DNA of 64,000 nt from the NCBI GenBank assembly GCA_017442865.1, contig JAFRXK010000067.1, positions 1-64,000 of the forward strand, in the 5' to 3' direction. Source of the stretch: Lachnospiraceae bacterium (GTDB lineage: Bacteria; Bacillota; Clostridia; Lachnospirales; Lachnospiraceae). How positions within the stretch are numbered: position 1 is the stretch's first letter; each line of letters begins with the position of its first letter. The position numbers and the translations under genes are program-made. Shown here one piece after another: positions 1-64,000 of the stretch. The notes under the pieces are model-generated. The model was not told the DNA's origin. It did no database searches and saw nothing but the letters and a program-made list of their open reading frames with translations.

Positions 1-66
1 ACGCTTACGGCTTTCGAAATTTCAAAAATTTTAGGAACAGGATACTTCTTGCCTCAAGGAAAGCTT

Positions 67-106
67 AAAAAGCACATTTATGGACCTGAGTCCACAAATG
101 CGCTTT
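67..106 (-). terminator. Rho-independent-type hairpin downstream of the GH5 lipoprotein gene
   Basis: A 17-bp stem (69-85 with 90-106, loop 86-89) is followed on the minus strand by a run of five T. Two positions that would be A-C mismatches in plus-strand RNA become G-U pairs in minus-strand RNA, so the structure belongs to minus-strand transcription. It lies about 145 nt past the GH5 stop codon. Confidence 0.5.
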
Positions 107-201
107 AAAAATTGGGTTACCCCCACTCTTGACAAAGAGCCTAAAAGATGCATGTCAGCCATGCACCTTATCATTATAACTGATATATATTTATATCATA
201 T

Positions 202-230
202 GTGCAAAGCTGCCGCAGGCAGCTTTGCAC
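202..230 (-). terminator. Perfect 13-bp inverted repeat just after the GH5 stop
   Basis: Arms 202-214 and 218-230 are perfectly complementary with a 3-nt loop, 20 nt beyond the GH5 stop codon. There is no clear T-run on either side, so it may be an mRNA 3' end stabiliser or a weak terminator with the hairpin at 67-106 as back-up. Confidence 0.4.
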
Positions 231-249
231 AATTAATCATTCTTTTTGA

Positions 250-1548
250 TTATTGCTTATTAAGCTTTACTTCAGATGTAAAGCAGTCTCTTATCGCATC
301 AAGCAGCAGCTTATTCTCAAAAGACTCTCCTGCCTTTGACCATTTCTCCTTTATAGTTTCAAATGAGTCATTTTCAATATCGGTTCTTAAATCCTTCTGG
401 TTGTAAAGACCCCAGTTGCCGTATGATTCCACCACCTTATATGTCCATGTTGTCCAGTTAATCTCATTGCCGGTAAGAAGCGCAAGGCCCTCCTTCCATG
501 CGTCCGGATTGTTCATGTAGCAGAACTCTCCCATGTAGCTTGGCACGTCATAATTTGCTGCCTTAATTGCATCAATTTTCTTCTTCATGTTGCTTATCTG
601 ACCGCCACCTTTGTTGTCATAGTCATCATATAAATAATTGTGATATTCGTACATGACATTTGTCCATCCGTACTGTGAAGGATCAGGAAGGTCTACAGGA
701 TCCCATGTTGCCTCCATAATAATCACATGGTCAGGGTCAATCGCACGAATTCTCTGATATGCCTTATCATATATATCCCAAAGCACCGCATGAAGTGTCT
801 CGTCAGGGAAAATTGTATTATAGCGGTATGTACAGTATGGTTCGTTTAATAAATCGTATCCGGCTACCGCAGGGTTACCCTTGTAATGTTCGGCAATCTT
901 TTCCCACAGCTTGTAGAAAAGCTCCTGATTATCCTTCGCTGTTTTTCCGAAGAAAAACTTTGACTCCATCTGCTTGTAGCTTCCGCCGTCCTTTCCTGAA
1001 TGATCCGAACCATTCTGTGAACCGTAGGCTCCGTGCATGTCTATGATTACATAAATACCTCTGTCAGATGCCTGCTTAACAAACCAGTCAAGCTTTTCAA
1101 ATGCGTTCTCGCGCATATTTCCCTCATCATCAGTAAAGTTCATGTACCAGAGCGGAACTCTTATGCAGTTGATGCCAAGGCTTTTACAGTTATCAAAATC
1201 CTTTTCTGTCCAGAAATTGTCTTCATAGCATTTTATAAGCTCTTCCGTCTTTTCATCTCCGAATCTGTCTTTGAGTTTTGCAATCATGGTTGTCTGGTCA
1301 ACAACGTATGTAGTTGCAAGCGTCGTACACATCCAGAATTCCTGAACAAACCATCCTCCGCTATTTGTACCTCTAAGGAGCACTGCCTCACCCTCACCGG
1401 ACTTTTTGCAAAGATATTTTCCCGATGCCTTCAGAAAATCACTTTCCGAAAGACCTGCATTTTTCTGACTGCCACCCGAAACGCTACAGCCTGCACATCC
1501 GATAACCATGCATACAACAGCCAAAACACTTATGATTCTTTTAAACAC
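250..1548 (-). CDS. GH5 family glycanase, predicted lipoprotein
   Basis: Glycoside hydrolase family 5 enzyme of 432 aa, a retaining endo- or exo-glucanase. The general acid/base Glu lies in the motif GYDLLNEP (about residue 236) and the nucleophile Glu in YMGEFC (about residue 341). The stretch DMHGAYGSQNGSDHSG resembles exo-beta-1,3-glucanase-type GH5 proteins, but substrate cannot be settled from sequence. I place the start at GTG 1548 because GGAGG (1556-1560) sits 7 nt upstream; an in-frame TTG at 1572 has no ribosome binding site. The N-terminus then reads as a signal peptide with lipobox VIGC, implying a lipid-anchored enzyme on the outer face of the membrane. It has no carbohydrate-binding module. 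It is a close paralogue of the catalytic domain of the next gene (1920-4916) and is transcribed separately from a similar promoter. Confidence 0.9.
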   Translation of the reverse strand: MFKRIISVLAVVCMVIGCAGCSVSGGSQKNAGLSESDFLKASGKYLCKKSGEGEAVLLRGTNSGGWFVQEFWMCTTLATTYVVDQTTMIAKLKDRFGDEKTEELIKCYEDNFWTEKDFDNCKSLGINCIRVPLWYMNFTDDEGNMRENAFEKLDWFVKQASDRGIYVIIDMHGAYGSQNGSDHSGKDGGSYKQMESKFFFGKTAKDNQELFYKLWEKIAEHYKGNPAVAGYDLLNEPYCTYRYNTIFPDETLHAVLWDIYDKAYQRIRAIDPDHVIIMEATWDPVDLPDPSQYGWTNVMYEYHNYLYDDYDNKGGGQISNMKKKIDAIKAANYDVPSYMGEFCYMNNPDAWKEGLALLTGNEINWTTWTYKVVESYGNWGLYNQKDLRTDIENDSFETIKEKWSKAGESFENKLLLDAIRDCFTSEVKLNKQ

Positions 1549-1680
1549 GACCCTACCTCCGTTAATATCCAAATCTTTATATCATCAAAAAATATACACT
1601 TATAATGCAGATATGCTTTACTTCGTATCGCATGTTCCCTGTAAACATATAATTATGATGACGTTTATATTTCTATAAAA

Positions 1681-1709
1681 ATGGTATCACTAAATTCGCT
1701 TCATGTCAA
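1681..1709 (-). promoter_or_regulatory. SigA-type promoter of the GH5 lipoprotein gene
   Basis: On the minus strand TTGACA (1709-1704), a 17-nt spacer and TACCAT (1686-1681) preceded by TGA form a plausible extended promoter, giving a leader of about 125 nt. The rest of the gap 1549-1919 holds only AT-rich sequence and a weak hairpin at 1885-1899 (gcagc/gctgc) after the larger GH5 gene; no other gene is seen there. Confidence 0.55.
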
Positions 1710-1919
1710 TAAAACGTTTTTATCTGATATTTTTTTTCAGGCAGCTGTCAATATAAAATGATTAATTAAATCTACTATAAAGCAGCTGCCCGAAATATCT
1801 CAAATCTTCTCCCTTTTATCTGTCATGCATAGCGCCTGACAGTCAGCAAAATGATAATCAGCAAAACAATATCTCTTTTGCCATGCAGCGTAAAGCTGCC
1901 GCAAATTACAATTGAATAT

Positions 1920-4916
1920 TTAGCTGTTTACTGCATTATAAACTGCATTAAAGCTTGTATAATATGCTCCGCCCACTCTGTTCTGTGAAGCAGTCTCTGT
2001 ATAGTAATATGTCTGCAGGTTGTTGTTTGCATCGTAATATGTAATATACATTCTTGCTGCAATATTGCTTCCGTAGCTCTTTGCACCGATGCCTACAACT
2101 ACTGCCGAATAAAGGCTGTAGCCGTTGTAATCCGTGTAAGTATTTACTGCCGGACATACTGCCATGCCTGATGCAACATTTGCCGCATTTACATCCTTAA
2201 CAAGCATGTTTGTATCAGAAAGTCTCTTTGCAAGTGAAAGCACGAAGCCATAGCCTACGCCCTTGTCAGCTGCCGAATCAGGCTTAAGGCTGTTGTTTGC
2301 GCTATTTAATGCCTGAATACTGTTTACAATATTATTGCTAATTCTTGCAATGAATCTTACGCCGGCTGTATGGTCTGCATCTGCTGCCCTGTACTGCGCA
2401 CCGATTAAATCAAAGCCTGAAACGCTTGATGCAGCTGCTGTAGAATCTGATGAGTCTCTTGATACATTTCCAATCTTAAGCCAGCCTGCGTACAATGTTG
2501 TGTCCGCGCTTACTGTTGCATTTAAGTTGTAAGCCTTTGCTGCCGTATTTGCATTTACACTGTTTACATTGCCTATGTTCTCTGTGAACCAGCCAAGGAA
2601 TATATATCCGTCTCTTGCAGGAGCAGCAGGAACAGTTGCGCTTAAGCTGCTGCCTATTGCTGCTGTACTGCTTGAATATGTGCTTCCATTGCTCATATAT
2701 GTTACACTTGCTGTCGTAGGCTCTACAACTACAGGACCTGCATATACTACCTCGATGTAGTCAATGTTTGCCCATGTGTTGATATCATTGATTGTTCCTG
2801 AAATCCAGATTGTATTTGTACCGGCATTAAGCTCGACCTCAACAGTCTTTGAATGCATTACATTCCAGCTGCCATCACCTAATCTAGGAAGGCTGATCTG
2901 CTGGTTTGCGCCGCCGTTGACCTTCATAAGGATTGTCTTGTCATCATCGCCATTGTATGCAATCTTAACAGTATATCTGCCTGCCTGAGCAGCATTTACG
3001 TTGTTAAAGTTTACATACTTGATATTTGACCAGTCTGCCGCAACGTTTGCAAGTGTTGTTGATGAGTTCATGCCGCCTGCGCCGTAGCCGCCTGAGAAGA
3101 AGCTCTGAGCCTCTCTTATGCCGCCATAAATCGTGTAGTCCTCGGCCTCATAGATAACTCCATCCTCTGAATCAACTCTTGAACTATCCTTTATAACTTC
3201 AATATAATCGATATTCGCCCATGTGTTAATGTTGTTGATTGTACCTGATACCCAGATTGTATTTGAACCCTGGTTTAAGTCAATGTCAATCTCTGCGGTA
3301 TACATCACATTCCATGTTCCGTCGCCCTGTCTCGGAAGGCTTACCTGAATGTTCTCTCCACCGTTAACCTTTACAAGAATAGTCTTGTCGTCGTCGCCAT
3401 TGTAAGCGATTCGTAATGTGTGCTTTCCGGTGTAATCTGCGTTTATGTTTGTAAACTGTACGCTCTTGATATTTGACCAGTCTGCCGCAACATTTGCAAG
3501 TGCTGTTGACGAATTCATGCTTCCTGCAGCGTAGCCGCCTGAATAGAAGCTCTGAGCCTCTGTTGCTCCGCCGCCTGTAATCGTATAATTCTCAGCCTCG
3601 TATCTTGTACCTTTTTCAGGAAGATTTACTGCTGATGTGAAATAACTCCTTACAGCATTTACAAGTGATGAATTAGCTGATGAAGAACCTGCATTTGACC
3701 ACTTTCTGTATATCTCATTGTATGAATCAGTTTCAACATTCACGCTTTCAACATCCTGATTAAAAAGTCCCCAGTTGCCATATTCAGAAACTACCTTGTA
3801 GGTCCAGGTCGTCCAGTTAATGTTGTTGTCGTTTAAAAGCTTTAAGCCCTGCTGCCATGCGCTTGTATTGTTCATATAACAGAACTCACCCATGTAGCTA
3901 GGAACATCATAGTTTGCAGTCTTGATAGCATTTATCTTCTTCTGCATATTTGAAACCTGTCCGCCGTTTGCATTATCATAATCATCATATAAGTAGTTAT
4001 GGTACTCATACATAATGTTTGTCCAGCCATACTGTGACGGATTCGGAAGGTCAACAGGGTCCCATGTTGCCTCCATGATAATCACATGGTCAGGGTCCTT
4101 TGCACGAATCCTGTCATATGCATTGTCGTAAATGCCCCATAATAATTCGTGAAGATAGCTGTCTGTATATTCTGTATTGTAACGATATGTACAATAAGGC
4201 TCGTTTAAAAGGTCATAGCCGGCTACTGCAGGGTTTCCTGCATAATGCTCAGCAATCTTCTCCCAAAGTGTGTAATAAAGCTGCTGGTTGGCTGCTGCAT
4301 TGCTTCCAAAGAAGAACTGTGAAGCGCCCTGCTTATTGTTTCCGCCGTCGATACCTGAATGGTCTGAACCATTCTGTGAACCCGGAGCACCGTGCATGTC
4401 AATAATAACATACATGCCTCTCTGTGCTGCCTGATTTACGAACCAGTCGATTTTATCGAATGTATTCGGAAGGAGGTTTCCGTTTGCATCTACGAGATTT
4501 CTATACCAGATAGGGAGTCTGATACAGTTCATTCCGAGTGATGCACAGTTATTAAAATCGTTTTCAGTCCAATAACTGTCTTCATATAACTTGATCAAAG
4601 TATTAGCGGCTGTTGCGCCGAATCTGCTTGTAAGTGTGTTGATAATGCCCATCTGGTCATTCACATTTGTACTGTTGTTCGTAGGGCACATCCAAAATTC
4701 CTGTACAAAAAGTCCGCCTGCATTTGTACCCCTCAAAAAAACAGGATCTCCATTGCCGTAATCATTATAAAGGTACTTTCCCGAAGCCTTTATAAAATCA
4801 CTCTGTGTAATAGCATCTGCTGCCTTTGCGACCTTTGCCGAATTGGTGAAAATGCCGCTAAAAAGACCCATAACCATACATAAAACCATTAAAATGCTGA
4901 TACTTTTCCTTTTCAT
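1920..4916 (-). CDS. Large secreted multi-domain GH5 glycanase with two CBM6/35-like modules
   Basis: 998 aa. Order seen: Sec signal peptide (1-33), GH5 catalytic domain (about 35-430; acid/base E239 in LLNEP, nucleophile E344 in YMGEFC), two nearly identical beta-sandwich modules of CBM6/CBM35 type (about 439-575 and 589-724, each opening YEAE(N/D)YTI), an InlB/Listeria-Bacteroides-repeat-like segment (about 733-812, ending LYAGW), and a C-terminal domain of about 160 residues (835-998) that I do not recognise. No LPXTG or SLH anchor is visible, so the terminal domains may mediate surface attachment. The catalytic domain is highly similar to the neighbouring GH5 lipoprotein, indicating tandem gene duplication with later gain or loss of modules. 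It likely attacks beta-glucan in plant cell-wall or cereal polysaccharide. Start ATG 4916 has GGAAG upstream. Confidence 0.9.
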   Translation of the reverse strand: MKRKSISILMVLCMVMGLFSGIFTNSAKVAKAADAITQSDFIKASGKYLYNDYGNGDPVFLRGTNAGGLFVQEFWMCPTNNSTNVNDQMGIINTLTSRFGATAANTLIKLYEDSYWTENDFNNCASLGMNCIRLPIWYRNLVDANGNLLPNTFDKIDWFVNQAAQRGMYVIIDMHGAPGSQNGSDHSGIDGGNNKQGASQFFFGSNAAANQQLYYTLWEKIAEHYAGNPAVAGYDLLNEPYCTYRYNTEYTDSYLHELLWGIYDNAYDRIRAKDPDHVIIMEATWDPVDLPNPSQYGWTNIMYEYHNYLYDDYDNANGGQVSNMQKKINAIKTANYDVPSYMGEFCYMNNTSAWQQGLKLLNDNNINWTTWTYKVVSEYGNWGLFNQDVESVNVETDSYNEIYRKWSNAGSSSANSSLVNAVRSYFTSAVNLPEKGTRYEAENYTITGGGATEAQSFYSGGYAAGSMNSSTALANVAADWSNIKSVQFTNINADYTGKHTLRIAYNGDDDKTILVKVNGGENIQVSLPRQGDGTWNVMYTAEIDIDLNQGSNTIWVSGTINNINTWANIDYIEVIKDSSRVDSEDGVIYEAEDYTIYGGIREAQSFFSGGYGAGGMNSSTTLANVAADWSNIKYVNFNNVNAAQAGRYTVKIAYNGDDDKTILMKVNGGANQQISLPRLGDGSWNVMHSKTVEVELNAGTNTIWISGTINDINTWANIDYIEVVYAGPVVVEPTTASVTYMSNGSTYSSSTAAIGSSLSATVPAAPARDGYIFLGWFTENIGNVNSVNANTAAKAYNLNATVSADTTLYAGWLKIGNVSRDSSDSTAAASSVSGFDLIGAQYRAADADHTAGVRFIARISNNIVNSIQALNSANNSLKPDSAADKGVGYGFVLSLAKRLSDTNMLVKDVNAANVASGMAVCPAVNTYTDYNGYSLYSAVVVGIGAKSYGSNIAARMYITYYDANNNLQTYYYTETASQNRVGGAYYTSFNAVYNAVNS
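2745..3602 (-). repeat. Tandem duplication of the carbohydrate-binding module
   Basis: Two in-frame copies of about 410 nt (3192-3602 and 2745-3152) encode modules sharing long identical blocks such as NVAADWSNIK, IAYNGDDDKTIL and INTWANIDYIEV. They are separated by a short linker. Confidence 0.85.
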
Positions 4917-4964
4917 ATCTTCTTCCTTTCTGCAAAATTGCTTAAAAAAACTTATAACACCTGT

Positions 4965-4993
4965 AAGGTATCATTTTTATTCACAAATGTCAA
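4965..4993 (-). promoter_or_regulatory. Promoter of the large GH5 gene
   Basis: TTGACA (4993-4988), 17-nt spacer, TACCTT (4970-4965) preceded by TGA. Nearly the same design as the promoter at 1681-1709, suggesting co-regulation of the paralogues. Confidence 0.55.
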
Positions 4994-5013
4994 TAATGCA
5001 ATTTAACTAATCT

Positions 5014-5058
5014 TTAAAAAAGTTTCTGGGCGGGGAGCAAAATTGCTCCCCGCCCAGA
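5014..5058 (-). terminator. Strong terminator of the Gld-type ABC operon
   Basis: Perfect 16-bp GC-rich inverted repeat (5025-5040 with 5043-5058) followed on the minus strand by a run of six T around 5014-5019. It lies 43 nt beyond the stop of the DUF4340 gene. Confidence 0.85.
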
Positions 5059-5100
5059 AATATTTTAACTATTATTATAACTTTATTGATTTAGTGTAAG

Positions 5101-5652
5101 CTATTGTGTGGATTCTGAAGATTCTTCTATCGAAAGCTCGTCTGCCGTTTTACCAAAATATGTGCTTACAGTTGCATCTATCGTATAGATTTTGTTTTCG
5201 TCATCTATGCGGGCATAATACTTACTGTTAATATTCTTGTCACCTACCGTAAGCTTATGCTTAACGCCGTCCTTTGTTTCAAAAGCGATTGTCTTATACG
5301 GCTTTTCAAGGCCATACTCCGCATATCCGTCCTTTGATGCCTCCAGCACTCTTTCCGACTTAAACCCTGCAAGTATTGAGAGCATACTTTTTATCGTATC
5401 CTGGTCAAGCTTTACATCAGGATTTGCATCATAATGCCACTCGCCGCTAACCAGCGAATATCCATAAACCTCTTCTTCAACATTATATGAAAATGCAGTA
5501 ACATCCTCAGCAGACATACCATCATATAATGCTATTGATTTATCTTCTTCCTCTTTTTCGAAATTAATGTGAGAAACCGCCACATAACCGGCTATACATA
5601 AAAGCATAACCGCAACTAATACTAACAATGTTTTAATCTTTTTCTTTCCCAT
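5101..5652 (-). CDS. DUF4340 domain membrane-anchored protein
   Basis: 183 aa with one N-terminal transmembrane helix (about 7-27) and an extracytoplasmic domain matching the DUF4340 pattern, which in many Firmicutes and other bacteria follows GldF/GldG-type ABC genes. The stretch YGLEKPYKTIAFETKDG followed by KLTVGDKN is typical of that family. Last gene of a four-gene operon, 45 nt after the GldG-like gene, and directly followed by a strong terminator. Its biochemical role is unknown; by context it is an accessory subunit of the ABC exporter. Start ATG 5652 has GGAG 7 nt upstream. Confidence 0.8.
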   Translation of the reverse strand: MGKKKIKTLLVLVAVMLLCIAGYVAVSHINFEKEEEDKSIALYDGMSAEDVTAFSYNVEEEVYGYSLVSGEWHYDANPDVKLDQDTIKSMLSILAGFKSERVLEASKDGYAEYGLEKPYKTIAFETKDGVKHKLTVGDKNINSKYYARIDDENKIYTIDATVSTYFGKTADELSIEESSESTQ

Positions 5653-5697
5653 AATAAGACTCCAATCCTGCCCTCATTATGCTTCCGGCAGCATAAA

Positions 5698-7209
5698 TTA
5701 TTTCTTACGTCTTATATACCAGACAACCGCACCTGTAATTACCAGCAGCAGCGGAATGATATACTGTGTAACAGCCTTAATAATTCCTGCCTTAAAGTTA
5801 TCAACCATAATCTGCTCAGGCTCAAGGCTTTTAACCGGAATTGATACAGAGCTTTCATTTCCCACAGTAAGTGCAAGGGCATTTGCAAAAAGCTCTGAAT
5901 TTGCCCCGCTTACATATGCATCAATACTCGGGTCAAGCATAAACGCTGAAGTAAAATATATAAGCTTTGATGAATTTGCGCTGTTGGTAACTCCTACAGC
6001 AATATCAAAAGGTCCATTTATATCGTCAGGAACCTGTGTCATTGTGCCTGAGCCTGCATCCACCTTTGAAAATGAATCATCTGATGTGCTTAAAATTGCT
6101 GTTACATTCAAATCCTCCGGCTTATTATCAAGCGTCTTTATTCCGCTGGAATAAGGTGCAAGAATATATCTGCCGTTTGTAAATAAGCTGCCTGCAATAT
6201 CCGTACTGTTTACCTTCGGAAGCAGATACATTTGGTTTGAATAATAATTTGATGAGCTGTTCTCAATAATAATACCTTTAACAGGCTCAATTCCAAACTC
6301 GGCAATTACTGATGTAAGGTTTGGCAGCTTTCCCTTTATATCAGGCTGACTCTCACCATTGTAAATTGTAAGTATTACAAGCTTTCCGCCGTTTGCAATA
6401 TATTCCTTAAGCATGCTGCTTTCGTCTGCTGAAATATCCGAAAGCGGGGCGTTAATGATAACCGCTGCGCAATCCTCGGGTATTTTACCGTCTGCAATAA
6501 GTGATAGTGTTTTTAATTCAATGTTCTCTTTGTCAACGAATTCTTTTACACCTATATCTGCAAGTGCTGTCTCGCCGTGTCCTGTAAGCTCATATGCCAC
6601 AGGAAGGCTCTCCGCCGAAACATATGCAAGCGCGCTTGTTATTCTGCCCTCACCATCAAAGCCTGTTACTGTGGTTGTAGGCTGTCCGGTCTGCTGTGAA
6701 ACGCTTGTATCCACCTCGAACATTTCAGAATAATTTATAACCTTGCTCTTGTCACCGCTCACAACAATTACACTATTCTGGCTGAGCGAGCTGTCAGTGT
6801 ATTCTGATGCAAATGTAGGATATGCCACAGGATCGATTTTCTCTACCTTTATATGCTTTGAAGTACCCTCATACTGGCTTAAAAGGCCTTCAATATATAC
6901 ATTTTCCGCACCATTCTCAACAAGATAGTAAAGCGTAACGTCATCCTTTACCCTGTCAGCAATCTCAATTGATTTTTCACTGAGAGTAAAATAATTATTT
7001 TTTGAAATGTCAAGCTCCGTATATGAAGCCGGAAGCCTGTGTACTATTAAATTAATCGCCGCAACGATTGCAATCACGATAAGTGTCACAATAATACTGT
7101 ACGCACCGTTCTTTACAAGCTTGCTCTTTTCTCCCCTGCTCTTTTTTGCAGAAGCACTTGTCTTTTCTTTTTTTGCAGCAAGCTGCTCTTCATAGCTTAA
7201 TTTACTCAT
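5698..7209 (-). CDS. GldG-like ABC transporter auxiliary protein
   Basis: 503 aa. An N-terminal cytoplasmic segment rich in Lys/Ala/Ser is followed by a transmembrane helix (about 36-58), a large extracytoplasmic domain of the ABC-transporter auxiliary (GldG, PF09822-like) type and a C-terminal helix just before the final RRKK. The region YELTGHGE is the conserved glycine-rich segment of the family. In Bacteroidota GldG works with GldA and GldF for gliding; in Clostridia the same trio is present without gliding motility and its cargo is not known. It follows the permease gene by 10 nt and precedes DUF4340. Start ATG 7209 with GGAGG 7 nt upstream. Confidence 0.85.
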   Translation of the reverse strand: MSKLSYEEQLAAKKEKTSASAKKSRGEKSKLVKNGAYSIIVTLIVIAIVAAINLIVHRLPASYTELDISKNNYFTLSEKSIEIADRVKDDVTLYYLVENGAENVYIEGLLSQYEGTSKHIKVEKIDPVAYPTFASEYTDSSLSQNSVIVVSGDKSKVINYSEMFEVDTSVSQQTGQPTTTVTGFDGEGRITSALAYVSAESLPVAYELTGHGETALADIGVKEFVDKENIELKTLSLIADGKIPEDCAAVIINAPLSDISADESSMLKEYIANGGKLVILTIYNGESQPDIKGKLPNLTSVIAEFGIEPVKGIIIENSSSNYYSNQMYLLPKVNSTDIAGSLFTNGRYILAPYSSGIKTLDNKPEDLNVTAILSTSDDSFSKVDAGSGTMTQVPDDINGPFDIAVGVTNSANSSKLIYFTSAFMLDPSIDAYVSGANSELFANALALTVGNESSVSIPVKSLEPEQIMVDNFKAGIIKAVTQYIIPLLLVITGAVVWYIRRKK

Positions 7210-7219
7210 AACACACCTC

Positions 7220-8083
7220 CTAGCTCCAGCGTCTCTTCTGCAGCATCTGAACAGTCAGAGTAAAGCAGATTACGATTATGGAAATGTAATAAATTAATGC
7301 CTTTATATCAAATATACCGTTAAGGAAATTTGCAAATCCGCTGGTAATATCAAATGCATTCAACAGATACGAAATGCTTCCCTCCAGCTTTACAGGCTTT
7401 AACATATAAATTATCAGGAGCGCTGTCTCAGCAATAATTCCAACTATGCCCGCTATATATGCGTTTGATGTCATATAATATATTATCGCCACAATGGCTA
7501 TTATCACAATGGTGTAGCCTATAACCGAGCTTATTGCCGTCTTTGGAATAAATGAGGCAAGTGTCTGCTCCATATACATGAAGAAGAACACAACAAGCGA
7601 AATAAATGCCGCAATAACAACGCTGTCCGTAAGCGATGAAATAAACATTCCTATTGCAATAAACGCACAGCCGATAAGGAAATATGCAAGTATGCTGCTG
7701 TAGGTCATCTTATAAGGTATGCTGCCGAAGCGTCCCATTATAAGCGGGTATACGCAGTAAAGCAGCACCGGTATTGCAAATACGGTTACAACTGCAAGAT
7801 ATTTACCCAAAACAATCCTTGTAATTGTTACCGGCGATGTGAGCAAAAGCTGGTCTGTTTTCTGCTTTTTCTCGTCAGCAATCATTCTCATGGTTACAAG
7901 CGGTATCGTAAACATAAATAAAAAGCTTATGTATGAAAGAGTATATCCGAAATACGGGGAACCCCCCTGAATATTTATATTATTAAAGTATATTCCGGCA
8001 AAAAGAAGATTGACCGCCATGAATACATATCCGAACATGGAAGTCATGTATGATTTTAATTCACGCTTATATATGGCAAACAT
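7220..8083 (-). CDS. ABC-2 type permease (GldF-like)
   Basis: 287 aa, six or more transmembrane helices. The sequence MRMIADEKKQKTDQLLLTSP is the hallmark of the GldF/NosY-like ABC-2 permeases. It is the membrane subunit for the upstream ATPase; its ATG overlaps the ATPase stop by one base (TAATG), indicating translational coupling. AGGAGG lies just upstream inside the ATPase gene. Confidence 0.87.
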   Translation of the reverse strand: MFAIYKRELKSYMTSMFGYVFMAVNLLFAGIYFNNINIQGGSPYFGYTLSYISFLFMFTIPLVTMRMIADEKKQKTDQLLLTSPVTITRIVLGKYLAVVTVFAIPVLLYCVYPLIMGRFGSIPYKMTYSSILAYFLIGCAFIAIGMFISSLTDSVVIAAFISLVVFFFMYMEQTLASFIPKTAISSVIGYTIVIIAIVAIIYYMTSNAYIAGIVGIIAETALLIIYMLKPVKLEGSISYLLNAFDITSGFANFLNGIFDIKALIYYISIIVICFTLTVQMLQKRRWS

Positions 8084-9051
8084 TATTCTTCTTCCTCCTC
8101 TATATTGTCCTCGACTGAATCCCTCTGCGTAAGCTCAAGGAATACATCCTCTAACGACATCTTCTTAAACTGAAGCTTCATAATAGGACAGTTATTCTTT
8201 GCACAGGCGTAAAAAATGCTTTCCCTTAAGTCTTCTCCCGCCTCAGGCTTGATTGTAACATCCAGCGCATCCTTAAGCTCTGAAATCCTGTAGCTGACTT
8301 CCTTTATGCCCTCAATATCATACAATGCGCTCTTTAACTGCTCCGGTGTGCATGCAACCGTCACTTCAAGCACATTGTCGCCCGCAAACTCGCGGCTTAA
8401 ATTATCAGGAGTATCACAGGCAACCAGCTTTCCCTTTGAAATAATAAGTATATGGTCGCATACTGCGCTGATTTCCTGCATAATATGCGAGCTGAGTATA
8501 ATGGTATGATTCTTTGAAAGCTTTCTTATAAGGTCCCTGATTTCAATAATCTGCTTAGGGTCAAGACCTACCGTAGGCTCGTCCAGTATAAGCACCTCAG
8601 GATATCCGACAATCGCCTGCGCTATGCCTACTCTCTGTCTGTAGCCCTTTGAAAGATTCTTAATCAGTCTGTCCTGAACGTTCGATATCTTTGTAAGCTC
8701 CATAATATCCTGTACCATCTTTTTTTTCTCTGATTTTTTTACCTGCTTTAAATCTGCCGCAAAATTCAGATATTCCTTTACTGTCATCTCAGGATAAAGC
8801 GGCGGTATTTCAGGAAGATATCCTATGCTTTTTTTTGCCTTCTCCGGCTCCTCAAATATGTCGTGTCCGTCAATCACTACCGTTCCCTCTGACGAGGAAA
8901 GATATCCGGTAATAATATTCATGGTCGTACTTTTTCCTGCACCATTAGGTCCCAGGAAGCCATAAACCTGTCCCTTTTCAACGGTAAAGCTTAAGTTGTC
9001 GACAGCAACATTGTCGCCATACCTTTTAACCAAATTTTTTACTTCAATCAA
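8083..9051 (-). CDS. ABC transporter ATP-binding protein (GldA/CcmA-like)
   Basis: 322 aa cytoplasmic ATPase. Walker A GPNGAGKST, signature LSKGYRQRVGIAQA, Walker B VLILDEPTVGLDP and the switch His in LSSHIMQE are all present, with an extra C-terminal domain of about 100 residues ending in an acidic tail. A longer reading frame begins at 9105, but GGGAGG at 9060-9065 sits 7-8 nt upstream of TTG 9051, giving an N-terminus MIEVKNLVKRYG that fits the family. First gene of a four-gene operon with GldF-like, GldG-like and DUF4340 proteins. Confidence 0.9.
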   Translation of the reverse strand: MIEVKNLVKRYGDNVAVDNLSFTVEKGQVYGFLGPNGAGKSTTMNIITGYLSSSEGTVVIDGHDIFEEPEKAKKSIGYLPEIPPLYPEMTVKEYLNFAADLKQVKKSEKKKMVQDIMELTKISNVQDRLIKNLSKGYRQRVGIAQAIVGYPEVLILDEPTVGLDPKQIIEIRDLIRKLSKNHTIILSSHIMQEISAVCDHILIISKGKLVACDTPDNLSREFAGDNVLEVTVACTPEQLKSALYDIEGIKEVSYRISELKDALDVTIKPEAGEDLRESIFYACAKNNCPIMKLQFKKMSLEDVFLELTQRDSVEDNIEEEEE

Positions 9052-9077
9052 AACAAAGCCTCCCTTAACACATATTA

Positions 9078-9120
9078 AGTAACTATCCGGACACGCAGGA
9101 TGCATGTACGAATAGTTACT
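9078..9120. other. Spaced 9-bp inverted repeat upstream of the Gld-type operon
   Basis: agtaactat (9078-9086) and atagttact (9112-9120) are perfect complements separated by 25 nt, in the leader of the Gld-type operon. It could be a regulator binding site or a long-loop hairpin; there is no T-run. Confidence 0.4.
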
Positions 9121-9179
9121 ATAAATATAAATCTATATAAGCATTATTTTATGTTTAAATTGTGAAAACTGCGTGAACG

Positions 9180-10664
9180 CTACTCCTCTTGCGTATCATC
9201 TGATTTTCTTCCATATGAACCATATCTTCCGTACTTGCCGTACTTAGAATACTTGCCATATTTACTGTAGCCATATTTATAACTTCCATACTTATATCCA
9301 GATGCAATATCACTGAGCTCATTCTTCTTGCAGTTAAGCACGCATCCTATTACAGGTATATAATTACCCGTAAGCGACGACAAGGCACGCGACACATACG
9401 ATACCTTTGAAGTATTGCATCTGACAACCATTACAACTCCGTCTGCATACTTTGCAATCAAAGACGCATCCGACATAATTCCGCAAGGCGGCGTATCTAT
9501 TATAACATAGTCAAAGCTTTCCTTAAGCTCCTCTATCAGATTCTTCATCTTTTCAGAACCCATGACCTCGATTGCATTCTTAAGTCCGCCGGTTCCCGGA
9601 ATTATTTTAAGCCTGCTGCCCTCAACATCCGTAAATGCATTCTTAAGTGCGGTCTTGCCATCCAATACATCACCAATACTGCATTTAATATTGTCAGCCT
9701 TTATTCTCTGTGCAATCGCCGGTTTTCTTAAATCGGCATCCACAAGCACAACTCTTTCTTTGGATTCTGCAAGGCTTAAAGCTATATTTACAGCAGTTGT
9801 CGTCTTTCCTTCTCCCGGAACGGCACTTGTTACAAGCACCACCCTGCCATTATTCTTATCACAGAATTTTTTAATCTTCGTCCTTATTGTCCTGTAGGAT
9901 TCCTTGAATGAATAACCTACCTTATCGTTAAGAATTGTTACCGGAATATCCTTCTGCTTTCTTCTCTCTTTAAATTTTATCTCAGGTACTACACCGAGAC
10001 ACTTAACATTCATTCTCTTTTCAATGTCTTCTATATCATTGACTCTGTTATCAAACAATGCAAAAAGCACAAACAGCGCAAGTGCAGCAAATACACCCAC
10101 TAACGCTCCCTTCTTTGCAGGCGACTTATAGTCCGGCAGATTTGCCGGCTCTCTCGGTATTGACGCCGGTGTTATCATATGAAAATACACCTTGCCGACT
10201 ACATAATCAGCAATATTCGGATAACATTTTATAGTTGCAAGCAAAATATTGTAAGCATCTTCAGGATTATTTGAAGTAACGCTTATTGTCAAAAGATTTG
10301 AGGTTTCAGACATATATGCACCGATTGTACCGTTAATCTGCTCCGTATCAAGCTCTTTTTTTAACATATCCCTAAATGTACTTGTTGCAACAAGATACTG
10401 AAACATACTCGAAAGGTTTCTGGCATTCACAAGATTATTTGCATCTGAATAGCCGGAATAATCACTGTTAATCGTACACGTAGCCTCGCTCTGGTAATAA
10501 GGACGATAAGAATTCTTTGCCCTGTACCACATTATTGATGCACCAATTGCAGCGAATAACAATACCAGCCAGAAAAAGCGCTTAAAAATATTAAAGGTAC
10601 GATCAATGATTGATTTGATGTCAATATTCTGTATTAATTCAGACTGTTCTTTATTATCATCCAT
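9180..10664 (-). CDS. Fused Wzz chain-length regulator / BY-type tyrosine kinase 1
   Basis: 494 aa. N-terminal Wzz domain between transmembrane helices at about 28-46 and 186-204, with the PxxP-like region ASIPREPANLPDYKSP before the second helix, then a cytoplasmic bacterial tyrosine-kinase domain: Walker A SAVPGEGKTT (280-289), Walker A' VVLVDADLRKP, Walker B YVIIDTPP. The C-terminus carries 11 tyrosines in KYG/SYG repeats, the autophosphorylation cluster typical of BY-kinases. It controls polymer length or export of exopolysaccharide. Firmicutes usually split Wzz and kinase; here they are fused as in Gram-negative Wzc, although this window also holds a split pair (27573-29042). Start overlaps the previous stop (TAATG) with GAGGAGG upstream. 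Confidence 0.88.
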   Translation of the reverse strand: MDDNKEQSELIQNIDIKSIIDRTFNIFKRFFWLVLLFAAIGASIMWYRAKNSYRPYYQSEATCTINSDYSGYSDANNLVNARNLSSMFQYLVATSTFRDMLKKELDTEQINGTIGAYMSETSNLLTISVTSNNPEDAYNILLATIKCYPNIADYVVGKVYFHMITPASIPREPANLPDYKSPAKKGALVGVFAALALFVLFALFDNRVNDIEDIEKRMNVKCLGVVPEIKFKERRKQKDIPVTILNDKVGYSFKESYRTIRTKIKKFCDKNNGRVVLVTSAVPGEGKTTTAVNIALSLAESKERVVLVDADLRKPAIAQRIKADNIKCSIGDVLDGKTALKNAFTDVEGSRLKIIPGTGGLKNAIEVMGSEKMKNLIEELKESFDYVIIDTPPCGIMSDASLIAKYADGVVMVVRCNTSKVSYVSRALSSLTGNYIPVIGCVLNCKKNELSDIASGYKYGSYKYGYSKYGKYSKYGKYGRYGSYGRKSDDTQEE

Positions 10665-12145
10665 TATTTCGCCTCCTCACCTTCGCTGCTCTTTCTGTCA
10701 TAACCGCCATAGCCGCCATAACCGCCATAGCCTGATTTTCTTCCATAGCCATAGCCATAGCCATAACCATAGCCGTAGCCATATCGTCCGCCATAGCTTT
10801 CTCCACCGAATGCGATGCTTCCTGTGGATCTGTTATATATAAAGCCTAAAAGCTCCGAATCTGTATCTGATAAATCATCAATTGCATCGTTAATCATTCC
10901 GGCAGGTGCTTCATTCTCCCTTACAACCAGAAGAAAAGCCTCCACATTGTCCGCTATAACCTCCGCATCAGCAGTAAGTGCTATAGGGGAAGAATCGACA
11001 AGCACATAATCGTAGCGGTCTTTTACGGTCATTATGAAATCTCTGTACTTCTCTGATGTAAGAAGCTCTGCCGAATCCCCAAATGCCTTTCTTCCGCATA
11101 CCATATCCGGTCTGCCTTCCTCACCCTTATCGATAATCTCATCAATGCTTCTCCTGCCTTTTATATAATCACCAAGTCCGCCATATCCGGCATCCTTTTC
11201 CATATCAAATATCTTATACAATGCAGGCTTTCTTAAATCCGCATCAACCAGAATAACCTTCTTGCCTCTTTCAGCAAGCGCAAGCGCCACATTTGAAACA
11301 ACGGTTGATTTACCCTCATTCTCTAAAAGGCTTGTAAACGCAACGACCTTTTTATTCTTATGATTTAATGCATACTCCAGCTTGGTTGCAATCGACTTTA
11401 CCTGTTCTACAAAATAAAAGCTTGTATTTAAATTTGAAATAAGTATACTTCTCTTTATCTTTTTTAAGCTCTTTTTCTTCTTTTCAACCGGTATAACTCC
11501 AAAGAGCTTTGTGTCCAGCCTCTTTTCTGCGTCCTTCTCATTCTTCAATCCGTCAGAAAGCACCGATAATGCAATAAAACCTGCTAAAAGAGCAATAAAG
11601 CTTATCTCAAATGCTTTTTTTGCATTCTCTTTTCCGTAAAAACGGCTGCTCGGCGCCATTGGAACCGCCGGTGCTGACAGCTGATCCAGCACGGCGTTGC
11701 TTACCACGTAGTCTGAAATCTCAGGATAATGCTTTAACGCTGACTTCATGATTTTAAATGTCATCTCCGGCGTTGATGATGTTACGGTAATATTTATAAT
11801 AGTCGATTCCTGAACCAGCTCTGCAGTTATCTGTCCCGGCACGCTCTTAATTCCTAAATCAGATGCCACCTTGCTTTTCAGAGTATTGCTTGAGAATATA
11901 TCTGTCATAACCTCAGCAATGGTCTTTGCTGTGGATAGGTTTGCATATATTGAACTACCCGCACCCTTTGCCGTAACCGCATATGCCGCAGTTGTTGTAT
12001 ATGTCTCTTTATATGTTCTCTCAGAAAAAAGATATACTCCCATGGCAATAAGCCCTGAAACGACCAGCACAATCCACAAATTCTTAATCACATCACTAAT
12101 AATACATCTAATATTTACAACTAAATCCTGCTTGTTTTTTTCCAT
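10664..12145 (-). CDS. Fused Wzz / BY-type tyrosine kinase 2 with Gly-Tyr repeat tail
   Basis: 493 aa paralogue of the following gene. Wzz domain with helices at about 22-40 and 181-197, then the kinase domain with a Walker A that departs from the usual pattern (SLLENEGKST in place of SxxPxEGKS), intact Walker A' VILVDADLRKP and Walker B YVLVDSSP. The tail consists of seven YG units and four YGG-type units before a charged end, 11 tyrosines in 30 residues. Two fused kinases in tandem suggest hetero-oligomers or cross-phosphorylation, with CpsB-type phosphatases at 16721 and 29059 as likely opponents. ATG 12145 has GGAGG 3-4 nt upstream. Preceded by an Ig-like anchored protein in the same operon. 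Confidence 0.85.
   Translation of the reverse strand: MEKNKQDLVVNIRCIISDVIKNLWIVLVVSGLIAMGVYLFSERTYKETYTTTAAYAVTAKGAGSSIYANLSTAKTIAEVMTDIFSSNTLKSKVASDLGIKSVPGQITAELVQESTIINITVTSSTPEMTFKIMKSALKHYPEISDYVVSNAVLDQLSAPAVPMAPSSRFYGKENAKKAFEISFIALLAGFIALSVLSDGLKNEKDAEKRLDTKLFGVIPVEKKKKSLKKIKRSILISNLNTSFYFVEQVKSIATKLEYALNHKNKKVVAFTSLLENEGKSTVVSNVALALAERGKKVILVDADLRKPALYKIFDMEKDAGYGGLGDYIKGRRSIDEIIDKGEEGRPDMVCGRKAFGDSAELLTSEKYRDFIMTVKDRYDYVLVDSSPIALTADAEVIADNVEAFLLVVRENEAPAGMINDAIDDLSDTDSELLGFIYNRSTGSIAFGGESYGGRYGYGYGYGYGYGYGRKSGYGGYGGYGGYDRKSSEGEEAK
10697..10783 (-). repeat. Tandem short repeats encoding (YG)n and (YGG)n
   Basis: 6-nt units (tat-ggc type codons; ccatag on the plus strand) repeat seven times, then 9-nt units repeat about three times. 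Such arrays are prone to slippage, so tail length may vary between strains. Confidence 0.8.
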
Positions 12146-12157
12146 ACTTCCTCCGGC

Positions 12158-12997
12158 TTATTCTGTAACTATTACAGTAAGAGTGCTTTCACCCGCAAAT
12201 CCAAGGGAATTGACAACCGAATATGTTACCGTATATTTTCCCGGTGTGTTTACATCGACCGCAGAATCAATAATTACACTGCCGGTCTCTATAACCTCAC
12301 CCTCAACCTTACTGTGTATATTTTTAATATATGATGCAGCGTCAAAGGATTCGCCCTCCTTGATATATACAAGATATTCTCTCAATATCACATCCGGGGT
12401 TTTTGACGCTGTGGTTTTGTCAGTGCTTTTAACCTCTACCATAAGCTCTATATCAGAATAATCGCCACAGGAATTAGATACTCCGAATACCACAGGAAAT
12501 ATTCCTGCTGCATTAAATGAGTTTGAACCGCTTACAAGCTTCACCTTATCGGTTATATCACCGTCAATCACATCAAAAGCTTTCACACAGTCTCTTACCG
12601 AATAAATATCATTTTCATTAAATACCAGCGGCTTTGTAAGAGAAAAAACAGGTGGAGTGTAGTCAGTATATTTCACCTTTCTCTGCCATATTGAAACATT
12701 GTTCGACTTATCAAATGCTGCATACGTTATTGTTCTCGTATGATCATCAGGATTGAGCAATGACTGGCTTGCAACTATCAGTGAATTTGTGACATCCCCG
12801 TCAATATTATCTGTGGCTGTCATGCCGGACAAAAGACTTTGCTCAGAATCATGAACGCTTAATTCCAGCATATCAGTATCTGCACTTATAACCGGTCCTC
12901 TTTTATCAACCTTTTCAAACCACCCTTTATAGTGGCATAAAAATAATCCGCAGCATATTAAAAAAGCTGCAATTACAATTCCTTTAAGCCAACGCAT
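12158..12997 (-). CDS. Membrane-anchored protein with DUF5011-type Ig-like domains
   Basis: 279 aa. One N-terminal transmembrane helix, then about three extracellular immunoglobulin-like domains; DNIDGDVT and DVIDGDITDKV are signature segments of DUF5011/HYR-type domains. No catalytic motif. Start chosen at ATG 12997 because AGGAGG ends 7 nt upstream; the preceding in-frame TTG 13000 is too close. It leads the operon with the two fused Wzz/kinases (12-nt gap), and similar proteins occur at 13273 and 26820, so it probably serves the polysaccharide export machine or wall retention of polymer. That role is inferred from context only. Confidence 0.75.
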   Translation of the reverse strand: MRWLKGIVIAAFLICCGLFLCHYKGWFEKVDKRGPVISADTDMLELSVHDSEQSLLSGMTATDNIDGDVTNSLIVASQSLLNPDDHTRTITYAAFDKSNNVSIWQRKVKYTDYTPPVFSLTKPLVFNENDIYSVRDCVKAFDVIDGDITDKVKLVSGSNSFNAAGIFPVVFGVSNSCGDYSDIELMVEVKSTDKTTASKTPDVILREYLVYIKEGESFDAASYIKNIHSKVEGEVIETGSVIIDSAVDVNTPGKYTVTYSVVNSLGFAGESTLTVIVTE

Positions 12998-13064
12998 CAA
13001 TCTTCCTCCTAAAAAAATATCTCAAAGTTCCCTATTATCCCCAAGTTTAATATATACCTTATTG

Positions 13065-13073
13065 ATTATAACA
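13065..13073 (-). promoter_or_regulatory. Extended -10 promoter for the Ig/Wzz-kinase operon
   Basis: TGTTATAAT on the minus strand is a perfect extended -10 element about 65 nt upstream of the Ig-like gene; no good -35 is present, as is common with extended -10 promoters. Confidence 0.5.
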
Positions 13074-13146
13074 CATTCATTTTTTATTTGCTACCTTTAT
13101 ATAAAATTATTTTTACATAAACAAATAAAAAAAATAATAGTTTTTC

Positions 13147-13177
13147 TTGTATTTTTTTGTCCCTATGTTATTATAAT
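13147..13177 (+). promoter_or_regulatory. Possible promoter for the divergent Ig-like gene
   Basis: TTGTAT (13147-13152) and TATAAT (13172-13177) with a long 19-nt spacer, about 95 nt before the start at 13273. The divergent spacing allows shared regulation with the minus-strand operon. Confidence 0.35.
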
Positions 13178-13272
13178 TATGATACTGAGAAATAAGCATG
13201 CTTTTATATGCCTGTATTTGCAGTTATCATAAAATTAAAACTACTATCATTTTTATTTATTAAGAGGTACTT

Positions 13273-14154
13273 ATGCGTAAGTTTAGATTATTTTTTAAAA
13301 TTCTTATTTCAATTTTATCAATAGGCTGTCTTGAATATATATTTGTCATTGACGACCATGTTAAGCTGTTTGAGCGTTATAATACCGAAGCTACTGATAT
13401 CGATGACATAAGCGAAGACTACACGGTTACAATTAACGCCCCGTCTTCAATCCTTTATTATCAGGATACGCCTGATTTTAATTTTTTGCAGGATGTCACC
13501 GCAGTTGATTCTGACGGCAAAGATTTGACCGGTGAACTCAAATATGCGATTAAAGCCGGCAGCTCGCTGTCTGAAAAGAAGATTGAATATTTTATTACAC
13601 ATAACGGCACAACCATTGCTTCAGCAGAAAGAGCTTTTGTAATTGAAAATTACACCGGTCCTGTTATAAACATCACTCCGGATGTTACCATTCATGCGAC
13701 GGAAGCCTCCGACCTGTTAGCTAAGCTTAAAGAGCTTGGTGCGATATCCGCAAACGACGGTCTGGGTAACGACATTACATCTACTGTTGAATATAACAGT
13801 GACTCAGCGCTTAATACAGCAGGAACCTATCCTGTCAAATTTGTTGTTACAAACTTTTTTAATGACACCTTTTCATTAATATACAACCTGGGTATTGTAG
13901 GCTCAACCACAGATCCTGTCGTAGGTCTTACCACAACAAGCGTCACATTACCTCTCGGTTCAGAGTTTAACTGGATCAACTATTTTGATTATGCTACAGA
14001 CCCTGTTGAAGGTGATATCTCACACAGAGTTTATGTAAAAGACAATATCAACCCTCTTGTGCCGGGTGTATACAAGGCAACGTATAAGGCAACAAACAGC
14101 CAGGGTGTTTCATCAGAACCTGTAGAGCTTACGGTAATTATCTCAGCAGAATAG
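13273..14154 (+). CDS. Membrane-anchored Ig-like repeat protein (divergent)
   Basis: 293 aa. N-terminal hydrophobic helix (about 7-27), then three beta-sandwich repeats, each closing with a motif such as NTAGTYPVKFVVTN or LVPGVYKATYKATNSQGV, typical of bacterial Ig-like/DUF5011 domains. No enzyme motif. It stands alone on the plus strand, divergent from the Wzz/kinase operon, and ends at a bidirectional terminator. Compositionally like the anchored proteins at 12158 and 26820; a surface or polysaccharide-binding role is inferred. Start ATG 13273 with GAGG 5 nt upstream. Confidence 0.75.
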   Translation: MRKFRLFFKILISILSIGCLEYIFVIDDHVKLFERYNTEATDIDDISEDYTVTINAPSSILYYQDTPDFNFLQDVTAVDSDGKDLTGELKYAIKAGSSLSEKKIEYFITHNGTTIASAERAFVIENYTGPVINITPDVTIHATEASDLLAKLKELGAISANDGLGNDITSTVEYNSDSALNTAGTYPVKFVVTNFFNDTFSLIYNLGIVGSTTDPVVGLTTTSVTLPLGSEFNWINYFDYATDPVEGDISHRVYVKDNINPLVPGVYKATYKATNSQGVSSEPVELTVIISAE

Positions 14155-14214
14155 CAGCTGTCTGATTACTTCACATCTGCATAAGCCATAAACAAGCTGC
14201 ATTGCATTAATCTT

Positions 14215-14268
14215 AATGCGGCGGCTAAAACAGTTTAAACTCAAATCAACTGTTTTAGCCGCCGCATT
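14215..14268. terminator. Bidirectional terminator between convergent genes
   Basis: Perfect 21-bp inverted repeat (14215-14235 with 14248-14268, 12-nt loop) whose GC-rich base is flanked by AT-rich sequence on both sides. It separates the plus-strand Ig-like gene from the minus-strand ABC exporter. Confidence 0.8.
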
Positions 14269-14353
14269 TATTAACAATCTGCTTAAAGGCTGCCGGCTTA
14301 CGCATACCGGTACTTCACAATATTATATATCTAAAGCCTGCAATATTTACACC

Positions 14354-16159
14354 TTAAAAATCTTTTAATAAAACCTCTATCTCTTCATGCTCCATCTGCT
14401 CTATCTTATGGTCCGATATCCTGTACACCCTGCTGCAGACTCCGAGCACGCTAGGTCTGTGCGTAGTAAGTATACAGGTTTTCTTTTTGCTGTGTCCCAT
14501 AATATTTTTGAGAACTTTTCTTTCTGTAGCAACATCCAGAGCTGAAGTAGCCTCATCAAGTAAAAGCACCGGTGCATCAGAAATAACTGCCCTTGCAATT
14601 GCAAGTCTTTGTGCCTGTCCCTCTGAAAAACCGCCGCCCTTTTCTCCTACAGGACTGTATATTCCGTCAGGAAGCTTCATAACGAAATCATAGGCACATG
14701 CAAGCTTCAACGCCTCAACTATCTCTTCTTCAGAAGCATCCGGCTTAAGCATCCTCATATTGTCTGCAATTGTACCTGAAAAAACCGTATTGCCCTGTGG
14801 AACATAAGAAAAAAGCTTTCTTGACGCAGCTGACACATCCACCTGTCTGCCGGTATTCTCTATACCTAAAACTGCCCTGCCCGCAGAAATATTTACTATG
14901 CTTAAAAGCACTCTCATAAGCGTCGTCTTTCCCTCTCCCGAAGGTCCCACAAGCGCCACTATATCTCCTGCATCCGCATAGAAATTGGCATGCTTAAATA
15001 CTGCATTACCGCTTTTATACGAAAATTCCGCATCTGAAAGCTCAACATACACGCCGCTCTGCGCAGAATCCATCATCAATTCATCCACGGCCTCTTCATT
15101 TTCATATACCTCCTTAGGAAGATCCGAAACTGCCATAAGTCTGCCCGCAGAGGTTGTAGCAGCAATTGCACTCGGCACAAGTCCTATAAGCGACGCAAAT
15201 GCCGCTGTAAGCGTTGAGGCAAGCTGCAAAAACATAGTCATTGTACCATAGGAAATGAACCCCTTCCACAATCTGAACACGCCCCATCCAAAGCACAGTG
15301 CAGATACAGCCATACCGGTCAGACTCATTACCGCCGAGGTTCCTACTGAAAATTTATTAAAATCAAGAGCTATGCCGGCATACTCTGTCTGCACATCCCT
15401 CATTCTGTCTCCAAAGCTCTTAACCATGCCAAAGCTTTTAATGGTCTGGATATTCTGAAACGACTCCTGATTAAAGGCAAGCATTTTACTTGATGCTTCC
15501 TTCATCTTCTTGTTGTACTGCCTCATCTTCTTCATAAGCGTTCTTGAAACAAATATGGTAAACGGCGCGCTTATAAGTGCTAAAAGCGCAAGTGTCTTAT
15601 CATAATAAAATATAACAAAAAACGCTCCAGCAAACTGAAACAGCTTGGTTATAAGATTTGGTATCCAGCCAAGCACACTTGAAGAGACTACTGAAACATC
15701 CGAATTTAATCTGTTTAAAAGGTCTCCGGAATGATATCTCGTGGCAGCTTCCCAGTCGGCGTCAAGTATCTTGTCATATATATCGGCCCTTATCTCATTG
15801 TTGACCTTAATATCTATCTTTGCGCTTATTCTAGACATCAACGCATTCGCTGCTATTGTAAGCAGACCCATAAGTACATATGCCGTTGCCGTAATGTATA
15901 AAGGATACGCTCCGGTTGTTACAGCCATGCTTTTTGCCGCTTCTTCTCCATACCTGAGCACAATAACCGAATCAATCAGTATCTTTGAAACAATGCTTGA
16001 GCCCAGTCCCATGGCAGTGCCGGCAATTCCGAACAATATGTATACAAGAATAGAAAGCTTGTATTTAAATGCATATCCATATATCCACTTACACTCAAGG
16101 AAAGCCTCTGAAAGAGAGCCGTCCTTAATCTTTTTTATTATCTTTTTTATAATTGTCAC
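14354..16159 (-). CDS. ABC exporter, fused membrane and ATPase domains
   Basis: 601 aa type I ABC exporter half-transporter: six-helix membrane domain (about 30-330) then nucleotide-binding domain with Walker A GPSGEGKTT, a variant signature FSEGQAQRLAIARA (in place of LSGGQ), Walker B VLLLDEATSALD and switch His in LTTHRP. No C39 peptidase domain is fused at the N-terminus, so any leader cleavage would have to come from a separate protease, and an S26-type peptidase gene lies 33 nt upstream. Last gene of the LCP-PqqD-CpsB-peptidase operon. The cargo may be a peptide or a lipid-linked glycan; sequence does not decide. GTG start at 16159 with AGGAGC upstream. Confidence 0.85.
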   Translation of the reverse strand: MTIIKKIIKKIKDGSLSEAFLECKWIYGYAFKYKLSILVYILFGIAGTAMGLGSSIVSKILIDSVIVLRYGEEAAKSMAVTTGAYPLYITATAYVLMGLLTIAANALMSRISAKIDIKVNNEIRADIYDKILDADWEAATRYHSGDLLNRLNSDVSVVSSSVLGWIPNLITKLFQFAGAFFVIFYYDKTLALLALISAPFTIFVSRTLMKKMRQYNKKMKEASSKMLAFNQESFQNIQTIKSFGMVKSFGDRMRDVQTEYAGIALDFNKFSVGTSAVMSLTGMAVSALCFGWGVFRLWKGFISYGTMTMFLQLASTLTAAFASLIGLVPSAIAATTSAGRLMAVSDLPKEVYENEEAVDELMMDSAQSGVYVELSDAEFSYKSGNAVFKHANFYADAGDIVALVGPSGEGKTTLMRVLLSIVNISAGRAVLGIENTGRQVDVSAASRKLFSYVPQGNTVFSGTIADNMRMLKPDASEEEIVEALKLACAYDFVMKLPDGIYSPVGEKGGGFSEGQAQRLAIARAVISDAPVLLLDEATSALDVATERKVLKNIMGHSKKKTCILTTHRPSVLGVCSRVYRISDHKIEQMEHEEIEVLLKDF

Positions 16160-16192
16160 AACCTGCTCCTACATCAAATCACACCGATAATA

Positions 16193-16675
16193 TCAGTTCT
16201 CTTTCTTTTCTCGTCTTCTGAATTTTGATTTAAGCTTCGTCAGGCACAATATTAATTTCAGTCTGACGGGTCTTAAAAGCAGCCAGATTCTTTTATAAAA
16301 CCACCATACAAAGCTTTTGCTGTCAATCCACTTTCCATCACGGCAAACCTTTGTGATAATTCCGAATATCTGTTCTTCATCTACAGGTCCCTCAATATTC
16401 TTCTGTGCGTCCCCGACAATATAATACTGCCGCCGTTTTTTGTCTGCTTTTTGTATACGATGCAAAACAAAATCACCATTTCTTCTCTGAAAGAAAACGA
16501 TATCGCCCCTTTCAAGCTCCTTTGATGGTTTTTCAATAATAACGCTGTCTCTAACATCCTTCATGAAAGGAAACATACTGTTACCGCGCACATTTAGTCT
16601 GACCTGCCTGCCTTCATTTACGAGTTCTCTTAAAACCGGCAGATATTTATCATTATCTACAACCTTACAAATCAT
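16193..16675 (-). CDS. S24/S26-family signal-peptidase-like serine protease
   Basis: 160 aa. The region RGNSMFPF carries the nucleophile Ser (about S33), VLHRI supplies a His (about H72) in place of the usual bacterial Lys, and YIVGDA supplies an Asp (about D89). This Ser-His-Asp set is the SipW/Sec11-like type rather than the LepB type. A hydrophobic-basic C-terminal segment (about 125-150) may bind the membrane; there is no N-terminal helix. Such small S24/S26 peptidases recur with PqqD-like proteins and ABC exporters in Firmicutes peptide-maturation and capsule clusters; both partners are in this operon. It probably matures an exported peptide or protein not encoded nearby. ATG 16675 with a weak GGGGTGG site. 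Confidence 0.78.
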   Translation of the reverse strand: MICKVVDNDKYLPVLRELVNEGRQVRLNVRGNSMFPFMKDVRDSVIIEKPSKELERGDIVFFQRRNGDFVLHRIQKADKKRRQYYIVGDAQKNIEGPVDEEQIFGIITKVCRDGKWIDSKSFVWWFYKRIWLLLRPVRLKLILCLTKLKSKFRRREKKEN

Positions 16676-16720
16676 ATTACCACCCCATGATTACAGCCGT
16701 CACATTAAAACCACTAACAG

Positions 16721-17494
16721 CTAAAACCAGTTTCTCAAATCAACATCAGGGAAAACAGGCTCATCATTTAACGACAGCCCACCGCCAAAAATCACATTAT
16801 GCGGATTGGTCTCCAATAAAAGCCTTGCATAATCCTCATCATACATATCGCATATAAAATCATATACGTCCCTCAAATAATTTGTTCTGTGCCATGATGT
16901 GTGTGCATCGCTGGCAACGCAATGCACAAGATTATGCCCCATCAAAACCCTCGCAACAGCCTCCGGTTTCTCACCGAACTTGCCCATAATACTTCCCTTG
17001 TTTACCTGAATACCGCACCCCTTCATAACCCAGCCGTAAATCATTTCGGGATAATCAAATGATGCATAGTATCTTTCAGGATGTGCAACCACAGGTATAA
17101 CGTCCTCATCAAGCAGGCTGTCCAGCATATAGTCCATATATTCCGGTTCTTCTCCGAAGCCGAATTCTACCAGCATATACTTTCCACCATTTACCGTATT
17201 AAGCATATTCCTTCTGTACAGTCTGATTATATCATCCGTTATATAAACCTCGGCCCCGAGAAATAATTTTAAAGGAATTTCTGCGTCCTCTACTTCTTTT
17301 TTTAACATTTCAAAGCGCTTTGTAATATACCCGCCGGAGTAATTGCTGTATAGCTCCGGAATATTACAGTGAGGTGTAACCAGCATCTCAGTTGTACCGC
17401 CCGACACCGCAAGCCTTGCCATTTCAACAGACTCCGCGAAGGAATCCGAGCCATCATCTACCCCCGGAAGTATATGTGAATGAATATCAACCAT
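16721..17494 (-). CDS. cpsB: CpsB/CapC-type PHP tyrosine-protein phosphatase
   Basis: 257 aa manganese-dependent PHP-family phosphatase. Metal-binding motifs are visible: DIHSHILPGVDDG at the N-terminus, TPHCN, the Glu of LGAEVY, VAHPERY and SDAHTSWHR. In streptococci this family removes phosphate from the tyrosine tail of the CpsD kinase; here the likely substrates are the fused kinases at 9180-12145 or CpsD at 27573. It sits between the PqqD-like gene (12-nt gap) and the S26 peptidase gene. A second copy lies at 29059. Start ATG 17494 with GGAGAGG upstream. Confidence 0.9.
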   Translation of the reverse strand: MVDIHSHILPGVDDGSDSFAESVEMARLAVSGGTTEMLVTPHCNIPELYSNYSGGYITKRFEMLKKEVEDAEIPLKLFLGAEVYITDDIIRLYRRNMLNTVNGGKYMLVEFGFGEEPEYMDYMLDSLLDEDVIPVVAHPERYYASFDYPEMIYGWVMKGCGIQVNKGSIMGKFGEKPEAVARVLMGHNLVHCVASDAHTSWHRTNYLRDVYDFICDMYDEDYARLLLETNPHNVIFGGGLSLNDEPVFPDVDLRNWF

Positions 17495-17506
17495 AACCTC
17501 TCCACA

Positions 17507-17773
17507 CTAATCTTCCAGAATCTTTGCCGCACGCATATTCTCAAGATATTCCTTCACATCTGCGCATGCGGTTTCTCTGTCAATATCGAATTCCTCAAGC
17601 AGCTTATCAACAAGCTCATCCTCTGAGGAATCTTCCTTGAGCAGGTTCCATATGAACATTCCAGTCTCATTCACAGTTATAATACCATTAAAATCAACCG
17701 CTGCCCTTCCGGTAGGAACCACAATATATTCCCCGGCTATCTCTCTCATAATAAATCCACTCTTAATCTTCAT
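17507..17773 (-). CDS. PqqD-family protein (RiPP recognition element-like)
   Basis: 88 aa winged-helix protein of the PqqD type. The pattern of an N-terminal beta-hairpin (FIMREIAGEYIVVPTG), GMFIWNLL and a C-terminal helical part with DVKEYLENM matches standalone PqqD/RRE proteins, which bind leader peptides and present them to modifying enzymes. No radical SAM, LanM, YcaO or obvious precursor gene is present nearby, so the partner may be elsewhere or the protein may have been recruited to another job. Gap of 16 nt after the LCP gene and 12 nt before cpsB, so co-transcribed. ATG 17773 with AGGAG upstream. Confidence 0.82.
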   Translation of the reverse strand: MKIKSGFIMREIAGEYIVVPTGRAAVDFNGIITVNETGMFIWNLLKEDSSEDELVDKLLEEFDIDRETACADVKEYLENMRAAKILED

Positions 17774-17789
17774 GAAACATTTCTCCTTA

Positions 17790-18965
17790 TCAGCTTCCGT
17801 AAATAATCCTTCTCAAATCTCTTCTGCATGCAGGAAGATCCGGTACAGTAACCTTCTTTCCTCTGATAGTCTCATATCTGAAGCATCCGTCAGCAGGAAT
17901 TCTGTAAGTCTGAAGCTCCTGTAAGTTCATGCCCATTATAAGCGTTGCATAGTATATTATATCCGAATTCGACATATCTGTTGTCAAATAAGGGAAGAAC
18001 TCGTTTATAAGTCCGAAAAGCGTTACCGGATCCTCATCCTTTAACATATTAAATACAGTAGTTACTATAGTTCTCTGTCTCTGCGTTCTTTCAATATCAT
18101 GTCTTCCGACGTATCTGGTTCTTGCATACATGAGAGCCTGGTCACCATTTAAGTGATTGTAGCCGACAACAAAATTGTGTCCCTTTGAATTGTAATAATT
18201 TACCTCATAGTCTTTAAGTGCAATATCGACACCGCCAAGTCTGTTGATAATAGCCTTAAAGCCATCAAAATCAACCTCTATATTTGCATCAATTTCAATG
18301 CCGAAATTGAGTCTTATGGTCTCGTCAAGAAGCTTCATGCCGCCGTATGCATAAGCAGCGTTAACTCTGTTGTCCAGATAACCCGGAATCTGCACATAAG
18401 AATCTCTCAGAATAGAAGTAATCGTAACTGTCTTAGCACTCTTATTGATTGAGGCAATCATCATTGAGTCGGAGCGCTGTCTTCCTTGTCCAGGTCTTCT
18501 GTCCTGACCGATGAGCAGAATATTGACTACATTGCTTTCTTCTTTTTCGCGCTGCTTCTCTTCCTCCTCAGAAAGCTCTTCATTTTCCCACTCAACATCT
18601 TCGGACTTTATCGTGTCCTCCGAAGGATCAACATCTGCATCATTTAAATCATATATCGGTTTTCCATTCTCATCATAGCCTATAATGATAATATCCTCAA
18701 AATAGCCATTATATTCACCATCCGAATCATCGCTACTATTACCACTATTACCACTATTACCACTATTGTCTCCACTGCCGTTATTGTTAATATCGGTACG
18801 GCTCTCATATTCAATTGTATCCGGATTCACCCTGTTAATTTTATTTAGGGTTGTCCATACTACTGCGAATAAGGACCCTGCCAGTACCAGCAGTAATGCT
18901 AAAATAGTAATCAGAGCCTTCTTCCATGCAGCCATTTTCTTTTTATCTTTATCTTTTTTACTCAT
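17790..18965 (-). CDS. LytR-CpsA-Psr (LCP) family glycopolymer transferase
   Basis: 391 aa. Lys-rich cytoplasmic start, transmembrane helix (about 15-37), low-complexity extracellular linker with GNS repeats and acidic residues (about 55-150), then the LCP domain with LLIGQDRR, RSDSMMIA, the Arg of SILRDSYV, and VNAAYAYGG. LCP proteins move undecaprenyl-linked polymers onto peptidoglycan, so this is the probable last step of wall attachment for the polysaccharide made by this region. First gene of the LCP-PqqD-CpsB-peptidase-exporter operon. SD AGGAG about 9 nt before ATG 18965; a TATAAT (18999-18994) about 30 nt upstream may be its own -10, though no matching -35 is clear. Confidence 0.88.
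   Translation of the reverse strand: MSKKDKDKKKMAAWKKALITILALLLVLAGSLFAVVWTTLNKINRVNPDTIEYESRTDINNNGSGDNSGNSGNSGNSSDDSDGEYNGYFEDIIIIGYDENGKPIYDLNDADVDPSEDTIKSEDVEWENEELSEEEEKQREKEESNVVNILLIGQDRRPGQGRQRSDSMMIASINKSAKTVTITSILRDSYVQIPGYLDNRVNAAYAYGGMKLLDETIRLNFGIEIDANIEVDFDGFKAIINRLGGVDIALKDYEVNYYNSKGHNFVVGYNHLNGDQALMYARTRYVGRHDIERTQRQRTIVTTVFNMLKDEDPVTLFGLINEFFPYLTTDMSNSDIIYYATLIMGMNLQELQTYRIPADGCFRYETIRGKKVTVPDLPACRRDLRRIIYGS
18736..18767 (-). repeat. 9-nt tandem repeat encoding GNS in the LCP linker
   Basis: About 3.5 copies of the 9-nt unit ctattacca (plus strand), in frame, encoding Gly-Asn-Ser repeats in the extracellular linker; a likely site of length variation. Confidence 0.75.
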
Positions 18966-19083
18966 AATTTCACTCCTGTTTCATAAAACAAAAATTATAC
19001 ACTATGACATTATATACAATAGTTAATCAAAAAGCAAATTAAATATTTATTATAATTTCATTTTTCATAATGTTCAATCATAT

Positions 19084-19227
19084 AAAAATAGCATCACAAA
19101 AGCATTCACTAAAGTGCTTCTTTAAATCATTACTTTTATTAATATCTACTGATGCGATGCTCTATCTGCAGGTTTTTTACCCAATGACAAACTAACACCT
19201 CTTTTCAGCAATCTAATCTCATTATCT
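19084..19227 (-). ncRNA. Candidate small RNA or attenuated leader upstream of the LCP operon
   Basis: A perfect consensus promoter (19234-19262) would start a minus-strand RNA near 19227. It ends in a hairpin formed by 19153-19161 and 19090-19098, 9 bp including one G-U pair that exists only in minus-strand RNA, followed by five U. The product would be about 145 nt. It points toward the LCP gene about 120 nt further on, so it may be a free RNA or an attenuated leader of that operon. The rest of the 519-nt gap 18966-19484 holds no credible protein gene apart from a 14-codon frame; a partial palindrome lies at 19347-19360. Confidence 0.5.
19146..19190 (-). CDS. 14-codon leader-peptide-like ORF inside the candidate RNA
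   Basis: AGAGG (19202-19198) lies 7 nt before TTG 19190, opening a 14-residue frame (MSLGKKPADRASHQ) that stops at 19146 just ahead of the terminator's 3' arm; its last codons run through the 5' arm of the hairpin. Ribosome occupancy could therefore open the terminator. Translation is unproven. Confidence 0.3.
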   Translation of the reverse strand: MSLGKKPADRASHQ

Positions 19228-19233
19228 TACTGA

Positions 19234-19262
19234 ATTATATGCTGTGCCATATTGCCTGTCAA
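19234..19262 (-). promoter_or_regulatory. Perfect consensus SigA promoter in the LCP-msmX gap
   Basis: TTGACA (19262-19257), 17-nt spacer, TATAAT (19239-19234) on the minus strand; all twelve hexamer positions match consensus. Confidence 0.75.
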
Positions 19263-19484
19263 TACATGTCAAGAAACATCCGGAGAGAAGTGCCTGAATA
19301 CTATGGTCAACATTTACACAATTGAGCTTTTTTTTCGTCAATTTTACCATTATACAATGGTGACGCTGATTTATATATTAAATATGCCAACAAAACCTTT
19401 TATTCTTTGTTCAATCGCCCTATGGTGCTTTTTAGACATTTATATTATAATTTACTAAGTAAAATTATTTAGGAGGTATTTTTA

Positions 19485-20597
19485 ATGGCAAGTTTATCAT
19501 TAAAAAACATTTATAAGGTATATCCGAACGGCTTTGAGGCTGTTAAGGATTTCAATCTTGAAATTGAAGACAAGGAATTCATCATCTTCGTAGGTCCTTC
19601 AGGATGTGGTAAGTCAACAACACTTCGTATGATCGCCGGCCTTGAGGAGATTTCATCAGGTGAATTAATGATTGATGGTGTAGTAGTTAATGAAGTAGAG
19701 CCAAAGGACAGAGATATCGCTATGGTATTCCAGAACTACGCTCTTTACCCACATATGACAGTATATGATAATATGGCATTTGGTCTTAAGTTAAGAAAGG
19801 TTCCTAAGGCTCAGATTGAAGAGCAGGTTACTGAAGCTGCTAAGATTCTTAACCTTGGTGAGTTATTAGACCGTAAGCCAAAGGCTCTTTCAGGTGGACA
19901 GAGACAGCGTGTTGCCATGGGACGTGCTATCGTTCGTAATCCTAAGGTATTCCTTATGGATGAGCCTCTTTCAAACCTTGATGCAAAGCTTCGTGTTCAG
20001 ATGCGTATTGAGATTTCAAAGCTTCACCAGAGACTTGGTGCTACAATCATCTACGTTACACATGACCAGACAGAGGCTATGACACTTGGTACAAGAATCG
20101 TTGTTCTTAAGGATGGTGTTATCCAGCAGGTTGACACACCTCAGAACCTTTACGATTATCCGGAGAACCTCTTCGTTGCAGGCTTCATCGGATCACCTCA
20201 GATGAACTTCTTAGATGCAGAGTGTAAGGTTTCAGGACAGAAGGTTACACTTACAACAGGCGAACTCAACATTAAGGTTCCTGCTGACAAGGCTGCTAAG
20301 CTTATTGAAGGCGGATATGATGGAAAGACTGTTGTTGTTGGTATTCGTCCAGAGGATGTTGAGGATGCAAGTATCCTTATTAAGTCAGACGGCGAGACAG
20401 TTGTTGAGTCTACAATTAAGGTTTACGAGATGCTCGGTGCAGAAGTATTCCTTTACTTCGATGTTGAGGGCTTCCCTATGACAGCAAGAGTTGACCCACG
20501 TACAACAGCTAGAACAGGCGATGTTGTTAAGTTCTCACTCAACACAGACAAGTTACATATCTTTGATAAGGAGACACAGCTGGTAATCGCTAACTAA
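19485..20597 (+). CDS. msmX: MsmX/UgpC-type sugar ABC transporter ATPase (standalone)
   Basis: 370 aa. Walker A GPSGCGKST, Q-loop VFQNYALYPHMTV, signature LSGGQRQRVAMGRA, Walker B VFLMDEPLSNLDA and switch THDQTEAM, then the OB-fold regulatory domain (about 240-370) of MalK/MsmX proteins. No permease or binding protein is adjacent, which is usual for Clostridia and Bacillus where one ATPase energises many carbohydrate importers. Codon choice is strongly biased and uniform, fitting high expression. AGGAGG is 8 nt before ATG 19485; a TATAAT at 19446-19451 may be its -10. A terminator follows at 20630. Confidence 0.93.
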   Translation: MASLSLKNIYKVYPNGFEAVKDFNLEIEDKEFIIFVGPSGCGKSTTLRMIAGLEEISSGELMIDGVVVNEVEPKDRDIAMVFQNYALYPHMTVYDNMAFGLKLRKVPKAQIEEQVTEAAKILNLGELLDRKPKALSGGQRQRVAMGRAIVRNPKVFLMDEPLSNLDAKLRVQMRIEISKLHQRLGATIIYVTHDQTEAMTLGTRIVVLKDGVIQQVDTPQNLYDYPENLFVAGFIGSPQMNFLDAECKVSGQKVTLTTGELNIKVPADKAAKLIEGGYDGKTVVVGIRPEDVEDASILIKSDGETVVESTIKVYEMLGAEVFLYFDVEGFPMTARVDPRTTARTGDVVKFSLNTDKLHIFDKETQLVIAN

Positions 20598-20629
20598 TCC
20601 TTCTTTATCAATTACATATGAGATATTTC

Positions 20630-20660
20630 CGGGTGCGGCGTCAGCCGCACCCGTTTTGTT
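20630..20660 (+). terminator. Terminator of msmX
   Basis: 10-bp GC-rich stem (20630-20639 with 20644-20653), GTCA loop, then ttttgttt. Confidence 0.85.
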
Positions 20661-20806
20661 TCAATTTAAATATATCAGTCTTTCAGGTCACGCCTAACCT
20701 CTCACCCTTTTTTCTCAGACAAATATTATCTTTTGTTTGACACACAGCCCTTAATCAAATAAAATATTAATGGATGGCAAATCTCAAATTATTGTGGAGG
20801 TGGCAC

Positions 20807-21886
20807 ATGGTAAGCAATCAGGTATTACAAGGTTCTATTGATGACCTTAAAGCAATAGCACGAGTGGATTTAGCGATAATTGACCTCAACGGACAGATTA
20901 TTGCAGCAACATATGAACCAGACGAGGATAATTCAGATTTGATATCCTTGTTTCTTGACTCTCCTGCGAACAGCCAGGCTCTTAAGCAGCAGCATTTCTT
21001 TAAAATTTTTTATAATAATGAGCCGGAATATATTCTTATAGCTAAGGGTTCAGGCGACGACGCTTATATGATTGGAAGAATTGCAGTCAGCCAGATACAG
21101 GCACTCATTATTGCCTACAGGGACAAGTATGACAAGCACAATTTTATTCAGAATCTTTTGATGGACAACCTTTTGCTTGTGGATATTCACAACAGGGCAT
21201 CCAAGCTTCATATTCCATCATCAGCGCCGCGCTCGGCATTTATTATTGAAACGCCAGCCGGAAGCTGCAATGACGCGCTTGAGACAGTCAAGAATATTTT
21301 CCAGTCAGAGGATGATTTTGTGACGACCATTGATGAGAATAATATTATTTTAATCAAGAGAATTCCTGCGAAACAGCATAATAAATATATTAATGATATT
21401 TCAAACACCCTGATTGATATGATAAACAGCGAGGTTATGGTTAAGGTGCGTGTCGCATCCGGCACTGTGGTAAATGACCTCAGCGAATTATCCCATTCCT
21501 ACAAGGAAGCTAAAATGTCTCTTGACGTGGGCAGGATATTCTACCCTGAGCGCAATGTTATTACCTACAGCTCTCTTGGCATAGGCCGTCTTATATATCA
21601 GATTCCTATGTCGTTGTGCAAGATGTTTATCAAAGAAATTTTTGGTGACGAGCTTCCTGATATATTTGATGAAGAGACTCTTTCCACTATCAATAAGTTT
21701 TTCAGCAACAATTTAAATGTTTCCGAGACCTCAAGGCAGCTCTATCTTCATCGCAACACTCTGGTTTACAGACTTGAAAAGATTCAAAAAAGCACCGGTC
21801 TGGATATCCGGTGTTTTGAGGATGCAATGACATTTAAGATTGCGCTTATGGTTTTAAGCCTTATGAATCATCTTGATATTGAGTGA
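20807..21886 (+). CDS. CdaR/PucR-type transcriptional regulator
   Basis: 359 aa. N-terminal sensory region (about 1-130, possibly GAF/sugar-diacid-recognition-like), a central degenerate GGDEF-like segment, and a C-terminal PucR helix-turn-helix: LNVSETSRQLYLHRNTLVYRLEKI (shown here as family pattern NVSETSRQLYLHRNTL) with the typical HRNT core. Such proteins respond to sugar acids or related metabolites. It follows the MsmX-type ATPase after that gene's terminator and may regulate it or sugar import generally; this is inferred. A longer frame begins at 20774, but GGAGG (20796-20800) supports ATG 20807. A terminator is shared with the convergent gene. Confidence 0.8.
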   Translation: MVSNQVLQGSIDDLKAIARVDLAIIDLNGQIIAATYEPDEDNSDLISLFLDSPANSQALKQQHFFKIFYNNEPEYILIAKGSGDDAYMIGRIAVSQIQALIIAYRDKYDKHNFIQNLLMDNLLLVDIHNRASKLHIPSSAPRSAFIIETPAGSCNDALETVKNIFQSEDDFVTTIDENNIILIKRIPAKQHNKYINDISNTLIDMINSEVMVKVRVASGTVVNDLSELSHSYKEAKMSLDVGRIFYPERNVITYSSLGIGRLIYQIPMSLCKMFIKEIFGDELPDIFDEETLSTINKFFSNNLNVSETSRQLYLHRNTLVYRLEKIQKSTGLDIRCFEDAMTFKIALMVLSLMNHLDIE

Positions 21887-21966
21887 TAAATATGTCTTGG
21901 CAGATTACAAAGCAATATAGTCCGTCTTCTGTAACAGGCTTAAGGACATTATCCGGTTTATGATTA

Positions 21967-21996
21967 AAGGGGAAAGCCGATTTCGGCTTTCCCCTT
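21967..21996. terminator. Bidirectional terminator between convergent genes
   Basis: Perfect 14-bp inverted repeat (21967-21980 with 21983-21996) between the regulator (plus) and the anchored protein at 22059 (minus); TTTAAT follows on the minus strand. Confidence 0.75.
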
Positions 21997-22058
21997 ATCT
22001 ACACTGCTGTGATATTTCAGCAATTGCCATGCTGACTTAATCAAAGATTTAAAATACT

Positions 22059-23354
22059 TTATTCTTCATATCCTATATCCACACAAAGCACCTCGCTGCT
22101 TTCAATAAAGTAATGTGCAGCGCCCTGTGTAACTGTTGCTCCCGGTGCAACATTCTCAATCTTTGCCCTGTAGGTAATTCCGCCGAGATAAACTCCTCCC
22201 TCTGTATATAACTTATAATATACATAAGCAGTCTTAATTGTCTTATCTGTTTTATTTGTCAGTGAAATCATATTATCTGATGCTGTAATCGTTACTTCAT
22301 CCGGATGCATATCGCTGACTATCTTGGCCGTAATCTCTTTGTCAAAGGTTATTTTTTCTGTTCCCTCAAAACCGACTCCGTTAAGCTCCTGGACAAGAAC
22401 CGGTGTTTTTGGCGGCAGGTTTGAAATAATAAATCTTATTGGATCGCCATTCTTTCTGTTGAAAGTAATTGACGAGTACTGTACCATCTCATCGGAATTA
22501 TTCATAACAACAAGTGAAAGAACATTTTCAGTCTCCTGGTCCTTTCCATCCTCAACATATGGACCTGCAAATGAGCCTATAGCTTCAATAACCATACCTG
22601 TATCTCCAACAGCATAAGGAAGCTCTATGCCGAACACGACATTCTTCGAGTCACTTGAAGAATACATCGGCGCGAAGCCTGTTATAGCATGATAATCAAA
22701 CTTCGTTGTACCCGGTGTCTTTATCTCAATAGTCTTTGATGGGTCTCCATGAGAAATATATTCTGTTAAAGACGTATCCGGAACCTCTACCTCTTTGGTG
22801 CTGCCGCCCTCAGGTGTTGTAATATCTACAACCGTTGTTCCGTCAGGAAGCTTTGTCTCTGTTACCTTATTACCCTTATCATCCTCAAACTTATCGATTA
22901 TCTTCTGGCCGTCATCCGGATTGTCAGAAATGTCTTCCTTTACTCTGGTAACAAGATAGCCGTCATCATTCACAAAATACTCTACAACATGACCTTCTTC
23001 GTCCGTAACCTTTGCAATGGTTCTTCCTTCATCATCCTGATACTTCTCAACCGTGCTGCTTTCAGGCACTATTTCATCAATCAGTTCATCAATAGTTTTT
23101 AACTCGCCCTTTGTCTCATTCTCAGAATCCTTTGTTTCTGAGACAGACTCTGCTTCATTACCGGTGCTCTCAGAAGCTGTTCCTGTTTCAACGTCAGATT
23201 CCTGAACAGTATTCGTATTATCACTGCCTTTGTTCTTATTTGAAACTGCAACTGCAGTTATAATCGCAGCGATAAGCACAAGAAGTGCAACTGCTCCGAT
23301 TATAATCTTTTTATTATATGCTTCTTTTTTATTTTTCTTTGTATTATTACTCAT
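22059..23354 (-). CDS. Membrane-anchored extracellular protein of unknown function
   Basis: 431 aa, not assigned to a family. Lys/Asn-rich cytoplasmic start, one transmembrane helix (about 17-38), then a Ser/Thr/Glu/Asp-rich linker (about 40-85), a segment of short beta-rich repeats reminiscent of wall-protein spacers (YQDDEGRTIAKVTDEEG, FEDDKGNKVTETKLPDG), and a globular C-terminal half (about 210-431). It ends the minus-strand polysaccharide block behind the Wzt-like ATPase, so it may be an accessory surface protein. No catalytic residues are recognisable. ATG 23354 with GGAAAGG upstream. Confidence 0.7.
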   Translation of the reverse strand: MSNNTKKNKKEAYNKKIIIGAVALLVLIAAIITAVAVSNKNKGSDNTNTVQESDVETGTASESTGNEAESVSETKDSENETKGELKTIDELIDEIVPESSTVEKYQDDEGRTIAKVTDEEGHVVEYFVNDDGYLVTRVKEDISDNPDDGQKIIDKFEDDKGNKVTETKLPDGTTVVDITTPEGGSTKEVEVPDTSLTEYISHGDPSKTIEIKTPGTTKFDYHAITGFAPMYSSSDSKNVVFGIELPYAVGDTGMVIEAIGSFAGPYVEDGKDQETENVLSLVVMNNSDEMVQYSSITFNRKNGDPIRFIISNLPPKTPVLVQELNGVGFEGTEKITFDKEITAKIVSDMHPDEVTITASDNMISLTNKTDKTIKTAYVYYKLYTEGGVYLGGITYRAKIENVAPGATVTQGAAHYFIESSEVLCVDIGYEE

Positions 23355-23541
23355 AGCTTTCCTTTCCTCAAGTATATAATTATAAACAAGCCTATTCTAT
23401 ATTATTAAATTAAAAATATCAAGTCTTATGCAATGACTTCAAATATTTTTCACAATTTACGCCTTCAACTGTCTGCCTAAGCATATTTTGCATAACAGTA
23501 TTTCAGCCGGGGAATTCCCGGCCAAATCAAATGCTTATACA

Positions 23542-24822
23542 TCAGGTATCTTTTTCACAATCGATTACCCTTGCGTCCTCCAGCCTCACCCTGCCCCAGA
23601 GTCTGTAATTCCACACAATATCATTCGCAGTATTAACTCTTGAAAAATTCATCGCCGGCACCCAGTCAAGATTTACCCTTGCACCATATTCATTTTTAAT
23701 AAACAGTGCATAATACCCCCTGTAATTGCCGGGCACAAGATTTGAAACATCAATTGAAAATATTTTTTCAACAGTTGCGCCAGCTTCATAATCGCCTATA
23801 TCAAATGCCATAGAAGACGCCACTGCTATCTTGTCTACAGACCATATTTCAAATCTGAAGCACAGATTCTTCAACGCCTCCCTGCACTGCCATCTAAGCT
23901 TAAGCTCAAGCCTTTCTTTATCGGCAAATTGTATGCTCTCATGCTTATAGTACTCCGCATGCTCTATAAACGCCTTGTTTCCGAGATTGATTCTGGTTCT
24001 CACATAATCCATGTAATCCCTGCTAAATTCCGAGCATACAACATTGTTAAGGTAAATCTCAACAGCCTCATTTGTATCGCCGTCGAAAATCACCCTGCCT
24101 TCATCAAGCACAATGCATCTGTCACAAAGTCTTTGTATCGTGCTCATGTTGTGGCTTACATAAAGTATCGTCCTGCCTTCATTTGACGACACCTCATCCA
24201 TCTTTCCAAGGCACTTATCCTGAAATGCCATATCACCTACTGCCAGCACCTCATCCATAATCATAATATCAGCATCCAGATGCGCCGCAACCGCAAATGC
24301 AAGCTTAACGTACATACCCGAGGAATATCTCTTAACCGGTGTATCGATAAATTTATCACACTCTGAAAACTCAATTATAGTATCTATCTTTTTATCAACC
24401 TCAGCCTTCGTCATTCCGAGTATGGAACCGTTTAAATATATATTCTCTCTTCCGGTAAGCTCGCCGTGAAAGCCTGTTCCCACCTCAAGCATGCTGGCAA
24501 TCCTGCCTTTTATCTTCACTCTTCCGGATGTTGGCGCAGTTATTCGCGAAATTATCTTTAACAATGTTGACTTGCCTGCTCCATTGCTGCCGATAATTCC
24601 GATACGCTCTCCCTTGTGGATTTGAAGATTAATATTTTCTAACGCAAAAAATGCGCCATTTCTGTCGCATTTCTTACTATATACCGGTGAATTCGGATCC
24701 TCCCTGCCTCGCATTCTCGCCCATAAGCTCTGCAAATCTCCGCGAAGCGTACCGCCGCCTATTGTGCCGGTACGATATACCTTGCTCAGATTTTCTACAG
24801 AGATAACTAATTCAGTATTCAA
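23542..24822 (-). CDS. Wzt/TagH-like polysaccharide ABC exporter ATPase with C-terminal domain
   Basis: 426 aa. Walker A GSNGAGKST, signature region KRYSSGMYVKLAFAVAAH characteristic of O-antigen/teichoic-acid exporters, Walker B IMIMDEVLAVGD and switch VSHNMSTI. The extra C-terminal domain (about 250-415) is a beta-sandwich of the Wzt-C type that reads the polymer's end modification. The partner permease (Wzm/TagG) is not in this window, which is unusual because the two are normally adjacent. TTG start at 24822 is set by AGGAGG 5 nt upstream. Located 38 nt after the initiating sugar transferase gene. Confidence 0.87.
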   Translation of the reverse strand: MNTELVISVENLSKVYRTGTIGGGTLRGDLQSLWARMRGREDPNSPVYSKKCDRNGAFFALENINLQIHKGERIGIIGSNGAGKSTLLKIISRITAPTSGRVKIKGRIASMLEVGTGFHGELTGRENIYLNGSILGMTKAEVDKKIDTIIEFSECDKFIDTPVKRYSSGMYVKLAFAVAAHLDADIMIMDEVLAVGDMAFQDKCLGKMDEVSSNEGRTILYVSHNMSTIQRLCDRCIVLDEGRVIFDGDTNEAVEIYLNNVVCSEFSRDYMDYVRTRINLGNKAFIEHAEYYKHESIQFADKERLELKLRWQCREALKNLCFRFEIWSVDKIAVASSMAFDIGDYEAGATVEKIFSIDVSNLVPGNYRGYYALFIKNEYGARVNLDWVPAMNFSRVNTANDIVWNYRLWGRVRLEDARVIDCEKDT

Positions 24823-24859
24823 AATTTCCTCCTAAAGAGTAGCTGATGCAAATTGCGTA

Positions 24860-26293
24860 TTACTTTGCACCTTCGCCTTTAAAAACTACAAGAATCGTGT
24901 TTAAAATTATTTTTATATCAAGCCATATTGACCAGTTATCAATATACTCTAAATCAAGATTTACTACTTCCTCAAAATCGCTTATGTCACTTCTGCCGCT
25001 TGCCTGCCAAAGGCCGGTAAGACCGGGCACTATACTTACTCTTCTCTTATGATGATTTTCATACTGCTCAAATTCATCAACCGTAGGCGGTCTTGTTCCC
25101 ACAAGACTCATATCTCCCTTGAGTATATTCCAGAACTGCGGAAGCTCGTCAATGCTTGTCTTTCGAATGAACTTTCCGACCTTGGTAATTCTCGGGTCGT
25201 CCTTCATCTTAAACATAAAACCATTCATTTCGTTTTGCTCCATAAGCTCTTTTTTGCGCTCTTCGGCATCCATATACATGGATCTGAACTTGTATATCTT
25301 AAATTTACGTCCATTCTTTCCTATTCGGGTCTGGGAAAAGAATAGAGGGCCGGGTGATTCAATCAAAAGCACCGGCGCAAGGAATATCGTAACTATCGCA
25401 GTTATAATAAGTCCGAAAATTGCCCCGACTATATCCATCATTCTTTTTATATACATCATCTTAGGATCAAAGAACTCCGGTGCATAGGTAACAACGTAAT
25501 AGCTTCCGAAGTTGTCCATAAACTTTCTCTGATTCTGTATGTCCATATCATACAGCTGAAGTGTAACGTTGACTGTGATTCCCATCATCTCAAAATTCTC
25601 AATGACTTCTTTCATGGACGCCCCTGTCTGATAAGGCACATTTATAAAAATCTCATCTACTGCATTCAGTCTGGCGTATTCATACATATTGTGGTAATTT
25701 GCCACCACCGGAACGCCGCAGCACTCCCAGTTAATCTTTGAGGAATCCAACAGTACTATACCGCTGAAGCGATACTCCCACTTGTTGCTGTTTTTAAGAT
25801 TCTTAATAACCTTTTCAATTCTGTCAGTTGTCGAAATTATCAACAGCTCCTTGGCTCCGGCTTTGCCGTTTTTCAATTTAGTAATAACAATTTTTTTATA
25901 AATTGTTCTCATAATTATTGAAAGAATAAACTGTATAACCAAAAAGAGCAGAATTGACAATCTTGAATAATTTGTTTTTGATCCCATCATAAACATCAAA
26001 ACAGCAATCGCAATTACAAACATCAGCGTTGTCTTGGTGACAACTCCGACCTCCTCATAAAAATCTCTTTTAAATAACCGCTTTTTATTATTAAAAAGCA
26101 TCTTTGTCAGTATATATACAAGACAAAGCAAAAAAATAAAAATTGATACCGGAACCGGATATCCGCTCTTTGTCTTTGAATTCTTAATCAAATCCATAGC
26201 AATATAATCGGCTGCAATGGCTGAAAAAGCAATTCCGATAATATCAAATATTCTTATCAAAACTCTTTGTGTTTCAATTATATTTCTCTTCAC
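24860..26293 (-). CDS. Initiating polyprenyl-phosphate sugar phosphotransferase
   Basis: 477 aa WbaP/WcaJ-type enzyme that starts polysaccharide repeat-unit synthesis by moving a sugar-phosphate onto undecaprenyl phosphate. Four transmembrane helices at the N-terminus, a CoA-binding-like Rossmann domain, a fifth membrane segment (about 285-315), then the catalytic domain with KIYKFRSMYMDAEERK, DELPQFWNILKGDMSLVGTRPP and GLTGLWQASGRSD. The longest frame begins at 26380, but AGAGAGG lies 9 nt before GTG 26293, giving MKRNIIETQRVLIRIFDIIG, the usual family length. It is separated from the kinase/Ig genes by a gap with two small ORFs. Confidence 0.9.
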   Translation of the reverse strand: MKRNIIETQRVLIRIFDIIGIAFSAIAADYIAMDLIKNSKTKSGYPVPVSIFIFLLCLVYILTKMLFNNKKRLFKRDFYEEVGVVTKTTLMFVIAIAVLMFMMGSKTNYSRLSILLFLVIQFILSIIMRTIYKKIVITKLKNGKAGAKELLIISTTDRIEKVIKNLKNSNKWEYRFSGIVLLDSSKINWECCGVPVVANYHNMYEYARLNAVDEIFINVPYQTGASMKEVIENFEMMGITVNVTLQLYDMDIQNQRKFMDNFGSYYVVTYAPEFFDPKMMYIKRMMDIVGAIFGLIITAIVTIFLAPVLLIESPGPLFFSQTRIGKNGRKFKIYKFRSMYMDAEERKKELMEQNEMNGFMFKMKDDPRITKVGKFIRKTSIDELPQFWNILKGDMSLVGTRPPTVDEFEQYENHHKRRVSIVPGLTGLWQASGRSDISDFEEVVNLDLEYIDNWSIWLDIKIILNTILVVFKGEGAK

Positions 26294-26398
26294 CCAAGTG
26301 ACCCTCTCTTTGTATACCAATACAATCTCATAATCTGCAATGTATAAAAAGTCCAAACCGTGGAATAATAATATTAACATGTTATTATGAGGTGTATA

Positions 26399-26482
26399 AT
26401 GTTAACGTTTTTTATTGGTTTAATTCTAGGAACAATCATAGGAGTAGTTTTAATGTGTCTTCTTCAAATATCAAGGCACTGA
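26399..26482 (+). CDS. 27-aa DUF3789-like small membrane protein
   Basis: A plus-strand frame in the gap between polysaccharide genes encodes MLTFFIGLILGTIIG followed by VVLMCLLQISRH, closely matching the DUF3789 pattern known from Firmicutes chromosomes, phages and plasmids (single helix, MCLLQ near the end). GAGGTG about 5 nt upstream supports ATG 26399. It is divergent to the sugar transferase and tail-to-tail with the 53-aa ORF at 26486. Function is unknown. Confidence 0.6.
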   Translation: MLTFFIGLILGTIIGVVLMCLLQISRH

Positions 26483-26485
26483 TAT

Positions 26486-26647
26486 TCACTTTTTGGCTTT
26501 CTTGCTGTCTTTTTTATTAAGCTCATGAAGAAGGACAAAGCCGATGCTGAATATACACAGGCAAAGCTGAATCAGCGCAGAAATTTTGTCTTTTTCAGGA
26601 GTAAAGCTCTTTGCCTTGTTTTTGATTTCATCAATATCTAAATCCAT
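26486..26647 (-). CDS. 53-aa predicted small membrane protein
   Basis: Minus-strand frame beginning MDLDIDEIKNKAKSF, with one hydrophobic helix (about 24-42) and a Lys-rich end (DSKKAKK). GAGGATGG lies about 10 nt before ATG 26647 and a plausible promoter sits at 26689-26718. The stop lies 3 nt from the stop of the convergent 27-aa ORF. Not recognised. The 439-nt gap between large genes is therefore occupied by two small ORFs, a promoter and a hairpin. Confidence 0.45.
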   Translation of the reverse strand: MDLDIDEIKNKAKSFTPEKDKISALIQLCLCIFSIGFVLLHELNKKDSKKAKK

Positions 26648-26668
26648 AAGTACACCATCCTCATATGT

Positions 26669-26718
26669 ATAAGAATTTCTTATGTATTATTCTATCATAA
26701 CAGGCGGACTATATTCAA
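26669..26718 (-). promoter_or_regulatory. Promoter with overlapping palindrome for the 53-aa ORF
   Basis: TTGAAT (26718-26713), 18-nt spacer, TAGAAT (26694-26689) preceded by TGA. A 15-bp dyad with 7-bp perfect arms, ataagaa/ttcttat (26669-26683), sits at the expected transcript start and could be an operator. Confidence 0.4.
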
Positions 26719-26730
26719 TAACAAATTTAA

Positions 26731-26764
26731 CGCAGACTTCAAATGTTTAGCATTGATGTCTGCG
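26731..26764 (-). terminator. Hairpin after the Ig-like gene
   Basis: cgcagac (26731-26737) pairs with gtctgcg (26758-26764), with a partly paired interior. It lies 56 nt past the stop of the Ig-like gene; the T-rich tract is poor. Confidence 0.4.
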
Positions 26765-26819
26765 TATAAATCCGTTATAACATACTTTGCATGCCGCCAT
26801 TTGCTGTCAAACAGTTAAG

Positions 26820-27569
26820 CTATTCTACAACCAGTGTCAGCACTTCACGATTTGACCTGTTGCCGTCAGTATCTACTACAAAATAGATTACCTCATATGT
26901 CCCGGCAACACCCGTATCATATCCTCCATCCAATCTGATTCTTCTGTTTAATGTCTCAGAATCATCTTTATCATCTGTTATATCGTCAATATAGTTTAAA
27001 TAATTAAAACGTGTGCCAACAGGTATATTTACATTATGAGTAGTAAGAGTAATTACCGGCGCCTCAGATGCCGTACCTGCATCTGCCGGCTCCTGCGTCT
27101 CAACCTCTACAGGCTGCGCCTCAGTCTCCACAGGCTGTTCCTGCGTCTCATTTTCTGCAGACTGTGTAACTATCTCCTGCTCTTCAGGCAATGACTGTTC
27201 ATCACCCTCTGTTGTCTCTACACTCTCCAAAGCACCTGAATCCTCGGCTGTTTTTTTCACGGAAGCGGTCGCAATAGCGATATTGCCGGCATCATCCTTT
27301 GCCATATACTTTATCCTGTATACGTTATCGCTTAACAGAATAATATCAGTAAGCACCACCTCAACATTTTCTGTTTTATTATCTAATGCCGAAGCTGCCT
27401 TTAAAACTGCTTCCCTGTCATTCAAATCACACTGCTCAAGATACTTTTCATCAATACTTATTACCGGCTTCTGTCTGTCTGACATAAAATACATATATAC
27501 GACCGCAGCCCCCAGCAATAACAACAATAATATAAGAAATGATATTAATAAATTACTTGTTTTTCTCAT
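26820..27569 (-). CDS. Membrane-anchored Ig-like protein of the CpsCD operon
   Basis: 249 aa. N-terminal transmembrane helix (about 8-29), a first beta-domain containing IKYMAKDDAGNIAIA, a Glu/Gln/Thr-rich linker (about 112-165), and a C-terminal DUF5011-type Ig-like domain closing with VAGTYEVIYFVVDTDGN. Third such protein in the window, again next to a tyrosine kinase: it starts 3 nt after the CpsD stop. No enzymatic motif. Presumed extracytoplasmic accessory of the polysaccharide machinery. The ribosome binding site is weak, consistent with translational coupling to cpsD. Confidence 0.75.
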   Translation of the reverse strand: MRKTSNLLISFLILLLLLLGAAVVYMYFMSDRQKPVISIDEKYLEQCDLNDREAVLKAASALDNKTENVEVVLTDIILLSDNVYRIKYMAKDDAGNIAIATASVKKTAEDSGALESVETTEGDEQSLPEEQEIVTQSAENETQEQPVETEAQPVEVETQEPADAGTASEAPVITLTTHNVNIPVGTRFNYLNYIDDITDDKDDSETLNRRIRLDGGYDTGVAGTYEVIYFVVDTDGNRSNREVLTLVVE

Positions 27570-27572
27570 GGC

Positions 27573-28292
27573 TTAATCTTCTATCTCTTCATTGCTATAA
27601 TAATTTTTTGTTCTTTTATAACCGTAATAGCTTGTTCCATAATAACCTGAATAATATTTTCTCTTTGTTGTCTGAACCTTATTAAGTACTACACCAAGAA
27701 TTCTGCAGTTTGTCTTTTCAAGCTGCTTTTTAGTCTCCTTTGCAAACTTAAAGCTTATATCCCCTGCTCCGATAACCATAATAACGCCATCGCAATTTCT
27801 TGACACAACCGCACAATCTGCCACACTTCCCATAGGCGGCGTATCAACAATTACATAATCATATTTCTCCTTTAAGGTCTCTATCGCCTTGGTAAAAAAT
27901 GTGTTTCCAAGCAATTCGGCAGGATTCGGCGGCTCGATTCCGGCAAAAATCATATCCATATTATCAACATTTGTCGAATAAATTACATCTGACAGCTCAT
28001 TCTGTCCTGACAAATAATGACTAAAGCCAACTATCTTCTGTCCAACCTTATATCTGGTTTTAACGACAGACTTTCTTAAATCCGCATCAATATAAATGAC
28101 CTTCCTGCCATCCTCCGCAAGAGTCCTTGCAATGTTAATTGAGGTTTCAGTTTTACCTTCGTTAGGCATACAGCTTGTTACTGCAATTACCTTAATATCA
28201 CTGCCGCAAAAGATAATATTGGTTCTCAACGATTTAAATGCTTCTTTATAACCAAAACTGTTTTCTTTAAATATCAGTTCAATATCCCGCAT
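27573..28292 (-). CDS. cpsD: CpsD/CapB-type bacterial tyrosine kinase (split form)
   Basis: 239 aa. Walker A SCMPNEGKT, Walker A' VIYIDADLRKS, Walker B YVIVDTPPMG, and a C-terminal tyrosine cluster with nine Tyr (YYSGYYGTSYYGYK, then NYY). Works with the adjacent Wzz/CpsC protein, whose cytoplasmic tail activates it, and with the CpsB phosphatase at 29059. Start moved to ATG 28292 because AGAGG lies 8 nt upstream; a GTG at 28301 overlaps that site. 18-nt gap after the Wzz gene. Confidence 0.9.
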   Translation of the reverse strand: MRDIELIFKENSFGYKEAFKSLRTNIIFCGSDIKVIAVTSCMPNEGKTETSINIARTLAEDGRKVIYIDADLRKSVVKTRYKVGQKIVGFSHYLSGQNELSDVIYSTNVDNMDMIFAGIEPPNPAELLGNTFFTKAIETLKEKYDYVIVDTPPMGSVADCAVVSRNCDGVIMVIGAGDISFKFAKETKKQLEKTNCRILGVVLNKVQTTKRKYYSGYYGTSYYGYKRTKNYYSNEEIED

Positions 28293-28310
28293 AAATATCA
28301 CCTCTCGTAC

Positions 28311-29042
28311 TTATGAACTCTTTCTCTTAGATTTCTTCTTTTTCTTCTTTGTATCATTTTCAAAAGGTATAACACCCAGCACGCTTAAGTCCAATACTTT
28401 TTCAACATCCTCAGGTCTCTTAATCGTATCGTCCATAAAATATCTGAGTAAAACAACAGCTAACGCTAACACAAATGCTATTGCCGCTGCAAGTATCACA
28501 TTTTTTAATATATTTGGTGAAACCGGTCTGGTATTAATGTTTCCGACGTCCCAAAGCTTTATTTCATTGATATCCATCATATCAGAACTTTTTTCCTGAG
28601 CAATCTTTACAATCTCATCAACTGTTCTCTTTGCATCATATGGGTCTTTGTCTCTTACTGAAACATAAAGGATTCTTGCGCTGTCAGCAGTATTTACACT
28701 GACTCTTGAACTCAAATCGGAGATAGAGCTGTTAAGTCCTAAAGAATTAACCACTTCCTCAAGTACAATCCTGGTCTTAATCATTTCTTCAAAGTCATTA
28801 GCAAGATTTGAAGCCGACAGTGTATCCTGATATGTTGTTACGCTGTCAGAATTCGCCTTATTAACAATATACACAGATGACTTTGACGAATATTCAGGTG
28901 TAATCAGATATTTACTTCCTAAAAAAGCAGCTAAAGCACAAATAATGCTTACCAGAATAATCAATGGAAGCTTATCTAGGACAGTATAAAATATTTGCTT
29001 TAAATCAATTTCCACTTCAAATTCATTGTCATTCTTTCCCAT
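28311..29042 (-). CDS. cpsC: CpsC/YveK-type Wzz chain-length regulator
   Basis: 243 aa. Wzz domain bounded by transmembrane helices at about 25-45 and 180-200, with PVSPNILKN before the second helix and a short cytoplasmic tail ending in a Lys-rich stretch. It sets polysaccharide chain length and acts as membrane adaptor for the CpsD kinase encoded next. ATG 29042 with AAGGAG upstream. Order CpsB - CpsC - CpsD - Ig-like matches a streptococcal-type regulatory block. Confidence 0.9.
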   Translation of the reverse strand: MGKNDNEFEVEIDLKQIFYTVLDKLPLIILVSIICALAAFLGSKYLITPEYSSKSSVYIVNKANSDSVTTYQDTLSASNLANDFEEMIKTRIVLEEVVNSLGLNSSISDLSSRVSVNTADSARILYVSVRDKDPYDAKRTVDEIVKIAQEKSSDMMDINEIKLWDVGNINTRPVSPNILKNVILAAAIAFVLALAVVLLRYFMDDTIKRPEDVEKVLDLSVLGVIPFENDTKKKKKKSKRKSS

Positions 29043-29058
29043 GTTGTACTCCTTCTTT

Positions 29059-29781
29059 TTATATATACTCGTTGTTTAACATCTTATCCGGATTATAATA
29101 CATAAGCTTATCTAAATATGATTCCCCATACTTTTTAATAATATAAGAGAATGCCTTATCAAAATTATATGACCTGTTCGTATCATTATGGCTGTCGCTT
29201 GCCATAAAATGTACAAGTTCATATTTAAGAAGCTTTTTAACAAATTTTCTGACCGGAAATGAGCTTTCACAGATGCCCTCTGCATTTACCTGAATATATG
29301 CCCCTGCTTCAATCAGCTCCTCCACTCTTTCAATGTCTGTCCTGACATTGTCATACCTTTCGATATGCGCAATAATCGGAATATAACCTTCCATCACAAA
29401 ACGGTTGATTCTTTTTTTCAACAGCGTATAATCTATTGACGTGCCAAATTCGACAAGAACGTATCTTGTCTCTGCCATGGTTTTGCAGACCCCGTCTTTG
29501 ATATAATCAAATCCATCTTCAGCATAGTAAAGCTCATTGCCAAGAAATATCTTCATGTCAGGAAACATCTCTGCGGCAATACTTTGTGTAAGCTCAAAAG
29601 CACTCTGTCTCTTGCTTAAAGACACACGAAACATTGAAGGTCTGAAATGAGGTGTTGCACATATAGTTCTGATTCCCTGTGCATACGCATCCTTTAACAT
29701 GCTTCTTGTCTGTTTTTCATCTGCTGAGCCGTCATCAATTCCCGGAAGTATATGACTGTGTATATCTATATATCCTAACAT
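29059..29781 (-). CDS. cpsB: CpsB-type PHP tyrosine-protein phosphatase, second copy
   Basis: 240 aa, homologous to the gene at 16721. Motifs DIHSHILPGIDDGS, TPHFRPSMF, LGNELYY, IAHIERYD and SDSHNDTNR supply the PHP metal ligands. The longest frame starts at 29832, but AGAGG lies about 5 nt before ATG 29781 and gives the family-typical beginning MLGYIDIHSH. Directly upstream of cpsC and cpsD, so this copy probably counters that kinase, leaving the 16721 copy for the fused kinases; that division is inferred. Confidence 0.9.
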   Translation of the reverse strand: MLGYIDIHSHILPGIDDGSADEKQTRSMLKDAYAQGIRTICATPHFRPSMFRVSLSKRQSAFELTQSIAAEMFPDMKIFLGNELYYAEDGFDYIKDGVCKTMAETRYVLVEFGTSIDYTLLKKRINRFVMEGYIPIIAHIERYDNVRTDIERVEELIEAGAYIQVNAEGICESSFPVRKFVKKLLKYELVHFMASDSHNDTNRSYNFDKAFSYIIKKYGESYLDKLMYYNPDKMLNNEYI

Positions 29782-29858
29782 ACCAACCTCTTTTATCCAA
29801 TTTGGCGACAACACATGATATTCTATCATCATATGTTTTCATTGTAAATACTTATTTA

Positions 29859-30758
29859 TTATTTTCTATAATGGTGAATGGCAATCCTCTTCCTTAGCTT
29901 TTTATTTTCAAAAAGAAATGCCATAACAAAATATGCTCCTGCTCTTATAGCATTTATCAATGCCCTGCCGTACATCTTCTCTTTCTTCATACACTTTGAG
30001 ATTAACAACAAAATATGAAATTTTGAAGTATAATCGAAATCCTTATTATATTTCTTATAAATGTGGTTATACCCATGTATGGCATTCTTATAGTTTTTAC
30101 TTATCTGTTCACCACGGTGAATATAATGAATAAACAAATATTCGGGTACGCCCTTACATTTAAACTGCGTACTGATACGTATCCACATCTCATAATCCTG
30201 TCTTGCAGACATGGCTACATCAAACATTCCACACTTCTCAACAGCTTTTCTCGAAATAATCGCCTGAGTTGTTGTGCCGATATAATCACCGTAAAGCATA
30301 TCTTCAAAGCTTATCTCGTCAATAAAATATTTTGACATGTTGTATGGTCTGCTTATCTCTTCACCATCATCCTTAATCTTAACTAAATATCCCTTACAGT
30401 ATACAAGTCCGACCTCGTCATCATCAAAGTATTGCATCTGGCATTCTATTTTATTTTCAAACCAGACATCATCATCATCAAGGAAAGCAAAATAATCTCC
30501 ATGTGCCGCCTTAAGTCCGTCATTTCTTGAGATTTGTGCGCCCTTATTGATATCATGCTTCACGTAGATAACCTGAGGATATTTTTTTAACCCCTCCAGT
30601 ATCTTTTCTCTGTATAACGTATCTGCGTTATTATCATCAACGATGATAAGCTCTATGGGCTTGTATGTCTGATTAATTACAGAATAAATGCTTTTTTCAA
30701 CAACCTCAAAATCTCTGTTATAAGTTGTAATAATAACACTTACTAATCTCTCTGACAA
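29859..30758 (-). CDS. Family 2 glycosyltransferase
   Basis: GT-A fold transferase, about 299 aa: SVIITTYNR at the N-terminus, LIIVDDNN, NKGAQISRNDGLKAAHGDYFA (pattern RNDG...FLDDDD), and FLDDDDVW, the DXD-type metal site. A C-terminal hydrophobic helix (about 268-285) suggests membrane association. It adds a sugar to the lipid-linked repeat unit. Start is uncertain: GGGAG lies 8 nt before TTG 30758, whereas the in-frame ATG 30773 and TTG 30776 have no visible ribosome binding site. 77-nt gap before cpsB. Confidence 0.87.
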   Translation of the reverse strand: MSERLVSVIITTYNRDFEVVEKSIYSVINQTYKPIELIIVDDNNADTLYREKILEGLKKYPQVIYVKHDINKGAQISRNDGLKAAHGDYFAFLDDDDVWFENKIECQMQYFDDDEVGLVYCKGYLVKIKDDGEEISRPYNMSKYFIDEISFEDMLYGDYIGTTTQAIISRKAVEKCGMFDVAMSARQDYEMWIRISTQFKCKGVPEYLFIHYIHRGEQISKNYKNAIHGYNHIYKKYNKDFDYTSKFHILLLISKCMKKEKMYGRALINAIRAGAYFVMAFLFENKKLRKRIAIHHYRK

Positions 30759-30795
30759 TTTTATGTCTCCCATCAATTATCAATATATAAGAAAA

Positions 30796-31917
30796 CTATT
30801 TCTTATATAATTTAAGCGTTTTGTCAACAATTTCATCCCAGCTGAATTTCTTAAGAATATATTCCGTTGTGCCGGTTTTGTTTTCCTTGACAAGTTCTTC
30901 GTTGTGTATCAGTTCTTCAAGCTTTTTCTTCAAATCATCAACATCGCTGTGCTTAAATGTGATGCCCTTTTCCGGTGCAACATTTACATTCTCGTAAATA
31001 TCGCTTATAAGACAGCAGTTGCCATAAGTGTATGCCTCTAAAAGACTCATAGGCATGCCCTCGATATCGCTTGGCAGCACATATAAATATGCATTTGAAT
31101 AAAGCTCATCAAGCTCCTGCCCCTGCACAAAGCCTGTCATGATAACCCTGTCATCCCTTGCGGCCAGCTTTGTAACCTTTTCAACATAATCATTGCTGTG
31201 GCTGCCGCCTCCGGCAACAACAAGCTTCATATCAGTATCAATATCCCTGAACGCATCCAGCAGATAATGCAGTCCTTTTTCAGGAACGAGTCTTGCAAGG
31301 AAAAGAATGTAGCTGTCCTTCTCAAGGTCATACTTCTGCTTTATTATATCTGCCTGCCTGTTTACCACTGGATTCGCCCCGTTCGGTATATAAACAGTCT
31401 CTCTTTTGTATGTATCAAGGAAGTACTGCTTTGTATCCTCAGAAAGCACAATAATTTTGTCAGCGAATTTTGCGGCACATTTTTCTCCGAACATAATAAA
31501 TTTCTTTGAAAAGCCTTTCCACTTGTCTCTCTTCCAGTCAAGTCCGTGTATCGTAACAACTATATTTTTTCTGAAAAGCCATGGCAGAAATAAAAACGCA
31601 CAGATTCCTTCCGTATGAAAATGAATGACATCGCTTCTTCTGAAGGTTGCTGCAATTGTTGCAAAAAATGCATATATTACGGCATTAAGGCTCTTCAAAT
31701 TAATCGTCGGAACAGTCTTTATCTTTATGCCCTTATAGGATTTCAGTTTTTCGTGCGTTGTTTCAAATTCCTTGCCAGAAACATGCTTTCCTGAACGGTT
31801 AAATGCATAAACTGTATGTCCCTTCTCTACCATTCTTACGCCAAGCTCTTCAACAACCCTCTCGACGCCGCCTTCTCTCGAAGGTATCCTTTTATGTCCT
31901 ACCATTAAAATCTTCAT
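30796..31917 (-). CDS. Family 4 (GT-B) glycosyltransferase
   Basis: 373 aa. N-terminal EGGVERVVEELG loop and IHFHTEG segment, and the C-terminal nucleotide-sugar site with FLARLVPEKGLHYLLDA and EGMPMSLLEAYTYG (EX7E motif), typical of GT4 retaining transferases. First gene of the minus-strand polysaccharide block; AGAGG 6 nt before ATG 31917. Acceptor and donor cannot be deduced. Confidence 0.9.
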   Translation of the reverse strand: MKILMVGHKRIPSREGGVERVVEELGVRMVEKGHTVYAFNRSGKHVSGKEFETTHEKLKSYKGIKIKTVPTINLKSLNAVIYAFFATIAATFRRSDVIHFHTEGICAFLFLPWLFRKNIVVTIHGLDWKRDKWKGFSKKFIMFGEKCAAKFADKIIVLSEDTKQYFLDTYKRETVYIPNGANPVVNRQADIIKQKYDLEKDSYILFLARLVPEKGLHYLLDAFRDIDTDMKLVVAGGGSHSNDYVEKVTKLAARDDRVIMTGFVQGQELDELYSNAYLYVLPSDIEGMPMSLLEAYTYGNCCLISDIYENVNVAPEKGITFKHSDVDDLKKKLEELIHNEELVKENKTGTTEYILKKFSWDEIVDKTLKLYKK

Positions 31918-32022
31918 AATGACCTCTCAAAACACTTACTCTTGCATCTAAATTATATAAAGTACCGCCGGCAGCTGAACATTAATCATAAAATCAAAAA
32001 ACAAATTCAACCGGATTAATTT

Positions 32023-32946
32023 TTACGGCAGTCTGTTGCCGGCAGCCTTAAATATGCCGTACCAGTCCTCTCTTGACAATTCAACGTCAGCAGCCTTACT
32101 GATATCTTTAATTCTCTTTATATTCATGGTTCCTACTATAGGCTGCATATGTGCAGGATGTCTGAGCAGCCATGCAACTGCCATCGCTGAATCAGTAATA
32201 CCATATTTGTCCGCAAGCTCATTTACCTTTTCATTCAGCGTCTTAAATTTATCATTACCGAGGAACGGACCCTCAAAGCAGCCATACTGGAACGGAGACC
32301 AGTTCTGTATAGTTATATCATTAAGTCTGCAGTAATCAAGCACGCTGTCATCCCTGTCAAGCGCTGCATCATCACCCGTATTAACATTAATTCCGTTGCT
32401 TATCATGGTTGCGTTTGTAATACTTGTCTGCAGCTGGTCAACAATAATATCCTGCTTTACATACTTTTTAAGAAGCTCAATCTGTGCAGGCTTGTGATTT
32501 GATACTCCGAAATTGTTTACCTTGCCGCTTCTCTCTAATATGTCAAAGGTCTCTGCAACCTCCTCAGGCTCTACAAGCGCATCAGGTCTGTGAAGGAGTA
32601 ATACATCAAGATATTCGGTATTAAGTCTCTTTAATATATTGTCTACAGAGTTTAAAATATACTCCTTTGAAAAATCGTACATGCCAATGTCGGGACGGAT
32701 GCCGCATTTTGACTGGATAATAACCTTCTCCCTTACCTCAGGATTCATGTTAATTGCCTCTGCGAAGATTTTCTCACACTCTCCGCCGCCATAAATATCT
32801 GCATGGTCAAAGAAATTAAGACCAAGCTCCATACACGTATCAATATAGCGGGCTGCCTCTTTAATATCAAGTCCGCCCATTCTCATGCATCCTATTCCTA
32901 TTACAGGAACCTTTAAATTGCTGCTTCCCAAATTAATTTGTCTCAT
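32023..32946 (-). CDS. Aldo/keto reductase (YdhF/YcsN-like)
   Basis: 307 aa NADPH-dependent oxidoreductase with the TIM-barrel tetrad: Asp in NFFDHADIYGGG, Tyr of the same motif, Lys in VIIQSKCGI and His in LLLHRPDA; the C-terminal VGTMNIKRI segment binds the cofactor phosphate. Physiological substrate unknown. Monocistronic by spacing; GAGAGG lies upstream of ATG 32946. A perfect 16-bp A/T-rich palindrome (32980-32995) lies in the upstream region. Confidence 0.87.
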   Translation of the reverse strand: MRQINLGSSNLKVPVIGIGCMRMGGLDIKEAARYIDTCMELGLNFFDHADIYGGGECEKIFAEAINMNPEVREKVIIQSKCGIRPDIGMYDFSKEYILNSVDNILKRLNTEYLDVLLLHRPDALVEPEEVAETFDILERSGKVNNFGVSNHKPAQIELLKKYVKQDIIVDQLQTSITNATMISNGINVNTGDDAALDRDDSVLDYCRLNDITIQNWSPFQYGCFEGPFLGNDKFKTLNEKVNELADKYGITDSAMAVAWLLRHPAHMQPIVGTMNIKRIKDISKAADVELSREDWYGIFKAAGNRLP

Positions 32947-33224
32947 ATCCGGTCCTCTCTATTTAACAATTTTTTGTAGCAAAAAAGCTTTTTTGGCTTT
33001 ATGTTTTACATGCAAAGCACCAGTTTACAAACCTCAAAGCATTAAAATACATTTTATTATAACAAGCATATTTAAAACTTTCAACTTTTATTTTGCCATA
33101 TACGTATTATCACTTGCAAATACTCATAATTATTATAAAATAAAAGTATGAATAATTAAATTATTGCAGCATTAATACTATTGGCAGAGCAGCTATATAT
33201 TATAAAATCAGTAAGGAGAGGCGT

Positions 33225-35180
33225 ATGACAGATATAGAATTAGTATATTTAAAAACACTGGCAAAGCAGCATCCGAACATCGCATCGGCATGTACGGAGA
33301 TTATCAATTTACAGTCTATTCTGAATCTTCCAAAGGGCACAGAGCATTTTCTTACCGATATTCACGGGGAGTTTGAGCAGTTCAACCATGTGCTTAAAAA
33401 CGGCTCAGGCTCGGTAAGAAGAAAGATTGACGAGGAGTTTGGCAACACTCTAAGCATAAAGGATAAAAAGAGCCTCGCCACGCTCATTTACTACCCGAAG
33501 GAGAAGCTTGATATTGTTGAACAGCAGGAGGAGAATATCGAGGACTGGTATAAGATTACGCTGCACCGTCTTGTTCAGATGACCAAGAGGGTTTCTTCAA
33601 AGTACACCCGCTCAAAGGTGCGTAAGGCTCTGCCAAAGGATTTCGCTTATATCATTGAAGAGCTTATCACCGAGAAGGAAGAGGTTCACGACAAGGAGGC
33701 ATATTACAACGAAATCATACATACCATCATACGTCTCGGAAGAGCACCCGAATTTATCGTGGCATTAAGCAACCTCATCCAGCGCATGGTTATAGACCAC
33801 CTGCACATTTTAGGTGATATTTATGACAGGGGCACCGGTCCTCATATTATTATTGATACCTTAAAAAACTATCACTCACTGGACATCCAGTGGGGCAACC
33901 ATGACGTTGTCTGGATGGGTGCCGCAAGCGGCAATCTGGCCTGCATTGCAAATGTAATACGTCTGTCGGTTCGTTATGGAAACCTCGATACCCTTGAGGA
34001 GGGCTATGGCATCAATCTTGTACCGCTTGCGACCTTCGCACTTGAACAGTATAAGAATGTGAACTGTGACCTTTTCGGCATAAAATACAGCAGCGATTAC
34101 AATATGCACGACCTTACGCTTGACACAATGCTTCACAAGGCTATTGCGATTCTACAGTTTAAGCTTGAAGGACAGCTTATAATGCGCCGTCCGGAATTTG
34201 ATATGGACAGCCGTCTGCTTCTGGATAAAATCGACTACGAAAAAGGCACGATAACGATTGATGGTGAAGAATATCCTCTGAAAGATACCGACTTTCCTAC
34301 CATTGATCCGGCTAACCCATACGAGCTTACGCCTGAAGAAAATGATGTGATGGAAAGACTCCGTCAGGCATTTTTAAAGTGTGACAAGCTTCAGGAGCAT
34401 GTGCGTTTCCTCTATTCAAAGGGAAGCTTATACAAGGTATACAATTCAAACCTGCTTTATCACGGCTGCGTGCCTTTAGATGAGAACGGTGATTTCTGCA
34501 AGGTGTCCCTGTTCGGCAAAACCTTCAGCGGAAAGGCTCTCTATGACGAGCTGGAGCGCTATGCCCGAAAAGCATACTTTGCAAAGGATATATCTGAAAA
34601 AGAAAAGGGGCAGGATATCCTCTGGTACCTCTGGACCGGTCATCACTCTCCGGTCTTTGGCAAAAGCAAGATGGCAACCTTTGAAAGATATTTTTTAGAT
34701 GATAAGACTACACACAAGGAAATAAAGAACAGCTACTACAAATTCCTTGACAACGAAGAGATTATAAATAAAATACTGACTGAATTCGGACTTGATACAG
34801 TGCATTCGCATATAATAAACGGCCACGTTCCGGTAGAATTAAAAAAGGGCGACTCTCCAATCAAATGCGGCGGCAAGCTTCTTATTATTGACGGTGGTTT
34901 CTCAAAGGCATATCAGAGCAAGACCGGCATTGCGGGCTACACCCTGGTCTACAATTCACACGGCATGAGCCTTGTGGCGCATGAACCTTTCGAGTCTGCC
35001 GAGTCAGCCATTAAAAATGAATCAGACATCTTCTCAGAGCATTTTCTTATAGAAACCATGCCAAGAAGAATCCTTGTTGCCGATACTGACATAGGTAAGG
35101 AATTAAAGATAAGCATTGAAAATCTTGAGGAGCTTTTAAAGGCATACCAGGACGGTATTATTGCTGAGAAGGAATCATAA
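33225..35180 (+). CDS. fbp: Class III fructose-1,6-bisphosphatase
   Basis: 651 aa, the usual length of the Firmicutes-type (FBPase class III, Bacillus YydE/Fbp) enzyme. It removes the C1 phosphate of fructose-1,6-bisphosphate in gluconeogenesis. Calcineurin-like metallophosphatase motifs are visible: FLTDIHGEFEQF, HILGDIYDRGTGPH, QWGNHDVVWMGA and INGHVPVELKKGD. ATG 33225 has AAGGAGAGG upstream and a strong terminator follows at 35212, so it is a single-gene unit. Confidence 0.95.
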   Translation: MTDIELVYLKTLAKQHPNIASACTEIINLQSILNLPKGTEHFLTDIHGEFEQFNHVLKNGSGSVRRKIDEEFGNTLSIKDKKSLATLIYYPKEKLDIVEQQEENIEDWYKITLHRLVQMTKRVSSKYTRSKVRKALPKDFAYIIEELITEKEEVHDKEAYYNEIIHTIIRLGRAPEFIVALSNLIQRMVIDHLHILGDIYDRGTGPHIIIDTLKNYHSLDIQWGNHDVVWMGAASGNLACIANVIRLSVRYGNLDTLEEGYGINLVPLATFALEQYKNVNCDLFGIKYSSDYNMHDLTLDTMLHKAIAILQFKLEGQLIMRRPEFDMDSRLLLDKIDYEKGTITIDGEEYPLKDTDFPTIDPANPYELTPEENDVMERLRQAFLKCDKLQEHVRFLYSKGSLYKVYNSNLLYHGCVPLDENGDFCKVSLFGKTFSGKALYDELERYARKAYFAKDISEKEKGQDILWYLWTGHHSPVFGKSKMATFERYFLDDKTTHKEIKNSYYKFLDNEEIINKILTEFGLDTVHSHIINGHVPVELKKGDSPIKCGGKLLIIDGGFSKAYQSKTGIAGYTLVYNSHGMSLVAHEPFESAESAIKNESDIFSEHFLIETMPRRILVADTDIGKELKISIENLEELLKAYQDGIIAEKES

Positions 35181-35211
35181 CTCTGTATATTTTTAATGAC
35201 ACTAATACGCA

Positions 35212-35264
35212 GGGCATCGCAAAGCAGTTTTGAAAACAGACTGCTTTGCGATGCCCGTTTTTTT
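35212..35264 (+). terminator. Terminator of fbp
   Basis: 17-bp perfect stem (35212-35228 with 35240-35256) followed by seven T. Confidence 0.9.
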
Positions 35265-35361
35265 ATATTAAAAATATTTTTTAAAAAAAGTTTTTTATTT
35301 AAGGATTATTTAATAATTTCTCCGCTATACTCGGTTTGCAGGAACATAAAGGATGTTTTTA

Positions 35362-35370
35362 TGCTACAAT
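35362..35370 (+). promoter_or_regulatory. Extended -10 promoter of the ABC/two-component operon
   Basis: TGCTACAAT, a TGN-extended -10 element, lies 24 nt before the permease start; the -35 region is weak, as expected for a promoter needing an activator such as the operon's own response regulator. Confidence 0.45.
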
Positions 35371-35393
35371 AGGAACGAAAAGGGAGTGTATAT

Positions 35394-37763
35394 ATGATTT
35401 TTGATATTTTGAAACGTGATTTAAAACGCAAAAAGACTATGAATATAATTATCCTGCTGTTTGTCATTTTATCAGTAATGTTCATTTCTTCAAGCGTAAA
35501 TAATCTTATATCCATAACTGGCTCGCTTGACAGTTTTTTTGACAAAGCAGGTGTAAGCGATTATGTCACCTTTGAAAGAAACGGCGGCAGTGTAATGGTT
35601 AAGGATGCTGTTAAAAATGCCGAGGGAATACAGCAGTTTAAACAGGAAGAATGTATTTTCCTGTCCAGCCGTGAATTCATCGGTCACAAATCCCTTCTGG
35701 AGAACCAGAATGCTACTGCAAGTATTATCAGCTGTCTTTCTCACAAAATTGAGAATTATTTTGACAGCAACAATAATGAGATTATCCATGTAAATGATGG
35801 CGAAACCTACATTCGTCAATCTGACCTGGACAATAGCGGCGCAAAGGTAGGCGACAGTGTAAAACTGACCGTAGGCAATATCAGCCGGATTCTGACGGTA
35901 AAAGACACTCTTAAGGACGCCGTACTCGGCTCCCGCATGATGGGAAATGCAAGATATCTGATTTCCGAAAATGACTATAATGCATTTATGGAAGCGAAAC
36001 CGCTTGAACCCAACCTTTTTTATATCAGCTTTATCGATACAGATGATATCGCGTCTTTGGAAAACGCAATAAATGACTGTGATACCATAGTATTTAACGG
36101 AAAGCGCTCTATGTTCAGTTTTACATATATTTTAGAAATGGTTATTGTTGGCATTCTGCTTGTTGTAAGCATTGCATTGATTATTATTGCGGTCATAACC
36201 CTGCGCTTTACCATAGGTTTTACACTCAGCGAAGAATACCGCCAGATTGGAATTATGAAAGCAATAGGCATTACCAACCGTAGAATCCGCTCCCTGTATC
36301 TTATAAAGTACATGTTTATCGCCATTTTCGGAGCTGTTATCGGGTTTTTCCTTTCAATACCATTTGGAAGCATGCTGCTTAATGCAGTATCAAGCAGTAT
36401 TGTAATGGATAATAATAACAGGCTTTTGTATGGTATTTTATGTGCTATTGCCGTAGTCGGAATTATACTTGCCTTCTGTTTTCTCAGCACAGGAAGAATT
36501 AAAAGCTTTACTCCGGTGGATGCCATACGAAGCGGGACAACAGGCGAGCGTTACAAGAAAAAGAGCGTTATCAGCCTTAGCAAAAGTCATGCCCGTCCTA
36601 TATTTTTCATGGCGGTAAATGATATCCTCAGCAGTCCGAAACGCTTTTTAATTATGCTTTTTACCTTCTTTGTAGGCATCTCCATTCTCATGGTCTGTCT
36701 GAATGTCTCTTCAACATTACAAAGCAGAAAGCTGCTCAGCTGGATTAATATGGCGGATTGTGATTTGGCAATCTGTGAAAACGGAGCCGTAGAAAAATAT
36801 CTGGTTGAAGACGGGAGAGATAAACTGTTACATAGAATTGATGATATTAAGACTGCTCTTAAGAATAATAATTGGGAAGCCGAGTGTTTTATTGAAACAC
36901 TCACAGGTGTTCTGATTAAATACAATAATATTACCATTAAGACTCGCGGCGTTGAAGGTATTAACATAAGTCCTGAAGAGTATGTATATCTTGAAGGCAG
37001 TGCACCTCAAAATAAGAATGAAATCGCAGTATCTTATTTAGTTGCAGACAAGCTTGGTACTTCTATCGGTGATACGGTCCTGCTCACTATTGGAAATGAA
37101 GAGGTCGAGTGTATGATTACGGCAACATATCAGACCATGATGACTATGGGCGATAATATTCGTGTTTATCCCGGTCAGACCTTCAGTTATGATAAACTTG
37201 TCGGTTTAAACGAGGTACAGGTTCGCTTTAAAGATAAGCCAAATGCGGCAGAGATTAAAAGGCGTATCAGCATAATTAAAGAGCTGTTTCCCGATGACAA
37301 GGTTATGAATGCCGGTGAATATGTAAATTACTGCACAGGCACTGTTAGCGATGTTGTTCACAGCGTTGCCATGCTGCTGCTGCCGATTATTATTCTGATT
37401 AATATTCTGGTTGCGGTTCTTATGGAAAAAAGCTTCATTACCAAGGAGCGCGGAGAAATTGCAATGCTCAAAGCTGTCGGCTTTAAAAACATCTCAATCA
37501 TCATCTGGCAGACATTCCGAATAGGAATTGTAATGATATCTGCGGTATTGCTTTCAGTCGCACTTTCACACCCTGTCAGCAGATTGTCAACAGGCTTTAT
37601 CTTTCAAATGATGGGGGCAAAGAACATTATTTTTGATACCGATACATTTAAAACCTTTATCATATACCCTGCAATCATATTTGCGGCAACCGTCTTCAGT
37701 GTATTTTTAACCGCACTTGGAATCCGCAGCGTAAGCTCTAGTGAAATTAATTCTATAGAATAA
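35394..37763 (+). CDS. FtsX/MacB-type ABC permease
   Basis: 789 aa with two FtsX-like halves. Helix at about 17-37, an extracytoplasmic domain, three helices (about 240-370), a link, a second first-helix (about 415-437), a second extracytoplasmic domain, and three terminal helices (about 655-780). The cytoplasmic motifs EEYRQIGIMKAIGITNR and KERGEIAMLKAVGFKN are the duplicated coupling segments. Followed 11 nt later by its ATPase and then a response regulator and sensor kinase, the layout of peptide-antibiotic sensing and detoxification modules. GGGAG precedes ATG 35394. Substrate is inferred (antimicrobial peptide or cell-envelope stress agent), not shown. Confidence 0.87.
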   Translation: MIFDILKRDLKRKKTMNIIILLFVILSVMFISSSVNNLISITGSLDSFFDKAGVSDYVTFERNGGSVMVKDAVKNAEGIQQFKQEECIFLSSREFIGHKSLLENQNATASIISCLSHKIENYFDSNNNEIIHVNDGETYIRQSDLDNSGAKVGDSVKLTVGNISRILTVKDTLKDAVLGSRMMGNARYLISENDYNAFMEAKPLEPNLFYISFIDTDDIASLENAINDCDTIVFNGKRSMFSFTYILEMVIVGILLVVSIALIIIAVITLRFTIGFTLSEEYRQIGIMKAIGITNRRIRSLYLIKYMFIAIFGAVIGFFLSIPFGSMLLNAVSSSIVMDNNNRLLYGILCAIAVVGIILAFCFLSTGRIKSFTPVDAIRSGTTGERYKKKSVISLSKSHARPIFFMAVNDILSSPKRFLIMLFTFFVGISILMVCLNVSSTLQSRKLLSWINMADCDLAICENGAVEKYLVEDGRDKLLHRIDDIKTALKNNNWEAECFIETLTGVLIKYNNITIKTRGVEGINISPEEYVYLEGSAPQNKNEIAVSYLVADKLGTSIGDTVLLTIGNEEVECMITATYQTMMTMGDNIRVYPGQTFSYDKLVGLNEVQVRFKDKPNAAEIKRRISIIKELFPDDKVMNAGEYVNYCTGTVSDVVHSVAMLLLPIIILINILVAVLMEKSFITKERGEIAMLKAVGFKNISIIIWQTFRIGIVMISAVLLSVALSHPVSRLSTGFIFQMMGAKNIIFDTDTFKTFIIYPAIIFAATVFSVFLTALGIRSVSSSEINSIE

Positions 37764-37774
37764 GGAGAATAACA

Positions 37775-38530
37775 ATGGCTAAAATTCTTGAGGTTAATGA
37801 CCTTTGTAAAACATATATCACAAATAAAAGACAGAACAATGTTCTGCGTAACGTCAGCTTTTCAATTGAAAAAGGCGAAATGGTGGCCATTATGGGACCA
37901 TCGGGCTCCGGTAAATCCACCATGCTTTATACTGTATCCGGCATGGACAGTTTAACCGCCGGCAGGGTTTTATTTGACGGCAGGGATATATCTGCCATGA
38001 AGCCAAATGAGCTTGCTGCACTCAGGCTTGACGAGATGGGCTTTATTTTTCAGCAGATGTATATGCTCAAAAATCTGAGCATACTTGACAACATAATTTT
38101 ACCGGCGCGACAGTCAAAATCCGGTAATCTCTCAGCAAAAGAAAAGCTTGAACGCGGCAAGGCGCTTATGCGCAAGCTGGGAATCATTGAAATTGCCGAC
38201 AATGACATCAACGAAGTTTCTGGAGGCCAGCTGCAAAGAGCATGTATCTGCCGCAGTATGATTAACTCTCCAAAAATTATTTTTGCCGATGAGCCGACAG
38301 GTGCGCTCAACCGCCAAAGCTCCAACGAAGTAATGAATGAGCTGTGTAAAATCAATGCAGAAGGCACCACAATCCTGTTGGTGACTCACGATATAAAGGT
38401 TGCCGCCAAATGCTCAAGAGTTTTCTTCATCGTTGACGGTAACATTAAGGGAGAGTATAATTTAGTCGGAACCGACGAAAGAGCCAATGAACGAGCTTTA
38501 AACAACTGGCTGCTTGAAATGGGCTGGTAA
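37775..38530 (+). CDS. LolD/MacB-type ABC ATPase
   Basis: 251 aa. Walker A GPSGSGKST, Q-loop FIFQQMYML, signature VSGGQLQRACICRS, Walker B IIFADEPTGALN and switch VTHDIKVA. Energises the permease encoded 11 nt upstream. AAGGAG 8 nt before ATG 37775. Confidence 0.92.
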   Translation: MAKILEVNDLCKTYITNKRQNNVLRNVSFSIEKGEMVAIMGPSGSGKSTMLYTVSGMDSLTAGRVLFDGRDISAMKPNELAALRLDEMGFIFQQMYMLKNLSILDNIILPARQSKSGNLSAKEKLERGKALMRKLGIIEIADNDINEVSGGQLQRACICRSMINSPKIIFADEPTGALNRQSSNEVMNELCKINAEGTTILLVTHDIKVAAKCSRVFFIVDGNIKGEYNLVGTDERANERALNNWLLEMGW

Positions 38531-38558
38531 TACTGTGAGAAAAGGAGGCGCCTGACAA

Positions 38559-39224
38559 ATGACCGATATATTAGTCGTGGAGGATAATCTTGAAATGGCA
38601 ACGCTGCTTTGCGATTTTCTTAAGGCGGAGGGATATTCAACCATGCATTGTCCTGATGGCAAAAGCGCCTTAAATGCTTTTGAACAAAGCAGTGCCAGGC
38701 TTGTAATTCTTGATATTATGCTGCCGGGGCTTGACGGTTTCGGTGTATGCCGTAAAATCCGCGAGAAAGCCAACACGCCGATTATAATTGTCAGCGCAAA
38801 AATAGAAAAGGACGACAAGCTAAACGGTCTGATTTTGGGCGCAGATGACTATATTGAAAAGCCTTACGATATTGATATACTGCTCGCAAAGATTAAAGGC
38901 ATTTTTACAAGACGTTATCAGAGCGATATTATATCTGATGGATTTTTAAAAATTGATAAAAACAAAAGACTTGCGTATAAAGACGGCTTTCCGCTTGAAC
39001 TGACACAAAAAGAATTTGACTTGCTGCTCCTGCTTATGGAGAACTCGGGCAAAACACTTAATAAGGATTTCCTGTTCAATCAAATCTGGGGCTTCGACAG
39101 TTATTCCGAACCGCAGACTCTGACTGTACATATAAAATGGCTGAGGCAGAAAATAGAAGCCAACGCCAAAAAACCGATTCATATTATAACAGTCTGGGGC
39201 GTTGGCTACCGTTACGAGAGGTAA
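38559..39224 (+). CDS. OmpR/PhoB-family response regulator
   Basis: 221 aa. Receiver domain with acidic pocket VVEDN, phosphoacceptor D52 in LDIMLPG, and the Lys of EKPYD; then a winged-helix DNA-binding domain (about 125-221) with LTQKEFDLLLLLMEN, LTVHIKWLRQKIE and a final GVGYRYER. Encoded between the ABC ATPase (28-nt gap) and the sensor kinase (2-nt gap), so it probably controls this operon. GGAGG upstream of ATG 38559. Confidence 0.93.
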   Translation: MTDILVVEDNLEMATLLCDFLKAEGYSTMHCPDGKSALNAFEQSSARLVILDIMLPGLDGFGVCRKIREKANTPIIIVSAKIEKDDKLNGLILGADDYIEKPYDIDILLAKIKGIFTRRYQSDIISDGFLKIDKNKRLAYKDGFPLELTQKEFDLLLLLMENSGKTLNKDFLFNQIWGFDSYSEPQTLTVHIKWLRQKIEANAKKPIHIITVWGVGYRYER

Positions 39225-39226
39225 AT

Positions 39227-40447
39227 ATGAAAAGCTATCTGAAATTTACGATTACAGTTATTATTTTATTAGCACTGGTATTTCTTGGTGCAAATATTAT
39301 TCTCAGGGCATCGTATAATGAGATTAATGGCCGCCCTTATCGTGTTGAAGCTGAAAGAATTGCAGCAAAAATTGAAAAAGGCGAGGATTACAGTCTTTCA
39401 GAATACAGCTATATTACAAATATTGAAGCTGTGGATGAAGGCTTTAAATACGGCAACAGCGATTATCTTGTTAAGGAAATAGACGGAAGGCTCTATCGTT
39501 TTGATTATACATATCTCGCAGATAAAAGCTATGAATTAAGGATGTTTAACATATGCTTCGGCATAGTTGCTGTATTTGCCCTTGCTCTGTTATCATTTGT
39601 TTATTTCAAAATAATCCGTCCGTTTAAAAAATTCAGCGATTACCCTGTGGAGCTTGCCAAGGGCAATCTTACCGCTCCTTTAAAGGACAGCAAAAATAAA
39701 TATTTCGGTAAATTTTTATGGGGACTTGACCTTCTGCGCGAAAAGCTTGAAAGCCGTAAGGCCTCTGAGCTTGCCCTGCAAAAACAGAATAAAACCATGA
39801 TCCTCTCGCTTTCACATGACATAAACACTCCTCTCGGCGTCATTGAGCTGTATGCAAAGGCGCTTGAAAAAGGCCTGTACAAGGACGAGCAAAAAAAGCT
39901 TGTGATTGCACAAAGTATTAATGCCAAATGCGAGGAAATCCGTGGCTATGTTAATGATATTGTCAAAACCTCAAGTGAAAATTTCTTGAATTTAGAAGTA
40001 AATAATAATGAATTTTATTTGTCTTCACTTATGGATAATATAAAAGCATTTTATACTGACAAGCTGGAGCTTCTGAAAATCAATTTCACCATCGACCGTT
40101 TTCCGGACTGTATATTATCCGGTGATTTTGACAGAAGCACTGAAGTATTGCAAAACATAATTGAAAATGCCGTCAAATATGGTGACGGCAAAGAAATCTG
40201 TATATGTTTTTCAAGAGAAGATGACTGCCAGCTTGTACACATCCGCAACACCGGCTGCACGCTGAGTGATAACGAGCTTCCGCACATATTCGACAGCTTC
40301 TGGCGAGGTTCAAATGTCGGAAGCAACAGCGGCAGCGGTCTTGGGCTGTACATCTGCCGCAGTCTGATGCACAAAATGAACGGAGATATTTATGCTGAAA
40401 TTAACGGCAGTGATATGTCCGTTACTGTTGTTTTTGCTGTTTCATAA
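39227..40447 (+). CDS. Membrane sensor histidine kinase
   Basis: 406 aa. Helices at about 7-27 and 105-130 flank an extracytoplasmic segment of about 75 residues; H-box LSLSHDINTPLGV with H197, N-box NIIENAVKYGDG, and G-box GSGLGLYICRS. The short external segment resembles kinases that sense through their ABC partner. A longer frame starts at 39137 inside the regulator gene, but GAGAGG just upstream supports ATG 39227, 2 nt after the regulator stop. Ends 9 nt from the stop of the convergent BASS transporter gene. Confidence 0.92.
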   Translation: MKSYLKFTITVIILLALVFLGANIILRASYNEINGRPYRVEAERIAAKIEKGEDYSLSEYSYITNIEAVDEGFKYGNSDYLVKEIDGRLYRFDYTYLADKSYELRMFNICFGIVAVFALALLSFVYFKIIRPFKKFSDYPVELAKGNLTAPLKDSKNKYFGKFLWGLDLLREKLESRKASELALQKQNKTMILSLSHDINTPLGVIELYAKALEKGLYKDEQKKLVIAQSINAKCEEIRGYVNDIVKTSSENFLNLEVNNNEFYLSSLMDNIKAFYTDKLELLKINFTIDRFPDCILSGDFDRSTEVLQNIIENAVKYGDGKEICICFSREDDCQLVHIRNTGCTLSDNELPHIFDSFWRGSNVGSNSGSGLGLYICRSLMHKMNGDIYAEINGSDMSVTVVFAVS

Positions 40448-40456
40448 TTTACAAAA

Positions 40457-41410
40457 TCAATTATCTGCGCCGTCCTTTTTATCTCCATTCGGAATTCTTC
40501 TGAAGATTCCGGCAAGTATAGCGCCCGAAATATTATGCCATACGGAGAATATCGCGCCCGGAACCGTTGCCATGGCAAGTGTAGGAAATGCATTTGCTGC
40601 AAGTGTCGTGGCAAGCCCGGAATTCTGCATACCGATTTCAATGGCAACCGCCTTCTTCCTCGGTATATCCATTTTGAACAAAACGCCCACCAGATAGCCG
40701 CACAGATAGCCTAAAAGGTTGTGCAGTATTACAATTGCAAATATAACCGCACCGGTAGAAAGAATCTTCTCGCTGTTGTGGGAGACGACTGCTGCCACAA
40801 TAAGACAGATGGCCGTTACCGACACAGACGGCAGCGCATCCTTGACCTTCTGCGTATATTTTCCGAAAAGCATGTTAATCAGTATACCGAGTCCTATAGG
40901 AATAATAACCACCTGAATGATTGAAATAAACATTGCTTTCACATCAACATTTACTGATGTCCTGAGGAAAAGATATGTAAGCGCCGGTGTAAGGAATGGA
41001 GCAAGCAGCGTATTGACGCTTGTCATGCCTACGGACAGTGCAGTATCTCCCTTTGAAAGATATGTAATTACATTGCTTGACGTTCCGCCCGGGCAGGTTC
41101 CTACCAAAATCACACCTACCAGCAGCTCGTTGCTTAAGCCAAATAATTTTCCAAGAAGGAACGCCAGCAGAGGCATAAAAAGAAACTGTGCGATACAGCC
41201 TGTCAATATATCCTTCGGGCGTGAAAACACTACCGCAAAATCGCTGAATTTCATTGTAAGCCCCATGCCGAACATCACTATCATCAAAAGATAATTAATC
41301 CAGCCTGTCTGAATCCACAGACATGTTTTTGGGAAAAAGAGTGCAAGTGCGGCAATAACCAGCACTATCCATGCCATATACTTTCCTATAATTTCACTTG
41401 TTTTTTTCAT
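40457..41410 (-). CDS. Bile acid:sodium symporter (BASS) family transporter
   Basis: 317 aa, nine or ten transmembrane helices. Family motifs MFGMGLTMKFSDF, VGTCPGGTSSNVITYLSKGD and EIGMQNSGLATTLA match YocS/ASBT-like proteins that import organic anions with sodium; the true solute is unknown. The first 15 codons of the longest frame (from 41455) lack a ribosome binding site; AAAGGA lies 9 nt before ATG 41410. Downstream member of a pair with the ArsB/NhaD-like permease. Confidence 0.88.
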   Translation of the reverse strand: MKKTSEIIGKYMAWIVLVIAALALFFPKTCLWIQTGWINYLLMIVMFGMGLTMKFSDFAVVFSRPKDILTGCIAQFLFMPLLAFLLGKLFGLSNELLVGVILVGTCPGGTSSNVITYLSKGDTALSVGMTSVNTLLAPFLTPALTYLFLRTSVNVDVKAMFISIIQVVIIPIGLGILINMLFGKYTQKVKDALPSVSVTAICLIVAAVVSHNSEKILSTGAVIFAIVILHNLLGYLCGYLVGVLFKMDIPRKKAVAIEIGMQNSGLATTLAANAFPTLAMATVPGAIFSVWHNISGAILAGIFRRIPNGDKKDGADN

Positions 41411-41457
41411 AAGCCCAGTCCTTTCAGTTAAAAATATAATCTTACTCACAAACACGA

Positions 41458-42585
41458 TTAAATATACACATACATCGCCGCCGTCATTATAAACAGCATA
41501 CCAAAATTAAATGCGGAAAACTCTCTTATATACGACCATGTCATCTTAGGATTGTACTTCGTATATTCCCTGAAGGTGATAAGGCTCGCAAGCGACGCAA
41601 TGAGCGTACCGACACCGCCGATATTTACGCCGATAAGCAGCTGTCTGTAATCCGTCGTAAACTGAGACAAAAGAATTGCCGACGGCACGTTGCTTATAAG
41701 CTGGCAGGATATTACGCTGAACAAAAGCGTGCTTTTATCAAGCAGAAGGCTGAATATCTCTCTGACAATTCCTATTCTTGCCATATTGCCTGCAAACACA
41801 AAGAATGAAACAAATGTCATAAGCAGCGGATAATCCACCATCCTAAGCGCCCTTCTATCCACAAACAAAAGCACCGCCGGAATAACTATCAGTCCGATAT
41901 AATAAGGTATCCACCTGAACACAATAATGATTGCAAGCGCAAAAAGCACCGAATACAGCACCGCCCTTTTCGGGTCAAGCTTTGTTCCGTCATCCTCTAT
42001 CACAAGCTCCTCTTTCTTTACAAACAGACAGCAAACCGTGATAAGAACCACCGCAATAATAAACGGCACCGACATTATCTTCACAAACTCCTCGTTTGGT
42101 ATGTTGAACTTCGTATATAAATAAAGGTTCTGCGGATTGCCGAACGGCGTGAGCATACCGCCGAGATTTGCCGCTATATTCTGCATTATAAATGTAAACG
42201 CCATATACTTCTGCTTCTTCGTTGTGCTTAGCACATAATAGCCGAGCGGCAGAAAAGTAAGCAGCGCCATATCATTTGCAATAAGCATCGATCCAATGAA
42301 TGTTATGTACACAAGCGCCAGTATCGACATTCTGGTATTTTTGAAATACTTAACTATATTTTTCGCAAGAATATAAAAGAAATTAATATTTTTGAATGCA
42401 CATACCACTGCCAGTACGCAAAACAGACACGCAAGCGTCTTGCAATCAAAATACCCCAGATACTCCTTATCCGGCGGCACTATAAAGCTTGTAATAATTG
42501 CCGCTAAAACCGCAATCGTAAGCACCATATTTCTTTTCGCAAATCTTAATGCCTTTTTAACAAAACCGACCATTCTTATCTTCAT
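41458..42585 (-). CDS. ArsB/NhaD/SLC13-superfamily permease
   Basis: 375 aa, about ten helices. The re-entrant motifs LTPFGNPQNLYLY and LISNVPSAILLSQF mark the ion-transporter superfamily containing ArsB, NhaD and citrate/dicarboxylate carriers. Substrate undetermined. The in-frame ATG 42603 has no site, while AAGGA lies 8 nt before ATG 42585. 47 nt upstream of the BASS gene, likely one operon; both could move organic acids. Confidence 0.83.
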   Translation of the reverse strand: MKIRMVGFVKKALRFAKRNMVLTIAVLAAIITSFIVPPDKEYLGYFDCKTLACLFCVLAVVCAFKNINFFYILAKNIVKYFKNTRMSILALVYITFIGSMLIANDMALLTFLPLGYYVLSTTKKQKYMAFTFIMQNIAANLGGMLTPFGNPQNLYLYTKFNIPNEEFVKIMSVPFIIAVVLITVCCLFVKKEELVIEDDGTKLDPKRAVLYSVLFALAIIIVFRWIPYYIGLIVIPAVLLFVDRRALRMVDYPLLMTFVSFFVFAGNMARIGIVREIFSLLLDKSTLLFSVISCQLISNVPSAILLSQFTTDYRQLLIGVNIGGVGTLIASLASLITFREYTKYNPKMTWSYIREFSAFNFGMLFIMTAAMYVYI

Positions 42586-42609
42586 CACAATCTTCCTTCG
42601 CATTATTAA

Positions 42610-42675
42610 TGCCTGCTTATGCAGGCAGATTTTTTCTCATAACGCACTTATGTGAGCTGCCTCAGACAGCTCACA
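42610..42675. other. Two hairpins between the ATPase and permease genes
   Basis: tgcctgc/gcaggca (42610-42616 with 42621-42627) is followed by six T on the plus strand; tgtgagctg/cagctcaca (42651-42659 with 42667-42675) lies about 105 nt past the stop of the minus-strand ATPase gene. The second probably ends that operon; the first sits in the permease leader. Confidence 0.4.
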
Positions 42676-42779
42676 CAAACTTTGTAATTCCAGATAACAA
42701 TTATTAATCTAAACTTATGTTTCGTCAAGAGGTGATTTTAAAAATGATGTAATATTTAAAATTAAATTTGTCAAATAAT

Positions 42780-43580
42780 CTATCTTTCAAGGAGCTGCTT
42801 TAAAAAATAATCACGATTGTTTATAAACATCTCCGTAACCTGATAGCTGTCGGTATCTTCATATTCACATTCATGAATACATCCGCCGTCAAAGGATAAT
42901 ATCTTCGCATTCGGGACGCCTAAAAGTATAGGCGAGTGGCTGGCTATTATAAACTGTGCACCAAGAGCAGCCAGTCTGTCAATCTCCACAAGAAGCGTAA
43001 GCTGACGCTGTACAGAAAGCGCTGCCTCCGGCTCATCCAGAAGATATATTCCCTCACGCGCAAAGCTGCCCTGCACAAGCGCAAGAAAGCTCTCTCCATG
43101 AGACTGCTCATGAAATGACTTTCCTCCGTAATTTGCGTAAAAAACCTCCGGCGAATCCCCGTCGCGATACTCCTCTGCCTTGCTGGCAACATTATAAAAG
43201 CTCTCCGCCCTTAAGAAAAAGCCATTCTTCGGCTTTCTAAAGCCCTTCACAAGCTTTACCGCCTCATGAAGCTCTGAGTGTGAATTATAGGTTGAGAAAT
43301 TATAATTCTTCGTTCCGCCCTCCGGGTTAAACCCGTAAGCAACTGCAATCGCCTCAAGAAGTGTTGATTTTCCGGAACCATTCTCACCCGCAAAAAAAGT
43401 AATGTTGCTGTCAAAGCAAAGCGGTCCTTCAAACTGAATTGCCTCAATGCCGCGCAAATAACTGTTGTGTGATATCCTGCTCCAGTCAATACTGACCTGC
43501 CTTATAAATCTGTCGTTCATGCTTTCCATCTGTAAGTCAAACCCCCCAGTAAACTCGTCCGCCAGGCACTTTACTCGCAT
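42780..43580 (-). CDS. Small AAA/ABC-type ATPase (third gene of defence-like operon)
   Basis: 266 aa. Walker A GENGSGKST, a signature-like segment QSHGESFLALVQ, Walker B IYLLDEPEAALS and switch IIASHSPILL: an SbcC/RecF-like ABC ATPase without a long coiled coil, similar to overcoming-lysogenization-defect type ATPases. Start uncertain: the longest ATG (43580) has no ribosome binding site; a GGGGGG tract lies 12 nt before ATG 43529, and ATG 43520 is another option. It follows the TOPRIM-like gene by 27 nt, in one operon with a larger AAA ATPase. May also be an independent housekeeping-type ATPase. Confidence 0.75.
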   Translation of the reverse strand: MRVKCLADEFTGGFDLQMESMNDRFIRQVSIDWSRISHNSYLRGIEAIQFEGPLCFDSNITFFAGENGSGKSTLLEAIAVAYGFNPEGGTKNYNFSTYNSHSELHEAVKLVKGFRKPKNGFFLRAESFYNVASKAEEYRDGDSPEVFYANYGGKSFHEQSHGESFLALVQGSFAREGIYLLDEPEAALSVQRQLTLLVEIDRLAALGAQFIIASHSPILLGVPNAKILSFDGGCIHECEYEDTDSYQVTEMFINNRDYFLKQLLER

Positions 43581-43607
43581 AAATAAATTTGTATCTATTT
43601 TTCAAGC

Positions 43608-44285
43608 TCACTGCTTAAAAATCATATTCATATTTGTGTGCCGTTTAAGTGAATTTTTATCTTTTATAATATAATCCCATGTCTGCTTATATGTACCCGG
43701 AACTGCCAGCTCCGGATTTGAAATAAAATCTATAAACTCTTTAACCTTCCCCTCATATTTTTCAGCAAAATCATCAGACAAAGCTTCTTTTTCCTCATCT
43801 GAAAAATCCTTAAGTTCATTATAGAGAACGTGCTCCAAATTACACGAATTATAAAACAGTCGATATTTAATACCATGCACCTTTCCGGTTGAATGAAGTT
43901 TTAGCATAATCTGTGCCTTGCATTCATTTCTTTTTATCAATGCTTCAACATTTGGTGCTTCGATGAAATCCTCATGATATCTGACAGCGTCATTGTCTGA
44001 TTCCATCACACAGTCTTTTGTAAATGTGCCATCAGTATCAGCAATATGAATAATACGGATAAAATCATCCCATTGATAACCGTATCTGCTTCTCAGGCCA
44101 TCAATCAATTTATCAATTCGTTTTAATACATTGTCTGTGGTTGTATTTTTATCAGAAGTAATATCTCCGTGTACTACTGCAAATTGAACTTCCTCTGACG
44201 AAAAAAATTCCTTTAATATGCCACCTAACGCATTTTCATCACTTGGACCTTCAACAATAACAGCAACAACCTTCTTTTCATTCAC
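43608..44285 (-). CDS. TOPRIM/RloB-like putative nuclease
   Basis: 225 aa. VVAVIVEGPSDENAL supplies the Glu and IIHIADTDG the DxD of a TOPRIM fold; the later segment FYNSCNLEHVLYNEL resembles the SNPCFExWLL region of RloB proteins. Such proteins pair with AAA ATPases in OLD, PARIS-like and RloAB defence modules, where the ATPase releases the nuclease on phage infection. GTG 44285 chosen because GGGGAGGAG precedes it; it overlaps the stop of the ATPase gene by 8 nt (GTGAATGA), strong evidence of coupling. Confidence 0.72.
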   Translation of the reverse strand: MNEKKVVAVIVEGPSDENALGGILKEFFSSEEVQFAVVHGDITSDKNTTTDNVLKRIDKLIDGLRSRYGYQWDDFIRIIHIADTDGTFTKDCVMESDNDAVRYHEDFIEAPNVEALIKRNECKAQIMLKLHSTGKVHGIKYRLFYNSCNLEHVLYNELKDFSDEEKEALSDDFAEKYEGKVKEFIDFISNPELAVPGTYKQTWDYIIKDKNSLKRHTNMNMIFKQ

Positions 44286-45672
44286 TATGAAGACTCCTCC
44301 CCGCTTTACGAAATGCTCTTGCAATCTTTAAACTGTCAGTTTCTTCATAGATTGCTTCATCCTGCCCGCCAAGAGTAATACTTCTGATATACATGCTTCG
44401 CAGGTTATTTGTATCTTTAACATTCTTCATATGAATAAATCGGTTGTCAGGGTTGACAGTTGAAAACATAATGCTCTCTTTATCAAGCATCTCCAAAGCC
44501 CTGAGATTATGCGAGGTAAATATCAACTGTCCCTTTGCGCCCTTTTTAAATATAGCAAGCAGTTCCCCCAGCATATACTCAAATATTCCGGCATCAAATT
44601 CGTCTATTACTAAACAAATTGATGGATTCCCAAATGCCTGTATCAGCGCATTCAATATTGAAATAATCTTTATAATTCCATCAGACTCCATCCGTATAGG
44701 GATAGGCTTTCTGCCTTCCCGAACAGATAATAGTTCAACCTTCCAGCCATCCTCGCCGGAATCCAGTGTCTGCTTTCCGTAATCCTTTACCGAAATGCTC
44801 ATGCCGGGTATGATTGTATATAATACGGTGTTAATCTGATTCACTATCTCACACAACAGATTCTTTTGATTGCCGTCCAACACAACCGGTTCCATCAGAG
44901 GTACTGCAAAATCGCCCTTTGCACCCATCCTGTCTTTTTCAACACGAAATGCCATAGGTAACAGGAAATTCGCAGATATCACTCCCGAATGAGTATTCCT
45001 GATAACAAATAAATCTTTAAATGCAAAATTAAAAAGCTCATTTATAACTATCGCATAGTTTTTAAAACCATTATCATAATTTCTGCAGAATATCTCTCTG
45101 CTGTTCTCCCCAAAAATATATGAACAGTTGCTCTTCTCGGCAAGCTTTCTGGCTACTATAAGATCTGTTTTCAATTCCTTGTTCTTTTCAATCAATTCAT
45201 CCAGCCTCTTCTGCGGCTTAAAAATAGAATCCGTATCAGTGCGCAGATAGTCCATAAAAATATTTTTATTCGTTCTCCTGCCATCCTGATTGACTGCACA
45301 ATTCATATATTCTCTTTGAATATAAGCCTTCTCTGCTTCTTTTTCTATACAAACATGATAACCTACTTCAAAAAGAATATCCTTACCGCAAATCTTGAAT
45401 TCGGCATTCACTTCCGCTGCCGAAGCATCTACATCTATATAATCAATGATGCTTTGGTTCAGCTCCTCCCCAATCATGATTTGCTGTAAAAAAAACATGG
45501 CATCTACAACCGCAGTCTTTCCAGAACCATTCTGCCCATATATACCAAGTATCTCACCACTGCTAAACGACATATCCTTATCATCAGACATCGGCATACT
45601 GACAGTTCCCATCTTAACATTTTTAATATTGATAAGCGTTAATGAAGACAATCGAACAACATAATCCTTCAT
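44278..45672 (-). CDS. AAA-family ATPase paired with the TOPRIM/RloB-like protein
   Basis: 464 aa. Walker A GQNGSGKTAV near residue 48, Walker B CLVIDEFDAGIFEY, and a switch segment FTSHNLRALEML; the AAA_15/AAA_21 type found in OLD, RloA and AriA ATPases. A long helical insert (about 150-260) lies between Walker A and B. ATG 45672 is chosen because GGAGG lies 6 nt upstream; TTG 45678 overlaps that site. First gene of the three-gene operon, with a good promoter at 45708. A defence role is inferred from family pairing. Confidence 0.8.
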   Translation of the reverse strand: MKDYVVRLSSLTLINIKNVKMGTVSMPMSDDKDMSFSSGEILGIYGQNGSGKTAVVDAMFFLQQIMIGEELNQSIIDYIDVDASAAEVNAEFKICGKDILFEVGYHVCIEKEAEKAYIQREYMNCAVNQDGRRTNKNIFMDYLRTDTDSIFKPQKRLDELIEKNKELKTDLIVARKLAEKSNCSYIFGENSREIFCRNYDNGFKNYAIVINELFNFAFKDLFVIRNTHSGVISANFLLPMAFRVEKDRMGAKGDFAVPLMEPVVLDGNQKNLLCEIVNQINTVLYTIIPGMSISVKDYGKQTLDSGEDGWKVELLSVREGRKPIPIRMESDGIIKIISILNALIQAFGNPSICLVIDEFDAGIFEYMLGELLAIFKKGAKGQLIFTSHNLRALEMLDKESIMFSTVNPDNRFIHMKNVKDTNNLRSMYIRSITLGGQDEAIYEETDSLKIARAFRKAGRSLHSE

Positions 45673-45707
45673 TATCAACCTCCGGTTTGTTATTTTGAAT
45701 CAATAAA

Positions 45708-45736
45708 ATAATATCATATAAGCATATAAAATGCAA
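45708..45736 (-). promoter_or_regulatory. Promoter of the AAA/TOPRIM operon
   Basis: TTGCAT (45736-45731), 17-nt spacer, TATTAT (45713-45708) preceded by TGA; about 30 nt leader. The rest of the gap to 45900 is AT-rich without genes. Confidence 0.6.
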
Positions 45737-45847
45737 TTATAATTTTAAAATAAGTATTTTTTATTTCAATTTCGATTTTATATTCTCAAATATTAATTTT
45801 CAAAATAAGATTGTACGGATTGCTCATTCATATACGATACCTAAATA

Positions 45848-45888
45848 GCAGGTCTTACAAAGGCATAGCTGCCTTATATAAAACCTGC
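45848..45888 (-). terminator. Hairpin terminator after the NERD gene
   Basis: gcaggt...aggca pairs with tgcct...acctgc with two small internal mismatches, 12 nt past the NERD stop codon; the T-tract is weak. Confidence 0.45.
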
Positions 45889-45900
45889 CATCTAAATCAG

Positions 45901-46947
45901 CTAATATTTCGAAATAATTCTTATAATATCATCTCCATACTTGTTAACCTTCACTTCTCCAAAGCCAGCTATCCTTAACAGCTCAAATTTATCTCTTGGT
46001 TTCTTATTGATTAAATCATCAAGCTGGCTGTTATTAAAAATATAATATGGTTTAATATTTTCTTCTTTACTTTTATCCCACCGATACCCTCTAAGTTCAT
46101 TGTATAAATCAACTTCCTGTATTTGTATGTCGATAATGTTTTTGTTTTGACTTGATGTATTCTGATTTACAGTTTCTTCTTTTTTAGCATCACTTTCATT
46201 TCCATTCTGCATATAAATATCGTACTTTGAGGTATAATCTCTTTCTATTTCTTTATGCAGACTTAAAAACCACTGAGCATTGCCAAGCATAGCCTTATCA
46301 GATTCCTCAACTTCTTTGGAGGAATTATAGAGTTCTTTAATATAAGCTACAAGCTGGTCTGCTCTAATAACCTTTTCTTTAATACTTCTCGGTGCAAAAT
46401 TTGCATTCAAAACAGTCTCCGGATTAGCTAAAACTACTACTGATTTATAAAAATTATTAAATAATTTATCTCGAATCATTTGAAGCAAACGATTATGTGA
46501 TTGTTCCAAAATAATTTTCTTAACTAGTTCAATATGTCTTTGATTTTGAGTTATCGGAGAGTATATACCTACTTCTCTTTTATTATTTTCAACCCTGATA
46601 AACGCACCCTTATTATCAATTTTTATATTGCCTATTAAATTTTTGCATTCGATAAATAACACTATTTTTCTTGTTACGACAATAAAATCAATTTGTGCGC
46701 TCAAATCTCCGTCTTCAATATATACATCATGTAAAACATACATTGGCATATGGCTATTTTTTAATTCATAAATGATTTTCTTCTCTCCGCTAATTCCATA
46801 TCCCAGCATTTTTATATCCTGGTTTATTACTTTTTTTCCGTCTGAATTAAGTAATGGTTCCAACTTTTTTAATTGCTCAAGCTGTTTTTCCGCAATGCTG
46901 TCCTCTTTTAAAAAAACAGGCTCTCTCATTCTATCAAATAATCCCAT
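45901..46947 (-). CDS. NERD nuclease-domain protein with C-terminal HRDC-like domain
   Basis: 348 aa. The NERD domain (about 50-170) shows GEKKIIYEL, AQIDFIVVTRKIVLFIECKN, the D...ExK core of PD-(D/E)XK-related nucleases. The C-terminal part (about 278-348), with LYNELRGYRWDKSKEENIKP and ELLRIAGFGEVKVNKYG, is an HRDC-like helical domain as at the end of RecQ helicases, suggesting DNA binding. Function unknown; NERD proteins often occur with helicases or in mobile and defence DNA. Follows the GTPase gene by 32 nt. AAGGAG upstream of ATG 46947. Confidence 0.82.
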   Translation of the reverse strand: MGLFDRMREPVFLKEDSIAEKQLEQLKKLEPLLNSDGKKVINQDIKMLGYGISGEKKIIYELKNSHMPMYVLHDVYIEDGDLSAQIDFIVVTRKIVLFIECKNLIGNIKIDNKGAFIRVENNKREVGIYSPITQNQRHIELVKKIILEQSHNRLLQMIRDKLFNNFYKSVVVLANPETVLNANFAPRSIKEKVIRADQLVAYIKELYNSSKEVEESDKAMLGNAQWFLSLHKEIERDYTSKYDIYMQNGNESDAKKEETVNQNTSSQNKNIIDIQIQEVDLYNELRGYRWDKSKEENIKPYYIFNNSQLDDLINKKPRDKFELLRIAGFGEVKVNKYGDDIIRIISKY

Positions 46948-46979
46948 AACATATTCTCCTTAGTGTTAAATAATACGCT

Positions 46980-48119
46980 CTATTTATCCTTCTCCACCTT
47001 AAACCTCTCTGCAAACATCTCTTTAAACTTCTTTCTGATTTCCTTGCTGTTCATCTGATTGACGTTTATCTCGCCCTTGTATACTGCTGTCATCAGCTGG
47101 ATGTACGCTTCTCCGAGGGTCGTAGTGATAAGTCCGGCTGTCGCTCCCGATATCGAACCGCCCAGTATGGTTCCGGCTCCCGGCACAAGCTTTAGAAGAT
47201 TCGATGCGAGCGTGCGGCCTGCTATCGTGGCACCGCTTGTGCCAAGCGCAGATGTAATAAATGCCATAATGACGCTCTTGCTGACATTCACGCCAAAAAT
47301 CGCCGTGATTGACGCAATCATCGTTATCTGTGTCGGGACAAGCATTGCAGCATCCGTAAAAGGAACAGGAGCAAATCCCTCACCAAATGATGCCGCTACC
47401 GCTGTCGCCACCGCCTTCTGGGCACGCCGTTTTTTTTCTTCCAACGACGCTTTCTGCACATTCTGCAATGTGTCTATAAGTTCGTCCGGCAGTGCCTCCG
47501 TCATGACCGATATGAGCTTATCAAGTCCGTACGCCTTGACAATATACTCGTCATCAATCTCATAATCTATCGCCAGAACAGGAACCACCTGCACCACATC
47601 CAGATTCTCATCCAGAAGAATATTTTTCAACTGTGCTGCCTTTTTCTTTGAAAATGACTGTGTCAGCACTATGATTACCGGCACCTGAGTTACCCTGTTT
47701 TCCTCTGAAAAATCCTTAAGCCACTGTATTTCCTCCGGCTCGACCCTGTTTGACGCAGTATTAATGCAATACCAGATGCAGTGAATCGCCTGATTGATAT
47801 CCTTTGTCGCAAGACCCGCCCTGATTGTATCCATGATTTCATTTTTAACTTCCTTCTGAACCTCTCTGCCCAGCTCGAAGCCTCTCGTATCATAAACCTT
47901 CAGCGGAAAATCCTTCTTTTCAATTCTTCTCATATGCGTAGTCACCGGCTTGCCAATGCCCGTCTCAGCAAGATTCTCCCTGAACACACTGTTAATCAGC
48001 GTGCTCTTGCCAACGCCCGTCTTGCCAGCGACCACAATATTCAGGCTCTTAAGGTTTCTGACCTTTTCACTTATCGCCCTGATACATTCCTCAACTATTT
48101 TGTCTGTACTTATGTCCAT
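46980..48119 (-). CDS. GTPase with C-terminal DUF697-like membrane domain
   Basis: 379 aa. G1 GKTGVGKST, G3 YDTRGFE, G4 replaced by VLTQS (no NKxD, as in some septin/YfjP-like GTPases), then a C-terminal half (about 240-355) with hydrophobic, Gly/Ala-rich segments like DUF697 proteins. The family is thought to act at membranes; its role is not established. In an operon with the NERD-HRDC protein. GAGGG upstream of ATG 48119. Confidence 0.82.
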   Translation of the reverse strand: MDISTDKIVEECIRAISEKVRNLKSLNIVVAGKTGVGKSTLINSVFRENLAETGIGKPVTTHMRRIEKKDFPLKVYDTRGFELGREVQKEVKNEIMDTIRAGLATKDINQAIHCIWYCINTASNRVEPEEIQWLKDFSEENRVTQVPVIIVLTQSFSKKKAAQLKNILLDENLDVVQVVPVLAIDYEIDDEYIVKAYGLDKLISVMTEALPDELIDTLQNVQKASLEEKKRRAQKAVATAVAASFGEGFAPVPFTDAAMLVPTQITMIASITAIFGVNVSKSVIMAFITSALGTSGATIAGRTLASNLLKLVPGAGTILGGSISGATAGLITTTLGEAYIQLMTAVYKGEINVNQMNSKEIRKKFKEMFAERFKVEKDK

Positions 48120-48223
48120 AATCTTCCCTCTTAAAACTTTATCAAACCCCTGCCTGTACCGTACCAGGCTCTTAGGTGTGTTAAAAGCATACTGCTTCCC
48201 TGCCTTTTCTGCTTATAAAAGCA

Positions 48224-48274
48224 TTGTATCATCATTTAAAAGAAATGTCATTCAACTTTTAAATGATGATACAA
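48224..48274 (-). terminator. 19-bp AT-rich inverted repeat after the carboxylesterase gene
   Basis: Perfect arms 48224-48242 and 48256-48274 with a 13-nt loop, 12 nt beyond the carboxylesterase stop codon. Low GC and a broken T-tract make terminator activity uncertain, but position fits. Confidence 0.5.
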
Positions 48275-48285
48275 ATAATCTGTCA

Positions 48286-50097
48286 TTATTTACTTTGCTG
48301 ATACTTATCTATCACCTCATAAAGCTTAAGATAAGGCTCGTCTATCATGCCGATATTTTCTCCCAGTTCAAATACCTTCGTATCATCCTCTGCAAACTGC
48401 TGCCACCTTGGGAGACCGTCGCCATTTGGGTCTCCGGTCTTTACGAAATTGACCCAGTACTCGGTCATGGCTTCCGAAAGCTTCACATCCTTCTCATCAT
48501 AAAGCCATGCGTGGCGCCAGAGGTTTCCGTAAGCGTATGGAAGCTCTCCCGCATGATTTGAGCCGAGGCTCTTATTGTCCTTTGTAAAATAGTACTCGTA
48601 TACAGGTCTGCCCTGTTCTTTAAGATAATTGCTCCATTTATAATGGCTGTAAGTAAACCATATCGCAGACATAACCCTGTTGTAGGAGCCCTTGGCGTCT
48701 CCTCCTGCATCTATTATGTATTTGTACGCCTTCTCCTGCGGCTCAGCCGGAAACAGCGCTGTCGCTTCACCGGCATAATCTCCAAGCTGTTTTTTCAGCG
48801 TTTCAGCGTAATTATCTTCATTAACCTTTACCGCCATATTAAAAATATCAGCCTCATGTACATTGAAGCCATTCAGCAATGCCTCCTCATGATTTTCTCC
48901 CTTTTCGTATGTAAGGTAAGGCTGTTCGGTAATAGCATATCCATCCAATGTCATCGCACTGTTCTGGTATTTTGTGCCCACAAGCTTTGAGGCATCAATT
49001 TTTCGAAGCTCATCAATGCTCTTAACTCCAAACTCGTCCATGATATCCTGCCCCATTTTCAGTGCATCATCAAAGCTTCTGAAGGTGTGGTATGGCTCTC
49101 TTGCGGTTATACCGCTGCTTTCGGCAATCGCCCTCACAAACAGTCCCGTGCTAAGAGGCGATACGCAAAGTGCATTTACGCTTGATGCCCCTGCCGACTC
49201 GCCCGCTATTGTCACCTGCTTTGGGTCTCCTCCGAAGGCAGAAATGTTTTGCTGAACCCATTTAAGTGCCTGAATCTGGTCTAACAGTCCGTAATTACCC
49301 GTCGTACCGTTCGGCGACTCCGCTGCAAGCTCCTCATTTGCAAAATAACCGAACACTCCAAGACGATATCCGAAATTCACCACAATAATGCCCTTTTTCG
49401 CAAGGTCCTCGCCCCTGTATTCACTATATGAAGGCTGCCCCGTCATAAGTGAACCGCCATGAATGTAAACCAGTACAGGCAAATTGCTTACATCACCTGC
49501 AGGCTTCCAAATGTTTAAGTACAGGGAATCCTCGCTTACCGGCTCCCTGAAATTGTCATTAAGACTTATTTTAAAATTGTGGAACCCGAAAATTGATAAC
49601 AGGGAATCATATATAGGACTGTTTTGCGCCTGCATTGACATAGGTGCAAAATGGTCGCACACACGTACACCCTCCCAGCCGTCAGGCTCCACAGGCTCCT
49701 TCCATCTAAGCTCACCAACCGGCGGCTTTGCATAAGGAATACCCGTATACACCTCAACACTTTCATCCTCATTATAAACTCCGGTAAGCTGCCCCTGCGC
49801 TATCGTCACAACCTCCGTAGCCTTAGGATTTCTAATATCCACAGCCGGTATCTGCTTAAAAGGCGGTGCTAAAAACTTTACCACGCCAAACAATATAATC
49901 AAAAAAGCAATCCATCCTGCCGTGCGCCAAAGCCACGGCTTGTCATATAATGAATTTATATATAATGCTATAAATACAATAAACAAACTGCCTGCTATAA
50001 GCCAGTCCGATATCGCGTTCTTTCCAAGCTCAAGTATCACCGCAGTTATAACCGCCGTAATCACAAGCAAAATAATAGTTCCGACTTTTATCTTCAT
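48286..50097 (-). CDS. Type B carboxylesterase/lipase, membrane-anchored
   Basis: 603 aa alpha/beta hydrolase. Three N-terminal hydrophobic helices (about 7-70), then the esterase domain: oxyanion loop YIHGGSLMTG, nucleophile Ser in GESAGASS, and catalytic His in SNHAGELPYAYGNL. The catalytic domain is probably extracytoplasmic. It likely cleaves esters such as acetyl or feruloyl decorations of plant polysaccharide, or xenobiotic esters; substrate undetermined. A TATAAT (50134-50129) with a distant TTTACA lies upstream. GGGAG precedes ATG 50097. Confidence 0.88.
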   Translation of the reverse strand: MKIKVGTIILLVITAVITAVILELGKNAISDWLIAGSLFIVFIALYINSLYDKPWLWRTAGWIAFLIILFGVVKFLAPPFKQIPAVDIRNPKATEVVTIAQGQLTGVYNEDESVEVYTGIPYAKPPVGELRWKEPVEPDGWEGVRVCDHFAPMSMQAQNSPIYDSLLSIFGFHNFKISLNDNFREPVSEDSLYLNIWKPAGDVSNLPVLVYIHGGSLMTGQPSYSEYRGEDLAKKGIIVVNFGYRLGVFGYFANEELAAESPNGTTGNYGLLDQIQALKWVQQNISAFGGDPKQVTIAGESAGASSVNALCVSPLSTGLFVRAIAESSGITAREPYHTFRSFDDALKMGQDIMDEFGVKSIDELRKIDASKLVGTKYQNSAMTLDGYAITEQPYLTYEKGENHEEALLNGFNVHEADIFNMAVKVNEDNYAETLKKQLGDYAGEATALFPAEPQEKAYKYIIDAGGDAKGSYNRVMSAIWFTYSHYKWSNYLKEQGRPVYEYYFTKDNKSLGSNHAGELPYAYGNLWRHAWLYDEKDVKLSEAMTEYWVNFVKTGDPNGDGLPRWQQFAEDDTKVFELGENIGMIDEPYLKLYEVIDKYQQSK

Positions 50098-50234
50098 AAG
50101 CTTCTCCCGTATATTCTTTGATATATATATTATACATCAAACTAAATAATAAGTGTAAAAAAAATACCGACAGTCTATATTATCAGTAGAAATCAAGATA
50201 GTATCGTTGGAAGAATATTTGCTTTTTATATTTA

Positions 50235-50846
50235 TTAAATTATTATATCCTTTAAATATTTCATTACTTGCTCTGGAAATTTGTCAACTTGTTGTTTTTT
50301 AGAAAGATATGTACAGCTATCATAGGAATCAGAACTATATGCTTTTGAAAATATACCAAGAACCTTATATGCAGGTCTAACTAAATTCTTTACACTCTCA
50401 TTATAAAGTGTTACCGGATAATCCACGTTTTTTCCATATCTAAAGCCTACACTTAGTACAGCCTTTGTATTTCCGATAAAATAATCGGACTTAATATAAA
50501 TGCCACTATTTACAAAGCGACCAATCATGCAGTTATTATAAAGCAACTCTGGAAGATATGGCAGCACATCAAGCTTTTGCTGAACCATTCCCTTATTATC
50601 AAGAGAAAAATCTCTTTCAGATAATTTTCCTGTCAAGCATGCATCATAAAATACTGACGCTGAAAGCTTGCTTGTAACGCCAGTCAAATGCAAAAAATTC
50701 ATACTTCTAAAGCCAACAAAAACTGTTTTTATCTCTTGTCTACTCTGATATACTATCATAAAATGTTTATCATTTAACTTTAGCTGATAATTCTTTGCTG
50801 CATTTATTATAATTGGCAATGCAGCATTAACATCATATTTTTTCAA
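50235..50846 (-). CDS. PBECR4-like (BECR RNase-fold) protein, candidate toxin
   Basis: 203 aa. The central and C-terminal part (VFVGFRSMNFLHLTGV, SASVFYDACLTGKLSERDF, VLPYLPELL, AVLSVGFR) matches my recollection of the PBECR4 family, predicted barnase/EndoU/ColE5/RelE-like nuclease domains of phage and mobile elements. TTG 50846 is chosen because AGGAGAGG ends about 7 nt upstream; an in-frame ATG at 50987 would translate the repeat and hairpin region and is rejected. The gene lies behind a strong promoter, two 52-nt repeats and a terminator-like hairpin, as in type III toxin-antitoxin loci, though the protein does not resemble ToxN, CptN or TenpN. A stand-alone function is also possible. Confidence 0.65.
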   Translation of the reverse strand: MKKYDVNAALPIIINAAKNYQLKLNDKHFMIVYQSRQEIKTVFVGFRSMNFLHLTGVTSKLSASVFYDACLTGKLSERDFSLDNKGMVQQKLDVLPYLPELLYNNCMIGRFVNSGIYIKSDYFIGNTKAVLSVGFRYGKNVDYPVTLYNESVKNLVRPAYKVLGIFSKAYSSDSYDSCTYLSKKQQVDKFPEQVMKYLKDIII

Positions 50847-50869
50847 CCAAGCACCTCTCCTAAAATTAT

Positions 50870-50897
50870 AAAGGGCTATCCTATCGGATAGCCCTTT
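50870..50897 (-). terminator. Terminator-like hairpin between repeat RNA and the PBECR4-like gene
   Basis: Perfect 12-bp stem (50870-50881 with 50886-50897), 4-nt loop, followed on the minus strand by TTTATAATTTT and then, 10 nt later, the ribosome binding site. Placed to limit read-through into the gene. Confidence 0.65.
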
Positions 50898-50999
50898 ATC
50901 TTCTGTAATATGCTGATTTTTCTGTTGTCTGCCAACCTGCCATCCTATATTATGGCTTAAATATGGAGTTTTTCTGTTGCTCCCCAACCTGCCAACCTA
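50896..50999 (-). repeat. Two tandem imperfect 52-nt repeats
   Basis: On the minus strand units begin TAGGTTGGCAGGTTGG (50999) and TAGGATGGCAGGTTGG (50947), both continuing through CAACAGAAAAA and CATATT. About 33 of the first 40 positions agree, with one 1-nt indel; the ends of the units diverge. Confidence 0.75.
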
Positions 51000-51068
51000 C
51001 GAATTGACTTATATATCAGATTTTTATGGTGTCAGCACACCAAAGCGAAACGAATTCGCTCTATTAAT

Positions 51069-51097
51069 AGTATATAAACTCATAAAAAATATGTCAA
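51069..51097 (-). promoter_or_regulatory. Strong SigA promoter of the repeat RNA/PBECR4 locus
   Basis: TTGACA (51097-51092), 17-nt spacer, TATACT (51074-51069). It would start transcription near 51062, about 215 nt upstream of the TTG start. Confidence 0.75.
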
Positions 51098-51119
51098 CAT
51101 ATTTTCAGTAAACTTCTTT

Positions 51120-52304
51120 TTAATAATTCTTTTCACTCACTTCAAAATAGCTCTGCGGATGGAAGCATACAGGGCATACCTCAGGAGCCTCTAAGCCTAC
51201 TACGATATGACCGCAATTTCTGCACTCCCAGATAGTCACGCCACTCTTTTTGAATACTTCCATAGCTTCAACATTGTGCAACAATGCACGGTATCTTTCT
51301 TCATGATGCTTCTCTATAGCGCCTACGCCCCTGAACTGTGCAGCAAGCTCCGTAAAGCCTTCCTCCTCAGCCTCTTTTGCCATGCGCTCATACATATCTG
51401 TCCACTCGAAGTTTTCACCCTCGGCAGCATGAAGAAGATTTGCAGGCGTATCGCCTAATTCGCCAAGAGCCTTAAACCAGAGCTTTGCGTGCTCCTTTTC
51501 ATTCTCCGCTGTCTTTAAGAACAATGCTGCAATCTGCTCGTAACCATTCTTCTTTGCAACCGAAGCATAATAAGTATATTTGTTTCTTGCCTGTGATTCT
51601 CCCGCAAATGCCTCCCAGAGATTTTTCTCTGTCTTTGTACCCGCATACTTATTGCCGGCAGGCTTCTCCTCAACAGGTGCCGGAATAACAACCTTTTCAA
51701 AATCAGAAGCCGGGTGCTTGCAGAGCGGGCAGATGTAATCAGCAGGAAGCTCCTCGCCAACATATTCATATCCGCAGATTTTGCAGCGCCATATAGTCTG
51801 TCCCTCCGGCGTAGTTCCGACTGCCTCCGGCTTTGGCTTAATGCTCTCCTGATAATATTCATAGGTTGCCGACGGTATGTCAGACAGAACGCCCATATCT
51901 GTCACATCTGCAATAAACATCGTATGTGTGCCAAGGTCAATGCTCTGGCAGACACTTGCAGAAATATAAGCATTCGTGCCCTTTGTGATGCAGAGTGTGC
52001 CATTGTCCACGCGCTTACAGTCTGCATAATTCTCAAATTTATTAACATCCCTTCCTGACTGGAATCCAAAGTGCTTAAACAAATCAAAGGATGCATCCTG
52101 ACTTATAACAGATGCGCAGAACTTACCCGTTTTTACAATCATATCGTGGGTATAATTTGTCTTATTTACCGTAAGACTTACCTTATTAGGTTCAGCCGTT
52201 ACCTGTCCGAGGGTATTTGTAATGCAGCCATTGTCCTTCTCGCCTTCAGTGGCTGTCACTACATATAATCCATAACTTATCTTGTACATTGCTTTACTAT
52301 CCAT
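51120..52304 (-). CDS. Flavin reductase - rubredoxin - rubrerythrin fusion
   Basis: 394 aa. N-terminal flavin reductase-like FMN-binding domain (about 1-155, [10 protein letters not shown]), a rubredoxin domain (about 168-212; [15 protein letters not shown] and ICPLCKHP give two CxxC pairs), then rubrerythrin: ferritin-like diiron four-helix domain (about 225-350; [32 protein letters not shown]) and a C-terminal rubredoxin ([18 protein letters not shown]). It joins the high-molecular-weight rubredoxin (Hrb) layout of acetogens to a complete rubrerythrin, giving a one-polypeptide electron path from reduced flavin to a peroxide-reducing diiron site. Role: oxygen and peroxide defence in a strict anaerobe. 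GGAGG before ATG 52304. Confidence 0.92.
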
Positions 52305-52330
52305 ACACCAACCTCCTTATAATAATTCAT

Positions 52331-52453
52331 TTACTTCACAACACCACTTTTAAATACAAAATACTGCATAGAGTGGAACATTTTTTTCTTATCTTCAAAG
52401 CCAAAATTTTTGGAAGACAGCTTAATCGCATAATCAGGATTATATCTCTCCAT
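52331..52453 (-). CDS. 40-aa ORF preceding the rubrerythrin fusion
   Basis: Frame MERYNPDYAIKLSSKNFGFE continuing to a C-terminus FKSGVVK. AAAGG lies 5 nt before ATG 52453, and the stop is 26 nt before the fusion gene's start, so the two would be co-transcribed. Not recognised. It fills the only open stretch of the 264-nt gap 52305-52568; the remainder shows no clear promoter. Confidence 0.4.
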   Translation of the reverse strand: MERYNPDYAIKLSSKNFGFEDKKKMFHSMQYFVFKSGVVK

Positions 52454-52568
52454 ATAAACCTTTTTTAACGTAAAATTACACGAGTTTTTATCAGAATATC
52501 TCTTTTTTCGACAGGAACATTGTGTTTGTGGTTTTTGATATTAAACTAATGCTCCGCTATGCAAATAA

Positions 52569-52964
52569 TTACAGCAGGCTTTCTCCGTCGCCCATCACAG
52601 CAATATCAACTGCCGTAGCATCCTCAAGATGGAACATTGCCATCCTGTGTCCTGTTGTCTCATTATAAATATTCTTTAATTCAGGTGATGCATCAAGTGC
52701 AGCCTTTTCATACTTGTCATCTTCCTCAAAAACCGCCCTGCCGGTATAGCGCAGCCAGTGTCCGTCAGGCTTAAATGCAACTATCTCAACCAGCGGATTG
52801 TTCTGAAGCTGCTTATACACATCCTTAAAATCACCTACTCCAAAGATAACCTTGCCGTCCATCTCCATATGCGCTCCAAGCGGACGAAGCTTAGGCTGGC
52901 TCCCATCTGTAGTTGCCAGGAAAAACACACCTGCCTCTGTTAAAAAATCATTTACCCTGCTCAT
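52569..52964 (-). CDS. Pyridoxamine 5'-phosphate oxidase-like FMN-binding protein
   Basis: 131 aa split-barrel flavoprotein: FFLATTDGSQPKLRPLG, then KVIFGVGDFKDVYKQLQNNP, and WLRYTGRAVFEEDD. The family includes FMN-dependent reductases of small molecules; true PdxH activity is unlikely at this size. Upstream of the rubrerythrin fusion and possibly redox related. GGGAGG before ATG 52964. Confidence 0.85.
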   Translation of the reverse strand: MSRVNDFLTEAGVFFLATTDGSQPKLRPLGAHMEMDGKVIFGVGDFKDVYKQLQNNPLVEIVAFKPDGHWLRYTGRAVFEEDDKYEKAALDASPELKNIYNETTGHRMAMFHLEDATAVDIAVMGDGESLL

Positions 52965-53144
52965 TTAAAAACCTCCCATGTGTATATTTTCTGCTGCTTA
53001 TAATTTTATCATAAAAGCCGCACCGTATACAATAAAATAATTATAAATCCTGCAGCGTTTATTAAATTATAAGCAATTACATTGTCTCACAATAACCATA
53101 TTTTCTACTCTTTAGCACCTGTCTGGTGCAAAATAATAAGCATA

Positions 53145-55715
53145 TTACATAGTCTTCACAATAACCCTTATCAGGTTCGCTGTATTAAACTGCAAATCAG
53201 CCTTTGTAATCCTATAGCCATCTAATTCTTTTCCTGTATTTACTGCCTCTACAATATCATCAACATTCTTCCGGCAGCCCGGCATCTGCACATCATTACC
53301 CGCATAAATACAGCCCGTAGACGCTGAAATAGGATAAATATGGCCAAACTTGCCTGTAAGAGCCGGCAAATCCTGTGATGTAAACCAGTCCGTCATAACA
53401 AAGCCTTCAAAGCCCCACTCATCTCTCGCCATGCCCTGAATCAAATCATGGCTGTTCGCCGTATGAATGCCATTGAGCAGATTGTATGAGGTCATAATTG
53501 ATAACGGCTGCGATGTCTTTACTGCAATCTCAAAGCCCTTAAGATAAATCTCTCTGAGTGCTCTTTCGCTGACATGTGCATTTACAAAGTAGCGGTTATC
53601 CTCCTGATTGTTCACAGCAAAATGCTTAATAGTGGTGCCCTTGCCTTTATGGCTCTGTACGCCTCTTGTCACTGCCGCAGCAACACATCCGGATATAACC
53701 GGGTCCTCTGAATAATATTCAAAATTACGTCCGCACAGCGGGTTGCGGTGAATGTTAAGCGCCGGTGCAAGCCACAAATCAACACCAAACTGCTCCATCT
53801 CACTGCCTATCATATCGCCAATTCTCTCAGCCAGCTCAGTATTCCATGACTGTGCAAGCGCCCAGCCGATAGGAATTGCAGTACAATACTGATAATAGTC
53901 CTCTGTATCTTCTTCCTTTACGGACGGATCAAACGGATTGACAAAATCGCCCATAGTGTCTCCGCCTGCAACAAGGCTTCCGTCCTTTTTATTAACCTTG
54001 AAATGAGGCTGCAGACGCAGTCCTGCCGGACCATCAGCCAGAATAAGATTTTTAATGCCCCTGCTATCCTTACATACCGAGGATGTATCACCTGCAGCAC
54101 CCGGTATTGTATAAGAAGCATTTCCGACCAGACTTCCCATATCCGCACGAAGAGTTCCAACACAGAACTGCGCCATCTCATCCACAGTAAGCTGCGATAC
54201 CAGCTCCTCAACTGTACATTTTCCTTCAATAACATCCTGCATTGTGAGCATTTTTGTCTTGTCTGTAGTATATTCTGTCCTGCTGCCCTGATATGTCATC
54301 ATCCTTGTATTGATTGCGGTCTTGTCAACAATACTTCTTTTTACCGCCTCACACTCAGCAGCGTTTTTCTTTGATAAAACAAAGGCCTCGTCCGGCTTTA
54401 TCTCGTCAAGCTTCACATCCAAAGCGAACAGATTCTCTCCCTGTGCGTTTTTAATCGTTTCGTCCAAAACGAGTATTCCCGCTGCCATGGTATTTGCAGA
54501 ACTGTTGCCCACGCGTATAACATATTCACCCTTTTCAAGCACCCATGCCGCAAGCTTTTCAGAATATGATGCCATATCTGCAATATCAAATTCAATTGTT
54601 ACCGTCTGCTCCTGTCCCGGCTCTAAAAGCTCTGTTTTCTTATATGCAGCCAGCTCCTGATATGGTTTGTCAAGCTTGCCATCAGGCGCACTGTAATATA
54701 CCTGCACGACCTCCTTGCCGGCATACTCACTTCCTGTATTCCTAACCTTAACAGACACCTTCACCTTGTCACCGTCTGCCACGGCACACTGCTCTGATAA
54801 TTCAAAGTCCGTATATGACAAGCCATAACCAAAAGGATATTCAGGCTCTATGCCAAATGAATCAAAATAGCGGTAACCCACATAGATACCGTCCTCATAC
54901 ATCTCGTCATGCACGCTCTCATTGTGACTGAACTTAGCCGACGACGGATAATCCATGTAATTCTTTGCCCATGTATCTGTTGTTTTGCCTGACGGATTCG
55001 CTTTGCCGGTAAGCACATCCAAAAGTGCATCGCCGCCTATATTTCCAAGCTGATTCATCAAAAGAATAGCATCCACGCCATCAATGGCATCAAGCTCAGA
55101 CAAATCCATCACGCCGCCTATATTAAGCACCACTATTGTATTTTTATAATTCTGCGCAATAAGCTCTAAGCTTTGCTTCTCCTCCGGGAATAATGTATAG
55201 TCTCCAGGTCTGTCAAACCGGTCCGCACCCTCGCCTGAGTTTCTTGTAATTACATAAACAGCAGTATCAGTATCAGACAAAATGATATCATCCCTTGTAA
55301 TCATGACAGGTGCCGGTTCCCTATAAGGTTCATCAAGCAGCATAACAATTGGCGGCACACCGCGTTTTTCTGCTTCTTTATTTGCCCATACCTCATAATC
55401 TTCCTTTGACTTTTTTAAATTTGTATCCTGTCTGTCAAGCCATTCTGCAGTAGTTATTTCAAAGCCCGCATTTATAAGCCCCTGCTCTATATTTACGTTA
55501 CTTCTGGTATTAACATCACCCGAACCAGTTCCGCCTTTAACAGTATGTCTTACGCCATTTCCAAATGCCGCAATCCTTCCTGCCGTCTTAAGCGGCAGCA
55601 CTCCATCATTTTTCAATAAAACCATACATTCTCCTGCAAGCCTGCGTGTAAGCTCCATGTGTCTTATCTCACGCTCTTCAATCTCAGGCGACCTTGAAGC
55701 AAAAATTTCAGACAT
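53145..55715 (-). CDS. Circularly permuted GH3 beta-glucosidase
   Basis: 856 aa, no signal peptide, so cytoplasmic. Domain order is reversed from usual GH3: alpha/beta-sandwich first (about 20-290, with KNDGVLPLK and NSGEGADRFD), FnIII-like domain (about 310-420), then the TIM barrel (about 470-856) with LADGPAGLRLQ, APALNIHRNPLCGRNFEYYSEDP, KHFAVNNQE and nucleophile Asp in GFVMTDWF. The same permuted order is known from Butyrivibrio and Ruminococcus beta-glucosidases. It would hydrolyse cello- or laminari-oligosaccharides imported after GH5 action. GGAGG upstream of ATG 55715. A small hairpin (53115-53129, gcacc/ggtgc) follows the stop. Confidence 0.92.
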   Translation of the reverse strand: MSEIFASRSPEIEEREIRHMELTRRLAGECMVLLKNDGVLPLKTAGRIAAFGNGVRHTVKGGTGSGDVNTRSNVNIEQGLINAGFEITTAEWLDRQDTNLKKSKEDYEVWANKEAEKRGVPPIVMLLDEPYREPAPVMITRDDIILSDTDTAVYVITRNSGEGADRFDRPGDYTLFPEEKQSLELIAQNYKNTIVVLNIGGVMDLSELDAIDGVDAILLMNQLGNIGGDALLDVLTGKANPSGKTTDTWAKNYMDYPSSAKFSHNESVHDEMYEDGIYVGYRYFDSFGIEPEYPFGYGLSYTDFELSEQCAVADGDKVKVSVKVRNTGSEYAGKEVVQVYYSAPDGKLDKPYQELAAYKKTELLEPGQEQTVTIEFDIADMASYSEKLAAWVLEKGEYVIRVGNSSANTMAAGILVLDETIKNAQGENLFALDVKLDEIKPDEAFVLSKKNAAECEAVKRSIVDKTAINTRMMTYQGSRTEYTTDKTKMLTMQDVIEGKCTVEELVSQLTVDEMAQFCVGTLRADMGSLVGNASYTIPGAAGDTSSVCKDSRGIKNLILADGPAGLRLQPHFKVNKKDGSLVAGGDTMGDFVNPFDPSVKEEDTEDYYQYCTAIPIGWALAQSWNTELAERIGDMIGSEMEQFGVDLWLAPALNIHRNPLCGRNFEYYSEDPVISGCVAAAVTRGVQSHKGKGTTIKHFAVNNQEDNRYFVNAHVSERALREIYLKGFEIAVKTSQPLSIMTSYNLLNGIHTANSHDLIQGMARDEWGFEGFVMTDWFTSQDLPALTGKFGHIYPISASTGCIYAGNDVQMPGCRKNVDDIVEAVNTGKELDGYRITKADLQFNTANLIRVIVKTM

Positions 55716-55819
55716 ATAATTCTCCTCCTTCTTGTTATACTATCATTATAATACATCTGCACTTAAAACTTATGGCATCATATTCTGTCGGCTTATCCCC
55801 ACGATATTCATTAAGCGCA

Positions 55820-56563
55820 TCACGAATCAGCCGGTGAATCAAGAATTATTAACGGTTTGTTATATTGTTCTTTTTTACGTGTACGAATAAAGAACCGAAT
55901 CATAAGTATTACCAGCACTATGTCAACAAATGCCATGCTAACTCCGACAATGGCAATATTATCATTAAGTTCAATAAGCTCCTGTGTCAAGGAATAGTCA
56001 TAAATACCGTGAAGAATAAAAGGTATTAATACTGCAAGCACACCAAATATCTTTTTTCCAGTATACAGTCTTTTTCCATAAAGCCACCCCATGATAAAAC
56101 CATATCCTATATGTCCCATTGTGATTCCTCGCACAATCATCATTATAGGAGTGGAGCCGATAGCATATATTATATCCTCCGCAACACCAAAACTAGCGCC
56201 AATTATCGCCATAAAAGCAACAACATCAGCCCATGAATACTCGCTGAATTTATTTTTTAATAATATCTTTAAGCAAAAGAATTTAACAATTTCCTCAGCA
56301 AAAGCCAAAACAATAAAGGAATAGATTGCTTTATAAACGAGCTGATTCATATTAGGAAAAAGTGCAAGTCTCAATATAACAATAGCAACAAACAGTACTC
56401 CTGAAACAACTATAATCGGCAAAACACTGATTGCTCCTGTTTTTATTGCAAAATTGCAGCTTTTTTCATATAAAGGATCATCCTTTTTGCGTTTTTTAAG
56501 CCATAAAATAATTAAAACCGCCGGAATAATACTTACAAATAAACTAATCAAAAAAATAATCAT
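55820..56563 (-). CDS. prsW: PrsW-family intramembrane metalloprotease
   Basis: 247 aa, about eight helices. Conserved membrane motifs EEIVKF (EExxK), GVAEDIIY and HGIYDY supply the catalytic Glu and metal ligands. In Bacillus PrsW cleaves anti-sigma factor RsiW; in other Firmicutes its targets are less clear, and no anti-sigma gene is adjacent. Start set at ATG 56563 by GGAGG 8 nt upstream; the TTG 56578 overlaps that site. Co-directional with a small anchored protein 48 nt upstream that might be a substrate. Confidence 0.88.
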   Translation of the reverse strand: MIIFLISLFVSIIPAVLIILWLKKRKKDDPLYEKSCNFAIKTGAISVLPIIVVSGVLFVAIVILRLALFPNMNQLVYKAIYSFIVLAFAEEIVKFFCLKILLKNKFSEYSWADVVAFMAIIGASFGVAEDIIYAIGSTPIMMIVRGITMGHIGYGFIMGWLYGKRLYTGKKIFGVLAVLIPFILHGIYDYSLTQELIELNDNIAIVGVSMAFVDIVLVILMIRFFIRTRKKEQYNKPLIILDSPADS

Positions 56564-56611
56564 ATGTGATTCCTCCAACTGTATTTATAATATGCTATAA
56601 GCTCCAGCAGC

Positions 56612-57064
56612 TTAATAATTCTCCCAGAAATCATATGCGTCGTCCCAGTCATCAAAATCAACTCCCCAAGCGTCATCTGCATAATCATCAGGGTTATCAT
56701 AATCGGCAGGATCATTTATCAGGTCAGAATAATCTCTTGTAGTCTTCTCCTGTGAAGATGTGTCGCCTTTACCTGAATTATTATTTAAAGCAGCAACGCT
56801 GGATTCTTGCGGTTCTGAACCTCCAACCGTTTCCCGTGAATCTGGTTCCGTACTGCGTGGCTCTGTATATCCGGTACTATTAAATTTCCGATGTTTATAG
56901 CAGTAATCGCTGTCAGCCTCTCTGTAATATGTACACCCCGGTGCTTTGCACACCCTGCTTTCATTCTTTGGAATTAAAAGAGTAACCCAGCCCGCTATTG
57001 AAATAACACATAGAAGCGCAATTATAATTTTGTAAAATCTACTGCTATTCTTTCCGCTATCCAT
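56612..57064 (-). CDS. Small membrane-anchored protein with Cys/His knuckle and acidic tail
   Basis: 150 aa, no family recognised. One helix (about 10-29), then CKAPGCTYYREADSDYCYKH, a CxxxxC...CxxH pattern fit for zinc, a Ser/Glu-rich stretch, and a strongly acidic aromatic tail (PDDYADDAWGVDFDDW). Directly upstream of prsW; a single-pass protein next to an intramembrane protease is a reasonable substrate candidate, but that is inferred. GGGAGG before ATG 57064. Confidence 0.7.
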   Translation of the reverse strand: MDSGKNSSRFYKIIIALLCVISIAGWVTLLIPKNESRVCKAPGCTYYREADSDYCYKHRKFNSTGYTEPRSTEPDSRETVGGSEPQESSVAALNNNSGKGDTSSQEKTTRDYSDLINDPADYDNPDDYADDAWGVDFDDWDDAYDFWENY

Positions 57065-57129
57065 ATCTACCTCCCGGCATAAACAGTAATACGTTTTATC
57101 ACATATATTATATCATATATTATAGAGAT

Positions 57130-57942
57130 TTATAAAGACATTTCTGTCAGAATAGACTCTCCTTTAGAATAATCATCGCAGGTCCACTCCCACTTTTCTG
57201 AAAGCTCAAGCCTTCCATCCGACAATACTGCCGGCATGCTGTGACACTTTCCTGTCTTTATCTTCATACATTTATTCATATGATGATATACAAAGTCCAG
57301 TTCACCATTATGTTTTACCGTACCAACAAGAGAACCCTTTAGTATCTCTCCACCGCTGTACTCAGCCCATAATAGACTGCCGTTTTGATGATATATAAAG
57401 CAAGTCTGTCCACTCACCTCACCATTATCCGAATTCATCTTTGGAACGAACCTTCTGCCATCATAATTAATATCAGTCGGGCATTTATGCAATTCCTTCT
57501 CCATAATTTCGTAAGCAAGTATCACGCCGTTATCCAAAAAATGTTTTTCATGCTTAATCGTGCGATACCCTAACTTTTCATATAACGCCGCTGCCGGAAG
57601 TGATGCGTCCAGACATACCCTGTCATACTTTTCACATATGCGGCCTTCTATCGTATTAATTATAAATGAACCGTACCCTTTTTTCTGATATTTAGGCAGC
57701 ACATAAACGCGGGTGATATGATTACCCGAAAAGCAGCCTGTCGCAACAATCTGCCCATCTATCTTAAGCACGCTTACGTCTCCACCTTCAATATCCTTTA
57801 AAATAGTCTCTCTGCCGTGATGCTCACAAAAAAAGTCCACAACCTCCTTAGGATAATACTTAGGATATATCTCTTTAATGGTACGCTGTACAACGTCATA
57901 CACAGCCTCCAAATCATTTTTGTACGCTAATTCAAATGTCAT
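57130..57942 (-). CDS. GNAT acetyltransferase with C-terminal beta-repeat domain
   Basis: 270 aa. N-terminal GNAT domain (about 1-150): ITRVYVLPKYQKKGYGSFI is the acetyl-CoA loop, ALYEKLGYRTIK follows. C-terminal domain (about 165-265) with NSDNGEVSGQTCFIYHQNG, GGEILKGSLVG and MPAVLSDGRLELSEKWEW, a pattern annotated elsewhere as N-acetylglutamate synthase-like. Substrates unknown. GAGGAG upstream of ATG 57942. Confidence 0.82.
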   Translation of the reverse strand: MTFELAYKNDLEAVYDVVQRTIKEIYPKYYPKEVVDFFCEHHGRETILKDIEGGDVSVLKIDGQIVATGCFSGNHITRVYVLPKYQKKGYGSFIINTIEGRICEKYDRVCLDASLPAAALYEKLGYRTIKHEKHFLDNGVILAYEIMEKELHKCPTDINYDGRRFVPKMNSDNGEVSGQTCFIYHQNGSLLWAEYSGGEILKGSLVGTVKHNGELDFVYHHMNKCMKIKTGKCHSMPAVLSDGRLELSEKWEWTCDDYSKGESILTEMSL

Positions 57943-57988
57943 AATGCGGTATCTCCTCTAAGTGTCTTTACAAGGCCTGACCAAAATC

Positions 57989-58012
57989 CGATACCAGAGG
58001 TTCCTGGTATCG
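57989..58012. terminator. Terminator after the P-loop kinase gene
   Basis: 9-bp stem (57989-57997 with 58004-58012). Six T follow on the plus strand and ATTTT on the minus strand; it lies 48 nt past the stop of the minus-strand gene at 58060. Confidence 0.55.
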
Positions 58013-58059
58013 TCGTTTTTTATTCTATGGTAAAATTATACTTGATTTATAGCAGAAAA

Positions 58060-58617
58060 TCAATCCGGCAGATTAAACCTCTCCTTAATCATCCTTGCGA
58101 CAGCCTCAGGCTTAAGATTTGTGTTGTCTATCTTCATATAATGCTCAAAAGGTATCTCCCCCTCATTGCTTACAAGCCGGTATTTTGTCTCTTCATGAAT
58201 CATTCTGCTTTCCGAGACGGCAATATCTCTCTTTGATGCCTTGTTTTTAAGCCTGTTTTCCGTCCTGTTTCTCTCAATACGCACTGCACGGTCTGCAACC
58301 AGCTCAACGTAATACACAGTTCCGCCCGTGGCTTCAAACTTATCCGTGACCGATTTGATATAGTCCCAGTCCTCCTTCATGTCGAATGCCCACATAAAGG
58401 TGAATATCATTCCCTGATAATCTGTCTTTAAAAACTCATCAAATATAACCTCCCGAAGCCTGCTTACTACAGATGTTTTATAATCTCCAAAAATCTCAAT
58501 CACCGGCTCTATTGTCATATGATTGTGAAAAAGTCTGAAATCAGTTATCTTCATAAGCTCCTGCCCGACAGTCATCTTCCCGACAGCTCCGCTGCCAATA
58601 AGTATTATTAAATCCAT
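58060..58617 (-). CDS. Shikimate-kinase-like P-loop protein
   Basis: 185 aa. Walker A GSGAVGKMTVG at the very N-terminus; a LID-like basic stretch RNRTENRLKNKASKRD; FTFMWAF and NTNLKPEAVARMI later. A small-molecule kinase-like or nucleotide-binding protein of the AAA_33/shikimate-kinase fold, frequent in Firmicutes with no assigned substrate. GGAG upstream of ATG 58617. Confidence 0.78.
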   Translation of the reverse strand: MDLIILIGSGAVGKMTVGQELMKITDFRLFHNHMTIEPVIEIFGDYKTSVVSRLREVIFDEFLKTDYQGMIFTFMWAFDMKEDWDYIKSVTDKFEATGGTVYYVELVADRAVRIERNRTENRLKNKASKRDIAVSESRMIHEETKYRLVSNEGEIPFEHYMKIDNTNLKPEAVARMIKERFNLPD

Positions 58618-58680
58618 AGTTTAATTCTCCATTCTTATACACATATTTTTTATATCAAAATAAATTATTTTGTATATCGG

Positions 58681-58779
58681 CGTTTATCTGCTGCCGCCGT
58701 CAAACACTATAAGCGACACTAAAATATTACTATATATATTGGGCCGTTTATTTGCTGCCGCCGTCAAACACTATAAGCG
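58681..58779 (-). repeat. Duplicated 3' end of the phosphatase gene
   Basis: A 35-nt segment (58745-58779) containing the last codons and stop of the gene at 58748 recurs at 58681-58715 with one mismatch, 64 nt away. The outer copy is untranslated. The gap 58618-58747 holds nothing else. Confidence 0.8.
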
Positions 58780-59863
58780 GTATCAGCATCTCATCCTCAG
58801 TAACGCTTCCATGCATTGATACCCACAGCTCCTCCGGCGTCTCATGATTAAAATAAATCGTCAGGTTATCAGTTGCTATCGCAAGATAATCGCCAAGCAT
58901 TCCCCTAAACTGCTCATGATGCCTGCCTGTTCCGAATAAATTTCTCTCAATTGCATCCTCCACCGTCATTAATAAAAATCTATCGCCAAACTCCCTGTTA
59001 AATTCTTTTTCAAAGAATTCCTTCTTATCTTCCTTTACGAAGAAATTAAGCACTCGCGGCTCAAGCGACGGCAGCCTTACAAGGCAGTCGCAAAGCTTCG
59101 GATAATCCTGCCATATTACAAAATCATTGTCTATATGTCCGTGGTCTGCCGTAACCACAATCAGCGTATCCTCCGTCTCATCAGCCAGCTTACTTATAAT
59201 CTGCTCCATCTCTGTCATATTTTCATGCACTTCTTTTGATGTGCAGCCATATCGGTGCAGCAGACCATCCGGCTTATTCCAGTAGGCATAAATGTATTTC
59301 TTTTCAGGCTCATGGCACAGACTCTTAATCATACCGCAGATTTCCTCAAGGCTCTGCGGGTGCGGCTCCTGAAACGGTGCAATCAGGTAAGCCTGATTTC
59401 CGGTCTTCTTTATCTTATCAACCACATTTTCATAAGGCGTCACCGTCCACGGCACATTGTAATCTGCCGCCGGCACCTCTGTTCCCTGTTCAAAATTAAA
59501 GAAAACCGTGATATTCTTATCAACCGTCGGATAGTAGCAGTCCCAGCCAAGCCAGCTGTGCTCGCAAGGCTGCAGTCCCGACATGGCTGATGTCGTGGCA
59601 GCAACGGTGGTTGACAAAAACACCGACTGATAAATTCCGGCAAGATGGCTTCTGAACGCGCCGTTTTCATTAAGATGTCCTTCAAGAATCGCCTTTCCCA
59701 TGCCATCCAATAAAATCACAACAATATTTTTATAATCCTTCTCCAGATACTTATCCAATAAAGGCAGTGTATCTCCTACCGTCTGCGCCCCGAATTTCTT
59801 TAAAATCGAATTCGGCAGGTTTGCAATGCATTTTTTATAATCCGGCCATACTAATTTTCTCAT
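58748..59863 (-). CDS. Alkaline-phosphatase-superfamily phosphodiesterase/pyrophosphatase
   Basis: 371 aa. VVILLDGMG binds the first metal; the nucleophile Thr is in LSTTVAATTSAMSG; VVTADHGHID and SMHGSVTEDEMLIPLIVF complete the two-metal site. No signal peptide, so a cytoplasmic nucleotide pyrophosphatase/phosphodiesterase-like enzyme with unknown substrate. Start set at ATG 59863 by GGAG 7 nt upstream; ATG 59881 has none. Its 3' end is duplicated downstream. Confidence 0.87.
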   Translation of the reverse strand: MRKLVWPDYKKCIANLPNSILKKFGAQTVGDTLPLLDKYLEKDYKNIVVILLDGMGKAILEGHLNENGAFRSHLAGIYQSVFLSTTVAATTSAMSGLQPCEHSWLGWDCYYPTVDKNITVFFNFEQGTEVPAADYNVPWTVTPYENVVDKIKKTGNQAYLIAPFQEPHPQSLEEICGMIKSLCHEPEKKYIYAYWNKPDGLLHRYGCTSKEVHENMTEMEQIISKLADETEDTLIVVTADHGHIDNDFVIWQDYPKLCDCLVRLPSLEPRVLNFFVKEDKKEFFEKEFNREFGDRFLLMTVEDAIERNLFGTGRHHEQFRGMLGDYLAIATDNLTIYFNHETPEELWVSMHGSVTEDEMLIPLIVFDGGSK

Positions 59864-59964
59864 GATTCGTCTCCTTTTCATAACAAATATATTTCACGTG
59901 TTATAATTCTCGAATGCTTTATTCACATACACCCATTACTTTTTGCAAGTCTTTCACAGGTGTC

Positions 59965-60369
59965 TTATAGCTTCTTTGTCGTTATATGAACATTATCCTG
60001 TATATTCTTCACAGCAATCTGATACTCGTCCTCATAAATGACCTCGCCCGGGATTTCGTCTGTCTCAGACATATACAGCTGCACTCCGTATTTTGCCGCC
60101 ATATCCCTGTAAAATGTCATCTCTTCATAAATGCGGTTCCCCTCAGGGCTGTTCTTAAACCATGTAACTGCGCCATCCGGGTTTCCCCGGTCATAAAAGT
60201 GCGGAACCGGCAGTTCTCTTTCAAAGTATTCACGGTTTTTCCAGTAGTCCTTTGTCTCCTCTTCGGATAGAATCCCGGCTTCAACGAGCTTGTATACAGC
60301 AGTAAAAATGCCTCTCGGCTGTTTTGTGGCGTATGCCACATCTGACGAATGAACGCGATAATACTTCAT
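59965..60369 (-). CDS. Conserved protein of unknown function, 134 aa
   Basis: Soluble protein without signal or membrane segment. Features: MKYYRVHSSDVAYATKQPRG start, PVPHFYDRGNPDGAVTWFK in the middle, and a beta-rich C-terminus. I do not recognise the family. AGGAGG lies 9 nt before ATG 60369. The gene starts just past the terminator of the 36-aa gene upstream, whose last T lies at about 60394. Confidence 0.75.
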   Translation of the reverse strand: MKYYRVHSSDVAYATKQPRGIFTAVYKLVEAGILSEEETKDYWKNREYFERELPVPHFYDRGNPDGAVTWFKNSPEGNRIYEEMTFYRDMAAKYGVQLYMSETDEIPGEVIYEDEYQIAVKNIQDNVHITTKKL

Positions 60370-60393
60370 ATCAAAGTGCCTCCTGTTTTTTTA

Positions 60394-60430
60394 TAAAAAA
60401 AGACCGCCTACCCTGCAAAGATAAGCGGTC
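60394..60430 (-). terminator. Terminator of the 36-aa gene
   Basis: gaccgc/gcggtc stem (60402-60407 with 60425-60430) with seven T following on the minus strand (60400-60394). Confidence 0.75.
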
Positions 60431-60459
60431 TCAATAGACAATTAATTTTAATACCGAGG

Positions 60460-60570
60460 TTACTCTTCTTCGCATTTCAAATATTCAAGTACGAAATTAA
60501 AACCATGCTCATTATAAATGTGCATAGCATCAAGCATAATATATGAATATCTGACTGCCTTCCTGTTCAT
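60460..60570 (-). CDS. 36-aa small protein, complete transcription unit
   Basis: Frame MNRKAVRYSYIMLDAMHIYN followed by a C-terminal half ending in CEEE. AGGAG lies 7 nt before ATG 60570; a consensus-like promoter (60602-60630) is 31 nt upstream, and a terminator begins 30 nt after the stop. The peptide is soluble, basic at the start and acidic at the end, probably helical. Not recognised. Together with its signals it accounts for the whole gap 60370-60626. Confidence 0.65.
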   Translation of the reverse strand: MNRKAVRYSYIMLDAMHIYNEHGFNFVLEYLKCEEE

Positions 60571-60601
60571 GAGTAATCTCCTTTCAAATTGTATTGGATT
60601 T

Positions 60602-60630
60602 ATTGTAGCTCTGAACAAATAATCTGTCAA
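60602..60630 (-). promoter_or_regulatory. SigA promoter of the 36-aa gene
   Basis: TTGACA (60630-60625), 17-nt spacer, TACAAT (60607-60602). The -35 overlaps the stop codon of the GNAT-RsgA gene. Confidence 0.75.
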
Positions 60631-62201
60631 TATATATCTTTATTCTTTTTATATGCCTTCGCCCACTTAGATATCTCCTTCATTTTGGCATAATTATTTG
60701 TGTTCTCGGTGCTTAAGCTTTTATAAAGCTTAAGTCTCTCCGGCGATAATTCTCCTCTTTTAATCGCCGCCTTAACAGCGCAGCCGGGCTCTGTCTCATG
60801 CCTGCAGTCGCTGAATCTGCAATGTCTTTCAAGCTCCACAATATCCGAAAATGTATTGTCTATGCCTTCTTCATTGCCCGCCATACCGACCTCGCGCATT
60901 CCGGGCGTGTCAATAACAGCTACGCCGTTTTCCAGCAAAATAAGCTGCCTGTGCGTTGTTGTATGCCTGCCGGTAGAGTCTGACTCCCTTACATCGCCGG
61001 TTTTCATAACATTTTCACCGCATATGGCATTTAAAAGAGTTGATTTACCCGCGCCTGAGGAGCCCATGAGGCATATGGTTGTTCCCGGCTTGAAATACTC
61101 CTTAAGTTCATCAATTCCTATTTCATACAATGCACTGACTGCATGAACTCTGATTTCCTCCGAAATCGTCTCAACCTCGCTTATGTATCTTCCGGTGTTG
61201 CCGCAAAGGTCAGACTTCGTAAGAATAACCACCGGAACCGCACCTCCCTGAAGTGCAACGCTTGCATATCTTGCAATCCGGTTGTAGCTGTAATCCTCGT
61301 TTAATGACGTAATGATAAACGCATAATCTACATTTGAAACCATGTACTGCATCACGCCTGTCTTTGCCTGGTCAGGTCTTTTTAACAGACTGCTCCTTTC
61401 GCAGACCGACAAAATCACGGAATCTCCCGACGGATTGTATCTGAATGTCACGTAATCTCCCACAACCGGCAGTTTTTCTGCTGTCTCTCCATAAAAGCTG
61501 CCCTTAAGCTTTGCAGGAATATCCTTTTCCCAGAACTTAATAGTATAACTGTTCTTTCTAATCTCCGATATTCTGCCAAGCCTTTCCTTATGCAGCCACT
61601 GACATGAAAGCTTTAACGGCTTGTAATAAGGAAATTCCTTTGTATACGCTTCAATCTGCGCCTTATCCTCACACTCCTCAAAAACCGGTGCTTCATAAAA
61701 CTTTCCATTTATATTTTCAAAGCCTTCATTCAGCGGATATGCCATAAACGCATCAAAATTTCCTAACACAGGATGTACAATTCCGAACTTATCACACGTT
61801 ACAAAGCCATGCCTTGGATAGTATTCCGGTTCGCCGCAAATAACAATGCCCTTATACCCTGCTTCCTTTGCCAGCGCAAGCGTAGTCTCCAAAAGCTTTG
61901 CGCCTATACCTAGGCTAAAGCAGGTCGGCTCCACCGCAAGCGGTCCAAACGTAAGAACCTCATGCTCCGTATCTCCATCCACAACCCTTGCCCTTGAATA
62001 AAAAATTGCTCCGACAATACGTCCGTCAAGCTCTGCCACCCTGCTAAGCTCCGGGACATACTCCTTAGCCTCCCTCAGCCTGTGAACCAGCAGATGCTCA
62101 TTGCAGCCCGGTCCGTGAATATTCCAAAACGCTCTAAGCGTCATATGCTCTGTATTATAATAATCTTCCTTGGTTTCTTTTCTGATAATAATATTATTCA
62201 A
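60627..62201 (-). CDS. rsgA: GNAT acetyltransferase fused to RsgA ribosome-biogenesis GTPase
   Basis: 524 aa. N-terminal GNAT domain of YhbS type (about 1-180; FGPLAVEPTCFSLGIGAKLL, ICGEPEYYPRHGF), then a full RsgA: OB-fold (about 205-280), circularly permuted GTPase with TKSDL (G4) before GSSGAGKST (G1) and DTPGM (G3), and the zinc site CRFSDCRHETEPGC. RsgA matures the 30S subunit; the attached acetyltransferase could modify a ribosomal protein or another factor. GGAGG lies 8 nt before TTG 62201, preferred over ATG 62216, which overlaps that site. No frameshift is needed to read through both parts. Confidence 0.9.
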   Translation of the reverse strand: MNNIIIRKETKEDYYNTEHMTLRAFWNIHGPGCNEHLLVHRLREAKEYVPELSRVAELDGRIVGAIFYSRARVVDGDTEHEVLTFGPLAVEPTCFSLGIGAKLLETTLALAKEAGYKGIVICGEPEYYPRHGFVTCDKFGIVHPVLGNFDAFMAYPLNEGFENINGKFYEAPVFEECEDKAQIEAYTKEFPYYKPLKLSCQWLHKERLGRISEIRKNSYTIKFWEKDIPAKLKGSFYGETAEKLPVVGDYVTFRYNPSGDSVILSVCERSSLLKRPDQAKTGVMQYMVSNVDYAFIITSLNEDYSYNRIARYASVALQGGAVPVVILTKSDLCGNTGRYISEVETISEEIRVHAVSALYEIGIDELKEYFKPGTTICLMGSSGAGKSTLLNAICGENVMKTGDVRESDSTGRHTTTHRQLILLENGVAVIDTPGMREVGMAGNEEGIDNTFSDIVELERHCRFSDCRHETEPGCAVKAAIKRGELSPERLKLYKSLSTENTNNYAKMKEISKWAKAYKKNKDIY

Positions 62202-62369
62202 TGTTAAATCCTCCATCTTTCTTTATTATTTACAACCCGGATGAAGGCCTCCGATAATAGATTTTTAATAGAAATTTAGACTAAAGTCGAATGAACTGCC
62301 GCCCGCAGCGCATCTTTAGCAGAGCGTTTTTATTATATATTAAAGCCCCATGGCTCATTCCTATATAAC

Positions 62370-62395
62370 AAAAACCGTGACAAATAAGCCACGGT
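62370..62395 (-). terminator. Terminator of the 21-codon transcript
   Basis: accgtg/cacggt (62374-62379 with 62390-62395) followed on the minus strand by five T. Confidence 0.7.
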
Positions 62396-62469
62396 CAAAC
62401 TACATCTGTAAAATCAATTTGATAGCTTCGTAAACTGCCCTAAAAGCAACTAACTCACGACACAATATA

Positions 62470-62535
62470 TCAAAAATCACAAACCGAGGTCTTCATACTA
62501 TATTCAATTACAATCTCTATTCTCTTCGCAATCAT
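62470..62535 (-). CDS. 21-codon ORF in a compact transcript
   Basis: Frame MIAKRIEIVIEYSMKTSVCD plus a final Phe. CGAGG lies 8 nt before ATG 62535. The transcript has its own promoter and terminator, about 200 nt in all, with about 75 nt between the stop and the hairpin, so it may be a regulatory RNA with or without a peptide. The rest of the 547-nt gap 62202-62748 shows no other gene. Confidence 0.4.
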   Translation of the reverse strand: MIAKRIEIVIEYSMKTSVCDF

Positions 62536-62573
62536 CAATACTACCTCGCTTTCTTAATTATTTGACTTTATTA

Positions 62574-62602
62574 AGTATAGCAGACAAGGATATTAAAGTC
62601 AA
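62574..62602 (-). promoter_or_regulatory. SigA promoter of the 21-codon transcript
   Basis: TTGACT (62602-62597), 17-nt spacer, TATACT (62579-62574). Confidence 0.7.
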
Positions 62603-62748
62603 TAATTTTTATATAATTGATTCTGCTCCATTCCTAGCAAACAATACTTTTTTTACACAACTTCACCTAATTTATGAGGCTATAGTCAAAAGATATTTTG
62701 CCCTCCATGATACCTGAGGATTGCTATACACTACGTGACATCACATTA

Positions 62749-63822
62749 TCAATCAATATAAAAATCTTTAAATAAGGCCTCTATTCTTGCATCTGTTTTT
62801 TCAACCATCTTATTTTTTAGCAGTATCTTTTCAATCTTTTTTCTTATAAATTCAATAGAAATGGCAGCTATAAAAATAGTCACAATGCATAATAAAAGGT
62901 GTGGTATTACTATTATAATCGATTTATTTAAAACCCTGTCTATGTTAAATATATTCTTCCAGATTATATCTTTTGTATATGTATTATCGTGTAAAAGATA
63001 ACATGCAAACGTACTGCCTGCTATAAAATTAACTGTTTTATTTCTAAAGTTCTTTTTGCTAAAAATTAAAAAAAGCGCAATACCTGCAATAAGAATTGTA
63101 GGTGAATACATTTTATGAAAATAATTTGCTTTATCCAAATCCCATGTCATATTGTATTTTTCATGGAAAAAATACAATACTAACGAAGAACCCCACATAA
63201 TCATTATCATCAACCAAAATGTTATTTCTGCCCTCTTTTGAAGCAGCACAGGCATATCTGTGTGTTTCAGATATGCACCTATTAAATAGATAAAACAAAA
63301 CCATCTTATATTATCCACCATAAAGTGCGATGACACAAATATGAACGGAACAATTGAAAGGAAAAAGCCCAGAAATATAAGCAAGCCATAGTTATTATTT
63401 ATCTTCCTTGCAACTATATTTAAAAACGGACTTAAAATATACATTCCAATGTACGCTGTAACAAACCAGTAAAGTCCGTTAATCGGAGATAAAAGAGTGT
63501 TTATCGCAATATTAATATTTATATCCCTGTTAAATAAAAATAATATAAACAAAGCTATTAATGCATAAAATAATGTTTGCATGGCAATTCTTAGCACATT
63601 CGATAATTTAAAACTCTTATCAACCATAAAATATCCTGTAATTAAGACAAAACAGGTCACGCCAAGCTTTCCGCCTACATTTAATAGCGATGCAACAATA
63701 TAATTGAGTGTAACATCACTTTCCAGCATCCCTCCATGCAGTGAGTAATGACTTGCAATTATCAGAATCATACTGACAATTCTCAGCAGCTCAAATTTAC
63801 TTTCCCTTTCTCTGATTGGCAT
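62749..63822 (-). CDS. Acyltransferase 3 (OafA-like) membrane protein
   Basis: 357 aa, about ten helices. N-terminal FELLRIVSMILIIASHYSLHGG carries the conserved Arg and the catalytic His of the family (shown as ASHYSLHGG). LNGLYWFVTAYIGMYILSP-type segment (INGLYWFVTAYIGMY) is also typical. O-acetylates cell-surface sugars, possibly the exopolysaccharide of this region though 31 kb away. The start is ATG 63822 with GGAGG 5 nt upstream; ATG 63852 has no such site. Confidence 0.87.
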   Translation of the reverse strand: MPIRERESKFELLRIVSMILIIASHYSLHGGMLESDVTLNYIVASLLNVGGKLGVTCFVLITGYFMVDKSFKLSNVLRIAMQTLFYALIALFILFLFNRDININIAINTLLSPINGLYWFVTAYIGMYILSPFLNIVARKINNNYGLLIFLGFFLSIVPFIFVSSHFMVDNIRWFCFIYLIGAYLKHTDMPVLLQKRAEITFWLMIMIMWGSSLVLYFFHEKYNMTWDLDKANYFHKMYSPTILIAGIALFLIFSKKNFRNKTVNFIAGSTFACYLLHDNTYTKDIIWKNIFNIDRVLNKSIIIVIPHLLLCIVTIFIAAISIEFIRKKIEKILLKNKMVEKTDARIEALFKDFYID

Positions 63823-63894
63823 CAGCTCCTCCACCTTTCTGTAAATTATCATTACCTAATATTCAAAAGCACCCTTACTATACCGGCTCCTGTT

Positions 63895-64000
63895 TTACAG
63901 GAATAATTTCTCCAGCCACCTTGCAATTCCATCCTCATCATTGCTTCCGATGACAACATCCGCAATCGCCTTGACTTCATCAATTGCGTTACCCATTGCA
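63895..64000 (-). CDS. C-terminal end of a Cof-type HAD phosphatase (cut by window edge)
   Basis: The last 34 codons, open to the edge, read AMGNAIDEVKAIADVV, then a segment with GSNDEDGIARWLEK before the stop at 63895. This is the standard C-terminus of Cof/YidA-type haloacid dehalogenase hydrolases (AMGNA, NDEDGVA). The catalytic N-terminal part lies outside the window. Confidence 0.85.
   Translation of the reverse strand, partial: AMGNAIDEVKAIADVVIGSNDEDGIARWLEKLFL

Follow-up and report, generated by a model that had tools for sequence, protein, structure and literature searches.

Linear polyphosphorylated peptides (LPPs), described by Popov et al. 2026 (published in May 2026; PMC13381572), came to light in Bacilli, where SpI-like peptidases encoded in capsule loci led to them. 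The lpp cluster of Paenibacillus alginolyticus comprises the precursor LppA, the kinase LppK, the RRE LppB, the peptidase LppS, the exporter LppD and the NTP transferase LppN; LppK phosphorylates Ser3, LppS cuts the leader only in the presence of LppB, and the LppB-leader structure has been solved (PMC13381572). The roles of LPPs and of paeninodins are not established, and the word "radical" is absent from the main text of the LPP paper (PMC13381572). Among the lasso peptide kinases ThcoK and SyanK are reported to polyphosphorylate the C-terminal Ser, and BsfK to polyphosphorylate Ser3 (PMC10368454). The main texts of the RRE-Finder paper and of the 2025 RRE definition paper mention neither capsule nor kinase nor signal peptidase.

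The window, i.e. the whole stretch of 64,000 nucleotides analysed here, lies on the contig labelled C36 of a draft genome of a Lachnospiraceae bacterium comprising 85 contigs. Its open reading frames, annotated with Pfam and NCBIfam, reveal a single minus-strand operon for an LCP protein, a PqqD-type RRE, CpsB, an S24/S26 peptidase and an MsbA-like ABC exporter (Table 1), with gaps of 16, 12, 45 and 33 nt in the direction from LCP to ABC, confirming the five closely spaced genes that an earlier, sequence-only reading had proposed. All five reading frames are intact, and LCP, CpsB, the BYK proteins and a priming transferase-like gene close by place the operon in a capsular polysaccharide setting. 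The FxLYD protein of the window is homologous to the product of a gene that lies directly upstream of an RRE in the related locus L009 (phmmer E 2.4e-27), and in relatives FxLYD homologues are neighbours of the genes for the precursor, the kinase and the radical SAM enzyme.

Table 1. Genes of the capsule operon and its surroundings in the window.
Feature	Position	Strand	Evidence and remarks
LCP glycopolymer transferase, operon gene 1	17790..18965	-	PF03816 E 6.7e-38
PqqD-type RRE, discrete, 88 aa, predicted leader-peptide adapter	17507..17773	-	PF05402 E 2.7e-19
CpsB/CapC tyrosine phosphatase of capsule system, within operon	16721..17494	-	PF19567 E 8.8e-58
SpI-like S24/S26 serine peptidase, predicted leader peptidase	16193..16675	-	PF00717 E 7.4e-8
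MsbA/LppD-like ABC exporter, without C39 peptidase domain	14354..16159	-	PF00664 + PF00005
Ig-like surface/membrane protein	12158..13000	-	PF16403; homologues in L009, L010, L019, L133, L163, L167
BYK1, Wzz/bacterial tyrosine kinase-type	10664..12145	-	AAA_31 + sub-threshold Wzz; paired in related loci
BYK2, bacterial tyrosine kinase-type	9180..10664	-	AAA_31; paired in related loci
FxLYD-domain membrane protein	22059..23354	-	NF038353 E 1.1e-6

Based on gene content, the predicted fold and groove of the RRE, homology, co-occurrence and single-locus counterparts conserved among relatives, we consider it probable that the window holds the recognition, cleavage and export module of a dispersed LPP-like RiPP pathway, which is embedded in a capsule operon and paired with a precursor and a kinase on contig C85 and a radical SAM enzyme on contig C67; the catalytic steps and the pairing with C85 in trans are what we infer here.

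Alignment with LppB allows 13 groove positions to be mapped onto the window RRE. Three are identical (N33/N35, D70/D72 and M78/M80, LppB/window RRE), most others are similar (Y60/F62, F74/Y76, L83/I85, L32/V34, I56/L58, C39/I41), and at one position, V63/D65, the character is not kept. The AlphaFold2 model of the window RRE has a pLDDT of 91 and is matched by Foldseek to the TbiB1-leader complex with a TM score of 0.79, and a profile built from related RREs recognizes TbiB1, LppB and TfuB1. The window RRE is thus predicted to retain the leader groove, whose absence the sequence-only reading had named as refuting. The RRE tree is poorly resolved owing to too few columns and does not by itself group the window RRE with C85-type precursors.

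The peptidase gene lies two genes downstream of the RRE gene, and the best NCBIfam match of its product, below the cut-off, is the archaeal signal peptidase I model TIGR02228 (E 3.3e-7). The catalytic Ser/His/Asp set that had been read from the sequence corresponds to Ser33, His72 and Asp89, which fit the signal-peptidase motifs in position. For the exporter TIGR02203 (MsbA) is the best HMM match, likewise below the cut-off. In a tree of 27 exporters it falls into a 14-member clade (support 100/99), and a radical SAM gene is found within 8 kb for 9 of the 13 other members vs none of the 13 exporters outside; as these loci were gathered mostly via RRE or precursor matches, a RiPP neighbourhood in general was selected, but the radical SAM split was not. 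When the exporter was searched alone it was found in 62 of 397 family genomes, 40 of which hold a window-like RRE (10.6 expected, p 4e-21), and it is present in 13 of the 15 genomes with a precursor (p 8e-10; 397 genomes), both p-values ignoring shared ancestry.

These data also bear on the idea that RRE, peptidase and exporter were recruited for a capsule protein or a lipid-linked glycan and that the RiPP role is gone. The capsule genes that make up the rest of the operon, the MsbA-like HMM match of the exporter and an SpI-CpsB-ABC arrangement without RRE in G198:C15 would fit such a recruitment, but the groove residues of the RRE are kept, the clade of the exporter is associated with loci for radical SAM enzymes, kinases and precursors, and a complementary precursor and kinase exist in the same genome, rendering this explanation improbable.

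A YxxP-leader precursor, an HprK-like kinase and a radical SAM gene were looked for in the window and none was found. A YxxP regular expression run over the window and the flanking contig yielded no convincing precursor candidate, no precursor with the full LPP leader YxxPxVLxHQxIxFETxxS occurs in the window, and a homology search with the C45 protein detected no NTP transferase (PF14907) there. The earlier statement that precursor and modifying enzyme are missing therefore holds for the window but fails for the genome, as C85 carries a precursor and a kinase and C67 a radical SAM enzyme. The genome encodes four PqqD proteins (the window RRE and those on C45, C74 and C30), and four HprK-like kinases (on C34, C45, C73 and C85); among its radical SAM enzymes, two closely resemble the ones in related loci.

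On C85 a giant surface protein is followed by the precursor and then by an HprK-like kinase. The precursor is a 79-aa ORF (C85:19396-19635) with a good ribosome-binding site and a YxxP leader that matches the leader pattern exactly; beyond YxxP, the LPP leader consensus is absent. It runs MKKAYVKPKMYYESF...CYHAPSDWNNVFSS, also written MKKAYVKPKMYYESFILSSSISSSCEG...CYHAPSDWNNVFSS. The precursor model was built from five seeds that include this ORF, so its match to that model is not independent. The kinase has diverged, having no Pfam match, and keeps the GxxxxGKST loop. The C67 enzyme combines a radical SAM domain with a weak SPASM match and is surrounded by sugar genes without any RiPP neighbour; its nearest relative (45% identity) is the G233:C77 enzyme, which lies with a precursor of this type. 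Hence, a four-cysteine YxxP precursor, an HprK-like kinase and a SPASM-like radical SAM enzyme are co-resident in one genome with the RRE and the exporter of the window. Even if the contigs abutted, the distance from the C85 precursor to the operon on C36 would be at least about 33 kb. The earlier suggestion that a RiPP-like peptide from another locus is matured together with capsule assembly gains support from this precursor beside its kinase and from the matching C67 enzyme.

In the pathway we propose, the window RRE would bind the C85 precursor via its YxxP leader, and the cysteine-bearing core would be modified by the SPASM-like radical SAM enzyme, probably that of C67. The HprK-like kinase on C85 would phosphorylate a Ser of the precursor, for which the C-terminal Ser is a plausible choice. 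The window peptidase may then cut the leader near a conserved 'IA' about 21 residues in, and the ABC exporter would carry the product to the surface, i.e. the site of capsule and giant surface protein assembly.

The module may instead serve other precursors of the genome, of the C34 or C73 type or one hidden in assembly gaps, rather than that of C85, in which case it would still be an LPP-like RiPP set. At the end of contig C34 a precursor, a radical SAM enzyme, an HprK-like kinase, an ABC exporter and an SpI-like peptidase are encoded without an RRE, on C73 an orphan kinase adjoins a 38-aa YxxP ORF, and the draft state of the genome leaves room for more; yet C34 has an ABC exporter and an SpI of its own, and C85, which holds the only four-cysteine-type precursor found in the genome, lacks the RRE, SpI and ABC that the window has. 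We regard this assignment as unlikely, albeit as one to be reckoned with. Conversely, the RREs on C45, C74 and C30, the C34 peptidase and exporter and the SpI on C45, which lies in an HprK-RRE-SpI-NTP transferase (PF14907) set, could serve the C85 precursor.

Of the 397 family genomes searched, 68 have window-like RREs and 15 contain this precursor type, one of these being doubtful because the G418 match sits within a frame of 1561 aa; all 15 genomes with a precursor match have the window-like RRE. In three loci (L006, L009 and L010) giant protein, FxLYD protein, RRE, precursor, HprK and radical SAM occur together, and L009 and L010 continue with Ig and BYK genes. The order is giant-precursor-HprK-radical SAM-FxLYD-RRE-ABC-CpsB-Ig-BYK-BYK in G132:C94 and RRE-regulator-Ig-BYK-BYK-ABC-CpsB-LCP-giant-precursor-HprK-FxLYD-radical SAM in G233:C77, the giant protein having been assigned in both genomes from its size and position rather than from homology with its C85 counterpart. 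The single loci of G132:C94, G233:C77, L009 and L010 also have CpsB, Ig or BYK, and all except L009 have the ABC exporter. Thus, parts that relatives hold in single loci are here spread over C36, C85 and C67. The complete sets in single loci of relatives would also fit a reading of the window operon as an inactive, degenerate remnant that has lost its precursor and enzymes. Such a fate is very improbable, as its five frames are intact and tightly spaced, its catalytic and groove residues are kept, and the missing parts exist elsewhere in the genome.

The link to capsule genes extends beyond these loci. CpsB adjoins ABC or SpI also in L133, L163, L167, L174 and L189, LCP is likewise part of the locus in G233:C77 (L133) and G147:C7 (L167), and exporter-SpI modules located away from a precursor stand beside CpsB, LCP, Ig or BYK in G198:C15, G391:C28 and G029:C27. 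With respect to conservation beyond the strain, RRE, SpI and ABC beside CpsB, LCP or BYK recur in other genera, whereas the exact order LCP-RRE-CpsB-SpI-ABC was seen only in the window among the loci compared. In nine loci a long kinase is encoded near related exporters, and in all nine it consists of an N-terminal RRE fused to an HprK-like domain, which ties RRE and kinase directly. The split of precursor and RRE between contigs in G198 and G206 was dropped as proof of action in trans, since these contigs terminate at, or close to, either the giant gene or the pair of RRE and regulator, so that the pieces may be adjacent. As contigs tend to break near giant genes, splitting in other genomes can be claimed only to a limited extent, and the separations we retain are the ABC-CpsB-SpI group of G198:C15 and that in the genome studied here.

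The precursors, to which Pfam and NCBIfam assign no family, share invariant M, K, Y and P residues in the leader, the 'IA' mentioned above and, close to the C-terminus, a Cys and a Cys-Tyr that are likewise invariant. CYH/CYN-type precursors have four Cys in most cases and end in Ser in 19 of 20, a count that is partly selected because all five model seeds end in Ser; in the other type, found mainly by its leader, the C-terminal residue is Ser in 8 of 13. Given these frequencies and the precedent of ThcoK, SyanK and BsfK, the last Ser is plausibly the target of the kinase.

Taken together, the system of the window is largely accounted for by the LPP precedent and conserved in kind, and, since related sets are common in the same family, it can be regarded as a variant, dispersed in layout, of a peptide family that was described only recently. 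The view that it resembles no characterised system is right only in part, as the core of RRE, SpI, kinase and MsbA-like exporter has been published in capsule loci (PMC13381572). As far as the literature searched shows, the radical SAM branch, the dispersed layout, the four-cysteine precursors and the RRE-kinase fusions of relatives are new. A radical SAM/kinase/RRE peptide group that is widespread, and of which we found no description in that literature, is now tied to capsule loci, with one particular precursor, its leader motif and its partner enzymes named. RiPP mining that demands precursor and enzymes in one cluster misses pathways whose recognition, peptidase and export functions reside in a capsule operon.

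Giant surface proteins and capsule regulators recur as partners of these sets, which points towards the cell surface. Any direct link of the peptide to capsule chemistry is speculation, and nothing in this analysis indicates that the peptide is acted on by LCP or by tyrosine phosphorylation. We give only a low probability to the idea that a radical-SAM-modified, Ser-phosphorylated peptide made in trans leaves the cell together with the capsule machinery and serves the cell surface as a structural element or a linker, attached to capsule glycan or to the giant surface protein and acted on by CpsB or LCP. If this were true, the RiPP would be a building block of the cell envelope.

Compared with known systems, the window shares with LPPs a discrete RRE with a predicted leader groove, an archaeal-type SpI-like Ser/His/Asp peptidase as predicted leader peptidase, an MsbA-like exporter and the placement in a capsule/exopolysaccharide locus, and the system as a whole adds HprK-like kinases and YxxP leaders, here on other contigs. 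It differs in that the window cluster has no kinase, precursor or NTP transferase, that a SPASM-like radical SAM enzyme is encoded in related loci, that the precursors, with some four Cys and in most cases Ser as the last residue, do not show the leader consensus beyond YxxP, and that a giant surface protein and FxLYD proteins are among the partners. Paeninodin-type lasso peptides (RRE B1, kinase, NTP transferase) are similar in RRE fold and groove, kinase family and YxxP motif, whereas the peptidase here is SpI-like and not B2, and among the genes noted in the loci examined there is neither a lasso cyclase nor a B2 gene. None of the NCBIfam matches listed for the radical SAM proteins comes near the cut-off of its model. 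With radical SAM/SPASM RiPPs that have a discrete PqqD partner (PqqD/PqqE and others) the system shares the combination of a radical SAM enzyme and a discrete RRE, to which an HprK-like kinase, an SpI-like peptidase and an MsbA-like exporter are added here.

The large proteins encoded next to window-like RRE (PqqD-type leader-peptide adapter) genes look, as judged by eye, like MalT/LuxR-type regulators. In the window itself, a second capsule-regulation set lies about 10 kb away from the first. BYK denotes a bacterial tyrosine kinase-type protein and SpI a signal-peptidase-like peptidase.

Coordinates of the features in the window, its own genome and relatives (L-numbers denote loci)
Feature	Position	Content or context
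Second capsule-regulation set	window 26820-29832	Ig-like, BYK, Wzz, CpsB
Large proteins, 800-845 aa	L133:4915, L135:430, L136:10214, L139:6425, L144:4237	immediately adjoin window-like RRE genes
Giant exported surface proteins	L100:2-7384, L154:9961, L163:11815, L165:12568	upstream of precursor genes
Another RiPP-like operon, own genome (C34)	L101:6083-11058	precursor-radical SAM-HprK-ABC-SpI
Own-genome pair (C73)	L103:7981-9067	38-aa ORF MKFNYSDPELEVVLFESEDIMTESGEDNEIPFDDPNEP immediately before orphan HprK-like kinase
Own-genome set (C45)	L031:727-3558	consecutive HprK-like kinase, RRE, SpI-like peptidase, PF14907 nucleotidyltransferase

Several of the giant proteins begin with a signal peptide-like stretch and end in a short C-terminal tail of aromatic/basic character. 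L143, L146, L151, L167 and L169 carry a second precursor type, which is longer, has a leader resembling 'Y..P......F..NEYVAAC' and adjoins radical SAM genes that belong to a distinct clade. In L180, L181, L182, L184, L185, L187, L188, L190 and L191 the HprK-like kinase carries a fused N-terminal RRE domain, and an ABC gene, in most loci also a SpI gene, adjoins the fusion.

In the own genome, the C34 operon sits at a contig end, from which RRE is absent, and the C73 genes possibly constitute a precursor pair of the type known from linear polyphosphorylated peptides (LPP; PMC13381572). The C45 set, located at a contig start with no precursor seen, shows the nearest likeness to the published LPP gene set.
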